Source of the DNA: a virus
Length of the DNA stretch: 31,005 nucleotides
IMG/VR virus record: IMGVR_UViG_3300038660_000290
Coordinates: 1-31,005 of that record
Reading direction: 5' to 3' (one strand)
In this document: positions 1 to 31,005 of the stretch, piece by piece
Layout: every line of letters starts with the position of its first letter
Numbering within the stretch: the stretch's first letter is position 1
Notes under the pieces: model-generated
The model's database searches: none
Seen by the model: only the letters and a program-made list of their open reading frames with translations
What the model was told of the DNA's origin: nothing
Made by a program: the position numbers and the translations under genes

Positions 1-55
1 AAGACGCCTGATTTTGAGTCAGGAAATTTAGGTTCGATACCTAAGCGGGCATCCA
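1..55 (+). tRNA. tRNA-Gln (TTG), 5' end cut off by the window edge
   Basis: The anticodon arm is 5 bp (CCTGA/TCAGG) around loop TTTTGAG, which gives anticodon TTG. A perfect T-arm (TTAGG/CCTAA) follows, then the 3' acceptor strand GCGGGCA, base T and an encoded CCA at 53-55. The 5' acceptor strand and D-arm lie outside the window. The discriminator base T is unusual for tRNA-Gln, which normally has G, so the identity is less sure than the presence of a tRNA. Confidence 0.75.
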
Positions 56-62
56 ATATCAT

Positions 63-140
63 TGCGGGGCGTAGCAGAATGGTGATGCATCAGACTTTGA
101 ATCTGATTTTTGGGAGGTTCGATTCCTTCCCCCGCAGCCA
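63..140 (+). tRNA. tRNA-Gln (TTG)
   Basis: A full cloverleaf is visible: acceptor TGCGGGG/CCCCGCA, anticodon stem TCAGA/TCTGA with loop CTTTGAA (anticodon TTG), T-loop TTCGATT, discriminator G and encoded CCA. U1 and G73 agree with bacterial tRNA-Gln. It lies 7 bases downstream of the first tRNA and 6 bases upstream of tRNA-Lys, so the three are probably one transcript. Confidence 0.93.
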
Positions 141-146
141 AACAAT

Positions 147-222
147 GCACCGGTAGCTCAGTGGTCAGAGCGGTGGGCTTTTAACCCGCGCGTCCGGGGT
201 TCGAATCCCCGCCGGTACACCA
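147..222 (+). tRNA. tRNA-Lys (TTT)
   Basis: Acceptor GCACCGG pairs with CCGGTAC with one C-A mismatch. The D-arm is standard. The anticodon stem GTGGG/CCCGC encloses CTTTTAA, giving anticodon TTT. The T-arm CGGGG/CCCCG is perfect and CCA is encoded at 220-222. Confidence 0.93.
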
Positions 223-239
223 AAATCGTTTCAAGGTGC

Positions 240-268
240 TTGCTTCTCGTTTCAGAATTGCTTAGTTT
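240..268 (+). promoter_or_regulatory. Weak sigma70-like promoter candidate upstream of the 71-residue gene
   Basis: TTGCTT (240-245) and TAGTTT (263-268) are separated by 17 bases in the 90-base gap between tRNA-Lys and the first CDS. Both hexamers are poor matches to consensus, so this is a candidate only. Its spacing equals that of the better promoters elsewhere in the window. Confidence 0.25.
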
Positions 269-312
269 ACGTTTCACGTACAAAGCGAATCACTCCAATG
301 AAGGAAGTTACC

Positions 313-528
313 ATGTCAGACCAAGACCAAAGCAATGGCGTTCTCGGCCAAGTCGTAAACGCTATCAACAAAGACAAGCGCGAAGCCCTCAAGAAGGAAC
401 TTCGTGGAAAGATCACCGAATACCGCAAGGCGCAGGGCGCGGCGGATGTGATCCTCGACGACATCGTCACCACACTGACGGAAGCCGGTGAGAGCGCCGA
501 CGGCATCGCCGAGCTTCTCAAAAGCTGA
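313..528 (+). CDS. Hypothetical small helical protein (71 aa)
   Basis: The product is a short, highly charged, mostly helical protein with no signal peptide or membrane segment. I do not recognise a family. The start at 313 is preferred over an in-frame ATG at 298 because AAGGAAG (301-307) sits 5 bases upstream of 313 as a good ribosome binding site, and the 298 start would overlap it. The middle is basic (KDKREALKKELRGK) and the C-terminus acidic. The stop codon overlaps the start of the next gene by one base (TGATG), so the two are probably co-translated. It lies just after three tRNA genes; no function can be given. Confidence 0.7.
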   Translation: MSDQDQSNGVLGQVVNAINKDKREALKKELRGKITEYRKAQGAADVILDDIVTTLTEAGESADGIAELLKS

Positions 529-1379
529 TGGCCAAACCCTTTCCCGAAGTTGACTGGTCCGCGATTGAATCGCGGTACCTGACCCTACTTCGGGATCGGG
601 ACCCAGAAGAATTCCGTAAAATGTATCTCGGCGACTGGACGACCAATCCCCACATCCCAGAACACCACGTGGTATCGGTCAAGCCTTGCGCCAGAAAGTG
701 GGACTTTACAATGCCACCTCTTGAAGAAATAGCCCGTCACCATGACGTTTCCCCGACCGGTCGCTGGATGAACCCGCACGAGAAATTGAAGTTAGGGAAT
801 CCCTGCTCCGAGATCATCGCGAATCCACCGACCATTGAAGGCCACAAGATTCACCGCAGGCATCTGGTGTCGCTCACGTACGACGAGGATGATGGAACAA
901 TGTACTTCGAACAGAAGGCATGCTCCACCAATCCAGAGATTTCGTTTGGCCCGCTGACGTGTAGCCTTAGCAGGCTCATGAACCAAGAACACTACTGGCT
1001 CGACGCACAGGTCAGCCGCCGCGCGCGGGACTGGCGGTCGCCAGCCAAAGCGCGCATATACCTGACCAACGGTATCGTGCGGTACAAAGTTGCCACGGCA
1101 GACTGGGACGACATCCAGAGTGTCGCACGAATTGGCGGTGGATATGATCTCGCGGACCACATCAACAACGGGCTGAACCTCGTTCGTGCATGCTCTTCGA
1201 TGCCCATCATCCAAGAAGTGCACGTGGTCGATGAACGTGATCCATTTGATGTGATCACTGAACGGTACAAGAAGCCCAAGCGGGCAAAGAATCCAGACGT
1301 ACCCCTTCCGGGCACCAATCACACGCTCAAGGAAGAGGTTCGTTACCAGTTGACGGGAAAAACACCCGACCAACTTTGA
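528..1379 (+). CDS. Hypothetical protein (283 aa)
   Basis: This is a soluble 283-residue protein I do not recognise. It begins at an ATG overlapping the stop of the preceding small gene, and no separate strong ribosome binding site is seen, which suggests translational coupling. Near residues 25-37 it has a segment (DPEEFRKMYLGDW) resembling a short motif in the tails of some large terminases, but the rest shows no ATPase or nuclease signature, so I do not call it a terminase. The C-terminal third is rich in basic residues and prolines. It is followed by a 7-bp hairpin and tRNA-Arg. Confidence 0.75.
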   Translation: MAKPFPEVDWSAIESRYLTLLRDRDPEEFRKMYLGDWTTNPHIPEHHVVSVKPCARKWDFTMPPLEEIARHHDVSPTGRWMNPHEKLKLGNPCSEIIANPPTIEGHKIHRRHLVSLTYDEDDGTMYFEQKACSTNPEISFGPLTCSLSRLMNQEHYWLDAQVSRRARDWRSPAKARIYLTNGIVRYKVATADWDDIQSVARIGGGYDLADHINNGLNLVRACSSMPIIQEVHVVDERDPFDVITERYKKPKRAKNPDVPLPGTNHTLKEEVRYQLTGKTPDQL

Positions 1380-1406
1380 TCTGCCTCTGTCCATCATCTC
1401 CCTGAT

Positions 1407-1428
1407 GTGATATACAGAAGCATATCAC
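1407..1428 (+). repeat. Hairpin directly upstream of tRNA-Arg
   Basis: GTGATAT (1407-1413) and ATATCAC (1422-1428) form a perfect 7-bp inverted repeat with an 8-base loop. It ends exactly one base before the first base of tRNA-Arg. It could be a tRNA-processing signal or weak terminator for the upstream gene; no T-run follows. Confidence 0.5.
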
Positions 1429-1504
1429 GCTTCCGTAGCTCAGTGGACAGAGCGCCGCCCTCCGAAGGCGGGGGTCGCAGGTTCAAATCCTGCCGGGAGC
1501 ACCA
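1429..1504 (+). tRNA. tRNA-Arg (CCG)
   Basis: Acceptor GCTTCCG/CGGGAGC pairs with one G-T. The anticodon stem CCGCC/GGCGG is perfect around CTCCGAA, giving anticodon CCG. The T-arm is GCAGG/CCTGC, the discriminator is A and CCA is encoded at 1502-1504. Confidence 0.95.
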
Positions 1505-1508
1505 ATAT

Positions 1509-1590
1509 ATGGGTGTAGTCTAATTCGCGATGGACGTGAGGCGGTCTCCAAAGCCGCTGGCAAGGGGTTCGATTCCTCACACCCATGCCA
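1509..1590 (+). tRNA. tRNA-Trp (CCA)
   Basis: Acceptor ATGGGTG/CACCCAT is perfect. The anticodon stem GCGGT/GCCGC surrounds CTCCAAA, giving anticodon CCA. G73 fits bacterial tRNA-Trp and CCA is encoded. The D region is a few bases longer than usual. Confidence 0.9.
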
Positions 1591-1606
1591 ATTAGGAGAT
1601 GGCTCA

Positions 1607-1756
1607 ATGTGTCCAGCCGGATGTAACATTGATCCCGATACCCGACTGTGTCGCGCTTGCGGCAGAACACTTCAAGCCCTTATGGACCTGCTACAGGTCC
1701 CTAAAGCCGATCAAGATCACACGGTCAATTGGCTTATCTACCACCACTATCAATGA
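1607..1756 (+). CDS. Four-cysteine miniprotein (49 aa), probable zinc ribbon
   Basis: An ORF of 49 codons between two tRNA genes encodes a protein starting MCPAGC with a second pair LCRACG at residues 15-18. The two cysteine pairs (C2/C6 and C15/C18) would suit binding of one zinc ion. The start at 1607 has AGGAG (1594-1598) 8 bases upstream. An alternative ATG at 1599 in another frame touches the same AGGAG with no spacing and gives a non-descript peptide. The stop codon TGA (1754-1756) overlaps the 5' end of the next tRNA-like gene by two bases. The function is unknown. Confidence 0.6.
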   Translation: MCPAGCNIDPDTRLCRACGRTLQALMDLLQVPKADQDHTVNWLIYHHYQ

Positions 1757-1839
1757 ACCGAGATGTTAAGACTATGACTGGGTCAGCGCCGGGCTTTTAA
1801 TCCGGTTCAAAGGGGTTCGATTCCGCCCTCGGTTCTCCA
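1755..1839 (+). tRNA. Degenerate tRNA-Lys-like gene (TTT)
   Basis: The acceptor arm GAACCGA/TCGGTTC is perfect and followed by T and CCA. The anticodon arm CCGGG/TCCGG with loop CTTTTAA gives anticodon TTT. The D-arm region is about 7 bases too long, and the T-stem around TTCGATT has mismatches, as does its register with the acceptor stem. It may be a decaying or very unusual tRNA. It shares two bases with the stop codon of the upstream miniprotein gene. Confidence 0.6.
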
Positions 1840-1843
1840 ACAC

Positions 1844-1919
1844 GCCGTCGAAGCACATGTGGATGTGCGCCTGCCCGGTAAGCAGGAGGTAGGAGGTTCA
1901 AATCCTCTCGGCGGCACCA
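1844..1919 (+). tRNA. tRNA-Thr (GGT)
   Basis: Acceptor GCCGTCG/CGGCGGC, D-stem GCAC/GTGC, anticodon stem CCTGC/GCAGG with loop CCGGTAA (anticodon GGT), T-arm GAGG/CCTC, A73 and encoded CCA form a complete cloverleaf. Confidence 0.94.
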
Positions 1920-1923
1920 TTAC

Positions 1924-2010
1924 GGAAGGTGATCTCGGCTGGTGCCGGGGACCGGTTGCTAACCGCTTCGCAGGTAACCCTGTGGGGTTCAATTCCTCCG
2001 CCTTCCGCCA
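1924..2010 (+). tRNA. tRNA-Ser (GCT)
   Basis: A class II tRNA with a long variable arm (CAGG/CCTG stem). Acceptor GGAAGGT/GCCTTCC, G73 and encoded CCA are present. The anticodon loop TTGCTAA gives GCT; the anticodon stem has one C-C mismatch. The sequence is clearly related to the tRNA-Ser at 3347. Confidence 0.92.
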
Positions 2011-2025
2011 CATAGGAGAGACCCG

Positions 2026-2343
2026 ATGACCAAGAAAGACAACAAACGTTTTGTCGTACGCCGCATCCGCCGGGCTCTGAACAACGCGGAGACCCCGCCC
2101 ACACAGGCAGGACGCGTTCTGATCCGGTGCGGGTACGGCACCGGCGCTGGACGTAAGCAGATCGACGCCCGCGACATGCGCGATGACGACGAGTACGACT
2201 TTATGTTCCTGTCTGACAGCGCCTGCTGCGGTTTCTGCTACCGGTGCCCATTTGACGTGAGCGCCGACGGCGGCGAGGGGTGGTCTTTTGAGACTGCCAA
2301 TGATATGGAACCAGCGAAACTCGGCGACCTGATCGCCGCCTGA
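2026..2343 (+). CDS. Hypothetical protein (105 aa) with a cysteine cluster
   Basis: A 105-residue soluble protein with a basic N-terminus (KRFVVRRIRRAL), an acidic middle and a cysteine cluster, CCGFCYRC, near residues 67-74 that might bind metal. I do not recognise a family. AGGAG lies 8 bases upstream of the ATG. It opens a three-gene run (2026-3299) with short spacers and good ribosome binding sites, followed by a Pth2-like gene and a YkuK-like gene, so an RNA-related role is possible but unproven. Confidence 0.75.
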   Translation: MTKKDNKRFVVRRIRRALNNAETPPTQAGRVLIRCGYGTGAGRKQIDARDMRDDDEYDFMFLSDSACCGFCYRCPFDVSADGGEGWSFETANDMEPAKLGDLIAA

Positions 2344-2359
2344 CCCGAAAGGACCCGAC

Positions 2360-2773
2360 ATGCCCGACCACCGACTTTACATCATAATGCGCACAGACCT
2401 TGCCTCAATGAATGCAGGCAAGGGAATGGCACAGGCCGCTCACGCGGCCAACGCTTTTGAATTCAACATGGACGCAGACAAGGAAGAACTGACCAAGGAC
2501 ATGCGTCAAGCATGGGCCGACTGGGGAGCTTCCACCATGCAAGGCTTCGGCACCACAATCGTGGTTGCTGCAATGGATGAACAGACGATGACCGAGGCAG
2601 TTGAACAGGCTGTCAAGCTGGGCCTGCCCGGTGAGGTCATCCACGATCCAACCTATCCGGTACGGGACGGGGGAGTAACCCACCTGCTGCCGGTAAACAC
2701 GTGCGCGTACATATTTGTCCCGGTGCCCGAAACTGCTCCGAGCCTTCTCGCACGTATGAGTCTTCGTCCCTGA
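2360..2773 (+). CDS. Pth2-family peptidyl-tRNA hydrolase-like protein
   Basis: Pth2 enzymes cleave the ester bond of peptidyl-tRNAs released by stalled ribosomes and recycle the tRNA; they are unrelated to the usual bacterial Pth1. The 137-residue product has the family layout. A first strand ends in RTDL (11-14). The conserved GK..AQ..HA motif follows at 20-29 (K21, H28). A strand TIVVAAM lies at 66-72. The C-terminal part has RDGGVTHL (102-109) and a final strand ending in VPVP, matching the D-x-G-x-T element and terminal strand of Pth2. AAGGA lies upstream of the ATG. It sits inside a 14-member tRNA array, which fits the call. The length is slightly longer than the usual ~115-120 residues. 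Confidence 0.8.
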   Translation: MPDHRLYIIMRTDLASMNAGKGMAQAAHAANAFEFNMDADKEELTKDMRQAWADWGASTMQGFGTTIVVAAMDEQTMTEAVEQAVKLGLPGEVIHDPTYPVRDGGVTHLLPVNTCAYIFVPVPETAPSLLARMSLRP

Positions 2774-2789
2774 CAGAAAGGAGTCACCC

Positions 2790-3299
2790 ATGTTGAGCGA
2801 GAAGAAGATCAACCAAATCCGTGAAGTCTTAAAGGCGTCTTCGCCGGAGTCTCGTGTCTACATCGGCAACGACTCCTCGCGGCATCGCGATAAGCAAGAC
2901 GTCTGGCACGCAACCTACACCACCGCTGTCGTCATCCACATGATCGACGAGCATGGCATGGGCCACGGCTGCCGGGTCTTCACGGAGACCCAGAAGATGG
3001 TTGACTATGACAACCACAAGAGCAAGCCGTTCACTCGGATGATGCAAGAGTGCTACTTGGCGGTCGAGGCATACCAACAACTCGAAGAGGACTTGTTGGA
3101 GCACGACGTCGAGGTCCACTTGGACATCAACAAGAGCGAGATGCACGGCTCCAACGTCGCACACAACGCGGCGGTTGGATACGCTGTCGGTGTCACAGGC
3201 CGTCCCGTAAAGACGAAGCCAGAAGCGTTCGCGGCATCCTATGTGGCTGACCACGGTGTTCGCGACAAGTTCGCGCGAGAGAACGTGACACTTCACTGA
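2790..3299 (+). CDS. RNase H-fold protein of the YkuK (DUF458) family
   Basis: The 169-residue product matches the YkuK/DUF458 family, which has a predicted RNase H-like fold and unproven nuclease activity. Visible family features are strand one with the first acidic residue (YIGNDSS, D28), a central TTAVVIH strand, an acidic strand HLDINKS (D112) and the C-terminal block KTKPEAFAAS (141-150) followed by AD (153-154). These acidic residues are placed as in RNase H-like metal centres. AAGGAG lies 7 bases before the ATG, only 16 bases after the Pth2-like gene. Probable role: processing or degradation of nucleic acid, perhaps RNA. Confidence 0.8.
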   Translation: MLSEKKINQIREVLKASSPESRVYIGNDSSRHRDKQDVWHATYTTAVVIHMIDEHGMGHGCRVFTETQKMVDYDNHKSKPFTRMMQECYLAVEAYQQLEEDLLEHDVEVHLDINKSEMHGSNVAHNAAVGYAVGVTGRPVKTKPEAFAASYVADHGVRDKFARENVTLH

Positions 3300-3304
3300 A
3301 AAAT

Positions 3305-3337
3305 CTGCACGCCGACATCCCGACCGTTGGCGTGCAG
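3305..3337 (+). terminator. Stem-loop after the YkuK-like gene
   Basis: CTGCACGCC (3305-3313) and GGCGTGCAG (3329-3337) form a perfect 9-bp stem with a 15-base loop, 5 bases after the stop codon. Only an A/T-rich stretch follows rather than a T-run, so it may be a terminator or an RNA-stabilising or processing hairpin before tRNA-Ser. Confidence 0.6.
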
Positions 3338-3346
3338 TGAAAATTT

Positions 3347-3435
3347 GGATGGTGATCCTCGCTGGTGCGGGGGTACGCTTGGAAAGCGGTTCGCCCCCGA
3401 GAGGGGGTGGGGTTCAATTCCTCCGCCATCCGCCA
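3347..3435 (+). tRNA. tRNA-Ser (GGA)
   Basis: Class II tRNA with acceptor GGATGGT/GCCATCC, G73, encoded CCA and a strong variable arm (CCCCC/GGGGG, loop GAGA). The anticodon loop TTGGAAA gives GGA. The outer anticodon stem has two mismatches. It is closely similar to tRNA-Ser(GCT) at 1924. Confidence 0.9.
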
Positions 3436-3477
3436 ATCCATGAATATGCTGCATGGCAGCATTGCAGGCGTTGGGGG

Positions 3478-3505
3478 TTGTGCAGTTGCAGCATTTTGAT
3501 AAGAT
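3478..3505 (+). promoter_or_regulatory. Candidate promoter for the DUF1127 gene
   Basis: TTGTGC (3478-3483) and TAAGAT (3500-3505) are 16 bases apart, about 30 bases upstream of the small gene at 3535. The surrounding region also holds a 7-bp hairpin, ATGCTGC/GCAGCAT (3446-3462). The match to consensus is only partial. Confidence 0.3.
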
Positions 3506-3534
3506 GCTCCTGAAATCAACCAATGGAGTATCCA

Positions 3535-3657
3535 ATGTTTTCTCGATGGTTCGCACGACGCGACACACACAATCAACTTTCCGCAATGACCAATCGCCAG
3601 CTTGCCGACATCGGCATCAACCGTGGTGACATCAAGCGGATCGTATCCGAAATGTAA
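3535..3657 (+). CDS. DUF1127 (YjiS-like) small protein, 40 aa
   Basis: The 40-residue product has the DUF1127 signature: an arginine-rich N-terminus (FSRWFARR) followed by the helix-turn pattern L..MTNRQLADIGINRGDI (from residue 15) ending IVSEM. DUF1127 proteins are common in alphaproteobacteria, and one (CcaF1 of Rhodobacter sphaeroides) has been reported to bind RNA and act in RNA maturation and turnover. GGAG lies about 6 bases upstream of the ATG. The stop codon (3655-3657) abuts the first base of tRNA-Arg at 3658. The gene is not in the size range most gene finders report. The family assignment is from the motif; the role in the phage is inference. Confidence 0.75.
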   Translation: MFSRWFARRDTHNQLSAMTNRQLADIGINRGDIKRIVSEM

Positions 3658-3728
3658 ACCCCCGCCGCTGGGACGGACAAGGTCTTCTAAGCCAAGGGTG
3701 GTGAGTTCGATTCTCACCGGGGGTGCCA
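3658..3728 (+). tRNA. tRNA-Arg (TCT)
   Basis: Acceptor ACCCCCG/CGGGGGT is perfect, T-arm GTGAG/CTCAC is perfect, G73 and CCA are present. The anticodon loop CTTCTAA gives TCT. The anticodon stem is weak (three inner pairs), and the D-arm is short, making a 71-base gene. It begins directly after the stop codon of the DUF1127 gene. Confidence 0.85.
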
Positions 3729-3733
3729 ATCGT

Positions 3734-3793
3734 AACCGGACACAATGTGTCATATATGACCCGTAAAGCCGGTTAAGGGGTCATATATGACCC
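3734..3793 (+). promoter_or_regulatory. Twin palindromes TCATATATGACCC; operator-like region or hairpin
   Basis: Two copies of TCATATATGACCC lie at 3750-3762 and 3781-3793. TCATATATGA is itself a perfect palindrome, and the first copy also pairs with GGGTCATATATGA (3778-3790) to give a 13-bp stem with a 15-base loop. Flanking pairs AACCGG/CCGGTT and GACAC/GTGTC add more symmetry. This looks like a two-site protein-binding element or an RNA hairpin between two tRNA genes. The word ATGACCCGT also occurs upstream of promoters near 6836 and 13920. Confidence 0.55.
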
Positions 3794-3796
3794 ATT

Positions 3797-3872
3797 GCTG
3801 ATGAGGCCCATGAGGATGAGCAACCGCCTCGTAAGCGGAAGGTAGCAGGTTCGATTCCTGTCATCAGCACCA
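3797..3872 (+). tRNA. tRNA-Thr (CGT)
   Basis: Acceptor GCTGATG/CATCAGC is perfect, anticodon loop CTCGTAA gives CGT with stem CCGC/GCGG, the T-arm GCAGG/CCTGT is good, A73 and encoded CCA are present. Confidence 0.93.
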
Positions 3873-3931
3873 ACTTAATGTCGCCTCTGTTATACATTAA
3901 CCTCGGTTATGTAGCACGAAGCCTACATTAC

Positions 3932-4006
3932 GCCCTGCAAGCATTGACGGTGATGCAATAGTCTTGTAAGCTATGGAACTGAGTTCAAGTCTCAGGTAGG
4001 GCTCCA
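3932..4006 (+). tRNA. tRNA-Thr (TGT)
   Basis: Acceptor GCCCTGC/GTAGGGC, D-stem GCAT/ATGC, anticodon stem ATAGT/GCTAT with loop CTTGTAA (anticodon TGT), and T-stem CTGAG/CTCAG give a full cloverleaf. CCA is encoded at 4004-4006, and its final A is the first base of the start codon of the HNH gene. An inverted repeat ATGTAG/CTACAT precedes it at 3909-3928. Confidence 0.92.
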
Positions 4007-4404
4007 TGATTTGTACAAAATGCGAAGAGAATTTCCATCCGACCCCAACACAGTGCCGGGCGTTGTGTAAGGTATGCACGCGGTCGTACAACAATGCCTA
4101 TTATGCAAAAAATAAAAAACGCCGCGAAGCCGTGTGGAAATCTACACAAAACCGTATATCCAAAATGCTGTTGGAAATTTCGGATTACAAACGTCAGGCT
4201 TCTTGCAAGTTCTGTAAGGAGTCTGAGCCAGTTTGTCTGGACCTACACCACCTCGATCCAACCAATAAAGACGCAACAGTCAGCCGGATGGTGAGCGACA
4301 ATCGCCCAGCACAGCTTATTTGGCGTGAAGTTTCAAAGTGCATTGTTGTGTGCAAAAATTGCCATTCTAAGGTTCATGCAGGATTATTGCATTGCTCCAA
4401 TTAA
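4006..4404 (+). CDS. HNH endonuclease with zinc-binding cysteines
   Basis: The 132-residue product has an N-terminal cysteine set (C3/C6, C17, C21/C24) like a small zinc finger and a C-terminal HNH nuclease domain. That domain has CKFC (67-70), LHHLDP (80-85) with the catalytic-type HH, and CKNCHSKVH (116-124), the final C..CH...H of HNH enzymes. HNH proteins nick or cut DNA and are often homing or packaging enzymes in phages. The start ATG uses the last A of the CCA of tRNA-Thr, and the stop TAA abuts tRNA-Pro, so the gene exactly fills the gap between two tRNAs. It is visibly more A/T-rich than its neighbours, suggesting recent transfer. No good ribosome binding site is seen upstream. Confidence 0.8.
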   Translation: MICTKCEENFHPTPTQCRALCKVCTRSYNNAYYAKNKKRREAVWKSTQNRISKMLLEISDYKRQASCKFCKESEPVCLDLHHLDPTNKDATVSRMVSDNRPAQLIWREVSKCIVVCKNCHSKVHAGLLHCSN

Positions 4405-4476
4405 CAGGGTATGTTCTGGTGGCGGCGTGGGCTTTGGAAGCTTGCTGATCGGGTTCGATCCCCGGTACCCTGACCA
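4405..4476 (+). tRNA. tRNA-Pro (TGG)
   Basis: Acceptor CAGGGTA/TACCCTG, A73 and CCA are present. The C1-G72 pair fits bacterial tRNA-Pro. Anticodon loop TTTGGAA gives TGG; the anticodon stem TGGGC/GCTTG relies on three G-T pairs. The T-arm has loop TTCGATC. Confidence 0.9.
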
Positions 4477-4495
4477 TTATGCGCGTGAGCGCAGA

Positions 4496-4571
4496 CAGTG
4501 TATAGCTCAGTTGGTAGAGTGTCGGTCTGGGAGGCCGAAGGTCGCAGGTTCGAGCCCTGTTACACTGACCA
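4496..4571 (+). tRNA. tRNA-Pro (GGG)
   Basis: Acceptor CAGTGTA/TACACTG, standard D-arm, anticodon stem TCGGT/GCCGA with loop CTGGGAG (anticodon GGG), T-arm, A73 and encoded CCA make a complete tRNA-Pro. It is the last tRNA of the island. Confidence 0.95.
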
Positions 4572-4624
4572 ATCCAAAACGTTCAGAACAACCAAGCAAT
4601 GTCAACCGTCTCGACCGCATGCTA

Positions 4625-4653
4625 TTGACATGTGCCCTTTTGTTTGAGATTGT
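4625..4653 (+). promoter_or_regulatory. Candidate promoter for the portal gene
   Basis: A consensus -35 box TTGACA (4625-4630) is followed after 17 bases by GATTGT (4648-4653), a weak -10. The word ATGTGCC follows the -35 box directly, as in the spacers of promoters at 22729 and 24112. The predicted transcription start would fall at about the portal ATG. Confidence 0.4.
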
Positions 4654-4660
4654 GTCGCTC

Positions 4661-6319
4661 ATGAGCACATCAGTACCAAATCCCACAACACGCGCACAAT
4701 TGGCAGTGCCATACCGCGCGTCGCCCATCCTGCACCCGGATTACATTTACTGGTCCGGTGAGTGGGAGAAGATTCGTGACGCCGAAGTAGGCGAGATCGA
4801 GGTCAAGCGTAAGCGGGAGAAATACCTGCCGAAAATGGCGACGCACGACAAGAACCAGTACGAGGCATATCTGCACCGTGCCGTGTTCTTCAACATGACG
4901 TCGCGTACCTTGAACGCCCTCTACGGAACCGTGTTCCGTCGCGCACCCAAGGTCACCGGGCTGACGCCCACTCTTACCGAAAAAGTCAAGAAGCTTACCA
5001 AGGAAGGCATGTCCCTTCACCTGATGACAAAGACGTCCGTCAAGGAAGTCCTTGCCGTCGGTCGGTACGGCATGCTTGTCGATGCGAATCCTGACGGGGC
5101 CGGAGATGCCTACGTCGCTTGCTACACCGCCGAGAACATTCTCGACTGGGAGATGGCAGAGATCAATGGGCGCTGGCAGCTTGCCAAAGTTACGTTGCGT
5201 GAAATTTACTACGACCGTGATGGACACTGGTCGCCATACGAGCACAAGTCCCGGTTCCGCATTTTGATGCTGAACGACGTGGACGGTGAGATCACCTACG
5301 AACAATTCATCTACGAAGACATTGACGCACACAACATCCCCGACATCGACCAGATGCCGGATCGAATTGTCACGCCCGAAGTACGCGGGCAAGTCCTCGA
5401 CTACATTCCGTTCATCGTGATTGGGCCGTTCACCAACTACCCAGACGTTCAGAAGCCACCGATGCTGGACATCGTCACTCTGAACTATTCCCACTACATG
5501 TCATACGCACAGTTGGAGCACGGGCGCTTCTACACCGGGAACCCGGTATACTACGCTCAGAATGATTCGGCTGTGACACCCGGCGATTACCACGTCGGGC
5601 CAGACGTGGTTTGGATTCTGGACAAGGGTGAACAGGCCGGGATCATCGAATTCAACGGTGCCGGTCTCCGGTTCCTTGAAAACGCACTGTCCTCGAAAGA
5701 GGCGCAGATCGCATCCCTTGGCGGGCGAATGATGCCGGGCTCTTCTCGCGGCGCGGCAGAAAGTGACAATTCGTTGCTCATGCAAGAGCGCAACGAACAG
5801 ACCCTGCTGTTGAACCTCGCCGATACCACGGACGAGGGCGTCACACAGATTCTTCGATGGTGGGCTGACTGGAACAACGTCAACCCATCCGTTGTATCAA
5901 AGATCACATTCGAATTGAACCGGGACTTCCTGATCAAGGATGCTGGCGCGCGCGAGTTCCGCGCAATCCACCAGATGTATGCCGACGGCGTCATCCCGGT
6001 CGAGGTGGTCTACGATTATCTCAAGCGTTTCGAAGTCATACCGGAGTGGATGGAGCGAGAAGAGTACCTTGGCCTTCTTGAAGACAGCAAGCAGTTCCCG
6101 AACATGGTGGACGTGCTGGCGAAGATGCAAAGTTTCCCTGACGCCAAGTCGATGCTGGAATACAAGGTTATGCAAGAGACAGCGCAGGCGGTGAAGCCGA
6201 CCACGAACGAACCGGCGCAGCCCGGCGTCCCGAAGCAAGCCCGTGCCGCGCAGCAGGTTGACAATCCTCCGAAGAAGGAAGAAGAGGACGAAGAAGAGCA
6301 AGGTTCTTCCGATGAATGA
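4661..6319 (+). CDS. Portal protein, DUF4055 family
   Basis: The 552-residue product matches DUF4055 phage portal-type proteins, which form the 12-fold ring at the capsid vertex through which DNA enters and leaves. Visible features are the N-terminal block around PDYIYWSGEWEKIRDAEVG, the YLPKM and RTLNALYGTVFRRAP segments (about residues 32-95), an alpha/beta core, and a charged C-terminal tail ending in an acidic run. The length fits the family. I chose ATG 4661 because the protein homology begins there. No ribosome binding site precedes it; an in-frame ATG at 4619 is possible but also lacks one. The start of the next gene overlaps its end by 8 bases. Position at the head of the structural genes fits a portal. 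Confidence 0.85.
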   Translation: MSTSVPNPTTRAQLAVPYRASPILHPDYIYWSGEWEKIRDAEVGEIEVKRKREKYLPKMATHDKNQYEAYLHRAVFFNMTSRTLNALYGTVFRRAPKVTGLTPTLTEKVKKLTKEGMSLHLMTKTSVKEVLAVGRYGMLVDANPDGAGDAYVACYTAENILDWEMAEINGRWQLAKVTLREIYYDRDGHWSPYEHKSRFRILMLNDVDGEITYEQFIYEDIDAHNIPDIDQMPDRIVTPEVRGQVLDYIPFIVIGPFTNYPDVQKPPMLDIVTLNYSHYMSYAQLEHGRFYTGNPVYYAQNDSAVTPGDYHVGPDVVWILDKGEQAGIIEFNGAGLRFLENALSSKEAQIASLGGRMMPGSSRGAAESDNSLLMQERNEQTLLLNLADTTDEGVTQILRWWADWNNVNPSVVSKITFELNRDFLIKDAGAREFRAIHQMYADGVIPVEVVYDYLKRFEVIPEWMEREEYLGLLEDSKQFPNMVDVLAKMQSFPDAKSMLEYKVMQETAQAVKPTTNEPAQPGVPKQARAAQQVDNPPKKEEEDEEEQGSSDE

Positions 6320-6599
6320 AGATATCAAGAACCTGTCGCGTAAGGCCGACCGAATAATTTCCCTTCTGGAAGTTCTGGTTCTTCAAAACGAACGTGGGAC
6401 GTATACCTACGACGATGACGAAGACGAAGAAGAACGGCCTATACCCATCCTCTCACCGATCATGCCAAGCTTCCCAGAGACTTGGCCTGAGAACAAACCG
6501 ACAACATGCCCATCATGCGGAATGGAATTCAAAGGCGTTATGGGATACGCCTGCTCTAAGGTCGGATGCCCGATGGGTGTCGGACCAACCACGTGCTGA
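6312..6599 (+). CDS. Hypothetical protein (95 aa) with C-terminal zinc ribbon
   Basis: The first 25 residues look helical, then comes an acidic run (DDDEDEEER) and a proline-rich linker. The C-terminus has CPSCGMEF and a later ACSKVGC, a four-cysteine zinc-ribbon pattern. The start at 6312 overlaps the portal stop by 8 bases, suggesting coupled translation. I do not recognise it as a named family. Its place between portal and scaffold suggests a head-assembly or packaging accessory. Confidence 0.7.
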   Translation: MNEDIKNLSRKADRIISLLEVLVLQNERGTYTYDDDEDEEERPIPILSPIMPSFPETWPENKPTTCPSCGMEFKGVMGYACSKVGCPMGVGPTTC

Positions 6600-6600
6600 C

Positions 6601-6813
6601 ATGACAAAGGTTGGACTGAATCCTGACTTTGCGGACTGGGACGAAATGGACCTAGACGCACTCGAAATCGTGGAAGAGTTTTACGACGGCACTGTATCTT
6701 TTGATGAGTTGAAGGCGATTGTTGGCACCGATGCAGCGCAATCTATCATAGATCGCATGACCGAAGATGGCTACGATACAGCGGAACTCTTTGATAATCC
6801 AGAATATTTCTAA
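6601..6813 (+). CDS. Hypothetical acidic protein (70 aa)
   Basis: A small, strongly acidic protein (many D and E) with helix-forming segments and no cysteines. It begins one base after the stop of the preceding gene, so it is part of the portal operon. No ribosome binding site of note is seen. Function unknown. Confidence 0.65.
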   Translation: MTKVGLNPDFADWDEMDLDALEIVEEFYDGTVSFDELKAIVGTDAAQSIIDRMTEDGYDTAELFDNPEYF

Positions 6814-6835
6814 AGGCAAGAAAATAATTACCCGT

Positions 6836-6887
6836 ATGACCCGTTTTTGTGCTTGACCTTGACTTTAGGCTCAAGATCGGTTATCAA
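6836..6887 (+). promoter_or_regulatory. Promoter with upstream ATGACCCGTTTTT box, upstream of the scaffold gene
   Basis: TTGACT (6859-6864) and TATCAA (6882-6887) are 17 bases apart. The upstream word ATGACCCGTTTTT (6836-6848) is identical to one at 13920-13932 ahead of the tail tube promoter, and the two promoters agree at about two thirds of positions from -35 to -10. The repetition supports a real element. Confidence 0.65.
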
Positions 6888-6915
6888 TGTGAACATCGAC
6901 GCTAAATCTGCGTTG

Positions 6916-6946
6916 AGGCACGACCACCGACACTATGTGCCTTTTT
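6916..6946 (+). terminator. Terminator or attenuator in the scaffold leader
   Basis: AGGCAC (6916-6921) and GTGCCT (6937-6942) pair around a 15-base loop and run into five T residues (6942-6946). It lies downstream of the promoter at 6859, so it could end upstream transcripts or attenuate the new one. Confidence 0.5.
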
Positions 6947-6960
6947 GTAGATCATGACAC

Positions 6961-7027
6961 GGAGGGTCCCACCTCCATCTGGCACCGGGGGTGCTGGTTC
7001 ACTTTAAGGGCTCACCACGGGGTGGTG
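6961..7027 (+). promoter_or_regulatory. Structured leader: three consecutive hairpins before the scaffold gene
   Basis: Three short stems follow one another: GGAGG/CCTCC (6961-6976), GGCACC/GGTGCT (6981-6995) and CACCAC/GTGGTG (7013-7027). The last ends 10 bases before the ATG, and no Shine-Dalgarno sequence lies between. It may control translation of the scaffold gene. Confidence 0.4.
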
Positions 7028-7037
7028 TGTAAATCAA

Positions 7038-7844
7038 ATGGCAAAACTCACATACGACTCCTTGTCCGACATTCCGGAAGACCTCCGCGAAGCTGCCAAG
7101 GAAGGCGAAGACGGCAAGTACGTCGTCAACGTAACACTCGCCGAGAAGGTCAAGGAATTTCGCGACAAGAACATCGCGATTGCCCAAGAGCGCGACAACA
7201 TGAGCGCAGCCCTCTCGCAGTACGAGCAAGTCACAGGGGTCGCACTGCCTGACCTCGAAGAAGGCAAGCTCACCGATTTCGCAAAAGCCCTCGAAGGGTT
7301 GCGCGAGACGAAGAAGAAAGTTGAAGACGGCAAGCTCGTCGAAGAGACTTCGCTGGAAGAAGCTGCTGCGAACCGCGTCACGGAAGTGACCACATCGTTC
7401 AAGACGCAGCTTGCCGAAATGGCGAAGGATCGTGACGTCCACAAGCAAGCCCGCGACGCCGCTGAGAATCGTGCTGAGGCGATGCAAGTGGAAAATGCAA
7501 TCCGTCTAGCGGCGTCCGATCCGGACATCGCAATGATCGACAAAGCGGTTTCGTTCGTCATGCCGAAGGCACAGACAACGTTCCGTGTTGATGAAGGGAA
7601 GATCGTTCCCAAGGCTGGCGATGGCACTGTCATCTACGGCTCGGACGGTGTCACCCCGATGTCGATGAAAGAATGGCTGCTCAAAGAGCGCGACGAGAAC
7701 GACTTCCTGTTCCGTGGTGCAAAGGGCGGCGGCGCTTCTGGAAACGGTGATACCGCTCCGGGTCGCATCACGCAGGCGGAACTCGACAAGATGTCGCCGC
7801 AGCAAAAGATGCAATGGGCTCGGAAGAACCAGAAGGCAGCGTAA
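7038..7844 (+). CDS. Capsid scaffolding protein (putative)
   Basis: The 268-residue protein is rich in charged residues and alanine with a long predicted coiled coil (about residues 35-160), little aromatic content and a glycine-rich linker (GAKGGGASGNG) before a basic helical C-terminus ending in QWARKNQKAA. This is the usual make-up of phage scaffolds, which guide capsid shell assembly and bind the shell through a basic C-terminal helix. It lies directly upstream of the major capsid gene, the canonical position. There is no obvious ribosome binding site; the leader is heavily structured. Confidence 0.8.
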   Translation: MAKLTYDSLSDIPEDLREAAKEGEDGKYVVNVTLAEKVKEFRDKNIAIAQERDNMSAALSQYEQVTGVALPDLEEGKLTDFAKALEGLRETKKKVEDGKLVEETSLEEAAANRVTEVTTSFKTQLAEMAKDRDVHKQARDAAENRAEAMQVENAIRLAASDPDIAMIDKAVSFVMPKAQTTFRVDEGKIVPKAGDGTVIYGSDGVTPMSMKEWLLKERDENDFLFRGAKGGGASGNGDTAPGRITQAELDKMSPQQKMQWARKNQKAA

Positions 7845-7851
7845 CAAACGC

Positions 7852-7878
7852 GGTGGGGCGATGTCCCATCGCCCCGCC
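7852..7878 (+). terminator. Strong GC-rich hairpin between scaffold and capsid genes
   Basis: GGTGGGGCGAT (7852-7862) pairs with ATCGCCCCGCC (7868-7878), an 11-bp stem with loop GTCCC and one G-T pair. There is no T-run, so it may be a weak terminator or an mRNA-stabilising element. The remaining 150 bases up to the capsid gene form a leader in which I see one more small hairpin (CCCAC/GTGGG near 7892) but no convincing promoter. Confidence 0.55.
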
Positions 7879-8025
7879 CCGACCTGATCCCCCACGGTGT
7901 GGGTACCGATCACAAATACCTCTGGCTTCCATGGGCTGAGTTGGAGGGTTGCTTTCAGACTCGGGAGTTTGTTTCACGGCCCTTAAATATGAGACACACA
8001 AACCGAAAGTTTAGGAGACACGAAA

Positions 8026-8952
8026 GTGATCACTCTTTTTGAAGCATCCAAGCTCAACCCCGGTGATGTTCTTCGGAACACCATCATTGAGCACTTCGCT
8101 CGCACGAGCGACCTGCTTCGCGTCACCCAGTTCATCAACGTTTCTGGCGGCGCGTACGTTTACAACATGGAAGGCAGCCTGCCGGGCGTAGCGTTCCGTG
8201 GTGTTGGTGAAGGCTACACGGCCTCTGCCGGAATCATGAACCCTGAGACTGAGCGCCTGCGCATCTCCGGTGGTGACCTTGACGTCGATCTCGCGACGTT
8301 GAAGTTCACTGACGAAGACGTCCGTGGTGCACACGAACTCAAGAAGGTCAAGGCTCTGTCCCTGACCATCGGCGCGAAGATGATCAACGGTGACTCGCTC
8401 GCCGATCCTCGCGAGTTCGACGGCCTCCGCGTTCGCATCACAGGCGATCAGCTTCTCGAAGCAGGCGCGACCAACGGCGGTGACCCGCTGACGATCACCA
8501 ACCTGCGGAACCTGATCGACCAAGTGGACGATCCGACCCACCTTCTGATGTCGAAGAAGATGCGCAACCTGCTCTCCGCAGCCGCAACTGACCCGGCTGT
8601 TGGTGGATACATCACTTACACCCAAGACGAGTTCGGTCGTCGTGTGACGCAATTTGATGGCCTGCCCATCATCGTTGTTGACTACGACTCGAACGGTGAC
8701 CAGATCATCGACTTCAACGAAGTCGGCATCGGTGGTGCCACAGCGACGGCGACGTCGATCTACTGTGTCAACATGGGTGACGAAGGCGTCACCGGTCTGC
8801 AAAACGGCATCATGGAAGTCCGCGACCTCGGCGAACTCCAAGAGCGTCCGGTCATGCGGACACGTGTCGAATGGCTCGTTGGCATGGCAGTCATGCACGG
8901 TCGTGCGGCAGCCCGTCTCCGTGGCATCAGCAACGCAGCGGTTGTCAAGTAA
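8026..8952 (+). CDS. Major capsid protein, HK97 fold
   Basis: This is the shell protein. The 308-residue product begins at GTG with AGGAG (8013-8017) 8 bases upstream. The N-terminus (TLFEASKL then IIEHF) and the blocks YNMEGSLPGVAFRGVGEGY and ISGGDLDVD match a widespread group of siphophage major capsid proteins with the HK97 fold. Later parts include MSKKMRNLL and the conserved LPIIVVDYD segment. The length is typical for a capsid protein without a prohead delta domain, consistent with a separate scaffold gene upstream. The gene is followed by a strong hairpin. Confidence 0.9.
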   Translation: MITLFEASKLNPGDVLRNTIIEHFARTSDLLRVTQFINVSGGAYVYNMEGSLPGVAFRGVGEGYTASAGIMNPETERLRISGGDLDVDLATLKFTDEDVRGAHELKKVKALSLTIGAKMINGDSLADPREFDGLRVRITGDQLLEAGATNGGDPLTITNLRNLIDQVDDPTHLLMSKKMRNLLSAAATDPAVGGYITYTQDEFGRRVTQFDGLPIIVVDYDSNGDQIIDFNEVGIGGATATATSIYCVNMGDEGVTGLQNGIMEVRDLGELQERPVMRTRVEWLVGMAVMHGRAAARLRGISNAAVVK

Positions 8953-8959
8953 TCCCAAC

Positions 8960-8982
8960 TGAGGGGGCGTGAGGCCCCCTCA
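8960..8982 (+). terminator. Hairpin after the major capsid gene
   Basis: TGAGGGGGC (8960-8968) pairs perfectly with GCCCCCTCA (8974-8982) around a 5-base loop, 8 bases after the capsid stop codon. No T-run follows. It may reduce read-through or protect the capsid mRNA 3' end. Confidence 0.6.
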
Positions 8983-9034
8983 CAACCCCTCAGATCAGGT
9001 TACACGACCTCTCAGAAATTAGGAGACTTTCCAC

Positions 9035-9538
9035 ATGGCTCGTTCCGCAGTCAACTACTCTTACGAAGCAGACCTCGCTTTCCAAGCGCCGGGTACTGCC
9101 GCAGTCACCGCAACCGCAGTCGTTGACCCGACAGCAGTCGCCGTGACCGACAACAACCAGTTCAAGACCGCAACCGGCCTTGATCTTGCATCCCTTGACA
9201 AGCTTGCCAATGTCCGCTCCGGCGATCAGAAGAACAAGCTTGGTGGCGAGAAGTACGACATCGTTGTCGTTGTCTCGGCTCTTGACCTCGCAGACGCAGA
9301 CGAAACCTACGGTTTCAATGTCTACGTTGGTGCAGCAGCAGACGGCAACGCCGGTGCTCTGGTCGGCTCCATTGCCGGTGTCACGCAGGCGGGTCAGTAC
9401 GTGATCCCCGTTGATGCAAACACTGCTGAACTTCTCGATGCAGACCGCGAAGAGATCGCTCTCGAAGTGGCCGTCGGCGGCACCACGCCAAGCATCACGT
9501 TCAGCGCGTGGCTGGCATACGGCAGCAAGGCTGCCTAA
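9035..9538 (+). CDS. Putative head decoration or structural protein (167 aa)
   Basis: The 167-residue product is rich in Ala, Val, Thr and Asp with alternating beta-type segments and no cysteine, which is common in capsid decoration or minor structural proteins. AGGAG lies 9 bases upstream of the ATG. It has its own hairpins on both sides and lies directly after the major capsid gene. A named family is not recognised. The context favours a highly expressed virion protein. Confidence 0.65.
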   Translation: MARSAVNYSYEADLAFQAPGTAAVTATAVVDPTAVAVTDNNQFKTATGLDLASLDKLANVRSGDQKNKLGGEKYDIVVVVSALDLADADETYGFNVYVGAAADGNAGALVGSIAGVTQAGQYVIPVDANTAELLDADREEIALEVAVGGTTPSITFSAWLAYGSKAA

Positions 9539-9561
9539 GCCAAGCGCCTAACGAAAAATGG

Positions 9562-9582
9562 GGGAGCCTTCGGGCTCCCTTT
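9562..9582 (+). terminator. Rho-independent terminator with TTCG tetraloop
   Basis: GGGAGCC (9562-9568) and GGCTCCC (9573-9579) form a stem closed by a TTCG tetraloop and followed by TTT. It is 23 bases after the stop codon and is the clearest terminator of the head region apart from the one at 10308. Confidence 0.75.
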
Positions 9583-9608
9583 CACCAATTTAAGCCGGAG
9601 ACCCGACA

Positions 9609-10262
9609 ATGGCTGGTAAGAACAACTTCAACGCAACCACCATGGACGCATCTGTATACGACGCAGATGGTGCCTTGATCAAAACCACGCGACCCAACGC
9701 GCGAGAGCTTGTTGCCACAGGCAATTTCTTCTGGAAGACGGAAGACATCGGCAAGTCCCGCACGGAAGAACAGGGTCCCGAAAACCCCGCCGCCGAACGC
9801 TGTGTTGTCTATGCCAAGGCAACTGGCGAAGCTGTCGAAGTGGTCCGCGCCAATGCACGTGACCTCGTAACCACCGGCAAGTACACATGGGCTCCGGCGC
9901 ACGTGGAGAAGACTTCCGAAGCAGATGACTCCGAACAGGCCGATGACGCTGATGACGAAGGCTCCGCAGACGCCCACGTCGCAACCACAGAGGTTGTGCC
10001 GACGACCAAGGAACCCACGGCGGATGACCCTCTCGACCCGATGAACAGCCCTCTTCACGAGATTGCTGCGCGGGTGACCGGCGATGCAGACGTCAAGGCT
10101 TACCTTGACGGTTTCACCGAGGACAACCTCCGTGACATGGCTGCACAACGCTACGGCGAGAAGGTACATCATCGCGCCTCGAAGGACACCATCATCGCAA
10201 AAATGATGGAACTGGAAGAGGCCAAGCTGGATGCAGATGTCGGCGTCGCCGACGAAGTATAA
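9609..10262 (+). CDS. Head-region protein with two tandem modules (217 aa)
   Basis: The protein contains the same module twice: residues 16-48 and 67-99 share the pattern VY....G......R.NAR(E/D)LV.TG(N/K)..W. A related copy forms the N-terminus of the gene at 10437. The middle (about 100-140) is acidic and disordered. The C-terminal 60 residues (FTEDNLRDMAAQRYG to IIAKMMELEE) look like a small helical HeH/Rho-N/SAP-type domain of the kind found in phage head proteins. GGAG precedes the ATG. The role is unknown; a capsid-vertex or head-completion function is plausible by position. Confidence 0.65.
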   Translation: MAGKNNFNATTMDASVYDADGALIKTTRPNARELVATGNFFWKTEDIGKSRTEEQGPENPAAERCVVYAKATGEAVEVVRANARDLVTTGKYTWAPAHVEKTSEADDSEQADDADDEGSADAHVATTEVVPTTKEPTADDPLDPMNSPLHEIAARVTGDADVKAYLDGFTEDNLRDMAAQRYGEKVHHRASKDTIIAKMMELEEAKLDADVGVADEV

Positions 10263-10307
10263 GGCTTTCGCCAGACGCGAAACACAGCGACAAATCACCG
10301 CAATTAG

Positions 10308-10342
10308 ATGGCGGGGCGGAACTAATTTCGCCCCGCCATTTT
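10308..10342 (+). terminator. Strong rho-independent terminator
   Basis: An 11-bp perfect stem ATGGCGGGGCG (10308-10318) / CGCCCCGCCAT (10329-10339) with a 10-base A/T-rich loop runs into TTTT (10339-10342). It is the strongest terminator in the window and separates 9609-10262 from the next transcription unit, which has its own promoter. Confidence 0.85.
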
Positions 10343-10377
10343 GCATTTAAGGGGATGGAATACACAACCGCCGGGGC

Positions 10378-10406
10378 GTGACATCCTTGCAACTTTGTGA
10401 TATGGT
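10378..10406 (+). promoter_or_regulatory. Promoter upstream of 10437
   Basis: GTGACA (10378-10383) and TATGGT (10401-10406) are exactly 17 bases apart and lie between a strong terminator and the next gene. The string GTGATATG at the -10 box also occurs at the -10 region of the promoter at 22729. Confidence 0.55.
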
Positions 10407-10436
10407 CATCCTACAACTGAACTTATGGAGACAGGC

Positions 10437-10694
10437 ATGTTTTACAAGCGCGTCTATTCCCCCGAAGGCGAACCTTTCGACGTCCCCACAGCGCGGGCAA
10501 ACGATCTGATTCTCCAAGACGGCTGGACACAACAAAAGCCCGAGACGGAGAAGACCGTTTCGAAGGCCAAGAAGACTCGGTCGCGCAAAAAGACGCAGCC
10601 GGTCGTGGAAGAAGTCATTGAGACGGTCGAAGAACCGGTAGAGGCTGAGGAAAAGGAATTCTTTTTCGGTGACGAGCCTGCTGCTGACCGTTGA
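10437..10694 (+). CDS. Small protein with the same module as 9609-10262 (85 aa)
   Basis: The first 30 residues (RVYSPEGEPFDVPTARANDL) repeat the module found twice in the preceding gene. The rest is a lysine-rich then glutamate-rich tail, probably disordered. The start at 10437 is preferred to an in-frame ATG at 10425 because GGAG (10427-10430) lies at normal distance from 10437 and would be inside the longer reading frame. A promoter and terminator upstream make it the first gene of a new unit. Function unknown. Confidence 0.7.
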   Translation: MFYKRVYSPEGEPFDVPTARANDLILQDGWTQQKPETEKTVSKAKKTRSRKKTQPVVEEVIETVEEPVEAEEKEFFFGDEPAADR

Positions 10695-10720
10695 CCCGCG
10701 AAGACGGAAAAATCCCCACT

Positions 10721-11140
10721 ATGTATAACCCTGATACAGACCACCACTCCGCAGCGAGTGGGATGGTCAACCTTTTCCTGATGAACGAATTTCGTGATCT
10801 CCGCAAGGGGATGGAGAATCGTGACGAAACGCTCCGCGCCGCCATTGACGGCGTCCGGGAAAGCGTGAACGTATTGTCCGCCAAGGCCGACCGCTCTCAG
10901 AGCGACGTCGATTCTATGCGTGGCGATATGGAGACGTTGCAAAAAGACGTTTCGGCTGTGCGGGGAGATGTTGACGTAATCTTGGATGAGCGAAAGATCG
11001 AGGGCGTGATGCGATCATCTGCTTGGTCTGGACCGAGCAAGATCATCAACACCGTGGCTATCGTCGGCGCAGGTGCGGGTGGTCTGTGGGCAATCCTACA
11101 GTTCTGGCCCGTGATTATCGCAGCCTTGGCTGCGCTGTAA
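10721..11140 (+). CDS. Coiled-coil protein with C-terminal membrane segment (139 aa)
   Basis: The N-terminal two thirds is a charged coiled coil (about residues 15-95) and the C-terminus is hydrophobic (NTVAIVGAGAGGLWAILQF and WPVIIAALAAL), consistent with one or two membrane helices. I start it at ATG 10721. An in-frame TTG at 10691 that overlaps the previous stop codon (TTGA) could give 149 residues. A holin-like, superinfection or membrane-anchor role could be imagined, but no family is recognised, and its position between head genes and phoH is odd for lysis. Confidence 0.65.
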   Translation: MYNPDTDHHSAASGMVNLFLMNEFRDLRKGMENRDETLRAAIDGVRESVNVLSAKADRSQSDVDSMRGDMETLQKDVSAVRGDVDVILDERKIEGVMRSSAWSGPSKIINTVAIVGAGAGGLWAILQFWPVIIAALAAL

Positions 11141-11224
11141 CCACCCATGAAAGTTCACACGACATACCGCTGATCCACACCCCGGTCAGCGCACGCTATC
11201 TTTATGTCTATAGGAGAATACTAT

Positions 11225-12040
11225 ATGGACAACCACTTCGATCTGAATAATCCCGATCAGAGTGAAAAGGCGTTCCGTCGCCAAAAGCGCAAGCAGGAAA
11301 AGACGGAAAAGCAGAGCCGCCGCAACCCGAAGCCAATCGAGGCACGCGGCGAATCGCAGAAAGAATACATCAAAAGCATCCACCACAACGAACTAACGTT
11401 CGCCGTCGGTCCTGCCGGGGTCGGTAAGACATACGTCCCATCTCGTATCTTTGGGCAGATGATTGCCGAAGGTCAGATCGACAAGCTGTACCTTGCCCGC
11501 CCGAACGTGGCAAAATCAAAGCACCGCATGGGGTTCCTCCCCGGCACCGCCGAAGAGAAGACAGCACCGTGGCTTGTACCAGTGTTGGAAGGGCTCAAGG
11601 ACTCCATGGCCCCCGCACTTCTGGAACGCCTCCGCCGTGAAGGAAAGATTGAGATTGTTCCATACGAATTCATGCAAGGCCGAACGTTCGCAAACGCCGC
11701 ATGGATCGTGGACGAGGCCGAGAACTTGGACCTCGACGATCTATACATCACGCTGACGCGTCAAGGTGAGAACCTCAAAGCGGTTATCTCTGGCGACATC
11801 CGCCAGTCCCGTATCAACAACAGCGGACTGGCACAAGTCGTTGCCATGGGTGAACAGGCGCAAATGGAGAGCGTTGGTGTCGTTCGTTTCGGCGAAGACG
11901 AAGTCGTTCGGTCCCGTCAGGCGCGCCAGTGGGTTCGGGCTTTCAACCGTGTCAACTTGTCTGATGTGCCAAATTGTGGTATGGATGAGGTTCAAAGTTT
12001 TCAAAGCGGACTGCCGAACTTCCTGCGGAAGGATGACTGA
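11225..12040 (+). CDS. phoH: PhoH-like ATPase
   Basis: PhoH proteins are P-loop ATPases common in marine phages; some have been linked to RNA helicase or phosphate-stress functions, but the role in phages is not settled. The 271-residue product has Walker A GPAGVGKT (62-69), Walker B VDEAEN (162-167), the MQGRTF segment (150-155) and SGDIRQ (189-194), all in family order. A basic coiled N-terminus of about 45 residues precedes the domain. The start at 11225 has AGGAG (11212-11216) 8 bases upstream. It is unusual that the gene lies inside the virion structural operon. Confidence 0.93.
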   Translation: MDNHFDLNNPDQSEKAFRRQKRKQEKTEKQSRRNPKPIEARGESQKEYIKSIHHNELTFAVGPAGVGKTYVPSRIFGQMIAEGQIDKLYLARPNVAKSKHRMGFLPGTAEEKTAPWLVPVLEGLKDSMAPALLERLRREGKIEIVPYEFMQGRTFANAAWIVDEAENLDLDDLYITLTRQGENLKAVISGDIRQSRINNSGLAQVVAMGEQAQMESVGVVRFGEDEVVRSRQARQWVRAFNRVNLSDVPNCGMDEVQSFQSGLPNFLRKDD

Positions 12041-12043
12041 CAC

Positions 12044-12601
12044 ATGGCACTACCACTCGTCGTCGAAGACGGCACTGGCCTCACGACGGCAAACTCATAC
12101 CTGACAGCGGTTGAGGCTGACGCAATTCTAAGCGTCAACCCTGTCTTTTATGCTGCGTGGACGGCACTGACCCCAACTGAGCAGGACTCCTTCCTTGTGT
12201 GGGCGTCCGACTACATAGACTGCTACGTTCAGTGGAATGGATACAAGACTGTTGAGACCAGCGGCCTCCGCTGGCCTCGCGAGTGTGTCACGGACTGTGA
12301 CGGCGTTCTCATTGCTTCGAACGTCATCCCGGACAAGCTCAAGAAAGCCGTTGCGCAACTGGCGATCTTCCTGACAACTAGCGAAGCTGCTCAGTCGGGT
12401 GGCACGGCTTCCGTAGCGCCTCCGGGCATCAAGCGAGTCAAAGCAGATGTCGTTGAGGTTGAATTCTTCGGCGAGAGTGAGGGTGGCGGTCGCGACACAC
12501 GTTCTGGTGACGATCTACTTCCTGTCAACATGCGATTCCTGATCCGTTGCCTTGGCAACGTTCAAACAGGACGTCAACGATTCGCAAAAGTGATCCGTTA
12601 A
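12044..12601 (+). CDS. DnaT-like head-tail adaptor protein
   Basis: The 185-residue product has the N-terminal signature of the family annotated as DnaT-like ssDNA-binding proteins in phages (LVVEDGTGLTTANSYLTAVEAD, then the L.WPRE segment near residue 75). In siphophages this position, first of the connector genes, is the head-tail adaptor that docks on the portal; the DnaT label is inherited from family naming. It starts 4 bases after phoH ends, and the next gene starts directly after its stop. Confidence 0.75.
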   Translation: MALPLVVEDGTGLTTANSYLTAVEADAILSVNPVFYAAWTALTPTEQDSFLVWASDYIDCYVQWNGYKTVETSGLRWPRECVTDCDGVLIASNVIPDKLKKAVAQLAIFLTTSEAAQSGGTASVAPPGIKRVKADVVEVEFFGESEGGGRDTRSGDDLLPVNMRFLIRCLGNVQTGRQRFAKVIR

Positions 12602-12985
12602 ATGGGGTTCAACAGTCTTCTCGATAATCAGGTTCAAGGCCTGATGCGCATTCTGGGGCAGAACGACGGGCTTGCTCCAACCCATACCTATGAGCGTATC
12701 GACGCAAGCACGTACGACCCAAGCACCGGCGGCGTGTCAACGGCAGCCACGCGTTACGACGATATTCCTATGGTGTTCGCCCGTTACGAAACGGATGAAA
12801 TAGACGGAGACAAAATTCAGGTCACCGACCAGAAAGCCATCATCGCCGCACTTGACTTGCCGGTAAATCCCCGCATTCAGGATCGGGTTATTCAATCCGA
12901 CGGGCGTGTATTTCACGTCGAAAATGTTGGTGGCGTTCCCGGAGAAAGTGTGTGGATTTTGCAGATGCGGGAGAGTGACGTTTGA
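12602..12985 (+). CDS. Head closure (stopper) protein, putative
   Basis: The 127-residue product is beta-rich, with a long loop in the middle (PMVFARYETDEIDGDKIQVTD) and the order expected of gp16-like or Phage_H_T_join-type stopper proteins that close the portal channel below the adaptor. The call rests mostly on position between the adaptor and the gp10-like gene, and on size. The start ATG abuts the previous stop. Confidence 0.65.
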   Translation: MGFNSLLDNQVQGLMRILGQNDGLAPTHTYERIDASTYDPSTGGVSTAATRYDDIPMVFARYETDEIDGDKIQVTDQKAIIAALDLPVNPRIQDRVIQSDGRVFHVENVGGVPGESVWILQMRESDV

Positions 12986-13467
12986 TGACGTCATCTGTTG
13001 TCATGAACCCTAACCAGTTCAACAACGGCCTTGACCAGTACATGAAGCGTTTTGAGCGCCGGTGGCGCGTAAGAATGAAAATGCTCGTGGACCAAGGTAT
13101 GGTCCGAATGTTGCGCCGAACGCCAGTACACACAGGGCAAGCGGCGATGAGTTACGTCGCATCGGTTGGGGCTCCAAAGGGCGGCAGTGCTGGGGCAGGG
13201 TTTCCGGTCAATGCCCCAACGAATCAGTTGCCGCTTGGCGCAGAAGAAAACCGTGGTCGGGCAGAAAACGTATCACGAGCAACACTTGCGTCCGTCAACT
13301 ACAACGATCCGTTCCAAGTGTTCTGGATTGTCAATAACGCGCCCAGCATCGGTGGGCTAGAAGCGGGCGAATTGCCCGAAGAACCTTATACACCTCGCTC
13401 GCCACAGGGCATGTTTGGTGTGACACTTCAAGAGCTTTCTGCCCTACTGGACACAACACCGCTATGA
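12985..13467 (+). CDS. HK97 gp10-like neck protein
   Basis: The 160-residue product contains the family hallmark RTPVHTGQA (near residues 45-53, the P.DTG.L motif of HK97 gp10-like proteins) and the C-terminal P.SPQGMFGVTL segment. These proteins act at the head-tail joint or the top of the tail. The ATG overlaps the previous stop (TGATG), and its own stop overlaps the next start (ATGA), showing tight translational coupling. Confidence 0.75.
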   Translation: MTSSVVMNPNQFNNGLDQYMKRFERRWRVRMKMLVDQGMVRMLRRTPVHTGQAAMSYVASVGAPKGGSAGAGFPVNAPTNQLPLGAEENRGRAENVSRATLASVNYNDPFQVFWIVNNAPSIGGLEAGELPEEPYTPRSPQGMFGVTLQELSALLDTTPL

Positions 13468-13892
13468 CACCAGCATTCATCCAATTCTGCGAGACACGGT
13501 TCCAGACGGAATTTTCACTGTTGAACCCACAGATGCCGATCTTGTATTCCAACGTTCCGGTACCGGACACGGTGGACGCTTTTGTGTGTCTACACGTGAT
13601 GGCTTCTGAGGATACGATGCCAATCAACATCGGGCACGAGGCGAAGTCGCGCAACGTTGGCCTCATTCAGGTGGACGTGTTCACACCGAAGGACGAAGGT
13701 GCCGGTGAGGCGTACAATATGGCGTATCAGGCTGGAATGATATTCAAGCGTCAAGACCTTTCTGTAGGTGGGGAAGGGCTGGTCGTCTTCAAAGACCCAT
13801 CCATCCAAGATCGAGGACAAGTCCGGGGTCGCCACAAGCACCAAATGCGCGTTCCGTATCGGTACGACTTCAAAGATTTCTTTCTTCCATGA
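13464..13892 (+). CDS. Tail terminator protein (DUF4128-like)
   Basis: The 142-residue product is of the size and beta-alpha pattern of DUF4128 tail terminators, which form the ring capping the tail tube (like lambda gpU). It is the last of four overlapping connector genes and is followed by a promoter-rich gap and then the tail tube gene, the standard order. The 4-base ATGA overlap with the preceding gene supports the start. Confidence 0.75.
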   Translation: MTPAFIQFCETRFQTEFSLLNPQMPILYSNVPVPDTVDAFVCLHVMASEDTMPINIGHEAKSRNVGLIQVDVFTPKDEGAGEAYNMAYQAGMIFKRQDLSVGGEGLVVFKDPSIQDRGQVRGRHKHQMRVPYRYDFKDFFLP

Positions 13893-13970
13893 TTGACATC
13901 TAAACCGAATCACCTTAGCATGACCCGTTTTTTCTCCGAGCTTGACTTTTGGCACATTATTCGTTAGGGT
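13893..13970 (+). promoter_or_regulatory. Tandem promoters for the tail operon
   Basis: P1 has TTGACA (13893-13898) and TAGCAT (13916-13921) with a 17-base spacer and begins right after the tail terminator stop. P2 has TTGACT (13942-13947) and TAGGGT (13965-13970), also 17 bases apart, and is preceded by ATGACCCGTTTTT (13920-13932), identical to the box at 6836. The spacer of P2 holds TTTGGCACAT, the reverse complement of ATGTGCCAAA found in promoters at 22729 and 24112. Confidence 0.65.
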
Positions 13971-14022
13971 GCCATACACATGCCGGATTCTATCTGGCTT
14001 ATGATATCATGAGATAACGCAG

Positions 14023-14044
14023 GGTGGCGGGGCCTCCCTCCACC
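14023..14044 (+). promoter_or_regulatory. Leader hairpin before the tail tube gene
   Basis: GGTGG-C-GGG pairs with CCC-T-CCACC around loop GCCT (14023-14044), giving 8 pairs and one mismatch, 20 bases upstream of the start codon. It ends 6 bases before the AGGAG ribosome binding site (14051-14055), so it may tune translation. Confidence 0.4.
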
Positions 14045-14064
14045 AGATTTAGGAGAACCGTCCA

Positions 14065-15882
14065 GTGGCATTTGCTGATGCAAACCGCACACAGATTCGT
14101 TACATCGAAGAAAACTCCTTCGGTGTCACGCCCGGCACGGGTACGACCCGTGAAGTGCGCCTGACTTCTTCCTCGCTCACCGCGAACAAGGAAACTGTTG
14201 TTTCCGACGAACTTCGTTCCGACCGTATGGTCTCGGACATTGTTGAAGTCGCGGCATCCTCGGGCGGGGACATCAATTTCGAGTGGTCCTCGGGACCAAA
14301 CGATGAATTCCTTGCGGGCTTCCTGCTGGGTGCATGGGCACGCCCCATGACAATGGATTTCTGGGAAGGCGTTATCGTCAGCGTCACCGGTGTGAGCACC
14401 GTGACTGTTGCAGGACGCGACATCACCGGATACCTTACCGCAGGTCGCCGCATCAAGCTGGATGGCTTTGCCAACCCAGCGAACAATGGCTACTTCGAGA
14501 TTTCCACAGTAACGCTCGTCGGTTCAAACACCGAAGTCGTGGTGACTGCGGCAACGCTCGTCGCTGAATCCGGCACAGTCAATGCGCGCCTTTTCGACGC
14601 AAACGACGTCATCATCCTTGACGACACCTCGATCTCCGTGGGGGCAACAGGCCTCGACGGAAACGCCACCAACCCGTTCGCTGCGGCAATCGCGGCAGGA
14701 CAGTTTGGGTTGGGCGCGAAGGTCTACGTCGATGCAGAAGACGCCTACGAAGTTGGTACAGTCACGCTGACTGATCCGACCGCGATGGTAGACAACTGGG
14801 CTCTCGTTGTCAACGACGGCGTGAACAGCGTAACTCTGACGGCGACCCTCGCCGCTCCGGGCGCGCTTGAATTCCTCGTCGGTGTTGACGCGGACACCGA
14901 TGGCGCAGCGCTTGTTGCGGCAATCAACGCACTTCGTTTCCACACCACACCGATCTTGGTCAATGCGACACACAACCCCGGTGACGATGTTGTCACGGTC
15001 ACGAACCTCCGCACGACCGGCGGCTCGCTCGATGACAGCACAGGAACGGTTGATGCGAACGTCGCGACTGTTGACTTCGCAGGCGGCGTCTCTGGCGTCA
15101 CTGGCATCTACACCGTCACGTCCCTCAACGACGACCTTCTTGGCCTGAGCCCGGCACCCGCTGCACTTGCGGCTGGCGGCAGCATCGTTGTCAAGGGTTC
15201 GCACGCACGCAACCCCGGTGACGAGACCTCGATCCAACAGCGCTACTTCTCCATCGAGACGGCGTTCCAAGACATCGGTCAATTCATGGAGCAGGACGGC
15301 ATGGTCGCCGGTACCTTCTCTCTGGAAATCGCGACAGGCGCAATCGTCACCGGAACCATTGGTTTCGAAGGACGCGCAACTTCGTTGGTCCAATCCACAG
15401 TCCTCGGCAACACTGGCACGTACACCGTGCTCGACGCGCAGCCGGGTGATGTTGTGAACGCGACAACCGACGTTGGTGACCTTGTCAAGGACGGTGTTCC
15501 GCTCTTGGCCTGCATCCAGTCCATCTCGCTCTCGGGCGAGGCTGGTCTCCGCATGCAGAACTGTGTCGGCGAAAAGTTCCCGCGCGGCATCGGTACCGGT
15601 CGCTTCAACCTGACCGGCTCCATGACTGTGTACTTCGAGAACGAAGACCTGTTCACAGACTTCATCAACCACGCGACAGTGTCGCTGGAATTCTCCATCA
15701 CTGACTCTGGGGGGATGGCGTACTACTTCAACATCCCGTCGCTCAAGGTTTCGCAAGACGAAATCGCACCGGGCGGCATCGACCAAGACGTGTTCGAGAA
15801 CATCGAATTCACTGCGTTCCGCGACGCTGTGACCGACACGATGTTCATGATCGACCGCTTCTCGCCGAACTCCGCAACCTGA
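14065..15882 (+). CDS. Major tail tube protein with a large inserted region (605 aa)
   Basis: Siphophage tail tube proteins stack in rings to make the tail. The N-terminal part (1-92) and the C-terminal part (386-605, with RYFSIETAFQDI and ATGAIVTGTIGFEG) together match a common tube family of about 300 residues. Residues about 93-385 are an insertion of Gly/Thr/Val/Asp-rich beta domains (segments ITGYLTAGRRIKLDGF, VVNDGVNSVTLTATL, GVTGIYTVTSL), probably exposed on the tube surface. The GTG start has AGGAG 9 bases upstream. Its own tandem promoters and a strong hairpin behind fit a highly expressed virion protein. Confidence 0.85.
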   Translation: MAFADANRTQIRYIEENSFGVTPGTGTTREVRLTSSSLTANKETVVSDELRSDRMVSDIVEVAASSGGDINFEWSSGPNDEFLAGFLLGAWARPMTMDFWEGVIVSVTGVSTVTVAGRDITGYLTAGRRIKLDGFANPANNGYFEISTVTLVGSNTEVVVTAATLVAESGTVNARLFDANDVIILDDTSISVGATGLDGNATNPFAAAIAAGQFGLGAKVYVDAEDAYEVGTVTLTDPTAMVDNWALVVNDGVNSVTLTATLAAPGALEFLVGVDADTDGAALVAAINALRFHTTPILVNATHNPGDDVVTVTNLRTTGGSLDDSTGTVDANVATVDFAGGVSGVTGIYTVTSLNDDLLGLSPAPAALAAGGSIVVKGSHARNPGDETSIQQRYFSIETAFQDIGQFMEQDGMVAGTFSLEIATGAIVTGTIGFEGRATSLVQSTVLGNTGTYTVLDAQPGDVVNATTDVGDLVKDGVPLLACIQSISLSGEAGLRMQNCVGEKFPRGIGTGRFNLTGSMTVYFENEDLFTDFINHATVSLEFSITDSGGMAYYFNIPSLKVSQDEIAPGGIDQDVFENIEFTAFRDAVTDTMFMIDRFSPNSAT

Positions 15883-15886
15883 TAAA

Positions 15887-15910
15887 GTGGGGAGCCTCCG
15901 GGCTCCCCAC
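15887..15910 (+). terminator. Strong hairpin after the tail tube gene
   Basis: GTGGGGAGCC (15887-15896) pairs perfectly with GGCTCCCCAC (15901-15910) around TCCG. It follows the stop codon by 4 bases. There is no T-run, so read-through into the chaperone genes is likely; its core resembles the hairpin at 9562. Confidence 0.65.
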
Positions 15911-16013
15911 AGACTTTCCCGACATCTTGGAAACAACCGAGATCGCCATGGCGTAGGCGGTGAGCGGTTGTCGGGGCCGCTCCCGCCACCCCAAACCCGA
16001 CAAGGAACTGAAA

Positions 16014-16499
16014 ATGTCCGACACTGTAAAAGAACTGGCTCCTGCGTCCTCTGCCGAACCGGCAGGACCCGCGAAGCTCAAGACGAACCTTCACCGCATT
16101 TTTGCTACCGACGAACACCTCGAAGAAGGTGGCGCGTGGGTAGACGTCAATGAACTCTACGGCCTCAAGATCAAGGTCCGTCGCCTGCGTTCGGAAGCTT
16201 CCATCAAGGCCTACGAAGACATCGTACGCGAATCATTCGGTGAGGCGAAAATCCGCCGCCCGGAAGACCTCAACGCGAAGCAGTCCGGTGACATCCTCAC
16301 ACGCCAGTTGGCGCGCGCTGTCCTGATCGACTGGAAGGGTGTCTACGACGAAAACGGCGATGAAATCCCGTACTCCGAAGAGGCGGCGCTCGCTGCCTTG
16401 AACGAGATGAAGGACTTCCGGGAATTCGTCTACCAAGCTGCCAACGAACGGGACACGTTCCGTGAGAAGGCGGACAAGGACGCGGCAAAAAACTCCTAA
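16014..16499 (+). CDS. Tail assembly chaperone G
   Basis: The 161-residue product is the analogue of lambda gpG: a soluble, charged, mostly helical protein encoded between tail tube and tape measure genes that coats the tape measure during tail assembly. AAGGA lies 7 bases upstream of the ATG. Six bases before its stop, frame 0 reads GCA AAA AAC, forming the slippery heptamer A_AAA_AAC at 16487-16493. Most ribosomes end at 16499; some shift to -1 and make the longer GT protein. Confidence 0.85.
   Translation: MSDTVKELAPASSAEPAGPAKLKTNLHRIFATDEHLEEGGAWVDVNELYGLKIKVRRLRSEASIKAYEDIVRESFGEAKIRRPEDLNAKQSGDILTRQLARAVLIDWKGVYDENGDEIPYSEEAALAALNEMKDFREFVYQAANERDTFREKADKDAAKNS
16487..16493 (+). promoter_or_regulatory. 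Programmed -1 frameshift site A_AAA_AAC
   Basis: The heptamer A AAA AAC is in the correct register relative to the frame beginning at 16014. After a -1 slip, reading continues CTC CTA ACG and stays open to 16978. A 5-bp stem GGTGG/CCACC (16509-16531) lies downstream and could assist, although its distance of about 15 bases is longer than typical. Confidence 0.88.
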
Positions 16500-16978
16500 C
16501 GTTCCTGCGGTGGAGCCTCGACAACGCCACCAAACACGAAGCGCCGAAGAAGAATTTCCTCGACAAACTGGAAGCTGAGGATAACCCGAAGCTGAAAGCG
16601 ATGAGGGAGGCGCGGGAGGCTCGCGAAAAGGCAGCAGGCGTACCTAAGCCTGTGAAACCGCAGGAACCTGCTCCGAACTTGTTTCCAGACATGCTCTGGA
16701 TATGGTCTGCGTTTTGCTTCCTATCAGAACGCCGGGGCGTTTCCGCAAACGGCCCGGTACCAATCACGATAGAAGCAATGAATGCGTTCGCGCAGATGAC
16801 GAACCGATACCGTCAGCCGTACGTCGAACAACTTCTTAGATTCATCCCTGAACTCGACCGCGAATATCTCCGTGACTTCTACGAAAAGCAGAAGAGGGAC
16901 ATGGATAAACAACGGAAGAAAGACGAAGCCGGTTCTCGGCAAGGCGGTGCCCCTAGACGGGGCGTTGGTAGACGGTAG
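16493..16978 (+). CDS. Tail assembly chaperone T part, expressed as a G-T fusion
   Basis: This frame has no good start of its own and is expected to be translated only after -1 frameshifting at 16487-16493, giving a GT protein of about 321 residues. The extension has a charged helical linker (AREAREKAAG), a conserved hydrophobic helix (PDMLWIWSAFCFLSE), and a helical C-terminus rich in K, R and E that ends in a basic tail. In lambda the T part recruits the tail tube protein to the tape measure complex. It ends 3 bases before the tape measure start. Confidence 0.85.
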   Translation, partial: LLTFLRWSLDNATKHEAPKKNFLDKLEAEDNPKLKAMREAREAREKAAGVPKPVKPQEPAPNLFPDMLWIWSAFCFLSERRGVSANGPVPITIEAMNAFAQMTNRYRQPYVEQLLRFIPELDREYLRDFYEKQKRDMDKQRKKDEAGSRQGGAPRRGVGRR

Positions 16979-16981
16979 ACA

Positions 16982-19900
16982 ATGGCTGAAACCCACGAAC
17001 TCAGATTGAAGATCAACGCGGCTGCCGCGAAAGCTGGCAGCCGTGCGTTCGTTGCGGCCATCGTATCCATTCAGCGGTCGGTGATCGACCTCGACCGCAT
17101 GAGCGACGGCACATTCAAGCGCCTCGCAAAGAACGCACAGATCGCGGGCAAGGCGGCAAACAATACCGTGAAGCCGGTTGACCGCTCAGCCCTCCGTAGC
17201 CTCGATGCGTTCGCAAAGCTCCAAGCACAAACACTTCGCCAGACAGCAAACACCCGCCGGGGCCTGACATCCCTTATGGACGGGCTCCGCACGGTTGCGG
17301 CTGCTTACACCACAGCACGTACCGCCAACGAGGCGTACACGCAGTCTGTGACGCGCTCTAACAGCGTTCTGGCACGTCAGGCACAACTCCTGTCCCAGAC
17401 GCGCTCAGCGGCCTCTGCAAGTGGCGCAGGGTCCTCCCCAGCAGCGCCACGGGCGAACAACCGTGCATCCGACCAACAGATTGCAATGCAGAACCGCGTC
17501 AAGCGCGCGGTTGATGACACACGGCTCTCGGTAGAGCGCCTGACCACATCCTTGATGAAGGTTGGCGGGTTCTCAGAGATTCAGAAGGTTGGCTCGGCAT
17601 TCCGCGAATTCCAGCGGAACGTTTCCGGCGCGGCTGTGTCTTCTCAGCAACTTGATGTAGCGAAGACCAAGCTCAACGCAACCATGCGCCAAGCACAGAC
17701 CGCTGCTGTCACCCTGAACACGAAATTCGCAGAAGAGGCACGCATCACCAAGGCTGCGGCTGACGCCGCGCGGCAGAAAGAACGTGCGAACGCTACAATG
17801 GCAAACTCTGCCAAGGCGGCTGCCACAGCGACTTCGAACGCAAACGCTGCAATGGCGCGTCAGGAGAAGCTTGCACTTGACGCGGCTTCGGCAAACCGAC
17901 GCGCTTCCGAGGAAGTATCGCGCCTGTCCCAACGCCTCAAGAATATCGGCGACACACGCGGGTTGGCAATGCTTAACACCGCGTTGAACCAATTCCGCAG
18001 TTCAACCGCGGGGGGAGTACAGAGTGCTTCTCAATTGCGCACGGCGACTGCACAACTTGCCGAAGCGACGTCTCGGGCAAAGATCGGCCTCACCGGAATG
18101 GAAGGGGCGCAAACGCGCGCCTCGCGCAGCGCACGCAAACTTGCGTCGTCCTCGTCTCAAGCAGCAGCAAACGCCCGTCGTGTAGAGCAGAATATGCGCT
18201 CTATCGCAGGATCGTCTAACGCTGCCGCCGGTGCCATGCGCAACGCAACAGGGTCCATGCGCGGCCTTGAAAACGCGTTCAGCGCGACCTTCCAGATTGG
18301 CTCCGCGTTCCGCGCGATGATTGGCTCCCTGACATTCGGTACGTTTATCCAAGGCGTGTTCGCTGCGGGTCGTGCCCTTGACCAATTCCGCGTGACTATG
18401 GAAGTTGCGACGGGAACAATGTCTGGTGCCATGCAGCAGATGGATTTCATCGACGGCATGGCCCGAGAATTGGGTACAGGCCTGCGCGGCGCGCGGGAAG
18501 ACTTTGCGAAGTTTGCGGTCTCCGCGAGCTTGGCTGGCGTCGAGACCGCGACCGCTCGTGACATCTTCCGTTCGGTCTCCGAAGCGATGACCGTTATGGG
18601 TCGTGGAGCGGAAGATCAGCGTCTCGCATTCCTCGCCTTGGAGCAGATGCTTTCAAAAAATGTCGTTAGTTCTGAAGAGCTTAGACGCCAGTTGGGCGAG
18701 CGCTTGCCCGGCGCTGTGAACCTCATGGCGCGTGCTGTAGGGGTCACCACGGCAGAGCTTCAAGACATGTTGAAGGCGGGCGAATTGGTCGCCTCCGAAG
18801 TGCTGCCTAAGTTTGCTCGTGAAGTTGACCGCGCGTTCGGACCCGGCCTCGAAGCGTCTTTGGCCAAGGCACCGGCAGCGTTGGGTCGTTTCCGGAACGA
18901 GATCGAATTCTTCCTGTCTGCAATTGCAGACAGCGGGTTCATGGATGAGTTGGCAAAGGGCTTTGATCGGCTCACCCAAGCCATGCGTTCGCCAGAGGCG
19001 CTGGACGCGGCACTCAAGCTCGGTGATGGACTCACAAATCTGGCTGAGATCGGGTTCGACTTCGCCGAAGCCACCGTCACAAACATTGATCGTGTCGGTG
19101 CGGCTGCGAAAGCTATTCTTGGTGGTATCATTGTCCGTCAGGTAACGCTGATGGCGGGTGCTCTTTTGACCGGCGCGACTCGCGCGGCGGCAGCAATTCA
19201 AGTTCTGACTGCGCGCTTTGCCGGTAGCACCGCTGCTACAACAGCACACACCGCCGCGCTCACACGCGACACCGCTGCTGAAAATATTAATGCCGCTGCT
19301 ACGGTGCGTTCAACTGGGGCAACGACGGCACACACTCGCGCCACGGTTGCAAACGCCGCCGCCGTATCCGCTTCCGCTGCTGCAAGCACCCGCGCCGCCG
19401 GTGCGATGGCTGCCACGTCGCGCGTTGCGGGCGCGGCTGCTATGGGCATGGTGGGAGTATCCCGTGTTCTTCTAGGCCTTGCTGGTCCAATCGGTATCGG
19501 TATTGCCGCACTGAGTCTGCTCCCCATATTCTTCTCTGATAGTGGTGAAGCTGCGGTAGAGATGGCGGATGACATTGAAGACGCGGTACGCCGCGCCGGT
19601 GCATCGCTGGATCAGCTTGAGGCGCGCGACTACGCACCAACTTCTCGCCGGATGATGGACAGCATTGTCAGCGACCTTGAAACACTCGACTCGCATCTCC
19701 AACGCGTTGGGGCGAACAGTGAAGACTTTGCGGACAGCTTTGGTTCGGCGATGCAGCGCATGGCTCGGCAGACCGAAAGCACAACGTCCATCTTCGCCCG
19801 CATGGAGGGGATCAATCTCAGCCGTATCGGCATTGACGGGGATGCTCTCGACGGTCTGCGGGGATCGACACGTCGCCTTGTTTCTGACACACTGGAACTG

Positions 19901-22732
19901 GGTGAAGCAGCGCTTTCTGGGCAGTCATCGTGGTTGCAATTCTACGAGCAGATTCGCCGCACAATTGAACTCGACCCGTCATCCGGACCAGCTTTGGACG
20001 GGCTGGCGGCGCTTGCGCGCGCGAACGCTGAGGCAGAGCTTGCTACAGCCGCACACCGTGAACAGCTTACGCTTCTCTTCGGAACCGAAGACGACAAGGC
20101 TGTAAGTCAGTTCGCTGCTGTCGCGCTGTCTGCCCTTCGTGCAGGCGAAGGCTTCGACGAACTTCAAGCTGAAATCTCCGAGACCATGAATGCGGCACCA
20201 GAACTGGCAAGCCGTTACCAAGGTGTCCTCGATGAAATCCGTGAATCCTTTGCACGTGGCGTAAGCACGCCACAAATCCGACTGGACCTCGGCGACAACC
20301 TCGGAGACTCGGCGGATCGTATCATTGAAATCCGCGAAGAACTGGATCGTACTGCTATTGCCACGGCGAACGCGGCAGACTGGTTCGACCAGATGGCGGA
20401 CGGCGGACTGTTGCGTATGCGTAGCTTGGGTGTTCCCCAAGAGACAATCGACAGCGTGCGTACATTCATCGGAGAATTCCAGCGGTTCGAAAACCTCACA
20501 CTGCCCATCGAAAACCTTCGGATCATCATGGACAGCCTCACGTTCCCGACGGAGCAGGCGACTGCCTTTGCTGCGGCGGTTGAGCGCCAGTTCGCATCTC
20601 TCGCACCTGCACAGCAGACCTACGACAACTTCCGCCGCGTCCTGACAGAGGTAGCGCAGCAGTCGCAGTTTGCCGGTGCAAACATGGACGAGCTTTCGAC
20701 CAGAATGGCCGCTGCCGCACGGGCGGCGCTGGACGCGGGGATGAACGCTGAGGACTTCAACACGTCTTTGCGTTCGGTCCTTGAGGCGGCTGGATACACG
20801 TCTTCCGAGATCGACAATATGATCGGTCTTCTTATGGGTGCGGCGACCGAATTCACCAACTCTGCTCGCGCCGGTTACGACGCAGAGGCTGGCGCAGTTG
20901 CGGCAGCCAACGGGCTGGACCATGTGAGCAATGCTGCGGCAGCAGCGGCGGCACAAGTACGTGGCGTTGTTGCGGCCTTGGCAGCCCTGAAGGGCGCAGG
21001 CAACGCAGCACTCGCAGTGGCAGGCGGCATCGCAGAAGACATCCGGTTCCAAGCATCACAACGCTCGCGCCCAATCTACGAGCGCGCGGCGGCAGAATTT
21101 GTACGCGAACAGCAGGAGACAATCAGCGACGCGTTCTCAGCCGCTGAGTCAGAGGCACGTGCAAGGGGTGCTGACCAAGGCATCTTTGTGGCAGCAGCGA
21201 GCGCCGACCGCGACGCGGCTCTGGCGAAGGTTGAGCAAGGCGCAGCCGACATCGCCGCAGCTTCTTTGGAGCTTTACAACACCGAAGCATGGGCAGACCC
21301 CCGCCGCAGTAGCGGTGGCGGTCGCAGCGCTGGTGGTGGTGGCGGCGGCAGTGCAGGAAGTCGTGAAGAGCAGTTGGCGGCAGCAGACGCAACACAGCGC
21401 CACGCGTTGGCTATGGAAGAACTGATCAAGTCTTCTCGCGAATACCTGTCCGGAGTTGATGAAGAGAATGCCGCGTTGGCGATGCTCGCCAGCGGTATGA
21501 CCACATCTGAGCAAGCGGCGCGCATGCTGGCGCAAGCGCAGATGGAAGGCGTCGTAATGACGCAGGAACAGACGTCCGCTTTCTTTGCGCAGATCGAAGC
21601 AGCAGAAGCGTTGAACCGCGCCCTGACCGCAATGGCCAACGACCCGGTTAACGACTGGATGGACAGCGTCCCATCGTGGCGTGAAGCTGGACAGCAGATC
21701 GAAACTGGCGTGTTCGACAGCCTCAGCAACTCTATCTCTGAGATGATCAAGACAGGTAAGTTCGACTTTGAGTCTCTCGGTGAGGCAATCCTCGGCACCA
21801 TCGCAGACATCATCGCAGACAAGGCCGTCAAGGAACTGGTTAACCTGTTCGGAGGAAACACCTCGGGATCGGGAGAAGGTGGTTTTGGTCTCGGTGGGTT
21901 CTTGTCGGACCTCTTCGGCAACGGTGGCTCGCGCGGTGATGCGCCAGACCCGTTTGCTGCGGGCGGTATGGGTGGTCAAGGTGGACCGGAAATTCTCAAC
22001 GCGTTCGCAACCGGTGGTCCACAGGCCGCTGAGGCAATCCGCGCAGCTATGGTTCAAGCTGGACAGCAGGTAGGACAGAGCATCCGTACAGGCGGCGCAC
22101 AGGCTGGCGCACAGATGGGCACGCAGGTCCAAACCGCTGGTACCGTGGCTGGTACGCAGATGGGTACGCAGGTCATGTCCGCAGGCGCAGCAGGCGGCGC
22201 GCAGATGAATACCCAGATCGTTACCGGCTCACAAGTCGGTGCGCAAGCCATGGGTACGGCGATTTCCACAAGCTCGCAGCAAGGTAGCGGGTTCTTCTCT
22301 CAAATCTTCGGCGGTCTATTCGGGGGCGGCGGGGGCGGCGGAGGTATGGGTGGCATCTTTGGCATGATCATGCCGATGCTTCTCGGTGGGCTGTTCAGCG
22401 AAGGCGGACGTTCCACGTCCCCGGTCGCATCTACGCCTATGCCGGTTTCCGCGTTCCGTCACGCACCGTCATACTCTTCCGGTACTCCGAACACTTCCGG
22501 TATCCCGGCGATGCTTCACGACAATGAAGCAGTCATCCCGCTGTCGCGCGGGCGTAAGATTCCTGTCGAGTTTGGGGATGAGTCCGGTATGGGCGGACGT
22601 GGTGGTGGTAAGGTCCTCAACCAGACGTTCAACATCAGCACACCAGATGCAGACAGCTTCCGCAAGTCTCAGAAGCAGACCATGGCAGAAGCCGCTGGTG
22701 CAGGCCAGCGCGCACTTGGCGCGAACGGTTGA
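16982..22732 (+). CDS. Tape measure protein (1916 aa)
   Basis: The tape measure sets tail length and fills the tube. The N-terminal 400 residues are Ala/Gln/Arg/Ser-rich helices. Residues about 430-620 match the conserved tape measure domain (from GSAFRAMIGSLTFGTFIQG through EELRRQLGERLPGAVNLMA). A hydrophobic stretch lies at about 818-851 (GMVGVSRVLLGLAGPIGIGI). Residues about 1555-1625 resemble the lambda gpH C-terminal domain (SWREAGQQIETGVFDSLSNS). Then come Gly-rich segments, Gln/Gly repeats (about 1688-1765) and a C-terminal AMLHDNEAVIPL block common in such proteins. No strong ribosome binding site is seen; it is probably coupled to the GT gene 3 bases upstream. Confidence 0.95.
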   Translation: MAETHELRLKINAAAAKAGSRAFVAAIVSIQRSVIDLDRMSDGTFKRLAKNAQIAGKAANNTVKPVDRSALRSLDAFAKLQAQTLRQTANTRRGLTSLMDGLRTVAAAYTTARTANEAYTQSVTRSNSVLARQAQLLSQTRSAASASGAGSSPAAPRANNRASDQQIAMQNRVKRAVDDTRLSVERLTTSLMKVGGFSEIQKVGSAFREFQRNVSGAAVSSQQLDVAKTKLNATMRQAQTAAVTLNTKFAEEARITKAAADAARQKERANATMANSAKAAATATSNANAAMARQEKLALDAASANRRASEEVSRLSQRLKNIGDTRGLAMLNTALNQFRSSTAGGVQSASQLRTATAQLAEATSRAKIGLTGMEGAQTRASRSARKLASSSSQAAANARRVEQNMRSIAGSSNAAAGAMRNATGSMRGLENAFSATFQIGSAFRAMIGSLTFGTFIQGVFAAGRALDQFRVTMEVATGTMSGAMQQMDFIDGMARELGTGLRGAREDFAKFAVSASLAGVETATARDIFRSVSEAMTVMGRGAEDQRLAFLALEQMLSKNVVSSEELRRQLGERLPGAVNLMARAVGVTTAELQDMLKAGELVASEVLPKFAREVDRAFGPGLEASLAKAPAALGRFRNEIEFFLSAIADSGFMDELAKGFDRLTQAMRSPEALDAALKLGDGLTNLAEIGFDFAEATVTNIDRVGAAAKAILGGIIVRQVTLMAGALLTGATRAAAAIQVLTARFAGSTAATTAHTAALTRDTAAENINAAATVRSTGATTAHTRATVANAAAVSASAAASTRAAGAMAATSRVAGAAAMGMVGVSRVLLGLAGPIGIGIAALSLLPIFFSDSGEAAVEMADDIEDAVRRAGASLDQLEARDYAPTSRRMMDSIVSDLETLDSHLQRVGANSEDFADSFGSAMQRMARQTESTTSIFARMEGINLSRIGIDGDALDGLRGSTRRLVSDTLELGEAALSGQSSWLQFYEQIRRTIELDPSSGPALDGLAALARANAEAELATAAHREQLTLLFGTEDDKAVSQFAAVALSALRAGEGFDELQAEISETMNAAPELASRYQGVLDEIRESFARGVSTPQIRLDLGDNLGDSADRIIEIREELDRTAIATANAADWFDQMADGGLLRMRSLGVPQETIDSVRTFIGEFQRFENLTLPIENLRIIMDSLTFPTEQATAFAAAVERQFASLAPAQQTYDNFRRVLTEVAQQSQFAGANMDELSTRMAAAARAALDAGMNAEDFNTSLRSVLEAAGYTSSEIDNMIGLLMGAATEFTNSARAGYDAEAGAVAAANGLDHVSNAAAAAAAQVRGVVAALAALKGAGNAALAVAGGIAEDIRFQASQRSRPIYERAAAEFVREQQETISDAFSAAESEARARGADQGIFVAAASADRDAALAKVEQGAADIAAASLELYNTEAWADPRRSSGGGRSAGGGGGGSAGSREEQLAAADATQRHALAMEELIKSSREYLSGVDEENAALAMLASGMTTSEQAARMLAQAQMEGVVMTQEQTSAFFAQIEAAEALNRALTAMANDPVNDWMDSVPSWREAGQQIETGVFDSLSNSISEMIKTGKFDFESLGEAILGTIADIIADKAVKELVNLFGGNTSGSGEGGFGLGGFLSDLFGNGGSRGDAPDPFAAGGMGGQGGPEILNAFATGGPQAAEAIRAAMVQAGQQVGQSIRTGGAQAGAQMGTQVQTAGTVAGTQMGTQVMSAGAAGGAQMNTQIVTGSQVGAQAMGTAISTSSQQGSGFFSQIFGGLFGGGGGGGGMGGIFGMIMPMLLGGLFSEGGRSTSPVASTPMPVSAFRHAPSYSSGTPNTSGIPAMLHDNEAVIPLSRGRKIPVEFGDESGMGGRGGGKVLNQTFNISTPDADSFRKSQKQTMAEAAGAGQRALGANG
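22045..22275 (+). repeat. Gln/Gly/Met-rich tandem repeats inside the tape measure gene
   Basis: Several units of about 12-13 codons with the theme AG.QMGTQV..AG recur in this stretch, and the DNA words GCGCAGATG and GGTACGCAGATGGG repeat. They encode an imperfect repeat in the C-terminal part of the tape measure. Confidence 0.6.
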
Positions 22733-22757
22733 CGCATGTGCCAAATGGTGATATGAG
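22729..22757 (+). promoter_or_regulatory. Promoter overlapping the end of the tape measure gene
   Basis: TTGACG (22729-22734) contains the tape measure stop codon; TATGAG (22752-22757) follows after 17 bases. The spacer contains ATGTGCCAAATGGT (22736-22749), identical to 24122-24135. The -10 box overlaps GAGG, the likely ribosome binding site, so a transcript starting here would begin at about the next ATG. Confidence 0.55.
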
Positions 22758-22763
22758 GCGCAT

Positions 22764-24110
22764 ATGATTGGTTTTCACAATGTCCGTTTCCCCGAAGAAG
22801 TAAGCTGGGGATCAAGCGGTGGTCCCGTGTACAAGACGCAAATCTTCGAAACCTTCCGGGGTTTCGAGAAGCGTAACATTGACTGGTGCCAACCGCAGAT
22901 GAGGTTCAACGTCGCCTTTGGTGTCAAAAAAGATACCCAGATGATGGAGCTTCTGAATTTCTTCAACGCGCGTCAAGGGCGGGCGTACGGATTCCGGTAC
23001 AAGAACTGGGGCAACTATCGCATCCAGTCCGCACCGATTGCCACTGGCGATGGATTCAGCACGCGCCTTCCGATGTGGAAGTTCTATGGTTTTGCCTCGG
23101 CACGATCCTACAAGCGCCTCCGAAAAATCGTTCCGGGGAGCGTCAGTGATGTTGGACTTCTTGGTCCCGGATCACTCGTTGAAGGGGTTGATTTCAGCAT
23201 CGACTATGAAGCCGGTGAGATCGCGCTGAACGAAGCTCCGGGGTATGGCACACCGGTTTATGGTAACCTTGAATTCGATGAGCCCGTTCGTTTCGACATT
23301 GACAACATTCAGACAATCATCGACCAGTACAACAACAACTCCCTTGGGAACCTGCCATTGATCGGAGTCAAGTCTGGGTTCACCGGTGGCTCCATTTTTG
23401 CTCCGATACAGGATGCCACAGGTTCAGACGATTTCTACGATAACACCAGACTCATCCTGAATTTCGATGACATCGCAACCCCGACGACAACTTTTGATCA
23501 GTCTGAGTTGGGCCTGCCGGTCACGATTGCCGGGACAGGGTTGATCAACTCTACGTCTTTCCGCCACGGTCAAGGGTCGTTTTCAACCGGAGCAACGGGA
23601 TACGCCGAAGTTACCGGGATACCAATGGGCGTGAGCGGACTTCCGTTCACTCTTGAGGTGTTTGCGCAACAGTCTCAAGCAGGCGCAGCGTCTCAGCCTC
23701 TTCTATCGAAGTGGGAAGCCAGCGGTACAAACCGCTGCTACACTATTCGGTACATCCGGGCAACCAGACAGTTGCAGTTCGCCGTGTCCCTCGATGGGGG
23801 ATCGTCCGAGACAATAATCTTGAATTTCCCGTGGACCACAGCGGTCCCAAACAAATTCGACTACATCACCGTTGACCGCCTTCCAAGCGGTTGGTTTGTA
23901 CTCCGCATAAATGGTAAGCCGATGCAGACAGTGCGGAACACCGGAACGATCCATGATGCAAATGTCCCGTTCAACGTGGGCAGCCTCGCATCCCCGCTTG
24001 CAGGAGAAGGTCCGTATCAGGGACTCATCGACTCTGTGCGCGTTACCATCGGACGTAACCGCAATCCGGCGTTTGACATTGTGGACATCCCAACGCCGTA
24101 TCCAGTTTGA
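22764..24110 (+). CDS. Distal tail protein, DUF2460 (RcGTA gp12-like), with LamG-like C-terminal domain
   Basis: Residues about 1-210 match DUF2460, the family of the RcGTA distal tail protein: an N-terminal FPEEVSWGSSGGPVYKT block, FFNARQGRAYGFRYKNW (about 67-83), a GD-containing turn and FDEPVRFDID near 170. Residues about 225-440 form a LamG/concanavalin-like beta-sandwich (LILNFDD, PFTLEVFAQ, DYITVDRLPSGWFVLRING, and the final GLIDSVRVTIG), a likely carbohydrate binder. In the tail this protein would form the ring between tube and hub. GAGG lies 5 bases upstream of the ATG and overlaps the -10 box. Confidence 0.87.
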   Translation: MIGFHNVRFPEEVSWGSSGGPVYKTQIFETFRGFEKRNIDWCQPQMRFNVAFGVKKDTQMMELLNFFNARQGRAYGFRYKNWGNYRIQSAPIATGDGFSTRLPMWKFYGFASARSYKRLRKIVPGSVSDVGLLGPGSLVEGVDFSIDYEAGEIALNEAPGYGTPVYGNLEFDEPVRFDIDNIQTIIDQYNNNSLGNLPLIGVKSGFTGGSIFAPIQDATGSDDFYDNTRLILNFDDIATPTTTFDQSELGLPVTIAGTGLINSTSFRHGQGSFSTGATGYAEVTGIPMGVSGLPFTLEVFAQQSQAGAASQPLLSKWEASGTNRCYTIRYIRATRQLQFAVSLDGGSSETIILNFPWTTAVPNKFDYITVDRLPSGWFVLRINGKPMQTVRNTGTIHDANVPFNVGSLASPLAGEGPYQGLIDSVRVTIGRNRNPAFDIVDIPTPYPV

Positions 24111-24111
24111 C

Positions 24112-24145
24112 TTGACAACGTATGTGCCAAATGGTAGGTTGGCAC
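24112..24145 (+). promoter_or_regulatory. Promoter with inverted repeat upstream of 24167
   Basis: TTGACA (24112-24117) and TAGGTT (24135-24140) are 17 bases apart. The spacer carries ATGTGCCAAATGGT (24122-24135), repeated from 22736. Here GTGCCAA (24124-24130) and TTGGCAC (24139-24145) also form an inverted repeat across the -10 box, as in an operator. Confidence 0.6.
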
Positions 24146-24166
24146 TCAATCCAATGAGGTAACACT

Positions 24167-25186
24167 ATGCCAATTCTAGTATGTGGCGCTGAGGGCGAAT
24201 GGGCTCTTTTCACAAACGATCTTGTCGCTACCGGTTCTGACAGCAAGCGCCGTGGTTCCGTGCGGATTGAAGCTGGTGATTCCATGTTCAAAGCGTTCAC
24301 CGGAACGAACGACATGTGGTTTCACTTCCGATGGACGGCCCTGACCACAGGGAGCATCGGCTCTGGCGGACTTGCACTGGACTTCATCCAGATCAACAAC
24401 GCGTCGGGACTCCTTGCTGGCGTGCGGGATTCCGGCGCAGCAAATATCGGCGCTATTACGCGGTACACCGTTTTCGGGGCAACATCGGATGGCGGCGGAG
24501 TCGTACAAAGTTCTTCCTTCGACGAGCCTGCGCTGAACTATATCGACATGGATTTCCGCGTACGGATCACGACTGGTTCCAACGCCAACGACACACTTCA
24601 AATTGATTTTTATCGCAACGGACAACTTCGATGGACGCGCACCTCTATTGATGCTGGCGGTTTCGGACTGCCGACAGACATCGAACTCTTTGCTCGCCGG
24701 TCAACCAACGCAAACAACTACGATGAAGTAGGCTATCAAGATGTAATCGTAACAGATTCCCTGCCAACTGTCGGCATGGAACTGGCGGTATTGGTACCCT
24801 CGGCGGTTGGCGTCGATTCAGACTTCGTGAACGACTACACGAACATTGACGATGAAGGGTATAACCCGGACACCGTTATCTCTACAACGACCCCCGGCGA
24901 CCGCGAGAGTTGGATTTTTGCAACACCTACATTCACAATCGGGGACAAAGTCATCTACGGCATTGCTTTGGACACGGTAGCTCAGACGGACATCGCTCTG
25001 TTGATTTCTGACTTCCAGCCGTTCCTGCGGGTCAACGCCACATCCTACAATTCGGCAACCACTCTTGGTGCCAATGAAATCAACCCCGACAGCTACGTTT
25101 CTGTATTCACACTCAACCCTGACACAAGCCAGCCGTGGGTTGAGGCCGATCTGAACGCGTTGGAGGCAGGCGTAGAGGCAACCTAA
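24167..25186 (+). CDS. Putative tail structural protein with lectin-like fold (339 aa)
   Basis: The first about 200 residues look like a single concanavalin/jelly-roll beta-sandwich (FKAFTGTNDMWFHFRW, then LQIDFYRNGQLRWTRTSI and IELFARRS), similar in style to the LamG part of the preceding gene. The C-terminal part is a different beta-rich region ending NPDTSQPWVEADLNALEAGV, a segment common at the ends of phage tail proteins. GAGGT lies 6 bases upstream of the ATG. It is between two DUF2460 genes, so it probably sits at the tail tip and may touch the host surface. Confidence 0.7.
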   Translation: MPILVCGAEGEWALFTNDLVATGSDSKRRGSVRIEAGDSMFKAFTGTNDMWFHFRWTALTTGSIGSGGLALDFIQINNASGLLAGVRDSGAANIGAITRYTVFGATSDGGGVVQSSSFDEPALNYIDMDFRVRITTGSNANDTLQIDFYRNGQLRWTRTSIDAGGFGLPTDIELFARRSTNANNYDEVGYQDVIVTDSLPTVGMELAVLVPSAVGVDSDFVNDYTNIDDEGYNPDTVISTTTPGDRESWIFATPTFTIGDKVIYGIALDTVAQTDIALLISDFQPFLRVNATSYNSATTLGANEINPDSYVSVFTLNPDTSQPWVEADLNALEAGVEAT

Positions 25187-26121
25187 TGCCAACTGTACCA
25201 GCACCCACGGATTTCGAGGGGATTGCAAAGCAGGAAGGCTACGCCGTACTGCATAATGGTGCCATGGTTGACAGCCGTGGTTACGCAATTCTTGCGAGCG
25301 GTGCCCAAATACCGGCATCCGTATCTTACGCTGTTTTGTCGGATGCTGCCGCAATCTCGACGATAACCAGTTATGCGGTTATCTCCAACCCGGCTTCTAT
25401 TTTGGCCAGCGCGGCTTACGCGGTTCACCACTTCCCTGCCAGCATCATCGCTGCACCGGCTTACGCCGTTCTTGTGCCGCTGTATCCTCCGTACGAAGAC
25501 ATCCCGATTGACGTTGACTTCGTTGAAGAGCGCTTCCCCGAGTGTGTTTCGTTCGGATCGTCTGGTGGTCCGGGGTTCAAGACAAGTGTCTTTGAGTTTG
25601 ATTCGGGCTTCACGGCTTCTATGATCGAATGGGACCGCCTGCGCGCCCGGTACGATGTTACGTTCGAAAATGCAACACCGACAGACATCGAGCAGGTGGA
25701 AGAATTCTTCTACGGTATGCGTGGACAAGCCCTCGGTTTCCGATACAAGGATTGGAGTGATTATCAGATCACACAACAAAACGTTCTTGTCGGTGATGGA
25801 GACAAAGATCGTTTCCAAATTTTCAAAAGGTACACTTCTGGTGGCCACACGTTTGATCGAATCATCAAGAAGCCTGTCGCAAATACGATGGAGTTCACTC
25901 TCAACGGTGCAGTCCAACTTGAGAATGGCGACTACTTCATCAACTACACGACAGGTGAAATAATTTTCCCATCCGCGCCTCCCGTGGGCGCTGTTGGGTA
26001 TATCACCTATATGGAATTCGATGTACCGGTTCGCTTTGCATCCGACGAACTGGATGTCACGTACAACGACTTCCGCCAACTTAAAATCAACTCGATACCA
26101 ATGATTGAGATTCTACTGTGA
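25186..26121 (+). CDS. Second DUF2460 protein with an N-terminal 15-residue repeat extension
   Basis: Residues about 105-311 are a second DUF2460 domain (RFPECVSFGSSGGPGFKT, FFYGMRGQALGFRYKDW, FDVPVRFASDEL), related to the protein at 22764. The first 100 residues are an unusual extension of six repeats of about 15 residues, each beginning YAV or YAI (at 19, 33, 48, 63, 78, 93) with the theme A.I..S, predicted as a beta-solenoid or similar. The start overlaps the previous stop (TAATG), and its end overlaps the next GTG by 4 bases. One of the two DUF2460 proteins is likely the true distal tail ring protein. Confidence 0.82.
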   Translation: MPTVPAPTDFEGIAKQEGYAVLHNGAMVDSRGYAILASGAQIPASVSYAVLSDAAAISTITSYAVISNPASILASAAYAVHHFPASIIAAPAYAVLVPLYPPYEDIPIDVDFVEERFPECVSFGSSGGPGFKTSVFEFDSGFTASMIEWDRLRARYDVTFENATPTDIEQVEEFFYGMRGQALGFRYKDWSDYQITQQNVLVGDGDKDRFQIFKRYTSGGHTFDRIIKKPVANTMEFTLNGAVQLENGDYFINYTTGEIIFPSAPPVGAVGYITYMEFDVPVRFASDELDVTYNDFRQLKINSIPMIEILL

Positions 26122-28352
26122 AGACAACAACATCAGCCTTCCGTGAACACCTTGATGGTAAAGTGACGGCGCTATGCACGTGCTGGATCATCACACGCGT
26201 CGATGGCAACGTGTACCGGTTTACGGACGCGGATGAAGATGTTGTGCAGGGTGGTCTCACCTATACTTCCATCGGCGCATACCAGCGTACCGCGATTGAA
26301 ACAACGTCAAGCCTTTCTGTGGACAACCTCGACATTGTAGGCACGGCGAGTGATCTGGCTTTGCCCGAGAACGAACTTCGGGCAGGATTGTTTGACAACG
26401 CAGAAATCCGAATTTTCGTGACGTCGTGGCTCGACACCGTTAAAGGTGATCTGAAAATGCGTCGTGGTTTTTTCGGCGAGGTTCAGACACTTCCAAACGG
26501 AACTTTCCAAGTTGAATTGCGTGGGATCATGCAACGCCTGTCCTACAACTATATGGACATTTTTTCCGCTACCTGCCTGTATGATTTGGGGGAACCGGGC
26601 TGCGGTATCGCCATTAAGCCCGATGAGATTCGCCCAAACACATCCTATTCCGTGGGAGACTTTATTCTCGCCCAACAGGCGGGAACTGTGCGCGGAAAAG
26701 TTTTCGACCTAGACATCGGTGACCCAGACTTTGAACAGGCAGGCGCGGCCTTGAATGGTATCGAGGATTCCCTGTTCTGGACAAACACCGGCGCGAATGA
26801 TCTGGTGGTAGCGCCGGTGGCATACACCGGGGATTACGCTGCGCGCGGCGGGGCAGGCTCTGGTACCCTGACTCAGTTCATCGACCTTACTCTGGCAGGT
26901 ACCGGGGCAACAATCGAAGCCTTGGACAGCAACAGAATTTACATGACGTTGAACGCGTGGCGCAGAGATGACGGTGACCAAGGTCGGATACGTGTTGAAT
27001 TCCTCGACGATGATGGCACAGAACTGGACTATGGGTCCGAAGCCGATTGGTCCTCCGCAATCCCTATAACACTTCTGCCGACTCTGGTAGCAGATTTCAC
27101 AATCGAATGCTGGATCAACCCGAACGGCACGATGACGGGTTCGGCAGGACTCGCCAGTTTTGGTGTGACTACACGCGCCGGGCAGGGTAACGACATCAAT
27201 TTCGGTGGCGGTTTCCCCACACTGTACAACAACATCCCCGGACAACCGGGGGAAGACATCATCGTCTCCCCGAATCAACTTGTGTCAGGTCAGTGGAAGC
27301 ACCTCGCTTTTGTTCGAGAAGGCGCAGACGTTCGCATCTATGAGAATTTTGAACTTGTTGCCGAAGAGGTTGGAACGACTTACGCCAGCACCTTTTCTAT
27401 CAATAGACTTGGTGGGTCCATTGGCGGGGGACTACCCGCACAAATCATGGAATTCCGCATCTGGGATGTTGCTCGAACGCAGGGCGAGATCAAGTTCAAC
27501 GGCGACCGTAGCATCGACCCAGCCACCGCAAACCTTGTTCGATACTACAGCTTTTACGATGGCACATTCGATGATGCGACTGGGAATGATCCAGCTTCAA
27601 ACCCGCCGGGTCCAAATGGAATTCTTCCAGCAACTGGCCCGGTAGCGGTTGCCACAGTACACACGCCAACCAACGCGGCCAGATTCAATACCGGATTTGA
27701 AATCGTCGGCGGTGTGTGGACGGAACGCGGTTTCCGCGATAGGCTAGTCCCGAACGGCACGCGATACGCACGTGTTGATTTTGACGTAAACCTCCTGACA
27801 ACTGCACCAGCAGATTCATACATTGACAACCTCAACGGGTACATCATCGACACGTCTCAAGCTGGGCCGTTGCTTTGCAACACCGTGAACAATGTGTATT
27901 GGGAATGTACCAGTGCCCACACCTCCGGGTCGGGTCCGTTCACTTTCACTGGTGGGCCGAGCACCGTAGCAACAAATTTCATCGCACGGGATGCATGGCT
28001 CCGCGAAGGGCGGGTCCTAAGCGCGTCTGATGCGCGTACGTTTGTCTGCGAGGTGGACGACGTGCGGGCAGTCGATGCTTGGTTCAACGGGGGAACTGTT
28101 ACGTTCCAAACGGGTCCAAACGCCGGTGTCAGCATGGAAGTCAAGAAGTGGGATGCGGCAACAAACGAGATGGAGCTTTTCCTTTCGCTCCCAAACAACA
28201 TCTCGGCTGGCGACCTGTTTTGCGTATATCCGGGATGTGACAAATCGCGGATCAGTTGCGCGGCAATTTTTGACAACGTGTTCAACTTCTTTGGCACACC
28301 CGACGTTCCGGGTACGGACGAACTTCTCAGATACCCGAATGCGGTCCAATGA
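26118..28352 (+). CDS. Tail hub protein (DUF2163/BR0599, RcGTA gp13-like) with nested inserted domains
   Basis: The N-terminal about 195 residues match DUF2163 (VTALCTCWIITRVDG, RGFFGEVQ, CLYDLGEPGCGI), and the C-terminal about 150 match the partner BR0599 region (ending YPGCDKSRISC and FFGTPDVPGTDEL). Conserved cysteines C153, C162, C707 and C714 (with C702) resemble those proposed to hold an iron-sulfur cluster in tail hubs of this type. Between them lies a LamG-like domain (about 315-505), which itself seems to split another beta-sandwich (about 220-315 and 510-590, ending ADSYIDNLNGYI). RcGTA hubs of this family are about 290-300 residues, so this protein is more than twice the usual length. 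The GTG start overlaps the previous stop. Confidence 0.85.
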   Translation: MKTTTSAFREHLDGKVTALCTCWIITRVDGNVYRFTDADEDVVQGGLTYTSIGAYQRTAIETTSSLSVDNLDIVGTASDLALPENELRAGLFDNAEIRIFVTSWLDTVKGDLKMRRGFFGEVQTLPNGTFQVELRGIMQRLSYNYMDIFSATCLYDLGEPGCGIAIKPDEIRPNTSYSVGDFILAQQAGTVRGKVFDLDIGDPDFEQAGAALNGIEDSLFWTNTGANDLVVAPVAYTGDYAARGGAGSGTLTQFIDLTLAGTGATIEALDSNRIYMTLNAWRRDDGDQGRIRVEFLDDDGTELDYGSEADWSSAIPITLLPTLVADFTIECWINPNGTMTGSAGLASFGVTTRAGQGNDINFGGGFPTLYNNIPGQPGEDIIVSPNQLVSGQWKHLAFVREGADVRIYENFELVAEEVGTTYASTFSINRLGGSIGGGLPAQIMEFRIWDVARTQGEIKFNGDRSIDPATANLVRYYSFYDGTFDDATGNDPASNPPGPNGILPATGPVAVATVHTPTNAARFNTGFEIVGGVWTERGFRDRLVPNGTRYARVDFDVNLLTTAPADSYIDNLNGYIIDTSQAGPLLCNTVNNVYWECTSAHTSGSGPFTFTGGPSTVATNFIARDAWLREGRVLSASDARTFVCEVDDVRAVDAWFNGGTVTFQTGPNAGVSMEVKKWDAATNEMELFLSLPNNISAGDLFCVYPGCDKSRISCAAIFDNVFNFFGTPDVPGTDELLRYPNAVQ

Positions 28353-28786
28353 CAACAGCCAATGACATCGTAGATTTTTCCCGCACGTGGCTTGGTACAC
28401 GTTGGGTACACCAAGGCCGTTCTGAGCGCGGCATCGACTGCGCTGGCGTTCTGGTAATGACTGCGCAGCACTTTGATCTTCCTCGGGAAGACATGCTTGG
28501 ATACGGTCGCAACCCAAGCCGGGAGTTCCATCGGCAAATCCGCCGGTACACAGACCGAGTGCGCCCGATGATCCCAGTGCACGGAGCAATCGGTATATTC
28601 CATGACACCGTCATGCCTTGCCACACAGGCGTTTTTGCTGTAGGGTCCGATGGTAGGATCACTGTCATTCACTCTGACGCTTCGGCGCGCCGTTGTATCG
28701 AGGAAGGATATGACGATTCCTCCCCGTCCCTTCGCGAACGCCTAGTGGACATTAGACTTTTCCAACAGGTAGATTATGGCCTCTAG
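28349..28786 (+). CDS. NlpC/P60 cell-wall peptidase (RcGTA gp14-like)
   Basis: The 145-residue enzyme has the NlpC/P60 layout: catalytic cysteine in RGIDCAGVL (C31), catalytic histidine in PCHTGVF (H92) and a third polar residue in VIHSD (H108). Such peptidases are tail-tip components that open the peptidoglycan during DNA entry. The ATG overlaps the hub stop codon (ATGA), and the gene's last 11 bases overlap the tip gene. It is the usual neighbour of the hub gene in GTA-type tails. Confidence 0.9.
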   Translation: MTTANDIVDFSRTWLGTRWVHQGRSERGIDCAGVLVMTAQHFDLPREDMLGYGRNPSREFHRQIRRYTDRVRPMIPVHGAIGIFHDTVMPCHTGVFAVGSDGRITVIHSDASARRCIEEGYDDSSPSLRERLVDIRLFQQVDYGL

Positions 28787-31005
28787 CCTCGGACGCATCT
28801 CGCTTGGCATTGTCGGCGCACTTGTCCTCGCACCCTTTGGGTTGGCGGCGGTTGGCTTTGCCATCGGCTCCGCTATTGGCGGGTTCCTTTTTGCGCCCGA
28901 CGGTCCTCAGACAAGTATCGATGGTCCACGACTTGGTGACACAGATGTCCAAGCGTCGAGTGTTGGTAAGATCATCCCGAGACACTACGGCATAACGCGG
29001 ACAGGTGGTAACGTTCTCTGGTCTGGTGGCCTCAAAGAGACAAAGACGGTCGAGACAGAAACGCAGGGCGGCAAGGGCGGCGGCGGCGGCGGCGGCGCAT
29101 CCCAGACCACCACGACGTATTCATACTCCGTATCATTCATGACCGCACTGGGCCGTGGACCGGCAGAAGCGCTGTTGCGCATCTGGGCGGATGGTAAGCT
29201 GATCTACGACGTCACCGGCGCTGGCAACATTCAAAACGACAAGTACAAATTCCGCTTTCGTAAGGGTGATGGTCATCCAATTGATCCACTTATTGAGGAA
29301 TCCATCAACCGCCGGTTGCAGGGTCTCGACGATATCAATGCGGGTAACGGTGAGCAAAGCGAGTACAAGAACATTGACGTCCTGATCTCCGAGGCGCAGG
29401 CTGCTACCGACCCTCGGTCGTCTATCTACGCATCATATCTTATCGCACGTCGTAATGAGGCAAACGCCACCACAACCACACCGAGGCAATACCGGTTCAC
29501 GCCCGCCTACAAGCAGTTGGCGTACATAATTTTTGACGACATCCCTCTGGAAGATTTTGGTAACCGTATTCCGAACATCACGGCGGAAGTCGTGTGGTCA
29601 ACCGATACACCAGTCCTTGCCAACGATACTCTGGCGGAGACTGCTGTAACCGAAGTATCTGCGACCACCACGGTACCGCTTGAAGCAATGGGAGTTGACG
29701 TCAGTTCAAATTCTCTCCTGACGCTGAGTGGAACACGCCTCCGTCGGTTCAGCTATTCACTTCTTTCCGAAACACTTGATCGAAGTGGGGTGCAGACTTT
29801 TACCACACTGTTAGGCGGCACAACAGCAACCGTTGAATCTATTCTGGGTGCCGATGCCAACGGTGAATTCATCGCGCGCGTCTCACGCACGGGGGGCGTA
29901 GGCACGAACGCTATTGCAAAAGTGGCATCGACGTCACTGGATATTCTGGGCCTTACTACGAGCACAGGCCGGTTCCTTCAAGATTACAACAGCAACGTAG
30001 CCGCTGGTGATGTGACCTTTGCTACGTCGGCGGGACAGAACGGAACACGCACGCTCATGGCAGCGTGTGACCCAACGGGCACACTTTTCATTCTTCAAAC
30101 CGACACCGACAATGTTGAGATTGACTTTTCTCAGGTCGGCGTAGGGCTCGGAGACGGCCCGATGTGTGGTGGAGGTAGCTCCGCTGGTGACAGCGTTGTG
30201 TATTGGCTCGCGAGCAATGGAACGAACTGGGAACTGATCCGCCTCAACATCCTCTTTGGTTCGGGCAGCGGAAACACTCCCACGGTAAATATCTCGACAC
30301 TCGACAGTGGCTCCCTTGGTGGCGGCTCCATCGGCACCGTGTTCTACGACTTCTCTTCCCAATCCGTTTTCGTGATGTTGCAAAACAGCGGTACGGGCGG
30401 CACGATACGCCGGTATGATCCCGACGCTGCCGGAACTGCTTCCGACCCGTACCTTCAATACGACGAGCCATTGTCGATCAAGCCGCCGAACCCGAAGTCA
30501 GGGTTCCAGCGTTCAGGTGTGCAAGCAGGCCTTGTGGCATACGCCACAGACACATCTGCTGCCGTTATTGACCTGTCTACCGGCGGCGAGTTCTTGTACA
30601 CCAGTGGGCTCTCTGACGCAGCAACCTCTAATGCACAAATCTACATCCCGCAGGCCGGGGCCATCGTCACGTGGCTGGACGATACTCCCACGCAGATTCA
30701 GTTCGCGAGATTTAGCACAGCACTATACTCAACAGACCTTGCATCCATCATCTCTTCCATCTGCCGTGACGTCGGTATGGGTCCGGATGAATTCGATGTG
30801 TCGGATATCGCCGGTGATCATACCGTTCGTGGATACTCAATCGCGCGTGCTGTGTCGGGACGCAAGGCTCTCGAAAACCCGATGCTCGCATACTTCATTG
30901 ACGGCATTGAAACCGACTGGACTGTCAAGTTCATCAACCGTTCCGTGGTCCCAGTACGGACAATTCTTGAAGACGAGTTGGGGTCAACACGAGCACAGAC
31001 TGGAC
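28776..31005 (+). CDS. Tail tip / host-specificity protein (RcGTA gp15-like), 3' end outside the window
   Basis: The open frame runs from 28776 to the window edge (743 residues seen). It opens with a hydrophobic Gly/Ala-rich helix (about 7-38, GIVGALVLAPFGLAAVGFAI), then the family motifs GPRLGDTDVQ, KIIPRHYGITRTGGNVLW, a Lys/Gly linker, LLRIWADGKLIYD and IFDDIPLEDFGNRIPN. Residues about 290-648 are a Gly/Thr/Ser-rich beta-repeat insert resembling a beta-propeller. The family core resumes with LASIISSICRDVGM. AGGT precedes the ATG. The protein is likely the receptor-facing tip of the tail. Confidence 0.87.
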   Translation, partial: MASSLGRISLGIVGALVLAPFGLAAVGFAIGSAIGGFLFAPDGPQTSIDGPRLGDTDVQASSVGKIIPRHYGITRTGGNVLWSGGLKETKTVETETQGGKGGGGGGGASQTTTTYSYSVSFMTALGRGPAEALLRIWADGKLIYDVTGAGNIQNDKYKFRFRKGDGHPIDPLIEESINRRLQGLDDINAGNGEQSEYKNIDVLISEAQAATDPRSSIYASYLIARRNEANATTTTPRQYRFTPAYKQLAYIIFDDIPLEDFGNRIPNITAEVVWSTDTPVLANDTLAETAVTEVSATTTVPLEAMGVDVSSNSLLTLSGTRLRRFSYSLLSETLDRSGVQTFTTLLGGTTATVESILGADANGEFIARVSRTGGVGTNAIAKVASTSLDILGLTTSTGRFLQDYNSNVAAGDVTFATSAGQNGTRTLMAACDPTGTLFILQTDTDNVEIDFSQVGVGLGDGPMCGGGSSAGDSVVYWLASNGTNWELIRLNILFGSGSGNTPTVNISTLDSGSLGGGSIGTVFYDFSSQSVFVMLQNSGTGGTIRRYDPDAAGTASDPYLQYDEPLSIKPPNPKSGFQRSGVQAGLVAYATDTSAAVIDLSTGGEFLYTSGLSDAATSNAQIYIPQAGAIVTWLDDTPTQIQFARFSTALYSTDLASIISSICRDVGMGPDEFDVSDIAGDHTVRGYSIARAVSGRKALENPMLAYFIDGIETDWTVKFINRSVVPVRTILEDELGSTRAQTG
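29073..29101 (+). repeat. GGC codon run encoding a poly-glycine linker
   Basis: A run of seven to eight GGC codons in the tip gene follows a KGG linker. It encodes a flexible glycine hinge between the N-terminal arm and the family core. Such runs are prone to length change by slippage. Confidence 0.7.

Follow-up and report, generated by a model that had tools for sequence, protein, structure and literature searches.

An HNH endonuclease gene between two tRNA genes in the packed tRNA island of a marine phage

In mitochondria, tRNAs punctuate the transcripts: the ends of the tRNAs are the ends of the messages, and a stop codon may adjoin a tRNA or extend into it. The phage DNA described here differs from this arrangement, as its protein genes are tightly joined to tRNAs at some junctions only and its tRNAs are arranged in an array instead of standing between all genes. 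Free-standing homing nucleases residing in phage tRNA arrays are already known, the example being SegB of T4, whose gene is inserted between tRNA-Arg and tRNA-Ile according to a passage in PMC2988022. SegB cuts inside tRNA genes, its motif RAWTSGAAC being the reverse complement of the T-arm sequence GTTCSAWTY, and the 3' region of segB has been described to recombine with the 5' region of tRNA-Tyr (PMC13096335). Our locus shares with T4/T6 SegB the free-standing nuclease gene within a phage tRNA array. However, SegB is a GIY-YIG enzyme, whereas the nuclease found here is an HNH protein, a putative homing nuclease, and such HNH genes have their stops either at the 5' end of a tRNA or inside it.

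A second comparison is offered by I-TevI of the T4 td intron, where the 3' end of the reading frame enters structured RNA and the ribosome-binding site is masked by RNA folding (PMC2988022). In both cases the 3' end of a nuclease reading frame meets structured RNA, and in I-TevI translation and folding interfere with each other; here, however, tRNAs flank a free-standing gene and neither an intron nor splicing is involved. In Rhodobacter, the DUF1127 gene for CcaF1 lies ahead of the CcsR small RNAs, as stated in part of PMC10253847. The phage island likewise has a DUF1127 gene ahead of small structured RNAs, but these are tRNAs in place of CcsR RNAs, and RNA binding by the phage DUF1127 protein is only putative. 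Our literature search found no report of HNH genes anchoring at tRNA 5' ends or of stop codons supplied by tRNAs, and the papers on tRNA punctuation, judged from their listing, dealt with organelles or other subjects.

Composition of the tRNA island

The window, that is, the whole analysed stretch of 31,005 nt (IMG/VR record IMGVR_UViG_3300038660_000290), is a fragment of a marine phage related to phages DSS3P8 and RcXuper; at its positions 1–4571, a large tRNA island typed to this phage group reaches its right-hand end. All parts of the island, including every feature given below, are on the + strand. Fourteen tRNA or tRNA-like genes had been counted within the first 4.6 kb in a preliminary description; all of them can be drawn, if one truncated at the contig edge and one degenerate gene are included, and the view that all 14 are ordinary tRNAs was rejected on account of these two (1–52 and 1755–1839), which are also the ones absent from the 12 tRNAs of a rule-based scanner. 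ARAGORN called eight tRNAs in the region. Covariance models (Rfam), which had been named as a means to confirm all tRNAs, did so for a part: seven were found at the gathering threshold with fast filters and an eighth (1509–1587) with laxer filters at 30.8 bits (cut-off 29), while two class II tRNAs reached 45.5 bits with the tRNA-Sec model, under its cut-off of 47.

The island begins with the tRNA whose 5' part is cut off (1–52; Rfam RF00005, 25.9 bits; anticodon TTG read by hand), followed by tRNA-Gln(TTG) at 63–140, tRNA-Lys(TTT) at 147–222 and tRNA-Arg(CCG) at 1429–1504 (all ARAGORN; Rfam 43.1, 63.3 and 71.3 bits, respectively). The long and irregular tRNA-Trp(CCA) at 1509–1590 (Rfam 30.8 bits) had its bounds and anticodon set by hand; the scanner gave identical ends with a different alignment of the anticodon, and a tRNA-Trp(CCA) lies at the matching position of the related locus L015. 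Next to it, a zinc-ribbon-like miniprotein of 49 aa is encoded at 1607–1756, which is DUF1289-like with a Pfam match of 21.3 bits (E 2.4e-4) under the cut-off of 27. Its TGA (1754–1756) overlaps by 2 nt a degenerate tRNA-like gene with an irregular T stem (1755–1839; bounds and anticodon TTT by hand), which scored only 18 bits with the tRNA-Sec model and was called neither by ARAGORN nor by the scanner. L015 possesses a DUF1289 homologue as well, but the interval from this gene to tRNA-Thr(GGT) contains no called tRNA; therefore, this junction is not conserved. In the window, tRNA-Thr(GGT) (1844–1919; ARAGORN; Rfam 52 bits) and the class II tRNA-Ser(GCT) (1924–2010; scanner and tRNA-Sec model, with homologues in relatives) follow.

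A PTH2-type peptidyl-tRNA hydrolase (2360–2773; PF01981, 42.8 bits) has counterparts in all 13 related loci (L009–L021), three of which had been retrieved using PTH2 as query, and an RNase H-like protein (2790–3299; PF04308, 60.5 bits) in 9 of the 13. Downstream of the other class II gene, tRNA-Ser(GGA) (3347–3435; scanner and tRNA-Sec model), a DUF1127 small protein is encoded at 3523–3657 (PF06568, 47.4 bits against a cut-off of 23.3), with similarly placed homologues in L009, L010, L014, L016 and L018. Its TAA (3655–3657) abuts tRNA-Arg(TCT) at 3658–3728, an odd tRNA of 71 nt with a short D arm, which was found by the scanner and has a homologue in L016/L018 (6391–6461) in which the acceptor pairing is preserved despite base changes. 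In four lineages the gaps between DUF1127 gene and tRNA-Arg(TCT) are 0, 1, 1 and 2 nt, the stops being TAA, TAA, TGA and TAG.

The last part of the island holds tRNA-Thr(CGT) at 3797–3872 and tRNA-Thr(TGT) at 3932–4006 (both ARAGORN; Rfam 48.7 and 46.8 bits), the HNH endonuclease gene at 4006–4404 (132 aa; phrog_2255, HNH endonuclease, E 1.1e-20), tRNA-Pro(TGG) at 4405–4476 (ARAGORN; Rfam 24.3 bits, under the cut-off of 29) and tRNA-Pro(GGG) at 4496–4571 (ARAGORN; Rfam 64.8 bits); portal and capsid genes come directly after the HNH region. The HNH gene exactly fills the space between its two neighbours: the A of its ATG (4006–4008) is the final A of the CCA of tRNA-Thr(TGT), and its TAA (4402–4404) directly precedes the first base of tRNA-Pro(TGG). 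The contacts reported previously, namely this shared A and the three stops at tRNA 5' ends (2 nt overlap at the miniprotein, 0 nt at the DUF1127 and HNH genes), are thus exact in the sequence. A weak Shine-Dalgarno-like AGG (3994–3996; start scan match 4), read from the sequence, lies within the T stem/acceptor of tRNA-Thr.

The nuclease motif is intact, with 17 of 17 invariant residues of an eight-row alignment, including HH81-82 and NCH118-120 of the Cys/His/Asn set. The gene is an open reading frame of its own within the tRNA array, outside any intron or intein, and its GC content is 0.446 compared with 0.559 for the window. All PHROG matches were HNH endonucleases or nameless families, without a GIY-YIG domain as in the SegB family. 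Only 2 of the 13 related loci gave an HNH match at E <1 (L015 and, weakly, L017), neither beside the portal gene, and among the relatives none had tRNA-Thr(TGT) directly adjoining tRNA-Pro(TGG) as an empty site.

Packing of the island and HNH genes at tRNA 5' ends

Three of the five CDS-to-tRNA junctions in the window are within -2 to 0 nt and the remaining ones measure 47–49 nt, so message ends are not generally set by flanking tRNAs as in mitochondrial-type punctuation; in annotated relatives, 5 of 32 such junctions are within -2 to +2 nt. The gaps between adjacent tRNAs in the window and eight relatives are similarly short (84 of 186 are 15 nt or less), the most frequent value being 1 nt (19 cases). 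The impression of protein genes cut to fit between tRNAs, correct as far as the tight geometry goes, has therefore a simpler general cause, packing with spacers of 1–8 nt: stops touch tRNA 5' ends because same-strand spacers are short, much as adjacent tRNAs nearly touch. For the HNH gene, insertion of a mobile nuclease gene at a tRNA boundary is the better explanation. Two causes are at work, packing and the anchoring of an HNH family at tRNAs. Chance alone was rejected: the tight DUF1127/tRNA-Arg junction is found again in each of four lineages, and HNH stops overlap tRNAs far more often than those of the control genes.

Relatives of the window's HNH gene are widespread and form with it a family of free-standing HNH genes that end against or within the 5' end of a tRNA. 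We surveyed the best 80 of at least 536 IMG/VR loci encoding an HNH relative and the best 80 of 481 such genome-contig loci; the query alignment consisted mostly of tRNA-adjoining HNH proteins, hence the sample leans to such relatives. Each set had 95 instances, of which deduplication removed 10 in the viral and 12 in the genome set. In 33 of the 85 viral instances left, a tRNA on the strand of the gene has its 5' end within -40 to +15 nt of the HNH stop, compared with 6–15 of 85 for ten other 55-nt intervals and 3 of 85 for antisense tRNAs. In 27 of 53 HNH genes the stop codon falls within a tRNA, as it does in 9 of 301 non-HNH genes from those loci (Fisher 2e-18, with loci that are not independent, genes called with an in-house caller and non-HNH genes reaching more than 60 nt into tRNAs excluded from the control, which favours the anchoring reading). 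The commonest overlap is 10 nt (14 of 28 deduplicated viral overlaps), where a stop TAG is formed by bases 8–10 of the tRNA. On genome contigs, just 7 of 83 deduplicated instances overlap a tRNA. An overlap of the start with the 3' end of an upstream tRNA was estimated in only 3 of 48 survey HNH genes having such a tRNA; thus, the shared CCA/ATG of the window is not typical of the family.

Among 25 examined of 253 matching phage records, one spacer between two tRNAs of FelixO1-like phages cleanly has or lacks an HNH gene, FelixO1 with the occupied and PMBT20 with the empty site, which shows a clean insertion; the FelixO1 HNH protein is ORF47, and the site is that of tRNA-Gly/tRNA-Thr. A comparison of KIL1 with KIL5 suggests that a resident tRNA was replaced, with the breakpoint in its T arm. 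The second HNH gene of DU_PP_I showed no clean boundary against F1M1E and CR3, and the HNH gene of YS35 has no close same-strand tRNA downstream (gap 336).

Transcription, processing and competing explanations

One shared transcript for the island appears plausible from its layout, because all parts are on the + strand with one + strand terminator-like site (4616–4634) and no excess of such sites over shuffles. Intergenic terminator-like sites (7 on both strands versus 5.4 in shuffles) and promoter-like sites (4 versus 3.1) were rejected as evidence, since neither count is above that of the shuffles. On such a transcript, the cuts proposed to fall exactly at gene ends would do so at 3658 and 4405, where RNase P would act directly after the stop, but at 1755 the cut would be inside the stop codon; 3' processing of tRNA-Thr(TGT) up to its CCA would split the HNH start codon after A4006. 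The competition of tRNA maturation with translation that was put forward in the preliminary description would be plausible. We infer it for the DUF1127 junction with its gap of 0, whereas the case is weak for the miniprotein because the adjoining tRNA is degenerate. It would be strongest for the HNH gene, because both start codon and Shine-Dalgarno-like AGG are in the 3' end of tRNA-Thr. Mitochondrial messages ending at the stop codon are translated; abutment thus need not hamper translation.

Taken as a whole, we consider the following explanation probable. Into a packed island a free-standing, probably homing, HNH nuclease gene would have been inserted between two tRNAs, as shown for homologues; its family settles at tRNA 5' boundaries, where either the spacer or the tRNA itself provides the stop codon. 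The island would be transcribed as one RNA, on which RNase P would set the 3' ends of the DUF1127 and HNH messages, whereas processing of tRNA-Thr(TGT) would destroy the HNH start codon, so that nuclease could be made only from unprocessed RNA. Its level would thereby be kept low, as for T4 homing nucleases, which a passage in PMC2988022 gives as precedents for low expression. That pressure for short spacers explains all ends, the HNH gene included, without mobile anchoring or regulation, we regard as unlikely. The tRNA-tRNA spacers with their mode of 1 nt are equally short, and non-HNH genes abut tRNAs too (25 of 301 within 0 to 15 nt), yet this leaves unexplained both the frequency of HNH stops inside tRNAs and the clean presence or absence at the FelixO1-like site. 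Because of these survey overlaps and the occupied versus empty site in FelixO1 and PMBT20, insertion is preferred over packing for the HNH gene.

Quite improbable, in our judgement, is a selected regulatory design in which abutment would link the maturation of the tRNAs with translation of the DUF1127, miniprotein and HNH genes, so that processing would switch the messages off. The 0–2 nt DUF1127/tRNA-Arg junction, conserved with three different stop codons, would fit such a design, as would the Rhodobacter protein CcaF1, whose gene shares a transcript with small RNAs and which, together with RNase E, has a part in processing them (PMC10253847); however, spacers of 1–2 nt are the default in these phages, and the miniprotein stands beside a degenerate tRNA at a junction not conserved in L015. 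A domesticated packaging or defence nuclease, kept near the portal gene and not homing, would suit the portal and capsid genes directly downstream and the HNH nucleases upstream of terminase that act in HK97 packaging (PMC10448857). The low GC content, the scarcity of HNH matches in related loci, away from the portal, and a family that follows tRNAs and not portals make this highly improbable.

The insertion of a probably homing nuclease could be extended, tentatively, to tRNA-anchored mobile HNH cassettes, which is possible but rather doubtful: these would be a widespread class joined to the 5' ends of tRNA genes, in many copies borrow their stop TAG from tRNA bases 8–10, cut the resident tRNA in a conserved arm, bring a replacement of the same identity and use maturation as an off switch, RNase P at tRNA +1 stripping the stop codon of the nuclease, while in the window 3' processing would strip the start. 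If HNH genes generally sit at the 5' boundaries of tRNAs and use tRNA bases as stop, tRNA processing would already be in place to limit a mobile nuclease. Phage tRNA arrays would then be homing territory of an HNH nuclease, and this would provide one explanation for the strong mosaicism of phage tRNA islands.

tRNA number and gene junctions

The preliminary description placed three stop codons at tRNA 5' ends, those of a miniprotein (1754-1756), a DUF1127 gene (3655-3657) and an HNH gene (4402-4404), and one ATG in an encoded CCA (4006); all four junctions are exact in the sequence. Its total of 14 tRNA or tRNA-like genes is reached only by counting two special elements: 1-52, truncated at the contig edge, and 1755-1839, which is degenerate. 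ARAGORN called 8, Rfam 7 at gathering and an eighth with laxer filters, and a rule-based scanner 12. In the window ARAGORN misses both the Ser tRNAs of class II and tRNA-Arg(TCT) with its short D arm, and homologues of both kinds are found in relatives. In the acceptor stem of tRNA-Arg(TCT) bases are changed between the window and contig L016, with pairing kept. Arg tRNAs 71-73 nt long, in which a short D arm immediately follows the acceptor stem, occur in the window (3658-3728) and in the related loci L009 (6083-6155), L010 (6082-6154 and 7324-7396) and L011 (6847-6919); several of them either lack an annotation or have one with different ends.

The window, an IMG/VR virus record of 31,005 bases, has as its nearest annotated phages DSS3P8, V10, DSS3_MAL1, RpAliso, RcXuper and MD18, Rhodobacterales phages of 146-150 kb; the IMG/VR contigs L015, L016 (identical to L018) and L017 are closer still. 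Common to the window and its annotated relatives is the gene order tRNA-Thr(GGT), PTH2-type peptidyl-tRNA hydrolase, RNase H-like protein, tRNA-Arg, tRNA-Thr and/or tRNA-Pro, and portal. In the window the hydrolase and then the RNase H-like protein occupy 2360-3299; among 13 related loci (L009-L021) the former is present in all 13, three of which were retrieved using PTH2 as query, and the latter in nine.

The tight junctions between tRNAs and genes have two causes, the first of which is packing. Of 186 tRNA-tRNA gaps in the window and eight relatives, 84 measure at most 15 nt, and the commonest length is 1 nt (n=19). For CDS-tRNA gaps, counted in five annotated relatives, the figures are 9 of 32 at 0-8 nt and 3 of 32 overlapping. 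The DUF1127/tRNA-Arg(TCT) junction is conserved although the stop codon varies: the gap is 0 in the window (TAA), 1 in DSS3P8/V10 (TAA) and MAL1 (TGA) and 2 in L016/L018 (TAG). Likewise tight is the junction of a methylase gene and tRNA-Val in RpAliso and RcXuper (gaps 0 and 1). By eye, the spacer between tRNA-Arg(TCT) and tRNA-Thr(CGT) holds two GTCATATATGACCC-like palindromes (3740-3793), a possible operator.

The HNH gene, and occupied and empty sites in other phages

The second, probable cause is insertion of the HNH gene. Its ORF (4006-4404) exactly occupies the interval between tRNA-Thr(TGT) and tRNA-Pro(TGG) and has a GC content of 0.446 vs 0.559 for the window. Among the 13 related loci only L015 gave a clear HNH match, at another place in its island (the match in L017 is weak, E 0.18). 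The L015 gene starts 11 nt 3' of a tRNA-Ser, and bases 8-10 of a tRNA-Met supply its stop TAG. A degraded HNH stretch, interrupted by in-frame stops, extends into tRNA-Asp at 2151-2500 of L015; the island's second HNH gene is apparently intact.

Occupied and empty sites can be compared directly in other phages. In FelixO1 an HNH gene, absent from PMBT20, separates tRNA-Gly from tRNA-Thr; between the two phages the left 83 nt are identical and tRNA-Thr differs by one base; against wV8 the insert lies at the same place, flanked on both sides by TTAA. This site is matched by 253 records, with most of the stretch present in 15, and 22 among the 25 matches listed consist of two pieces without the HNH gene. 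DU_PP_I has an HNH gene where F1M1E and CR3 have tRNA-Thr, its stop TGA being completed by the old spacer. The HNH gene of KIL1 overlaps a tRNA-Thr(TGT), and downstream identity to KIL5 restarts at GGTTCGAATCC; in KIL5 this is the T arm of a tRNA-Thr(TGT) of its own, distinct from the one overlapped in KIL1. KIL1 carries an unannotated hybrid tRNA (L036, about 2915-2989), whose foreign 5' part is fused at the T arm to a 3' remnant of the KIL5-type tRNA-Thr, which is still whole in KIL5 (L199, 985-1061). In this one case a resident tRNA may have been replaced, the breakpoint lying in its T arm. In our own comparison, the preferred motif reported for SegB (PMC13096335) is the reverse complement of the T arm.

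HNH genes at tRNA 5' ends

An alignment of eight HNH proteins served as query for a survey of the best 80 of at least 536 viral loci and the best 80 of 481 genome loci. In the former, 79 of 95 HNH instances lie in tRNA-bearing loci, and for 37 of the 95 the 5' end of a same-strand tRNA falls within -30 to +15 of the stop. After deduplication the count within -40 to +15 is 33 of 85; ten alternative windows of 55 nt each capture 6-15 of the 85, and antisense tRNAs give 3. When one home-made caller was applied uniformly to all genes, 27 of 53 HNH genes ended inside a tRNA vs 9 of 301 other genes (Fisher 2e-18). Half of the 28 deduplicated viral overlaps in these best 80 loci have a gap of -10, and 22 are in the same frame with respect to the tRNA. 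Measured in 37 cases, the spacing between the NCH motif and tRNA base 1 shows a cluster at 23-32 nt that holds about 21 of them. Gaps in named phages are +1 and -7 (FelixO1), +4 (DU_PP_I) and -10 (Hena1, KE23, KIL1); the YS35 gene (336) and a third FelixO1 gene (233) have no tight tRNA junction. The geometry of the junctions, their recurrence and the presence or absence of HNH genes are shown by these sequences.

Among genome contigs (best 80 of 481 loci), 7 of 83 HNH instances overlap a tRNA and 7 more abut one within 15 nt. In 20 archaeal genome loci, labelled haloarchaeal (L122, L127, L128, L131, L132, L137-L140, L142, L143, L146, L147, L150-L152, L155, L159, L163, L171), an HNH gene lies 26-213 nt upstream of a tRNA, always tRNA-Gln, and two HNH matches are frequent.

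It is already known that phage tRNA arrays can carry homing nucleases, such as SegB, and that mycobacteriophage tRNA clusters can carry HNH genes (PMC6409571). In the titles and abstract openings covered, we recognised no work in which HNH genes are described as anchored to the 5' ends of tRNAs or as taking their stop codon from tRNA bases.

Expression and parallels

The DUF1127 protein CcaF1 of Rhodobacter is cotranscribed with small RNAs and, together with RNase E, is involved in processing them (PMC10253847); the phage DUF1127 gene may be a parallel, with putative RNA binding by its product. For the junctions we infer that genes and tRNAs are cotranscribed, that RNase P and 3' processing act at these ends and that the HNH gene is expressed at a low level. 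In overlapping HNH genes, an RNase P cut at tRNA +1 would deprive the message of its stop codon. The HNH message of the window would keep its stop, but its start codon and a weak AGG (3994-3996) lie within tRNA-Thr. T4 homing nucleases are kept low by ribosome-binding sites that are masked, by RNase E cleavage and by overlaps; the ORF of I-TevI extends into structured intron RNA (PMC2988022). The HNH genes at tRNA 5' ends may likewise be expressed at a low level.

Follow-up and report, generated by a model that had tools for sequence, protein, structure and literature searches.

A YkuK-family RNase H-like gene in phage tRNA arrays and its pairing with a Pth2-type gene in DSS3P8-like roseophages

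Why should a phage carry genes for a peptidyl-tRNA hydrolase and a predicted nuclease within its tRNA array? The question is raised by the window analysed here, i.e. the whole 31,005-nt stretch of IMGVR_UViG_3300038660_000290, part of the genome of a DSS3P8-like roseophage whose nearest isolates are CbK-like siphophages of Rhodobacterales (DSS3P8, vB_RpoS-V10, RcXuper, RpAliso, DSS3_MAL1 and MD18). A first-pass annotation had described three tightly spaced genes at 2026, 2360 and 2790, followed shortly by a DUF1127 gene and all placed among tRNAs, and had proposed that they could form one system for the maturation, protection or recycling of tRNAs, perhaps as an answer to host defence directed at tRNAs.

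Genes and tRNAs of the locus

The gene layout holds exactly: the ORFs 2026-2343, 2360-2773, 2790-3299 and 3523-3657 are confirmed on the + strand, the first three are separated by gaps of 16 bp with an SD-like sequence preceding each, and tRNA genes surround them. All four are real genes, as relatives keep the protein and diverge at third positions. The features of the region are as follows.

1429..1919, + strand: upstream array with tRNA-Arg(CCG) at 1429-1504, a weak tRNA at 1509-1587 and tRNA-Thr(GGT) at 1844-1919 (ARAGORN/Rfam)
1924..2006, + strand: tRNA-Ser(GCT) by anticodon, class II, left bracket (Rfam tRNA-Sec model, 45.5 bits)
2026..2343, + strand: Cys-cluster protein, 105 aa, with a basic N-terminus and a CC-x2-C-x2-C stretch, without known family
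2360..2773, + strand: divergent Pth2-type peptidyl-tRNA hydrolase, 137 aa (PF01981, phrog_1866)
2790..3299, + strand: YkuK/DUF458 RNase H-like protein, 169 aa, predicted metal-dependent nuclease (PF04308, phrog_11311)
3347..3431, + strand: tRNA-Ser(GGA), class II, right bracket (Rfam tRNA-Sec, 45.5 bits; ARAGORN at lowered threshold)
3523..3657, + strand: DUF1127 small protein, 44 aa (PF06568)
3657..3727, + strand: weak tRNA-like element, possibly tRNA-Arg(TCT) (sequence and fold)
3797..4571, + strand: downstream array with tRNA-Thr(CGT), tRNA-Thr(TGT), tRNA-Pro(TGG) and tRNA-Pro(GGG) (ARAGORN/Rfam)

At default settings ARAGORN reports eight tRNAs, and a sensitive Rfam search adds the tRNA at 1509-1587 together with two tRNA-Ser genes of class II that default ARAGORN misses, one at 1924-2006 and one at 3347-3431. 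These two genes bracket the Cys/Pth2/YkuK genes and are 74% identical to each other (1924-2006 and 3347-3435). The left element has a class II tRNA fold with an encoded CCA, and its score of 45.5 bits with the Rfam tRNA-Sec model, just under the 47-bit gathering score, reflects the class II shape; a tRNA-Ser(GGA) 3′ of YkuK is also found in three other IMG/VR loci (L196, L206 and L243). The idea that an encoded CCA points to 3′ processing particular to phages was rejected, the CCA being near-universal in controls without YkuK too. The element at 3657-3727 abuts the DUF1127 stop codon and is called by ARAGORN only at a lowered threshold and with a different anticodon, and a tRNA-Arg occupies the same place in RcXuper and DSS3P8.

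Other small genes lie in the same array. An HNH endonuclease gene of homing type (4006-4404, + strand; phrog_2255, 1e-20) has a start codon that overlaps the end of tRNA-Thr(TGT) and ends where tRNA-Pro(TGG) starts. A small Cys-rich ORF (1607-1756, + strand) resembles DUF1289 below the cut-off (E 2e-4), with a similar-looking small ORF in the arrays of L199 and two other loci, and the ORFs 528-1379 and 298-528 (+ strand), which match no known family, lie between tRNAs upstream of the cassette.

The Pth2-type, YkuK and DUF1127 proteins

The family identities given to three of the genes were borne out by Pfam, with scores of 42.8 bits for the Pth2-type protein against PF01981 (PTH2; curated cut-off 23), 60.5 bits for YkuK against PF04308 (RNaseH_like; curated cut-off 25, with phrog_11311 at 5e-49) and 47.4 bits for the DUF1127 protein against PF06568 (curated cut-off 23.3). 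The Pth2-type protein misses the NCBIfam equivalog cut-offs (NF003314, 39.8 versus 126 bits; TIGR00283, 30.7 versus 82 bits), and on these scores it is best classed as a divergent relative rather than a canonical Pth2 equivalog. Its AF2 model (pLDDT 95.4) finds Pth2 structures as best Foldseek matches (1xty, 3erj and 1wn2, E ∼1e-6), and the probability is 1.00 against 1xty, 3erj, 1wn2 and 1q7s, which comprise archaeal and human Pth2. Across 44 sequences K21, D103 and T114 are invariant and T107 varies; we take the first three to be the catalytic Lys, Asp and Thr, with T107 aligning with the other active-site Thr. The phage protein shares with archaeal and eukaryotic Pth2 the fold, the GK motif, the Asp and one active-site Thr, but differs in an insert ahead of the presumed catalytic Asp and in its C-terminus. 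It comes from phages of bacteria, and PTH2 was found in 0 of 10 control bacteria.

The AF2 model of YkuK (pLDDT 90.3) has an RNase H-type alpha/beta topology in its order of strands and helices. Its best structural matches, PhoExo I (Z 9.0), EndoV, Argonaute PIWI, RNase HII and RNase H1, are all nucleases with an RNase H-like fold, at modest Z-scores of which 9.0 is the highest. E87, D112 and D154 are invariant among 52 sequences and D28 is present in >90% of them, an order that presumably follows the D-E-D-D site of RNase H1. Both enzymes retain putative catalytic residues within confidently predicted folds. The protein belongs to the same Pfam family as Bacillus subtilis YkuK (DUF458/COG1978), above the curated cut-off. 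PMC3985635 notes a helix-1 Glu for RNase H1, EndoV, NurA and YkuK and predicts an RNase H-like fold for YkuK, whose standing as a predicted relative of RNase H without an assigned function goes back to 2005 (reference 40 in PMC3985635). No YkuK-like sequence was found among solved structures, and the open-licence papers searched contained no report of nuclease activity for a YkuK-family protein.

The 44-residue DUF1127 protein shares its domain with the longer CcaF1 of Rhodobacter sphaeroides (71 aa), which, according to the summary in PMC12501420, reportedly assists the maturation of small RNAs whose genes lie immediately downstream in the same operon. The same source describes other DUF1127 proteins that act via protein–protein contact and reports no RNA binding for Salmonella YjiS (PMC12501420). 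By analogy, the phage protein is possibly RNA-binding like CcaF1.

Distribution of YkuK and Pth2 with respect to tRNA arrays

In the DSS3P8-like clade (sampled by six isolates, ∼15 distinct metagenomic contigs and the window) the gene order is non-random. Pth2 is followed directly by YkuK, in a tRNA array just upstream of the portal gene, in all six isolates, and the pair recurs in the array of every related contig seen. It is present in 19 IMG/VR loci, which correspond to ∼15 distinct contigs as some were fetched twice, and wherever the portal is in reach it is the same portal (61–71% identity), indicating a single phage clade. Pth2 and YkuK distances covary within the clade (Mantel r = 0.59), as expected for co-inheritance. 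Most clade members have DUF1127 just downstream of YkuK, several of them in two copies; in DSS3P8 the genes are gp023 (Pth2), gp024 (YkuK) and gp025/026 (DUF1127). The Cys ORF gave no match in Pfam/family searches, and its homologues are confident only in L207/L209 (56%) and L243 (45%), with similarity in L005 and L214 confined to the N-terminus; it is present in few relatives and not always beside Pth2 (∼3.7 kb upstream of it in L243), and is probably variable cargo. GenBank records of RcXuper and RpAliso already label the pair ‘peptidyl tRNA hydrolase’ and ‘ribonuclease’, and a search limited to open-licence literature, by which novelty is unproven, found no published description of the association of Pth2, YkuK and tRNA array.

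Outside the clade, relatives were sought by tblastn, which found YkuK in 73 phage records and Pth2 in 40; a single-sequence viral scan with the YkuK query had given no matches, and the YkuK viral scans were therefore alignment-based. A full-genome search of 20 representatives shows that 14 of 14 YkuK carriers have 20–35 tRNAs, a count to be read with the over-representation of tRNA-rich large phages among holders of YkuK or Pth2. Some YkuK phages among the 20 also have weak or clear Pth2 matches, never adjacent to YkuK outside the clade. Position was then scored in nine complete genomes as the fraction of the genome whose distance to a tRNA is no greater than that of the gene, complete genomes being used because the array fills the 20-kb IMG/VR loci and leaves the same test weak there (median fraction 0.34). 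For YkuK the fractions are 0.066 in DLP_6, 0.072 in BUCT-ZZ01, 0.133 in Milchi, 0.277 in RHph_I1_18, 0.072 in KVP40, 0.103 in DSS3P8, 0.044 in X1 and 0.180 in phiKT1024, i.e. 0.04–0.28 over eight phage groups with a Fisher combined p = 0.002, where many of the YkuK phages are probably T4-related and the groups not fully independent. Pth2 outside the clade gives fractions of 0.20–0.72 (p = 0.55).

The IMG/VR loci show the same difference between the two genes. In a first set, chosen by similarity to the window, tRNAs are in reach at 76 of 80 YkuK loci, and after dereplication at 90% a tRNA lies within 10 kb in 50 of 51 and within 1 kb in 42, whereas any tRNA lies within 10 kb in only 5 of 46 dereplicated loci with Pth2 only. 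A second scan seeded with distant YkuK members found tRNAs at 61 of 80 loci (within 1 kb at 49). Those with no tRNA in reach include a 15-member cluster (L313, L328, L364 and 12 similar contigs) and L299 in the second scan and the L122 group in the first. Neither scan placed Pth2 near YkuK at any locus outside the clade. The link between YkuK and tRNA arrays across phage groups is, thus, strong but not universal. Of the expectation that the gene set follows tRNA arrays in other phages, the YkuK part stands and the Pth2 part does not; as YkuK tracks arrays, Pth2 does not do so outside the clade and adjacency occurs only there, the four-gene set is an arrangement specific to the DSS3P8-like clade. 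Its candidacy as a widespread module was rejected, Pth2-YkuK adjacency being confined to contigs that share portal and capsid genes. What remains of the idea of one four-gene system is a conserved Pth2-YkuK cassette in this clade, usually with DUF1127 next to it and with the Cys ORF as a variable element.

At closer range, tRNAs share the strand of YkuK in 1321 of 1322 cases in the first IMG/VR set. A tRNA ends ≤60 bp upstream of YkuK in 54 of 90 loci, nearly always on the same strand and with a median spacer of 20 bp, and a tRNA starts ≤60 bp downstream in 31 of 90. From this spacing we infer that release of the YkuK message from a transcript containing tRNAs must often require cleavage.

The array might instead be a site for accessory genes, with Pth2, YkuK, DUF1127 and the Cys ORF as unrelated cargo kept by easy recombination between tRNAs. 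Many unrelated small genes do occur in arrays, the position of the Cys ORF differs among relatives and the cassette is bracketed by the two similar tRNA-Ser genes, but the proximity of YkuK to tRNAs across many groups, set against its absence for Pth2 searched likewise, makes this rather unlikely. Among the protein genes of the sampled arrays, YkuK is also the one found most widely, a count biased by the choice of loci by YkuK.

Action on DNA is a further alternative: tRNA arrays would be spread or rearranged by YkuK working as a recombinase of RNase H fold or as an endonuclease of homing type. In its favour, transposases and resolvases belong to the RNase H superfamily, these arrays do house homing-type genes (HNH and GIY-YIG) and PhoExo I, the closest structural match, is an exonuclease solved with DNA. 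We nevertheless consider this very improbable, as the isotype of the adjacent tRNA differs among loci without a fixed target, the position of YkuK is stable in the DSS3P8-like clade and YkuK of the Rhizobium phage RHph_I1_18 adjoins RNA-repair rather than recombination genes. Homing of YkuK at one particular tRNA site was likewise unsupported, given the varying isotypes.

RNA-related neighbours, proposed role and known systems

In RHph_I1_18 (L016, 166–171 kb) YkuK, a small ORF, a CCA-adding enzyme and DUF1127 are followed by a Thg1-type (tRNA-His guanylyltransferase-type) enzyme, an RNA ligase and a polynucleotide kinase, which together make up a compact tRNA-repair cluster. In L281, a contig binned as a Methyloprofundus MAG that may be a misbinned large phage, an array of 27 tRNAs ends 38 bp before the start of YkuK, and a kinase-phosphatase gene comes next on the opposite strand, with a RecD2 helicase nearby. 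A DUF2828/DUF7788 protein, which carries an RNA-binding annotation in KVP40, directly neighbours YkuK in KVP40-like phages and lies several kilobases or less from it in DLP_6-like, Milchi-like and cyanophage genomes; examples at L132:4760-6178 and L017:2496-3932 retain 42% identity between distant phages. In the DLP_6-like group, 25 loci have a calcineurin-like metallophosphoesterase (L149:1499-2074), a possible RNA end phosphatase, in the vicinity of YkuK.

Our leading reading, held tentatively at close to an even chance, is that YkuK acts on tRNA or the array transcript, most likely in processing or quality control, that Pth2 frees tRNAs and that DUF1127 is an accessory, the three forming a conserved cassette in a polycistronic array. 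YkuK would be a two-metal RNase H-type nuclease acting on tRNA or on the joint tRNA–mRNA transcript, its likeliest part being to process the phage's own tRNAs or control their quality, with turnover as another possible part. Pth2 would recover tRNAs from peptidyl-tRNA that is released prematurely, and DUF1127 would be an accessory protein, perhaps binding RNA in the manner of CcaF1. Pth2 and DUF1127 are then best read as clade-specific additions to YkuK. The role in tRNA maturation, protection or recycling first suggested for the genes fits the gene context, but as a property of the four-gene set it is confined to one clade. A more specific formulation, plausible though short of even, is that phage YkuK is a dedicated tRNA nuclease (processing or host-tRNA-degrading) and a signature gene of arrays, joined with Pth2 and DUF1127 in a roseophage operon for the tRNA life cycle.

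An opposite use of the same nuclease would be destruction of host tRNA or RNA during infection, with the array supplying resistant replacements so that nuclease and tRNAs travel together. The 20–35 tRNAs of all 14 tested YkuK isolate phages fit this, as does the published idea by which the acquisition of tRNAs is a response to the loss of host tRNA (Yang et al. 2021, as relayed in PMC13015707). However, B. subtilis, Thermotoga and Burkholderiales carry YkuK as an ordinary chromosomal gene, a fact that speaks against a nuclease destroying tRNAs indiscriminately. Most YkuK phages also have an RNA ligase of the tRNA-repair type: 12 of 14 encode a T4 Rnl1-type ligase, including all six isolate relatives, where it lies ∼70 kb from the cassette (the window itself being a fragment) and would be expected if these phages meet tRNA damage. 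We regard host-tRNA destruction as unlikely and prefer a role in processing or quality control, given that YkuK genes are retained by cellular bacteria and that the partners in RHph_I1_18 and L281 are tRNA/RNA end-repair enzymes. The recurrent placement of YkuK in phage tRNA arrays provides a concrete substrate hypothesis with many ready test phages, and if YkuK matures phage tRNAs or removes host tRNAs, this would have direct relevance to the question of why tRNAs are carried by phages.

Finally, the locus may be compared with known systems. The Pnkp/Rnl1 tRNA repair of T4 and the translation gene sets of XacN1 and vB_EliS-L02 likewise combine a tRNA array with tRNA enzymes, and XacN1 and vB_EliS-L02 are described as encoding a Pth; the portions of these descriptions that deal with the gene sets do not mention an RNase H-fold array nuclease. 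In vB_EliS-L02 Pth2 has no annotated tRNA nearby and the genome has no PF04308 gene. The context of cellular YkuK genes offered no clear functional partner, and the Burkholderiales homologues are kilobases away from tRNAs. The cellular YkuK homologues examined lie outside tRNA arrays, whereas most phage YkuK genes lie within them.

Follow-up and report, generated by a model that had tools for sequence, protein, structure and literature searches.

A Pth2-fold protein from a phage-only clade, paired with a DUF458 nuclease-family gene in the tRNA array of a DSS3P8-like phage

Peptidyl-tRNA hydrolases of the PTH2 family have been published for jumbo phages, along with a proposed role in ribosome rescue and tRNA recycling through the freeing of cleaved peptidyl-tRNA (PMC7824862), as well as for phage RaK2 (PMC3622015), and Erythrobacter phage L02 has been described as carrying a peptidyl-tRNA hydrolase (PMC9127768). 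Several deposited records of DSS3P8-like phages, those of DSS3_MAL1, RpAliso, and RcXuper among them, already carry the annotation peptidyl-tRNA hydrolase. Phage Pth2 is already known as a kind, the recycling and rescue idea included. In the excerpted text of PMC3985635, the YkuK/DUF458 family is described only as a predicted RNase H-like nuclease family, and the DUF458 literature in one open-access collection, mainly titles and abstracts, contained no link to phage tRNA arrays.

We examined a stretch of 31,005 nucleotides (the window), which is the complete 31-kb record of a virus and itself a fragment of a DSS3P8-like Roseobacter phage. Its portal protein shares 59-65% identity with those of the Roseobacter-group phages DSS3P8, vB_RpoS-V10, DSS3_MAL1, MD18, RpAliso, and RcXuper, and we assign the source, by sequence, to marine bacterial viruses of the DSS3P8-like Roseobacter phage type. 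ARAGORN identified eight tRNA genes between positions 63 and 4571. The tRNA genes of the array all lie on the + strand, the same strand as pth2, which they flank on both sides, and tRNA-Ser(GCT) and tRNA-Ser(GGA) bracket the pth2 block. A T-loop word search of the window returned nine matches, all on the + strand, compared to 0.8 expected, and CCA is encoded in the clear tRNA genes. The features of this region are as follows:

1..52, +, 3' portion of a tRNA that the contig start interrupts (truncated Rfam tRNA hit of 25.9 bits, under the gathering score)
63..140, +, tRNA-Gln(TTG) (ARAGORN, Rfam)
147..222, +, tRNA-Lys(TTT) (ARAGORN, Rfam)
1429..1504, +, tRNA-Arg(CCG) (ARAGORN, Rfam)
1509..1590, +, tRNA-Trp(CCA) (Rfam 30.8 bits; ARAGORN mt mode)
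1757..1839, +, possible tRNA-Lys(TTT), weak (ARAGORN mt mode only)
1844..1919, +, tRNA-Thr(GGT) (ARAGORN, Rfam)
1923..2009, +, tRNA-Ser(GCT) with a long variable arm (Rfam tRNA-Sec/class II 45.5 bits; ARAGORN mt mode, gct)
2026..2343, +, small ORF 5' of pth2, 105 aa, SD-like AGGAG, without a family match
2360..2773, +, pth2, ATG at 2360 and stop ending at 2773, 137 aa, SD-like AAAGGA upstream
2790..3299, +, DUF458/YkuK RNase H-like gene, 169 aa, 16 nt past the pth2 stop (phrog_11311)
3346..3434, +, tRNA-Ser(GGA) with a long variable arm (Rfam class II 45.5 bits; permissive ARAGORN)
3657..3728, +, possible tRNA, weak (anticodon TCT (Arg) or AAG (Leu), by ARAGORN mode)
3797..3872, +, tRNA-Thr(CGT) (ARAGORN, Rfam)
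3932..4006, +, tRNA-Thr(TGT) (ARAGORN, Rfam)
4405..4476, +, tRNA-Pro(TGG) (ARAGORN)
4496..4571, +, tRNA-Pro(GGG) (ARAGORN, Rfam)
4325..6319, +, portal protein ORF, closing the tRNA array (phrog_145 match, residues 137-597)

The portal ORF probably begins downstream of the listed start at 4325, from which it would overlap the tRNA-Pro genes. It was noted that standard ARAGORN settings overlook approximately six likely tRNA genes of the array (window 1-4571), including both tRNA-Ser genes. A CxxC-rich, HNH-like ORF at 4006-4404, for which no Pfam match was obtained, has an ATG that shares the last base of the CCA end of tRNA-Thr(TGT). Neither sigma-70 promoters nor terminators were more numerous in the array than in shuffled sequence.

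The locus was then compared with its closest relatives. All six named DSS3P8-like phages carry a Pth2 gene with a DUF458 gene directly 3' of it, and in the five whose annotation was examined the two genes sit within a group of tRNA genes, a short way 5' of the portal gene. The placement of the gene inside a tRNA array, as first reported in a preliminary description of this DNA, is shared by those DSS3P8-like reference phages that were examined. The Pth2 proteins of these phages share 44-56% identity with that of the window, and the pth2-DUF458 order stays fixed while nearby ORFs turn over. A nucleotidyltransferase gene heads the DSS3P8-like arrays (four loci; 2-904 in one of them) and is annotated in RpAliso as a tRNA nucleotidyltransferase. 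We did not retain this gene as a CCA-adding enzyme, as its Pfam match was a weak one to RlaP (RNA repair), below the cut-off.

The pth2 coordinates are exact, and the frame is open across 137 codons. The preliminary description had called this a Pth2-type gene, which was borne out by the PF01981 (PTH2) search (42.8 bits, E 6.8e-11, gathering cut-off 23); PTH2 matches were also found in 11/11 aligned phage relatives, and PHROG 1866, listed with unknown function, matches the window protein at 3.8e-23. It had also held that Pth2 is atypical for bacteria, and we found PTH2 missing from 10/10 bacterial control genomes and present in 4/4 archaeal ones. The window protein falls below both NCBIfam Pth2 equivalog cut-offs (NF003314, 39.8 vs 126; TIGR00283, 30.7 vs 82). 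The canonical Pth2 of phiM19 clears one of these cut-offs, but the RaK2 Pth2 also fails, which makes equivalog failure alone a weak argument. Taken with placement in a separate clade and co-occurrence with canonical Pth2, both described below, the cut-offs nonetheless mark the window protein as no plain Pth2 orthologue in its sequence relationships.

Of the two motifs that had been taken as the Pth2 layout, one was confirmed. The GK..AQ..HA motif (GKGMAQAAHA, residues 20-29) is a true Pth2 signature, whereas RDGGVTHL (residues 102-109) is present but is not favoured as the catalytic motif, as the Pth2 catalytic Asp pairs in every profile alignment with D96, N-terminal of it; one pairwise alignment instead matches RDGGVT to RDAGLT. 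RDGGVTHL sits in a hairpin with approximately seven extra residues in this phage family. In the profile alignments K21 pairs with K18 and D96 with D86 of Sulfolobus Pth2, whose archaeal numbering and catalytic roles we take to be those of Fromant et al. 2005. Among 85 distinct phage proteins, R11, D13, G20, H28, G64, D96, Y99, and G104 are invariant and K21 (84/85), Q25, D103, T114, and F119 almost so; from the near-invariance of K21, D96, H28, G64, and Y99, the active-site region seems to be under strong purifying selection. The equivalent of T90 varies among the phage proteins, and that of T98 falls on T114 in some alignments and on C115 in others, the register C-terminal of the hairpin being uncertain. 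The subfamily, with its long active-site hairpin, is marked by K21, D96, D-x-x-Y-P-x-x-D-G, and T114-C115.

Structure prediction, proposed earlier as a check, agreed with the family assignment. An AlphaFold2 model built from 63 viral sequences reached a mean pLDDT of 96.4, and Foldseek at E<=0.001 returned Pth2 structures only. VIA-align superposed the model on S. solfataricus Pth2 (1xty) with a Z of 17.1 and an rmsd of 1.7 Å over 119 residues, and the top six solved structures were all Pth2 entries (Z 15.4-17.1). Less closely related in fold was the DUF2000 protein Atu0240 (2gax; Z 10.3), and structures outside the Pth2/DUF2000 fold scored approximately 3. By this model, the window protein has the predicted fold of Pth2.

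The hairpin joining the last two strands is approximately seven residues longer than in archaeal Pth2. In a tree built without the hairpin columns, 28/28 long-hairpin proteins fell on one side of a branch with support 99/98, with archaeal and canonical phage Pth2 opposite; the window Pth2 is accordingly placed, at the sequence level, in a separate phage-only clade with a changed active-site hairpin. The Pth2 gene of Erythrobacter phage L02 also belongs to this clade. A search with the phage profile recovered 106 viral loci. Among 84,980 species of bacteria and archaea the same profile recovered no more than seven relatives, all distant archaeal ones, in a scan that relies on short conserved peptides and that some relatives may escape. 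A recent acquisition of pth2 from a bacterial host was not supported, as within this short-peptide scan the profile gave no bacterial relative and distant archaeal Pth2 only. The long-hairpin type and a canonical Pth2 occur together in phiM19 (and phiM19-type phages), Atu_ph07, and Phosso, and the latter two carry a third PTH2 paralogue; the hairpins of the paralogues differ at the active site. Since these three phages hold both types, the two may do different jobs and may be non-redundant. It was also noted that NAD-salvage genes (NMN adenylyltransferase, nicotinate or nicotinamide phosphoribosyltransferase) lie within a few kb of the long-hairpin pth2 in Erythrobacter phages L02 and XM05 and Sinorhizobium phage phiM19.

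We assessed how far the linkage to tRNA genes extends among the long-hairpin relatives. Arrays, counted as at least four tRNA genes within 3 kb of pth2, surround the gene in 18 of 84 distinct relatives; a further 8 have between one and three tRNA genes at this distance and the other 58 none, so that a general claim of long-hairpin Pth2 genes lying in tRNA arrays was discarded. The array state requires three changes on the tree, which makes array placement essentially the trait of one clade. The earlier use of the location as a hint at recycling of the phage's own tRNAs does not extend to the relatives in general. All 16 full phage records with the long-hairpin type carry 10-57 tRNA genes. Two relatives without this type have 23 and 25 tRNA genes, and tRNA richness alone cannot explain the gene. 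Richness in tRNA genes accompanies the long-hairpin gene, while adjacency to them mostly does not.

The stronger linkage belongs to the neighbouring gene. The product of 2790..3299 matches PF04308 at 60.5 bits (cut-off 25), and its putative active-site residues D28, E87, D112, and D154 are intact and invariant in alignments. The best structural matches of its AlphaFold2 model (pLDDT 90.7) are mostly RNase H-like proteins (Z 6.4-8.4). At least three tRNA genes were present within 3 kb at 18/18 pth2 loci with DUF458 at most 1 kb away, compared to 1/66 without it (Fisher p 2e-17 for pth2 loci with enough context; the loci share ancestry and are phylogenetically non-independent). A separate DUF458 scan, biased toward query-like sequences, found tRNA genes in 76 of the best 80 viral loci, often 10-50 nt away; in these best 80, all 1099 tRNAs (1099/1099) were on the same strand, and tRNA density fell from 2.1 to 0.5 per kb across 8 kb. 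Among representatives at 85% identity, 31/33 loci had tRNA genes and 21/33 lay within 100 nt of one. DUF458 lies in arrays that lack an adjoining Pth2 in Stenotrophomonas phage DLP_6 and Xanthomonas phage X1, and in Rhizobium phage RHph_I1_18 it lies near genes for a CCA-transferase, Thg1, an RNA ligase, and a polynucleotide kinase. Inspection of the Vibrio phage phiKT1024 and Synechococcus phage BUCT-ZZ01 loci showed no tRNAs near DUF458. DUF458 is a partner that tracks tRNA arrays and is better linked to them than pth2 itself. The self-contained tRNA supply and recycling module envisaged in the preliminary description had omitted this predicted nuclease gene.

The reading we prefer, at about even confidence, is that the protein recycles peptidyl-tRNA as a Pth2-fold tRNA ester hydrolase and is paired with DUF458 in tRNA upkeep. 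The hydrolase, presumably active and in the usual Pth2 dimer, would probably act on tRNAs that dropped off or jammed while a large phage is being heavily translated, clearing their 3' end of the peptide or of some other N-blocked acyl group, and the freed tRNAs, from the phage's own set (approximately 30 in relatives) and from the host, would go back to use. Judged by spacing, strand, and SD sites, pth2 and DUF458 are probably co-transcribed in DSS3P8-like phages, and the gene neighbourhood suggests tRNA, or fragments of it, as what the predicted nuclease trims, processes, or clears. Co-transcription with a tRNA-acting nuclease, both as proposed, would make the two genes a tRNA-upkeep pair inside the array. 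This recycling role is supported by the PTH2 match, the Pth2-fold model, the conservation of K21 and D96, the conserved pth2-DUF458 pair, and the tRNA-rich records. It is weakened by the missed equivalog cut-offs, the non-conserved T90, and the register-dependent T98, and also by the distance of most members from tRNA genes and the existence of tRNA-rich phages without this gene type. The host, moreover, would be expected to own a Pth1 already.

The extra hairpin residues and the co-existence with canonical Pth2 suggest a substrate range shifted relative to cellular Pth2. It is possible, though somewhat unlikely, that the enzyme mainly undoes host attack on charged tRNA instead of hydrolysing peptidyl-tRNA, with acetyl-aminoacyl-tRNA from GNAT toxins or peptide-bearing tRNA fragments after anticodon cleavage as candidate substrates. 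Such a shift would fit the clade-specific hairpin residues that adjoin the active-site Asp, the failure at both equivalog cut-offs, and the additional canonical Pth2 of phiM19-type phages, Atu_ph07, and Phosso, with the third paralogue of the latter two, although timing or dosage could also keep the paralogues. In mycobacteria, acetylation by TacT is undone by Pth1 (PMC9241777). A loss of hydrolase function, leaving a Pth2-fold tRNA- or protein-binding factor, appears very improbable: T90 is not conserved and the T98 register is uncertain, but the active-site Lys and Asp are practically invariant across 85 divergent proteins. Non-catalytic roles have been proposed for human Bit1/PTRH2, which offers a parallel for a non-hydrolase.

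The pair could also be array cargo, small genes in an insertion-tolerant tRNA region that are functionally unconnected to the array tRNAs. Unrelated small ORFs and the CxxC/HNH-like ORF lie between tRNA genes as well, and the array location belongs to one clade, with pth2 elsewhere far from tRNA genes. However, the pair order is kept despite the turnover of neighbouring ORFs, DUF458 also neighbours tRNA genes in unrelated phages, and the association of 18/18 against 1/66, phylogenetically non-independent as it is, runs the same way; we consider cargo unlikely. A broader proposal, which we regard as rather doubtful, is that large phages hold two or three PTH2-fold tRNA deacylases with distinct substrates, and that the long-hairpin clade and DUF458 would form a tRNA quality-control or counter-defence pair, with the nuclease acting on damaged tRNA, by processing or removal, and the hydrolase releasing acylated tRNA or fragments beyond the reach of Pth1 and Pth2.

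It is a long-standing question why large phages maintain tRNA genes by the dozen, and host attacks on tRNA have recently been implicated. The conserved hydrolase-nuclease pair in the array provides two concrete, testable candidates for tRNA-care proteins, and with canonical and long-hairpin Pth2 present in one and the same phage, specialisation for substrates can be tested directly. The link between DUF458 and phage tRNA genes is, to our knowledge and within the open-access literature of one collection, the first pointer to a function of this uncharacterised nuclease family.

As far as checked, three things are new: the clade with the long hairpin, its occurrence beside canonical Pth2, and the link of DUF458 to tRNA genes. 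Archaeal and eukaryotic Pth2 (PF01981; 1xty, P. horikoshii 1wn2, A. fulgidus 3erj, and human Bit1 1q7s) have the fold in common with the window model (Z 15-17, 113-119 residues aligned), together with the GK..AQ..HA helix and the K18 and D86 equivalents. The window protein differs from them by approximately seven extra residues in the beta3-beta4 hairpin and one in the beta1-alpha1 loop, and its clade by the loss of T90 and a nearly invariant TC in the last strand, at 18-25% identity. The canonical phage Pth2 proteins (phiM12/phiM19 'peptidyl-tRNA hydrolase', Myrna gp36, RaK2 ORF188, and XacN1) are likewise PTH2 proteins of large phages within PHROG 1866; unlike the window clade, they keep D-[AES]-G-x-T (divergent in RaK2) and group with archaeal Pth2. 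The neighbouring gene is a member of DUF458/YkuK (PF04308) that retains the D, E, D, and D residues. The DSS3P8-like Pth2 genes (DSS3_MAL1, RpAliso, and RcXuper) represent the same gene, with the same pre-portal array position and the same DUF458 neighbour, and differ from that of the window by identity only.
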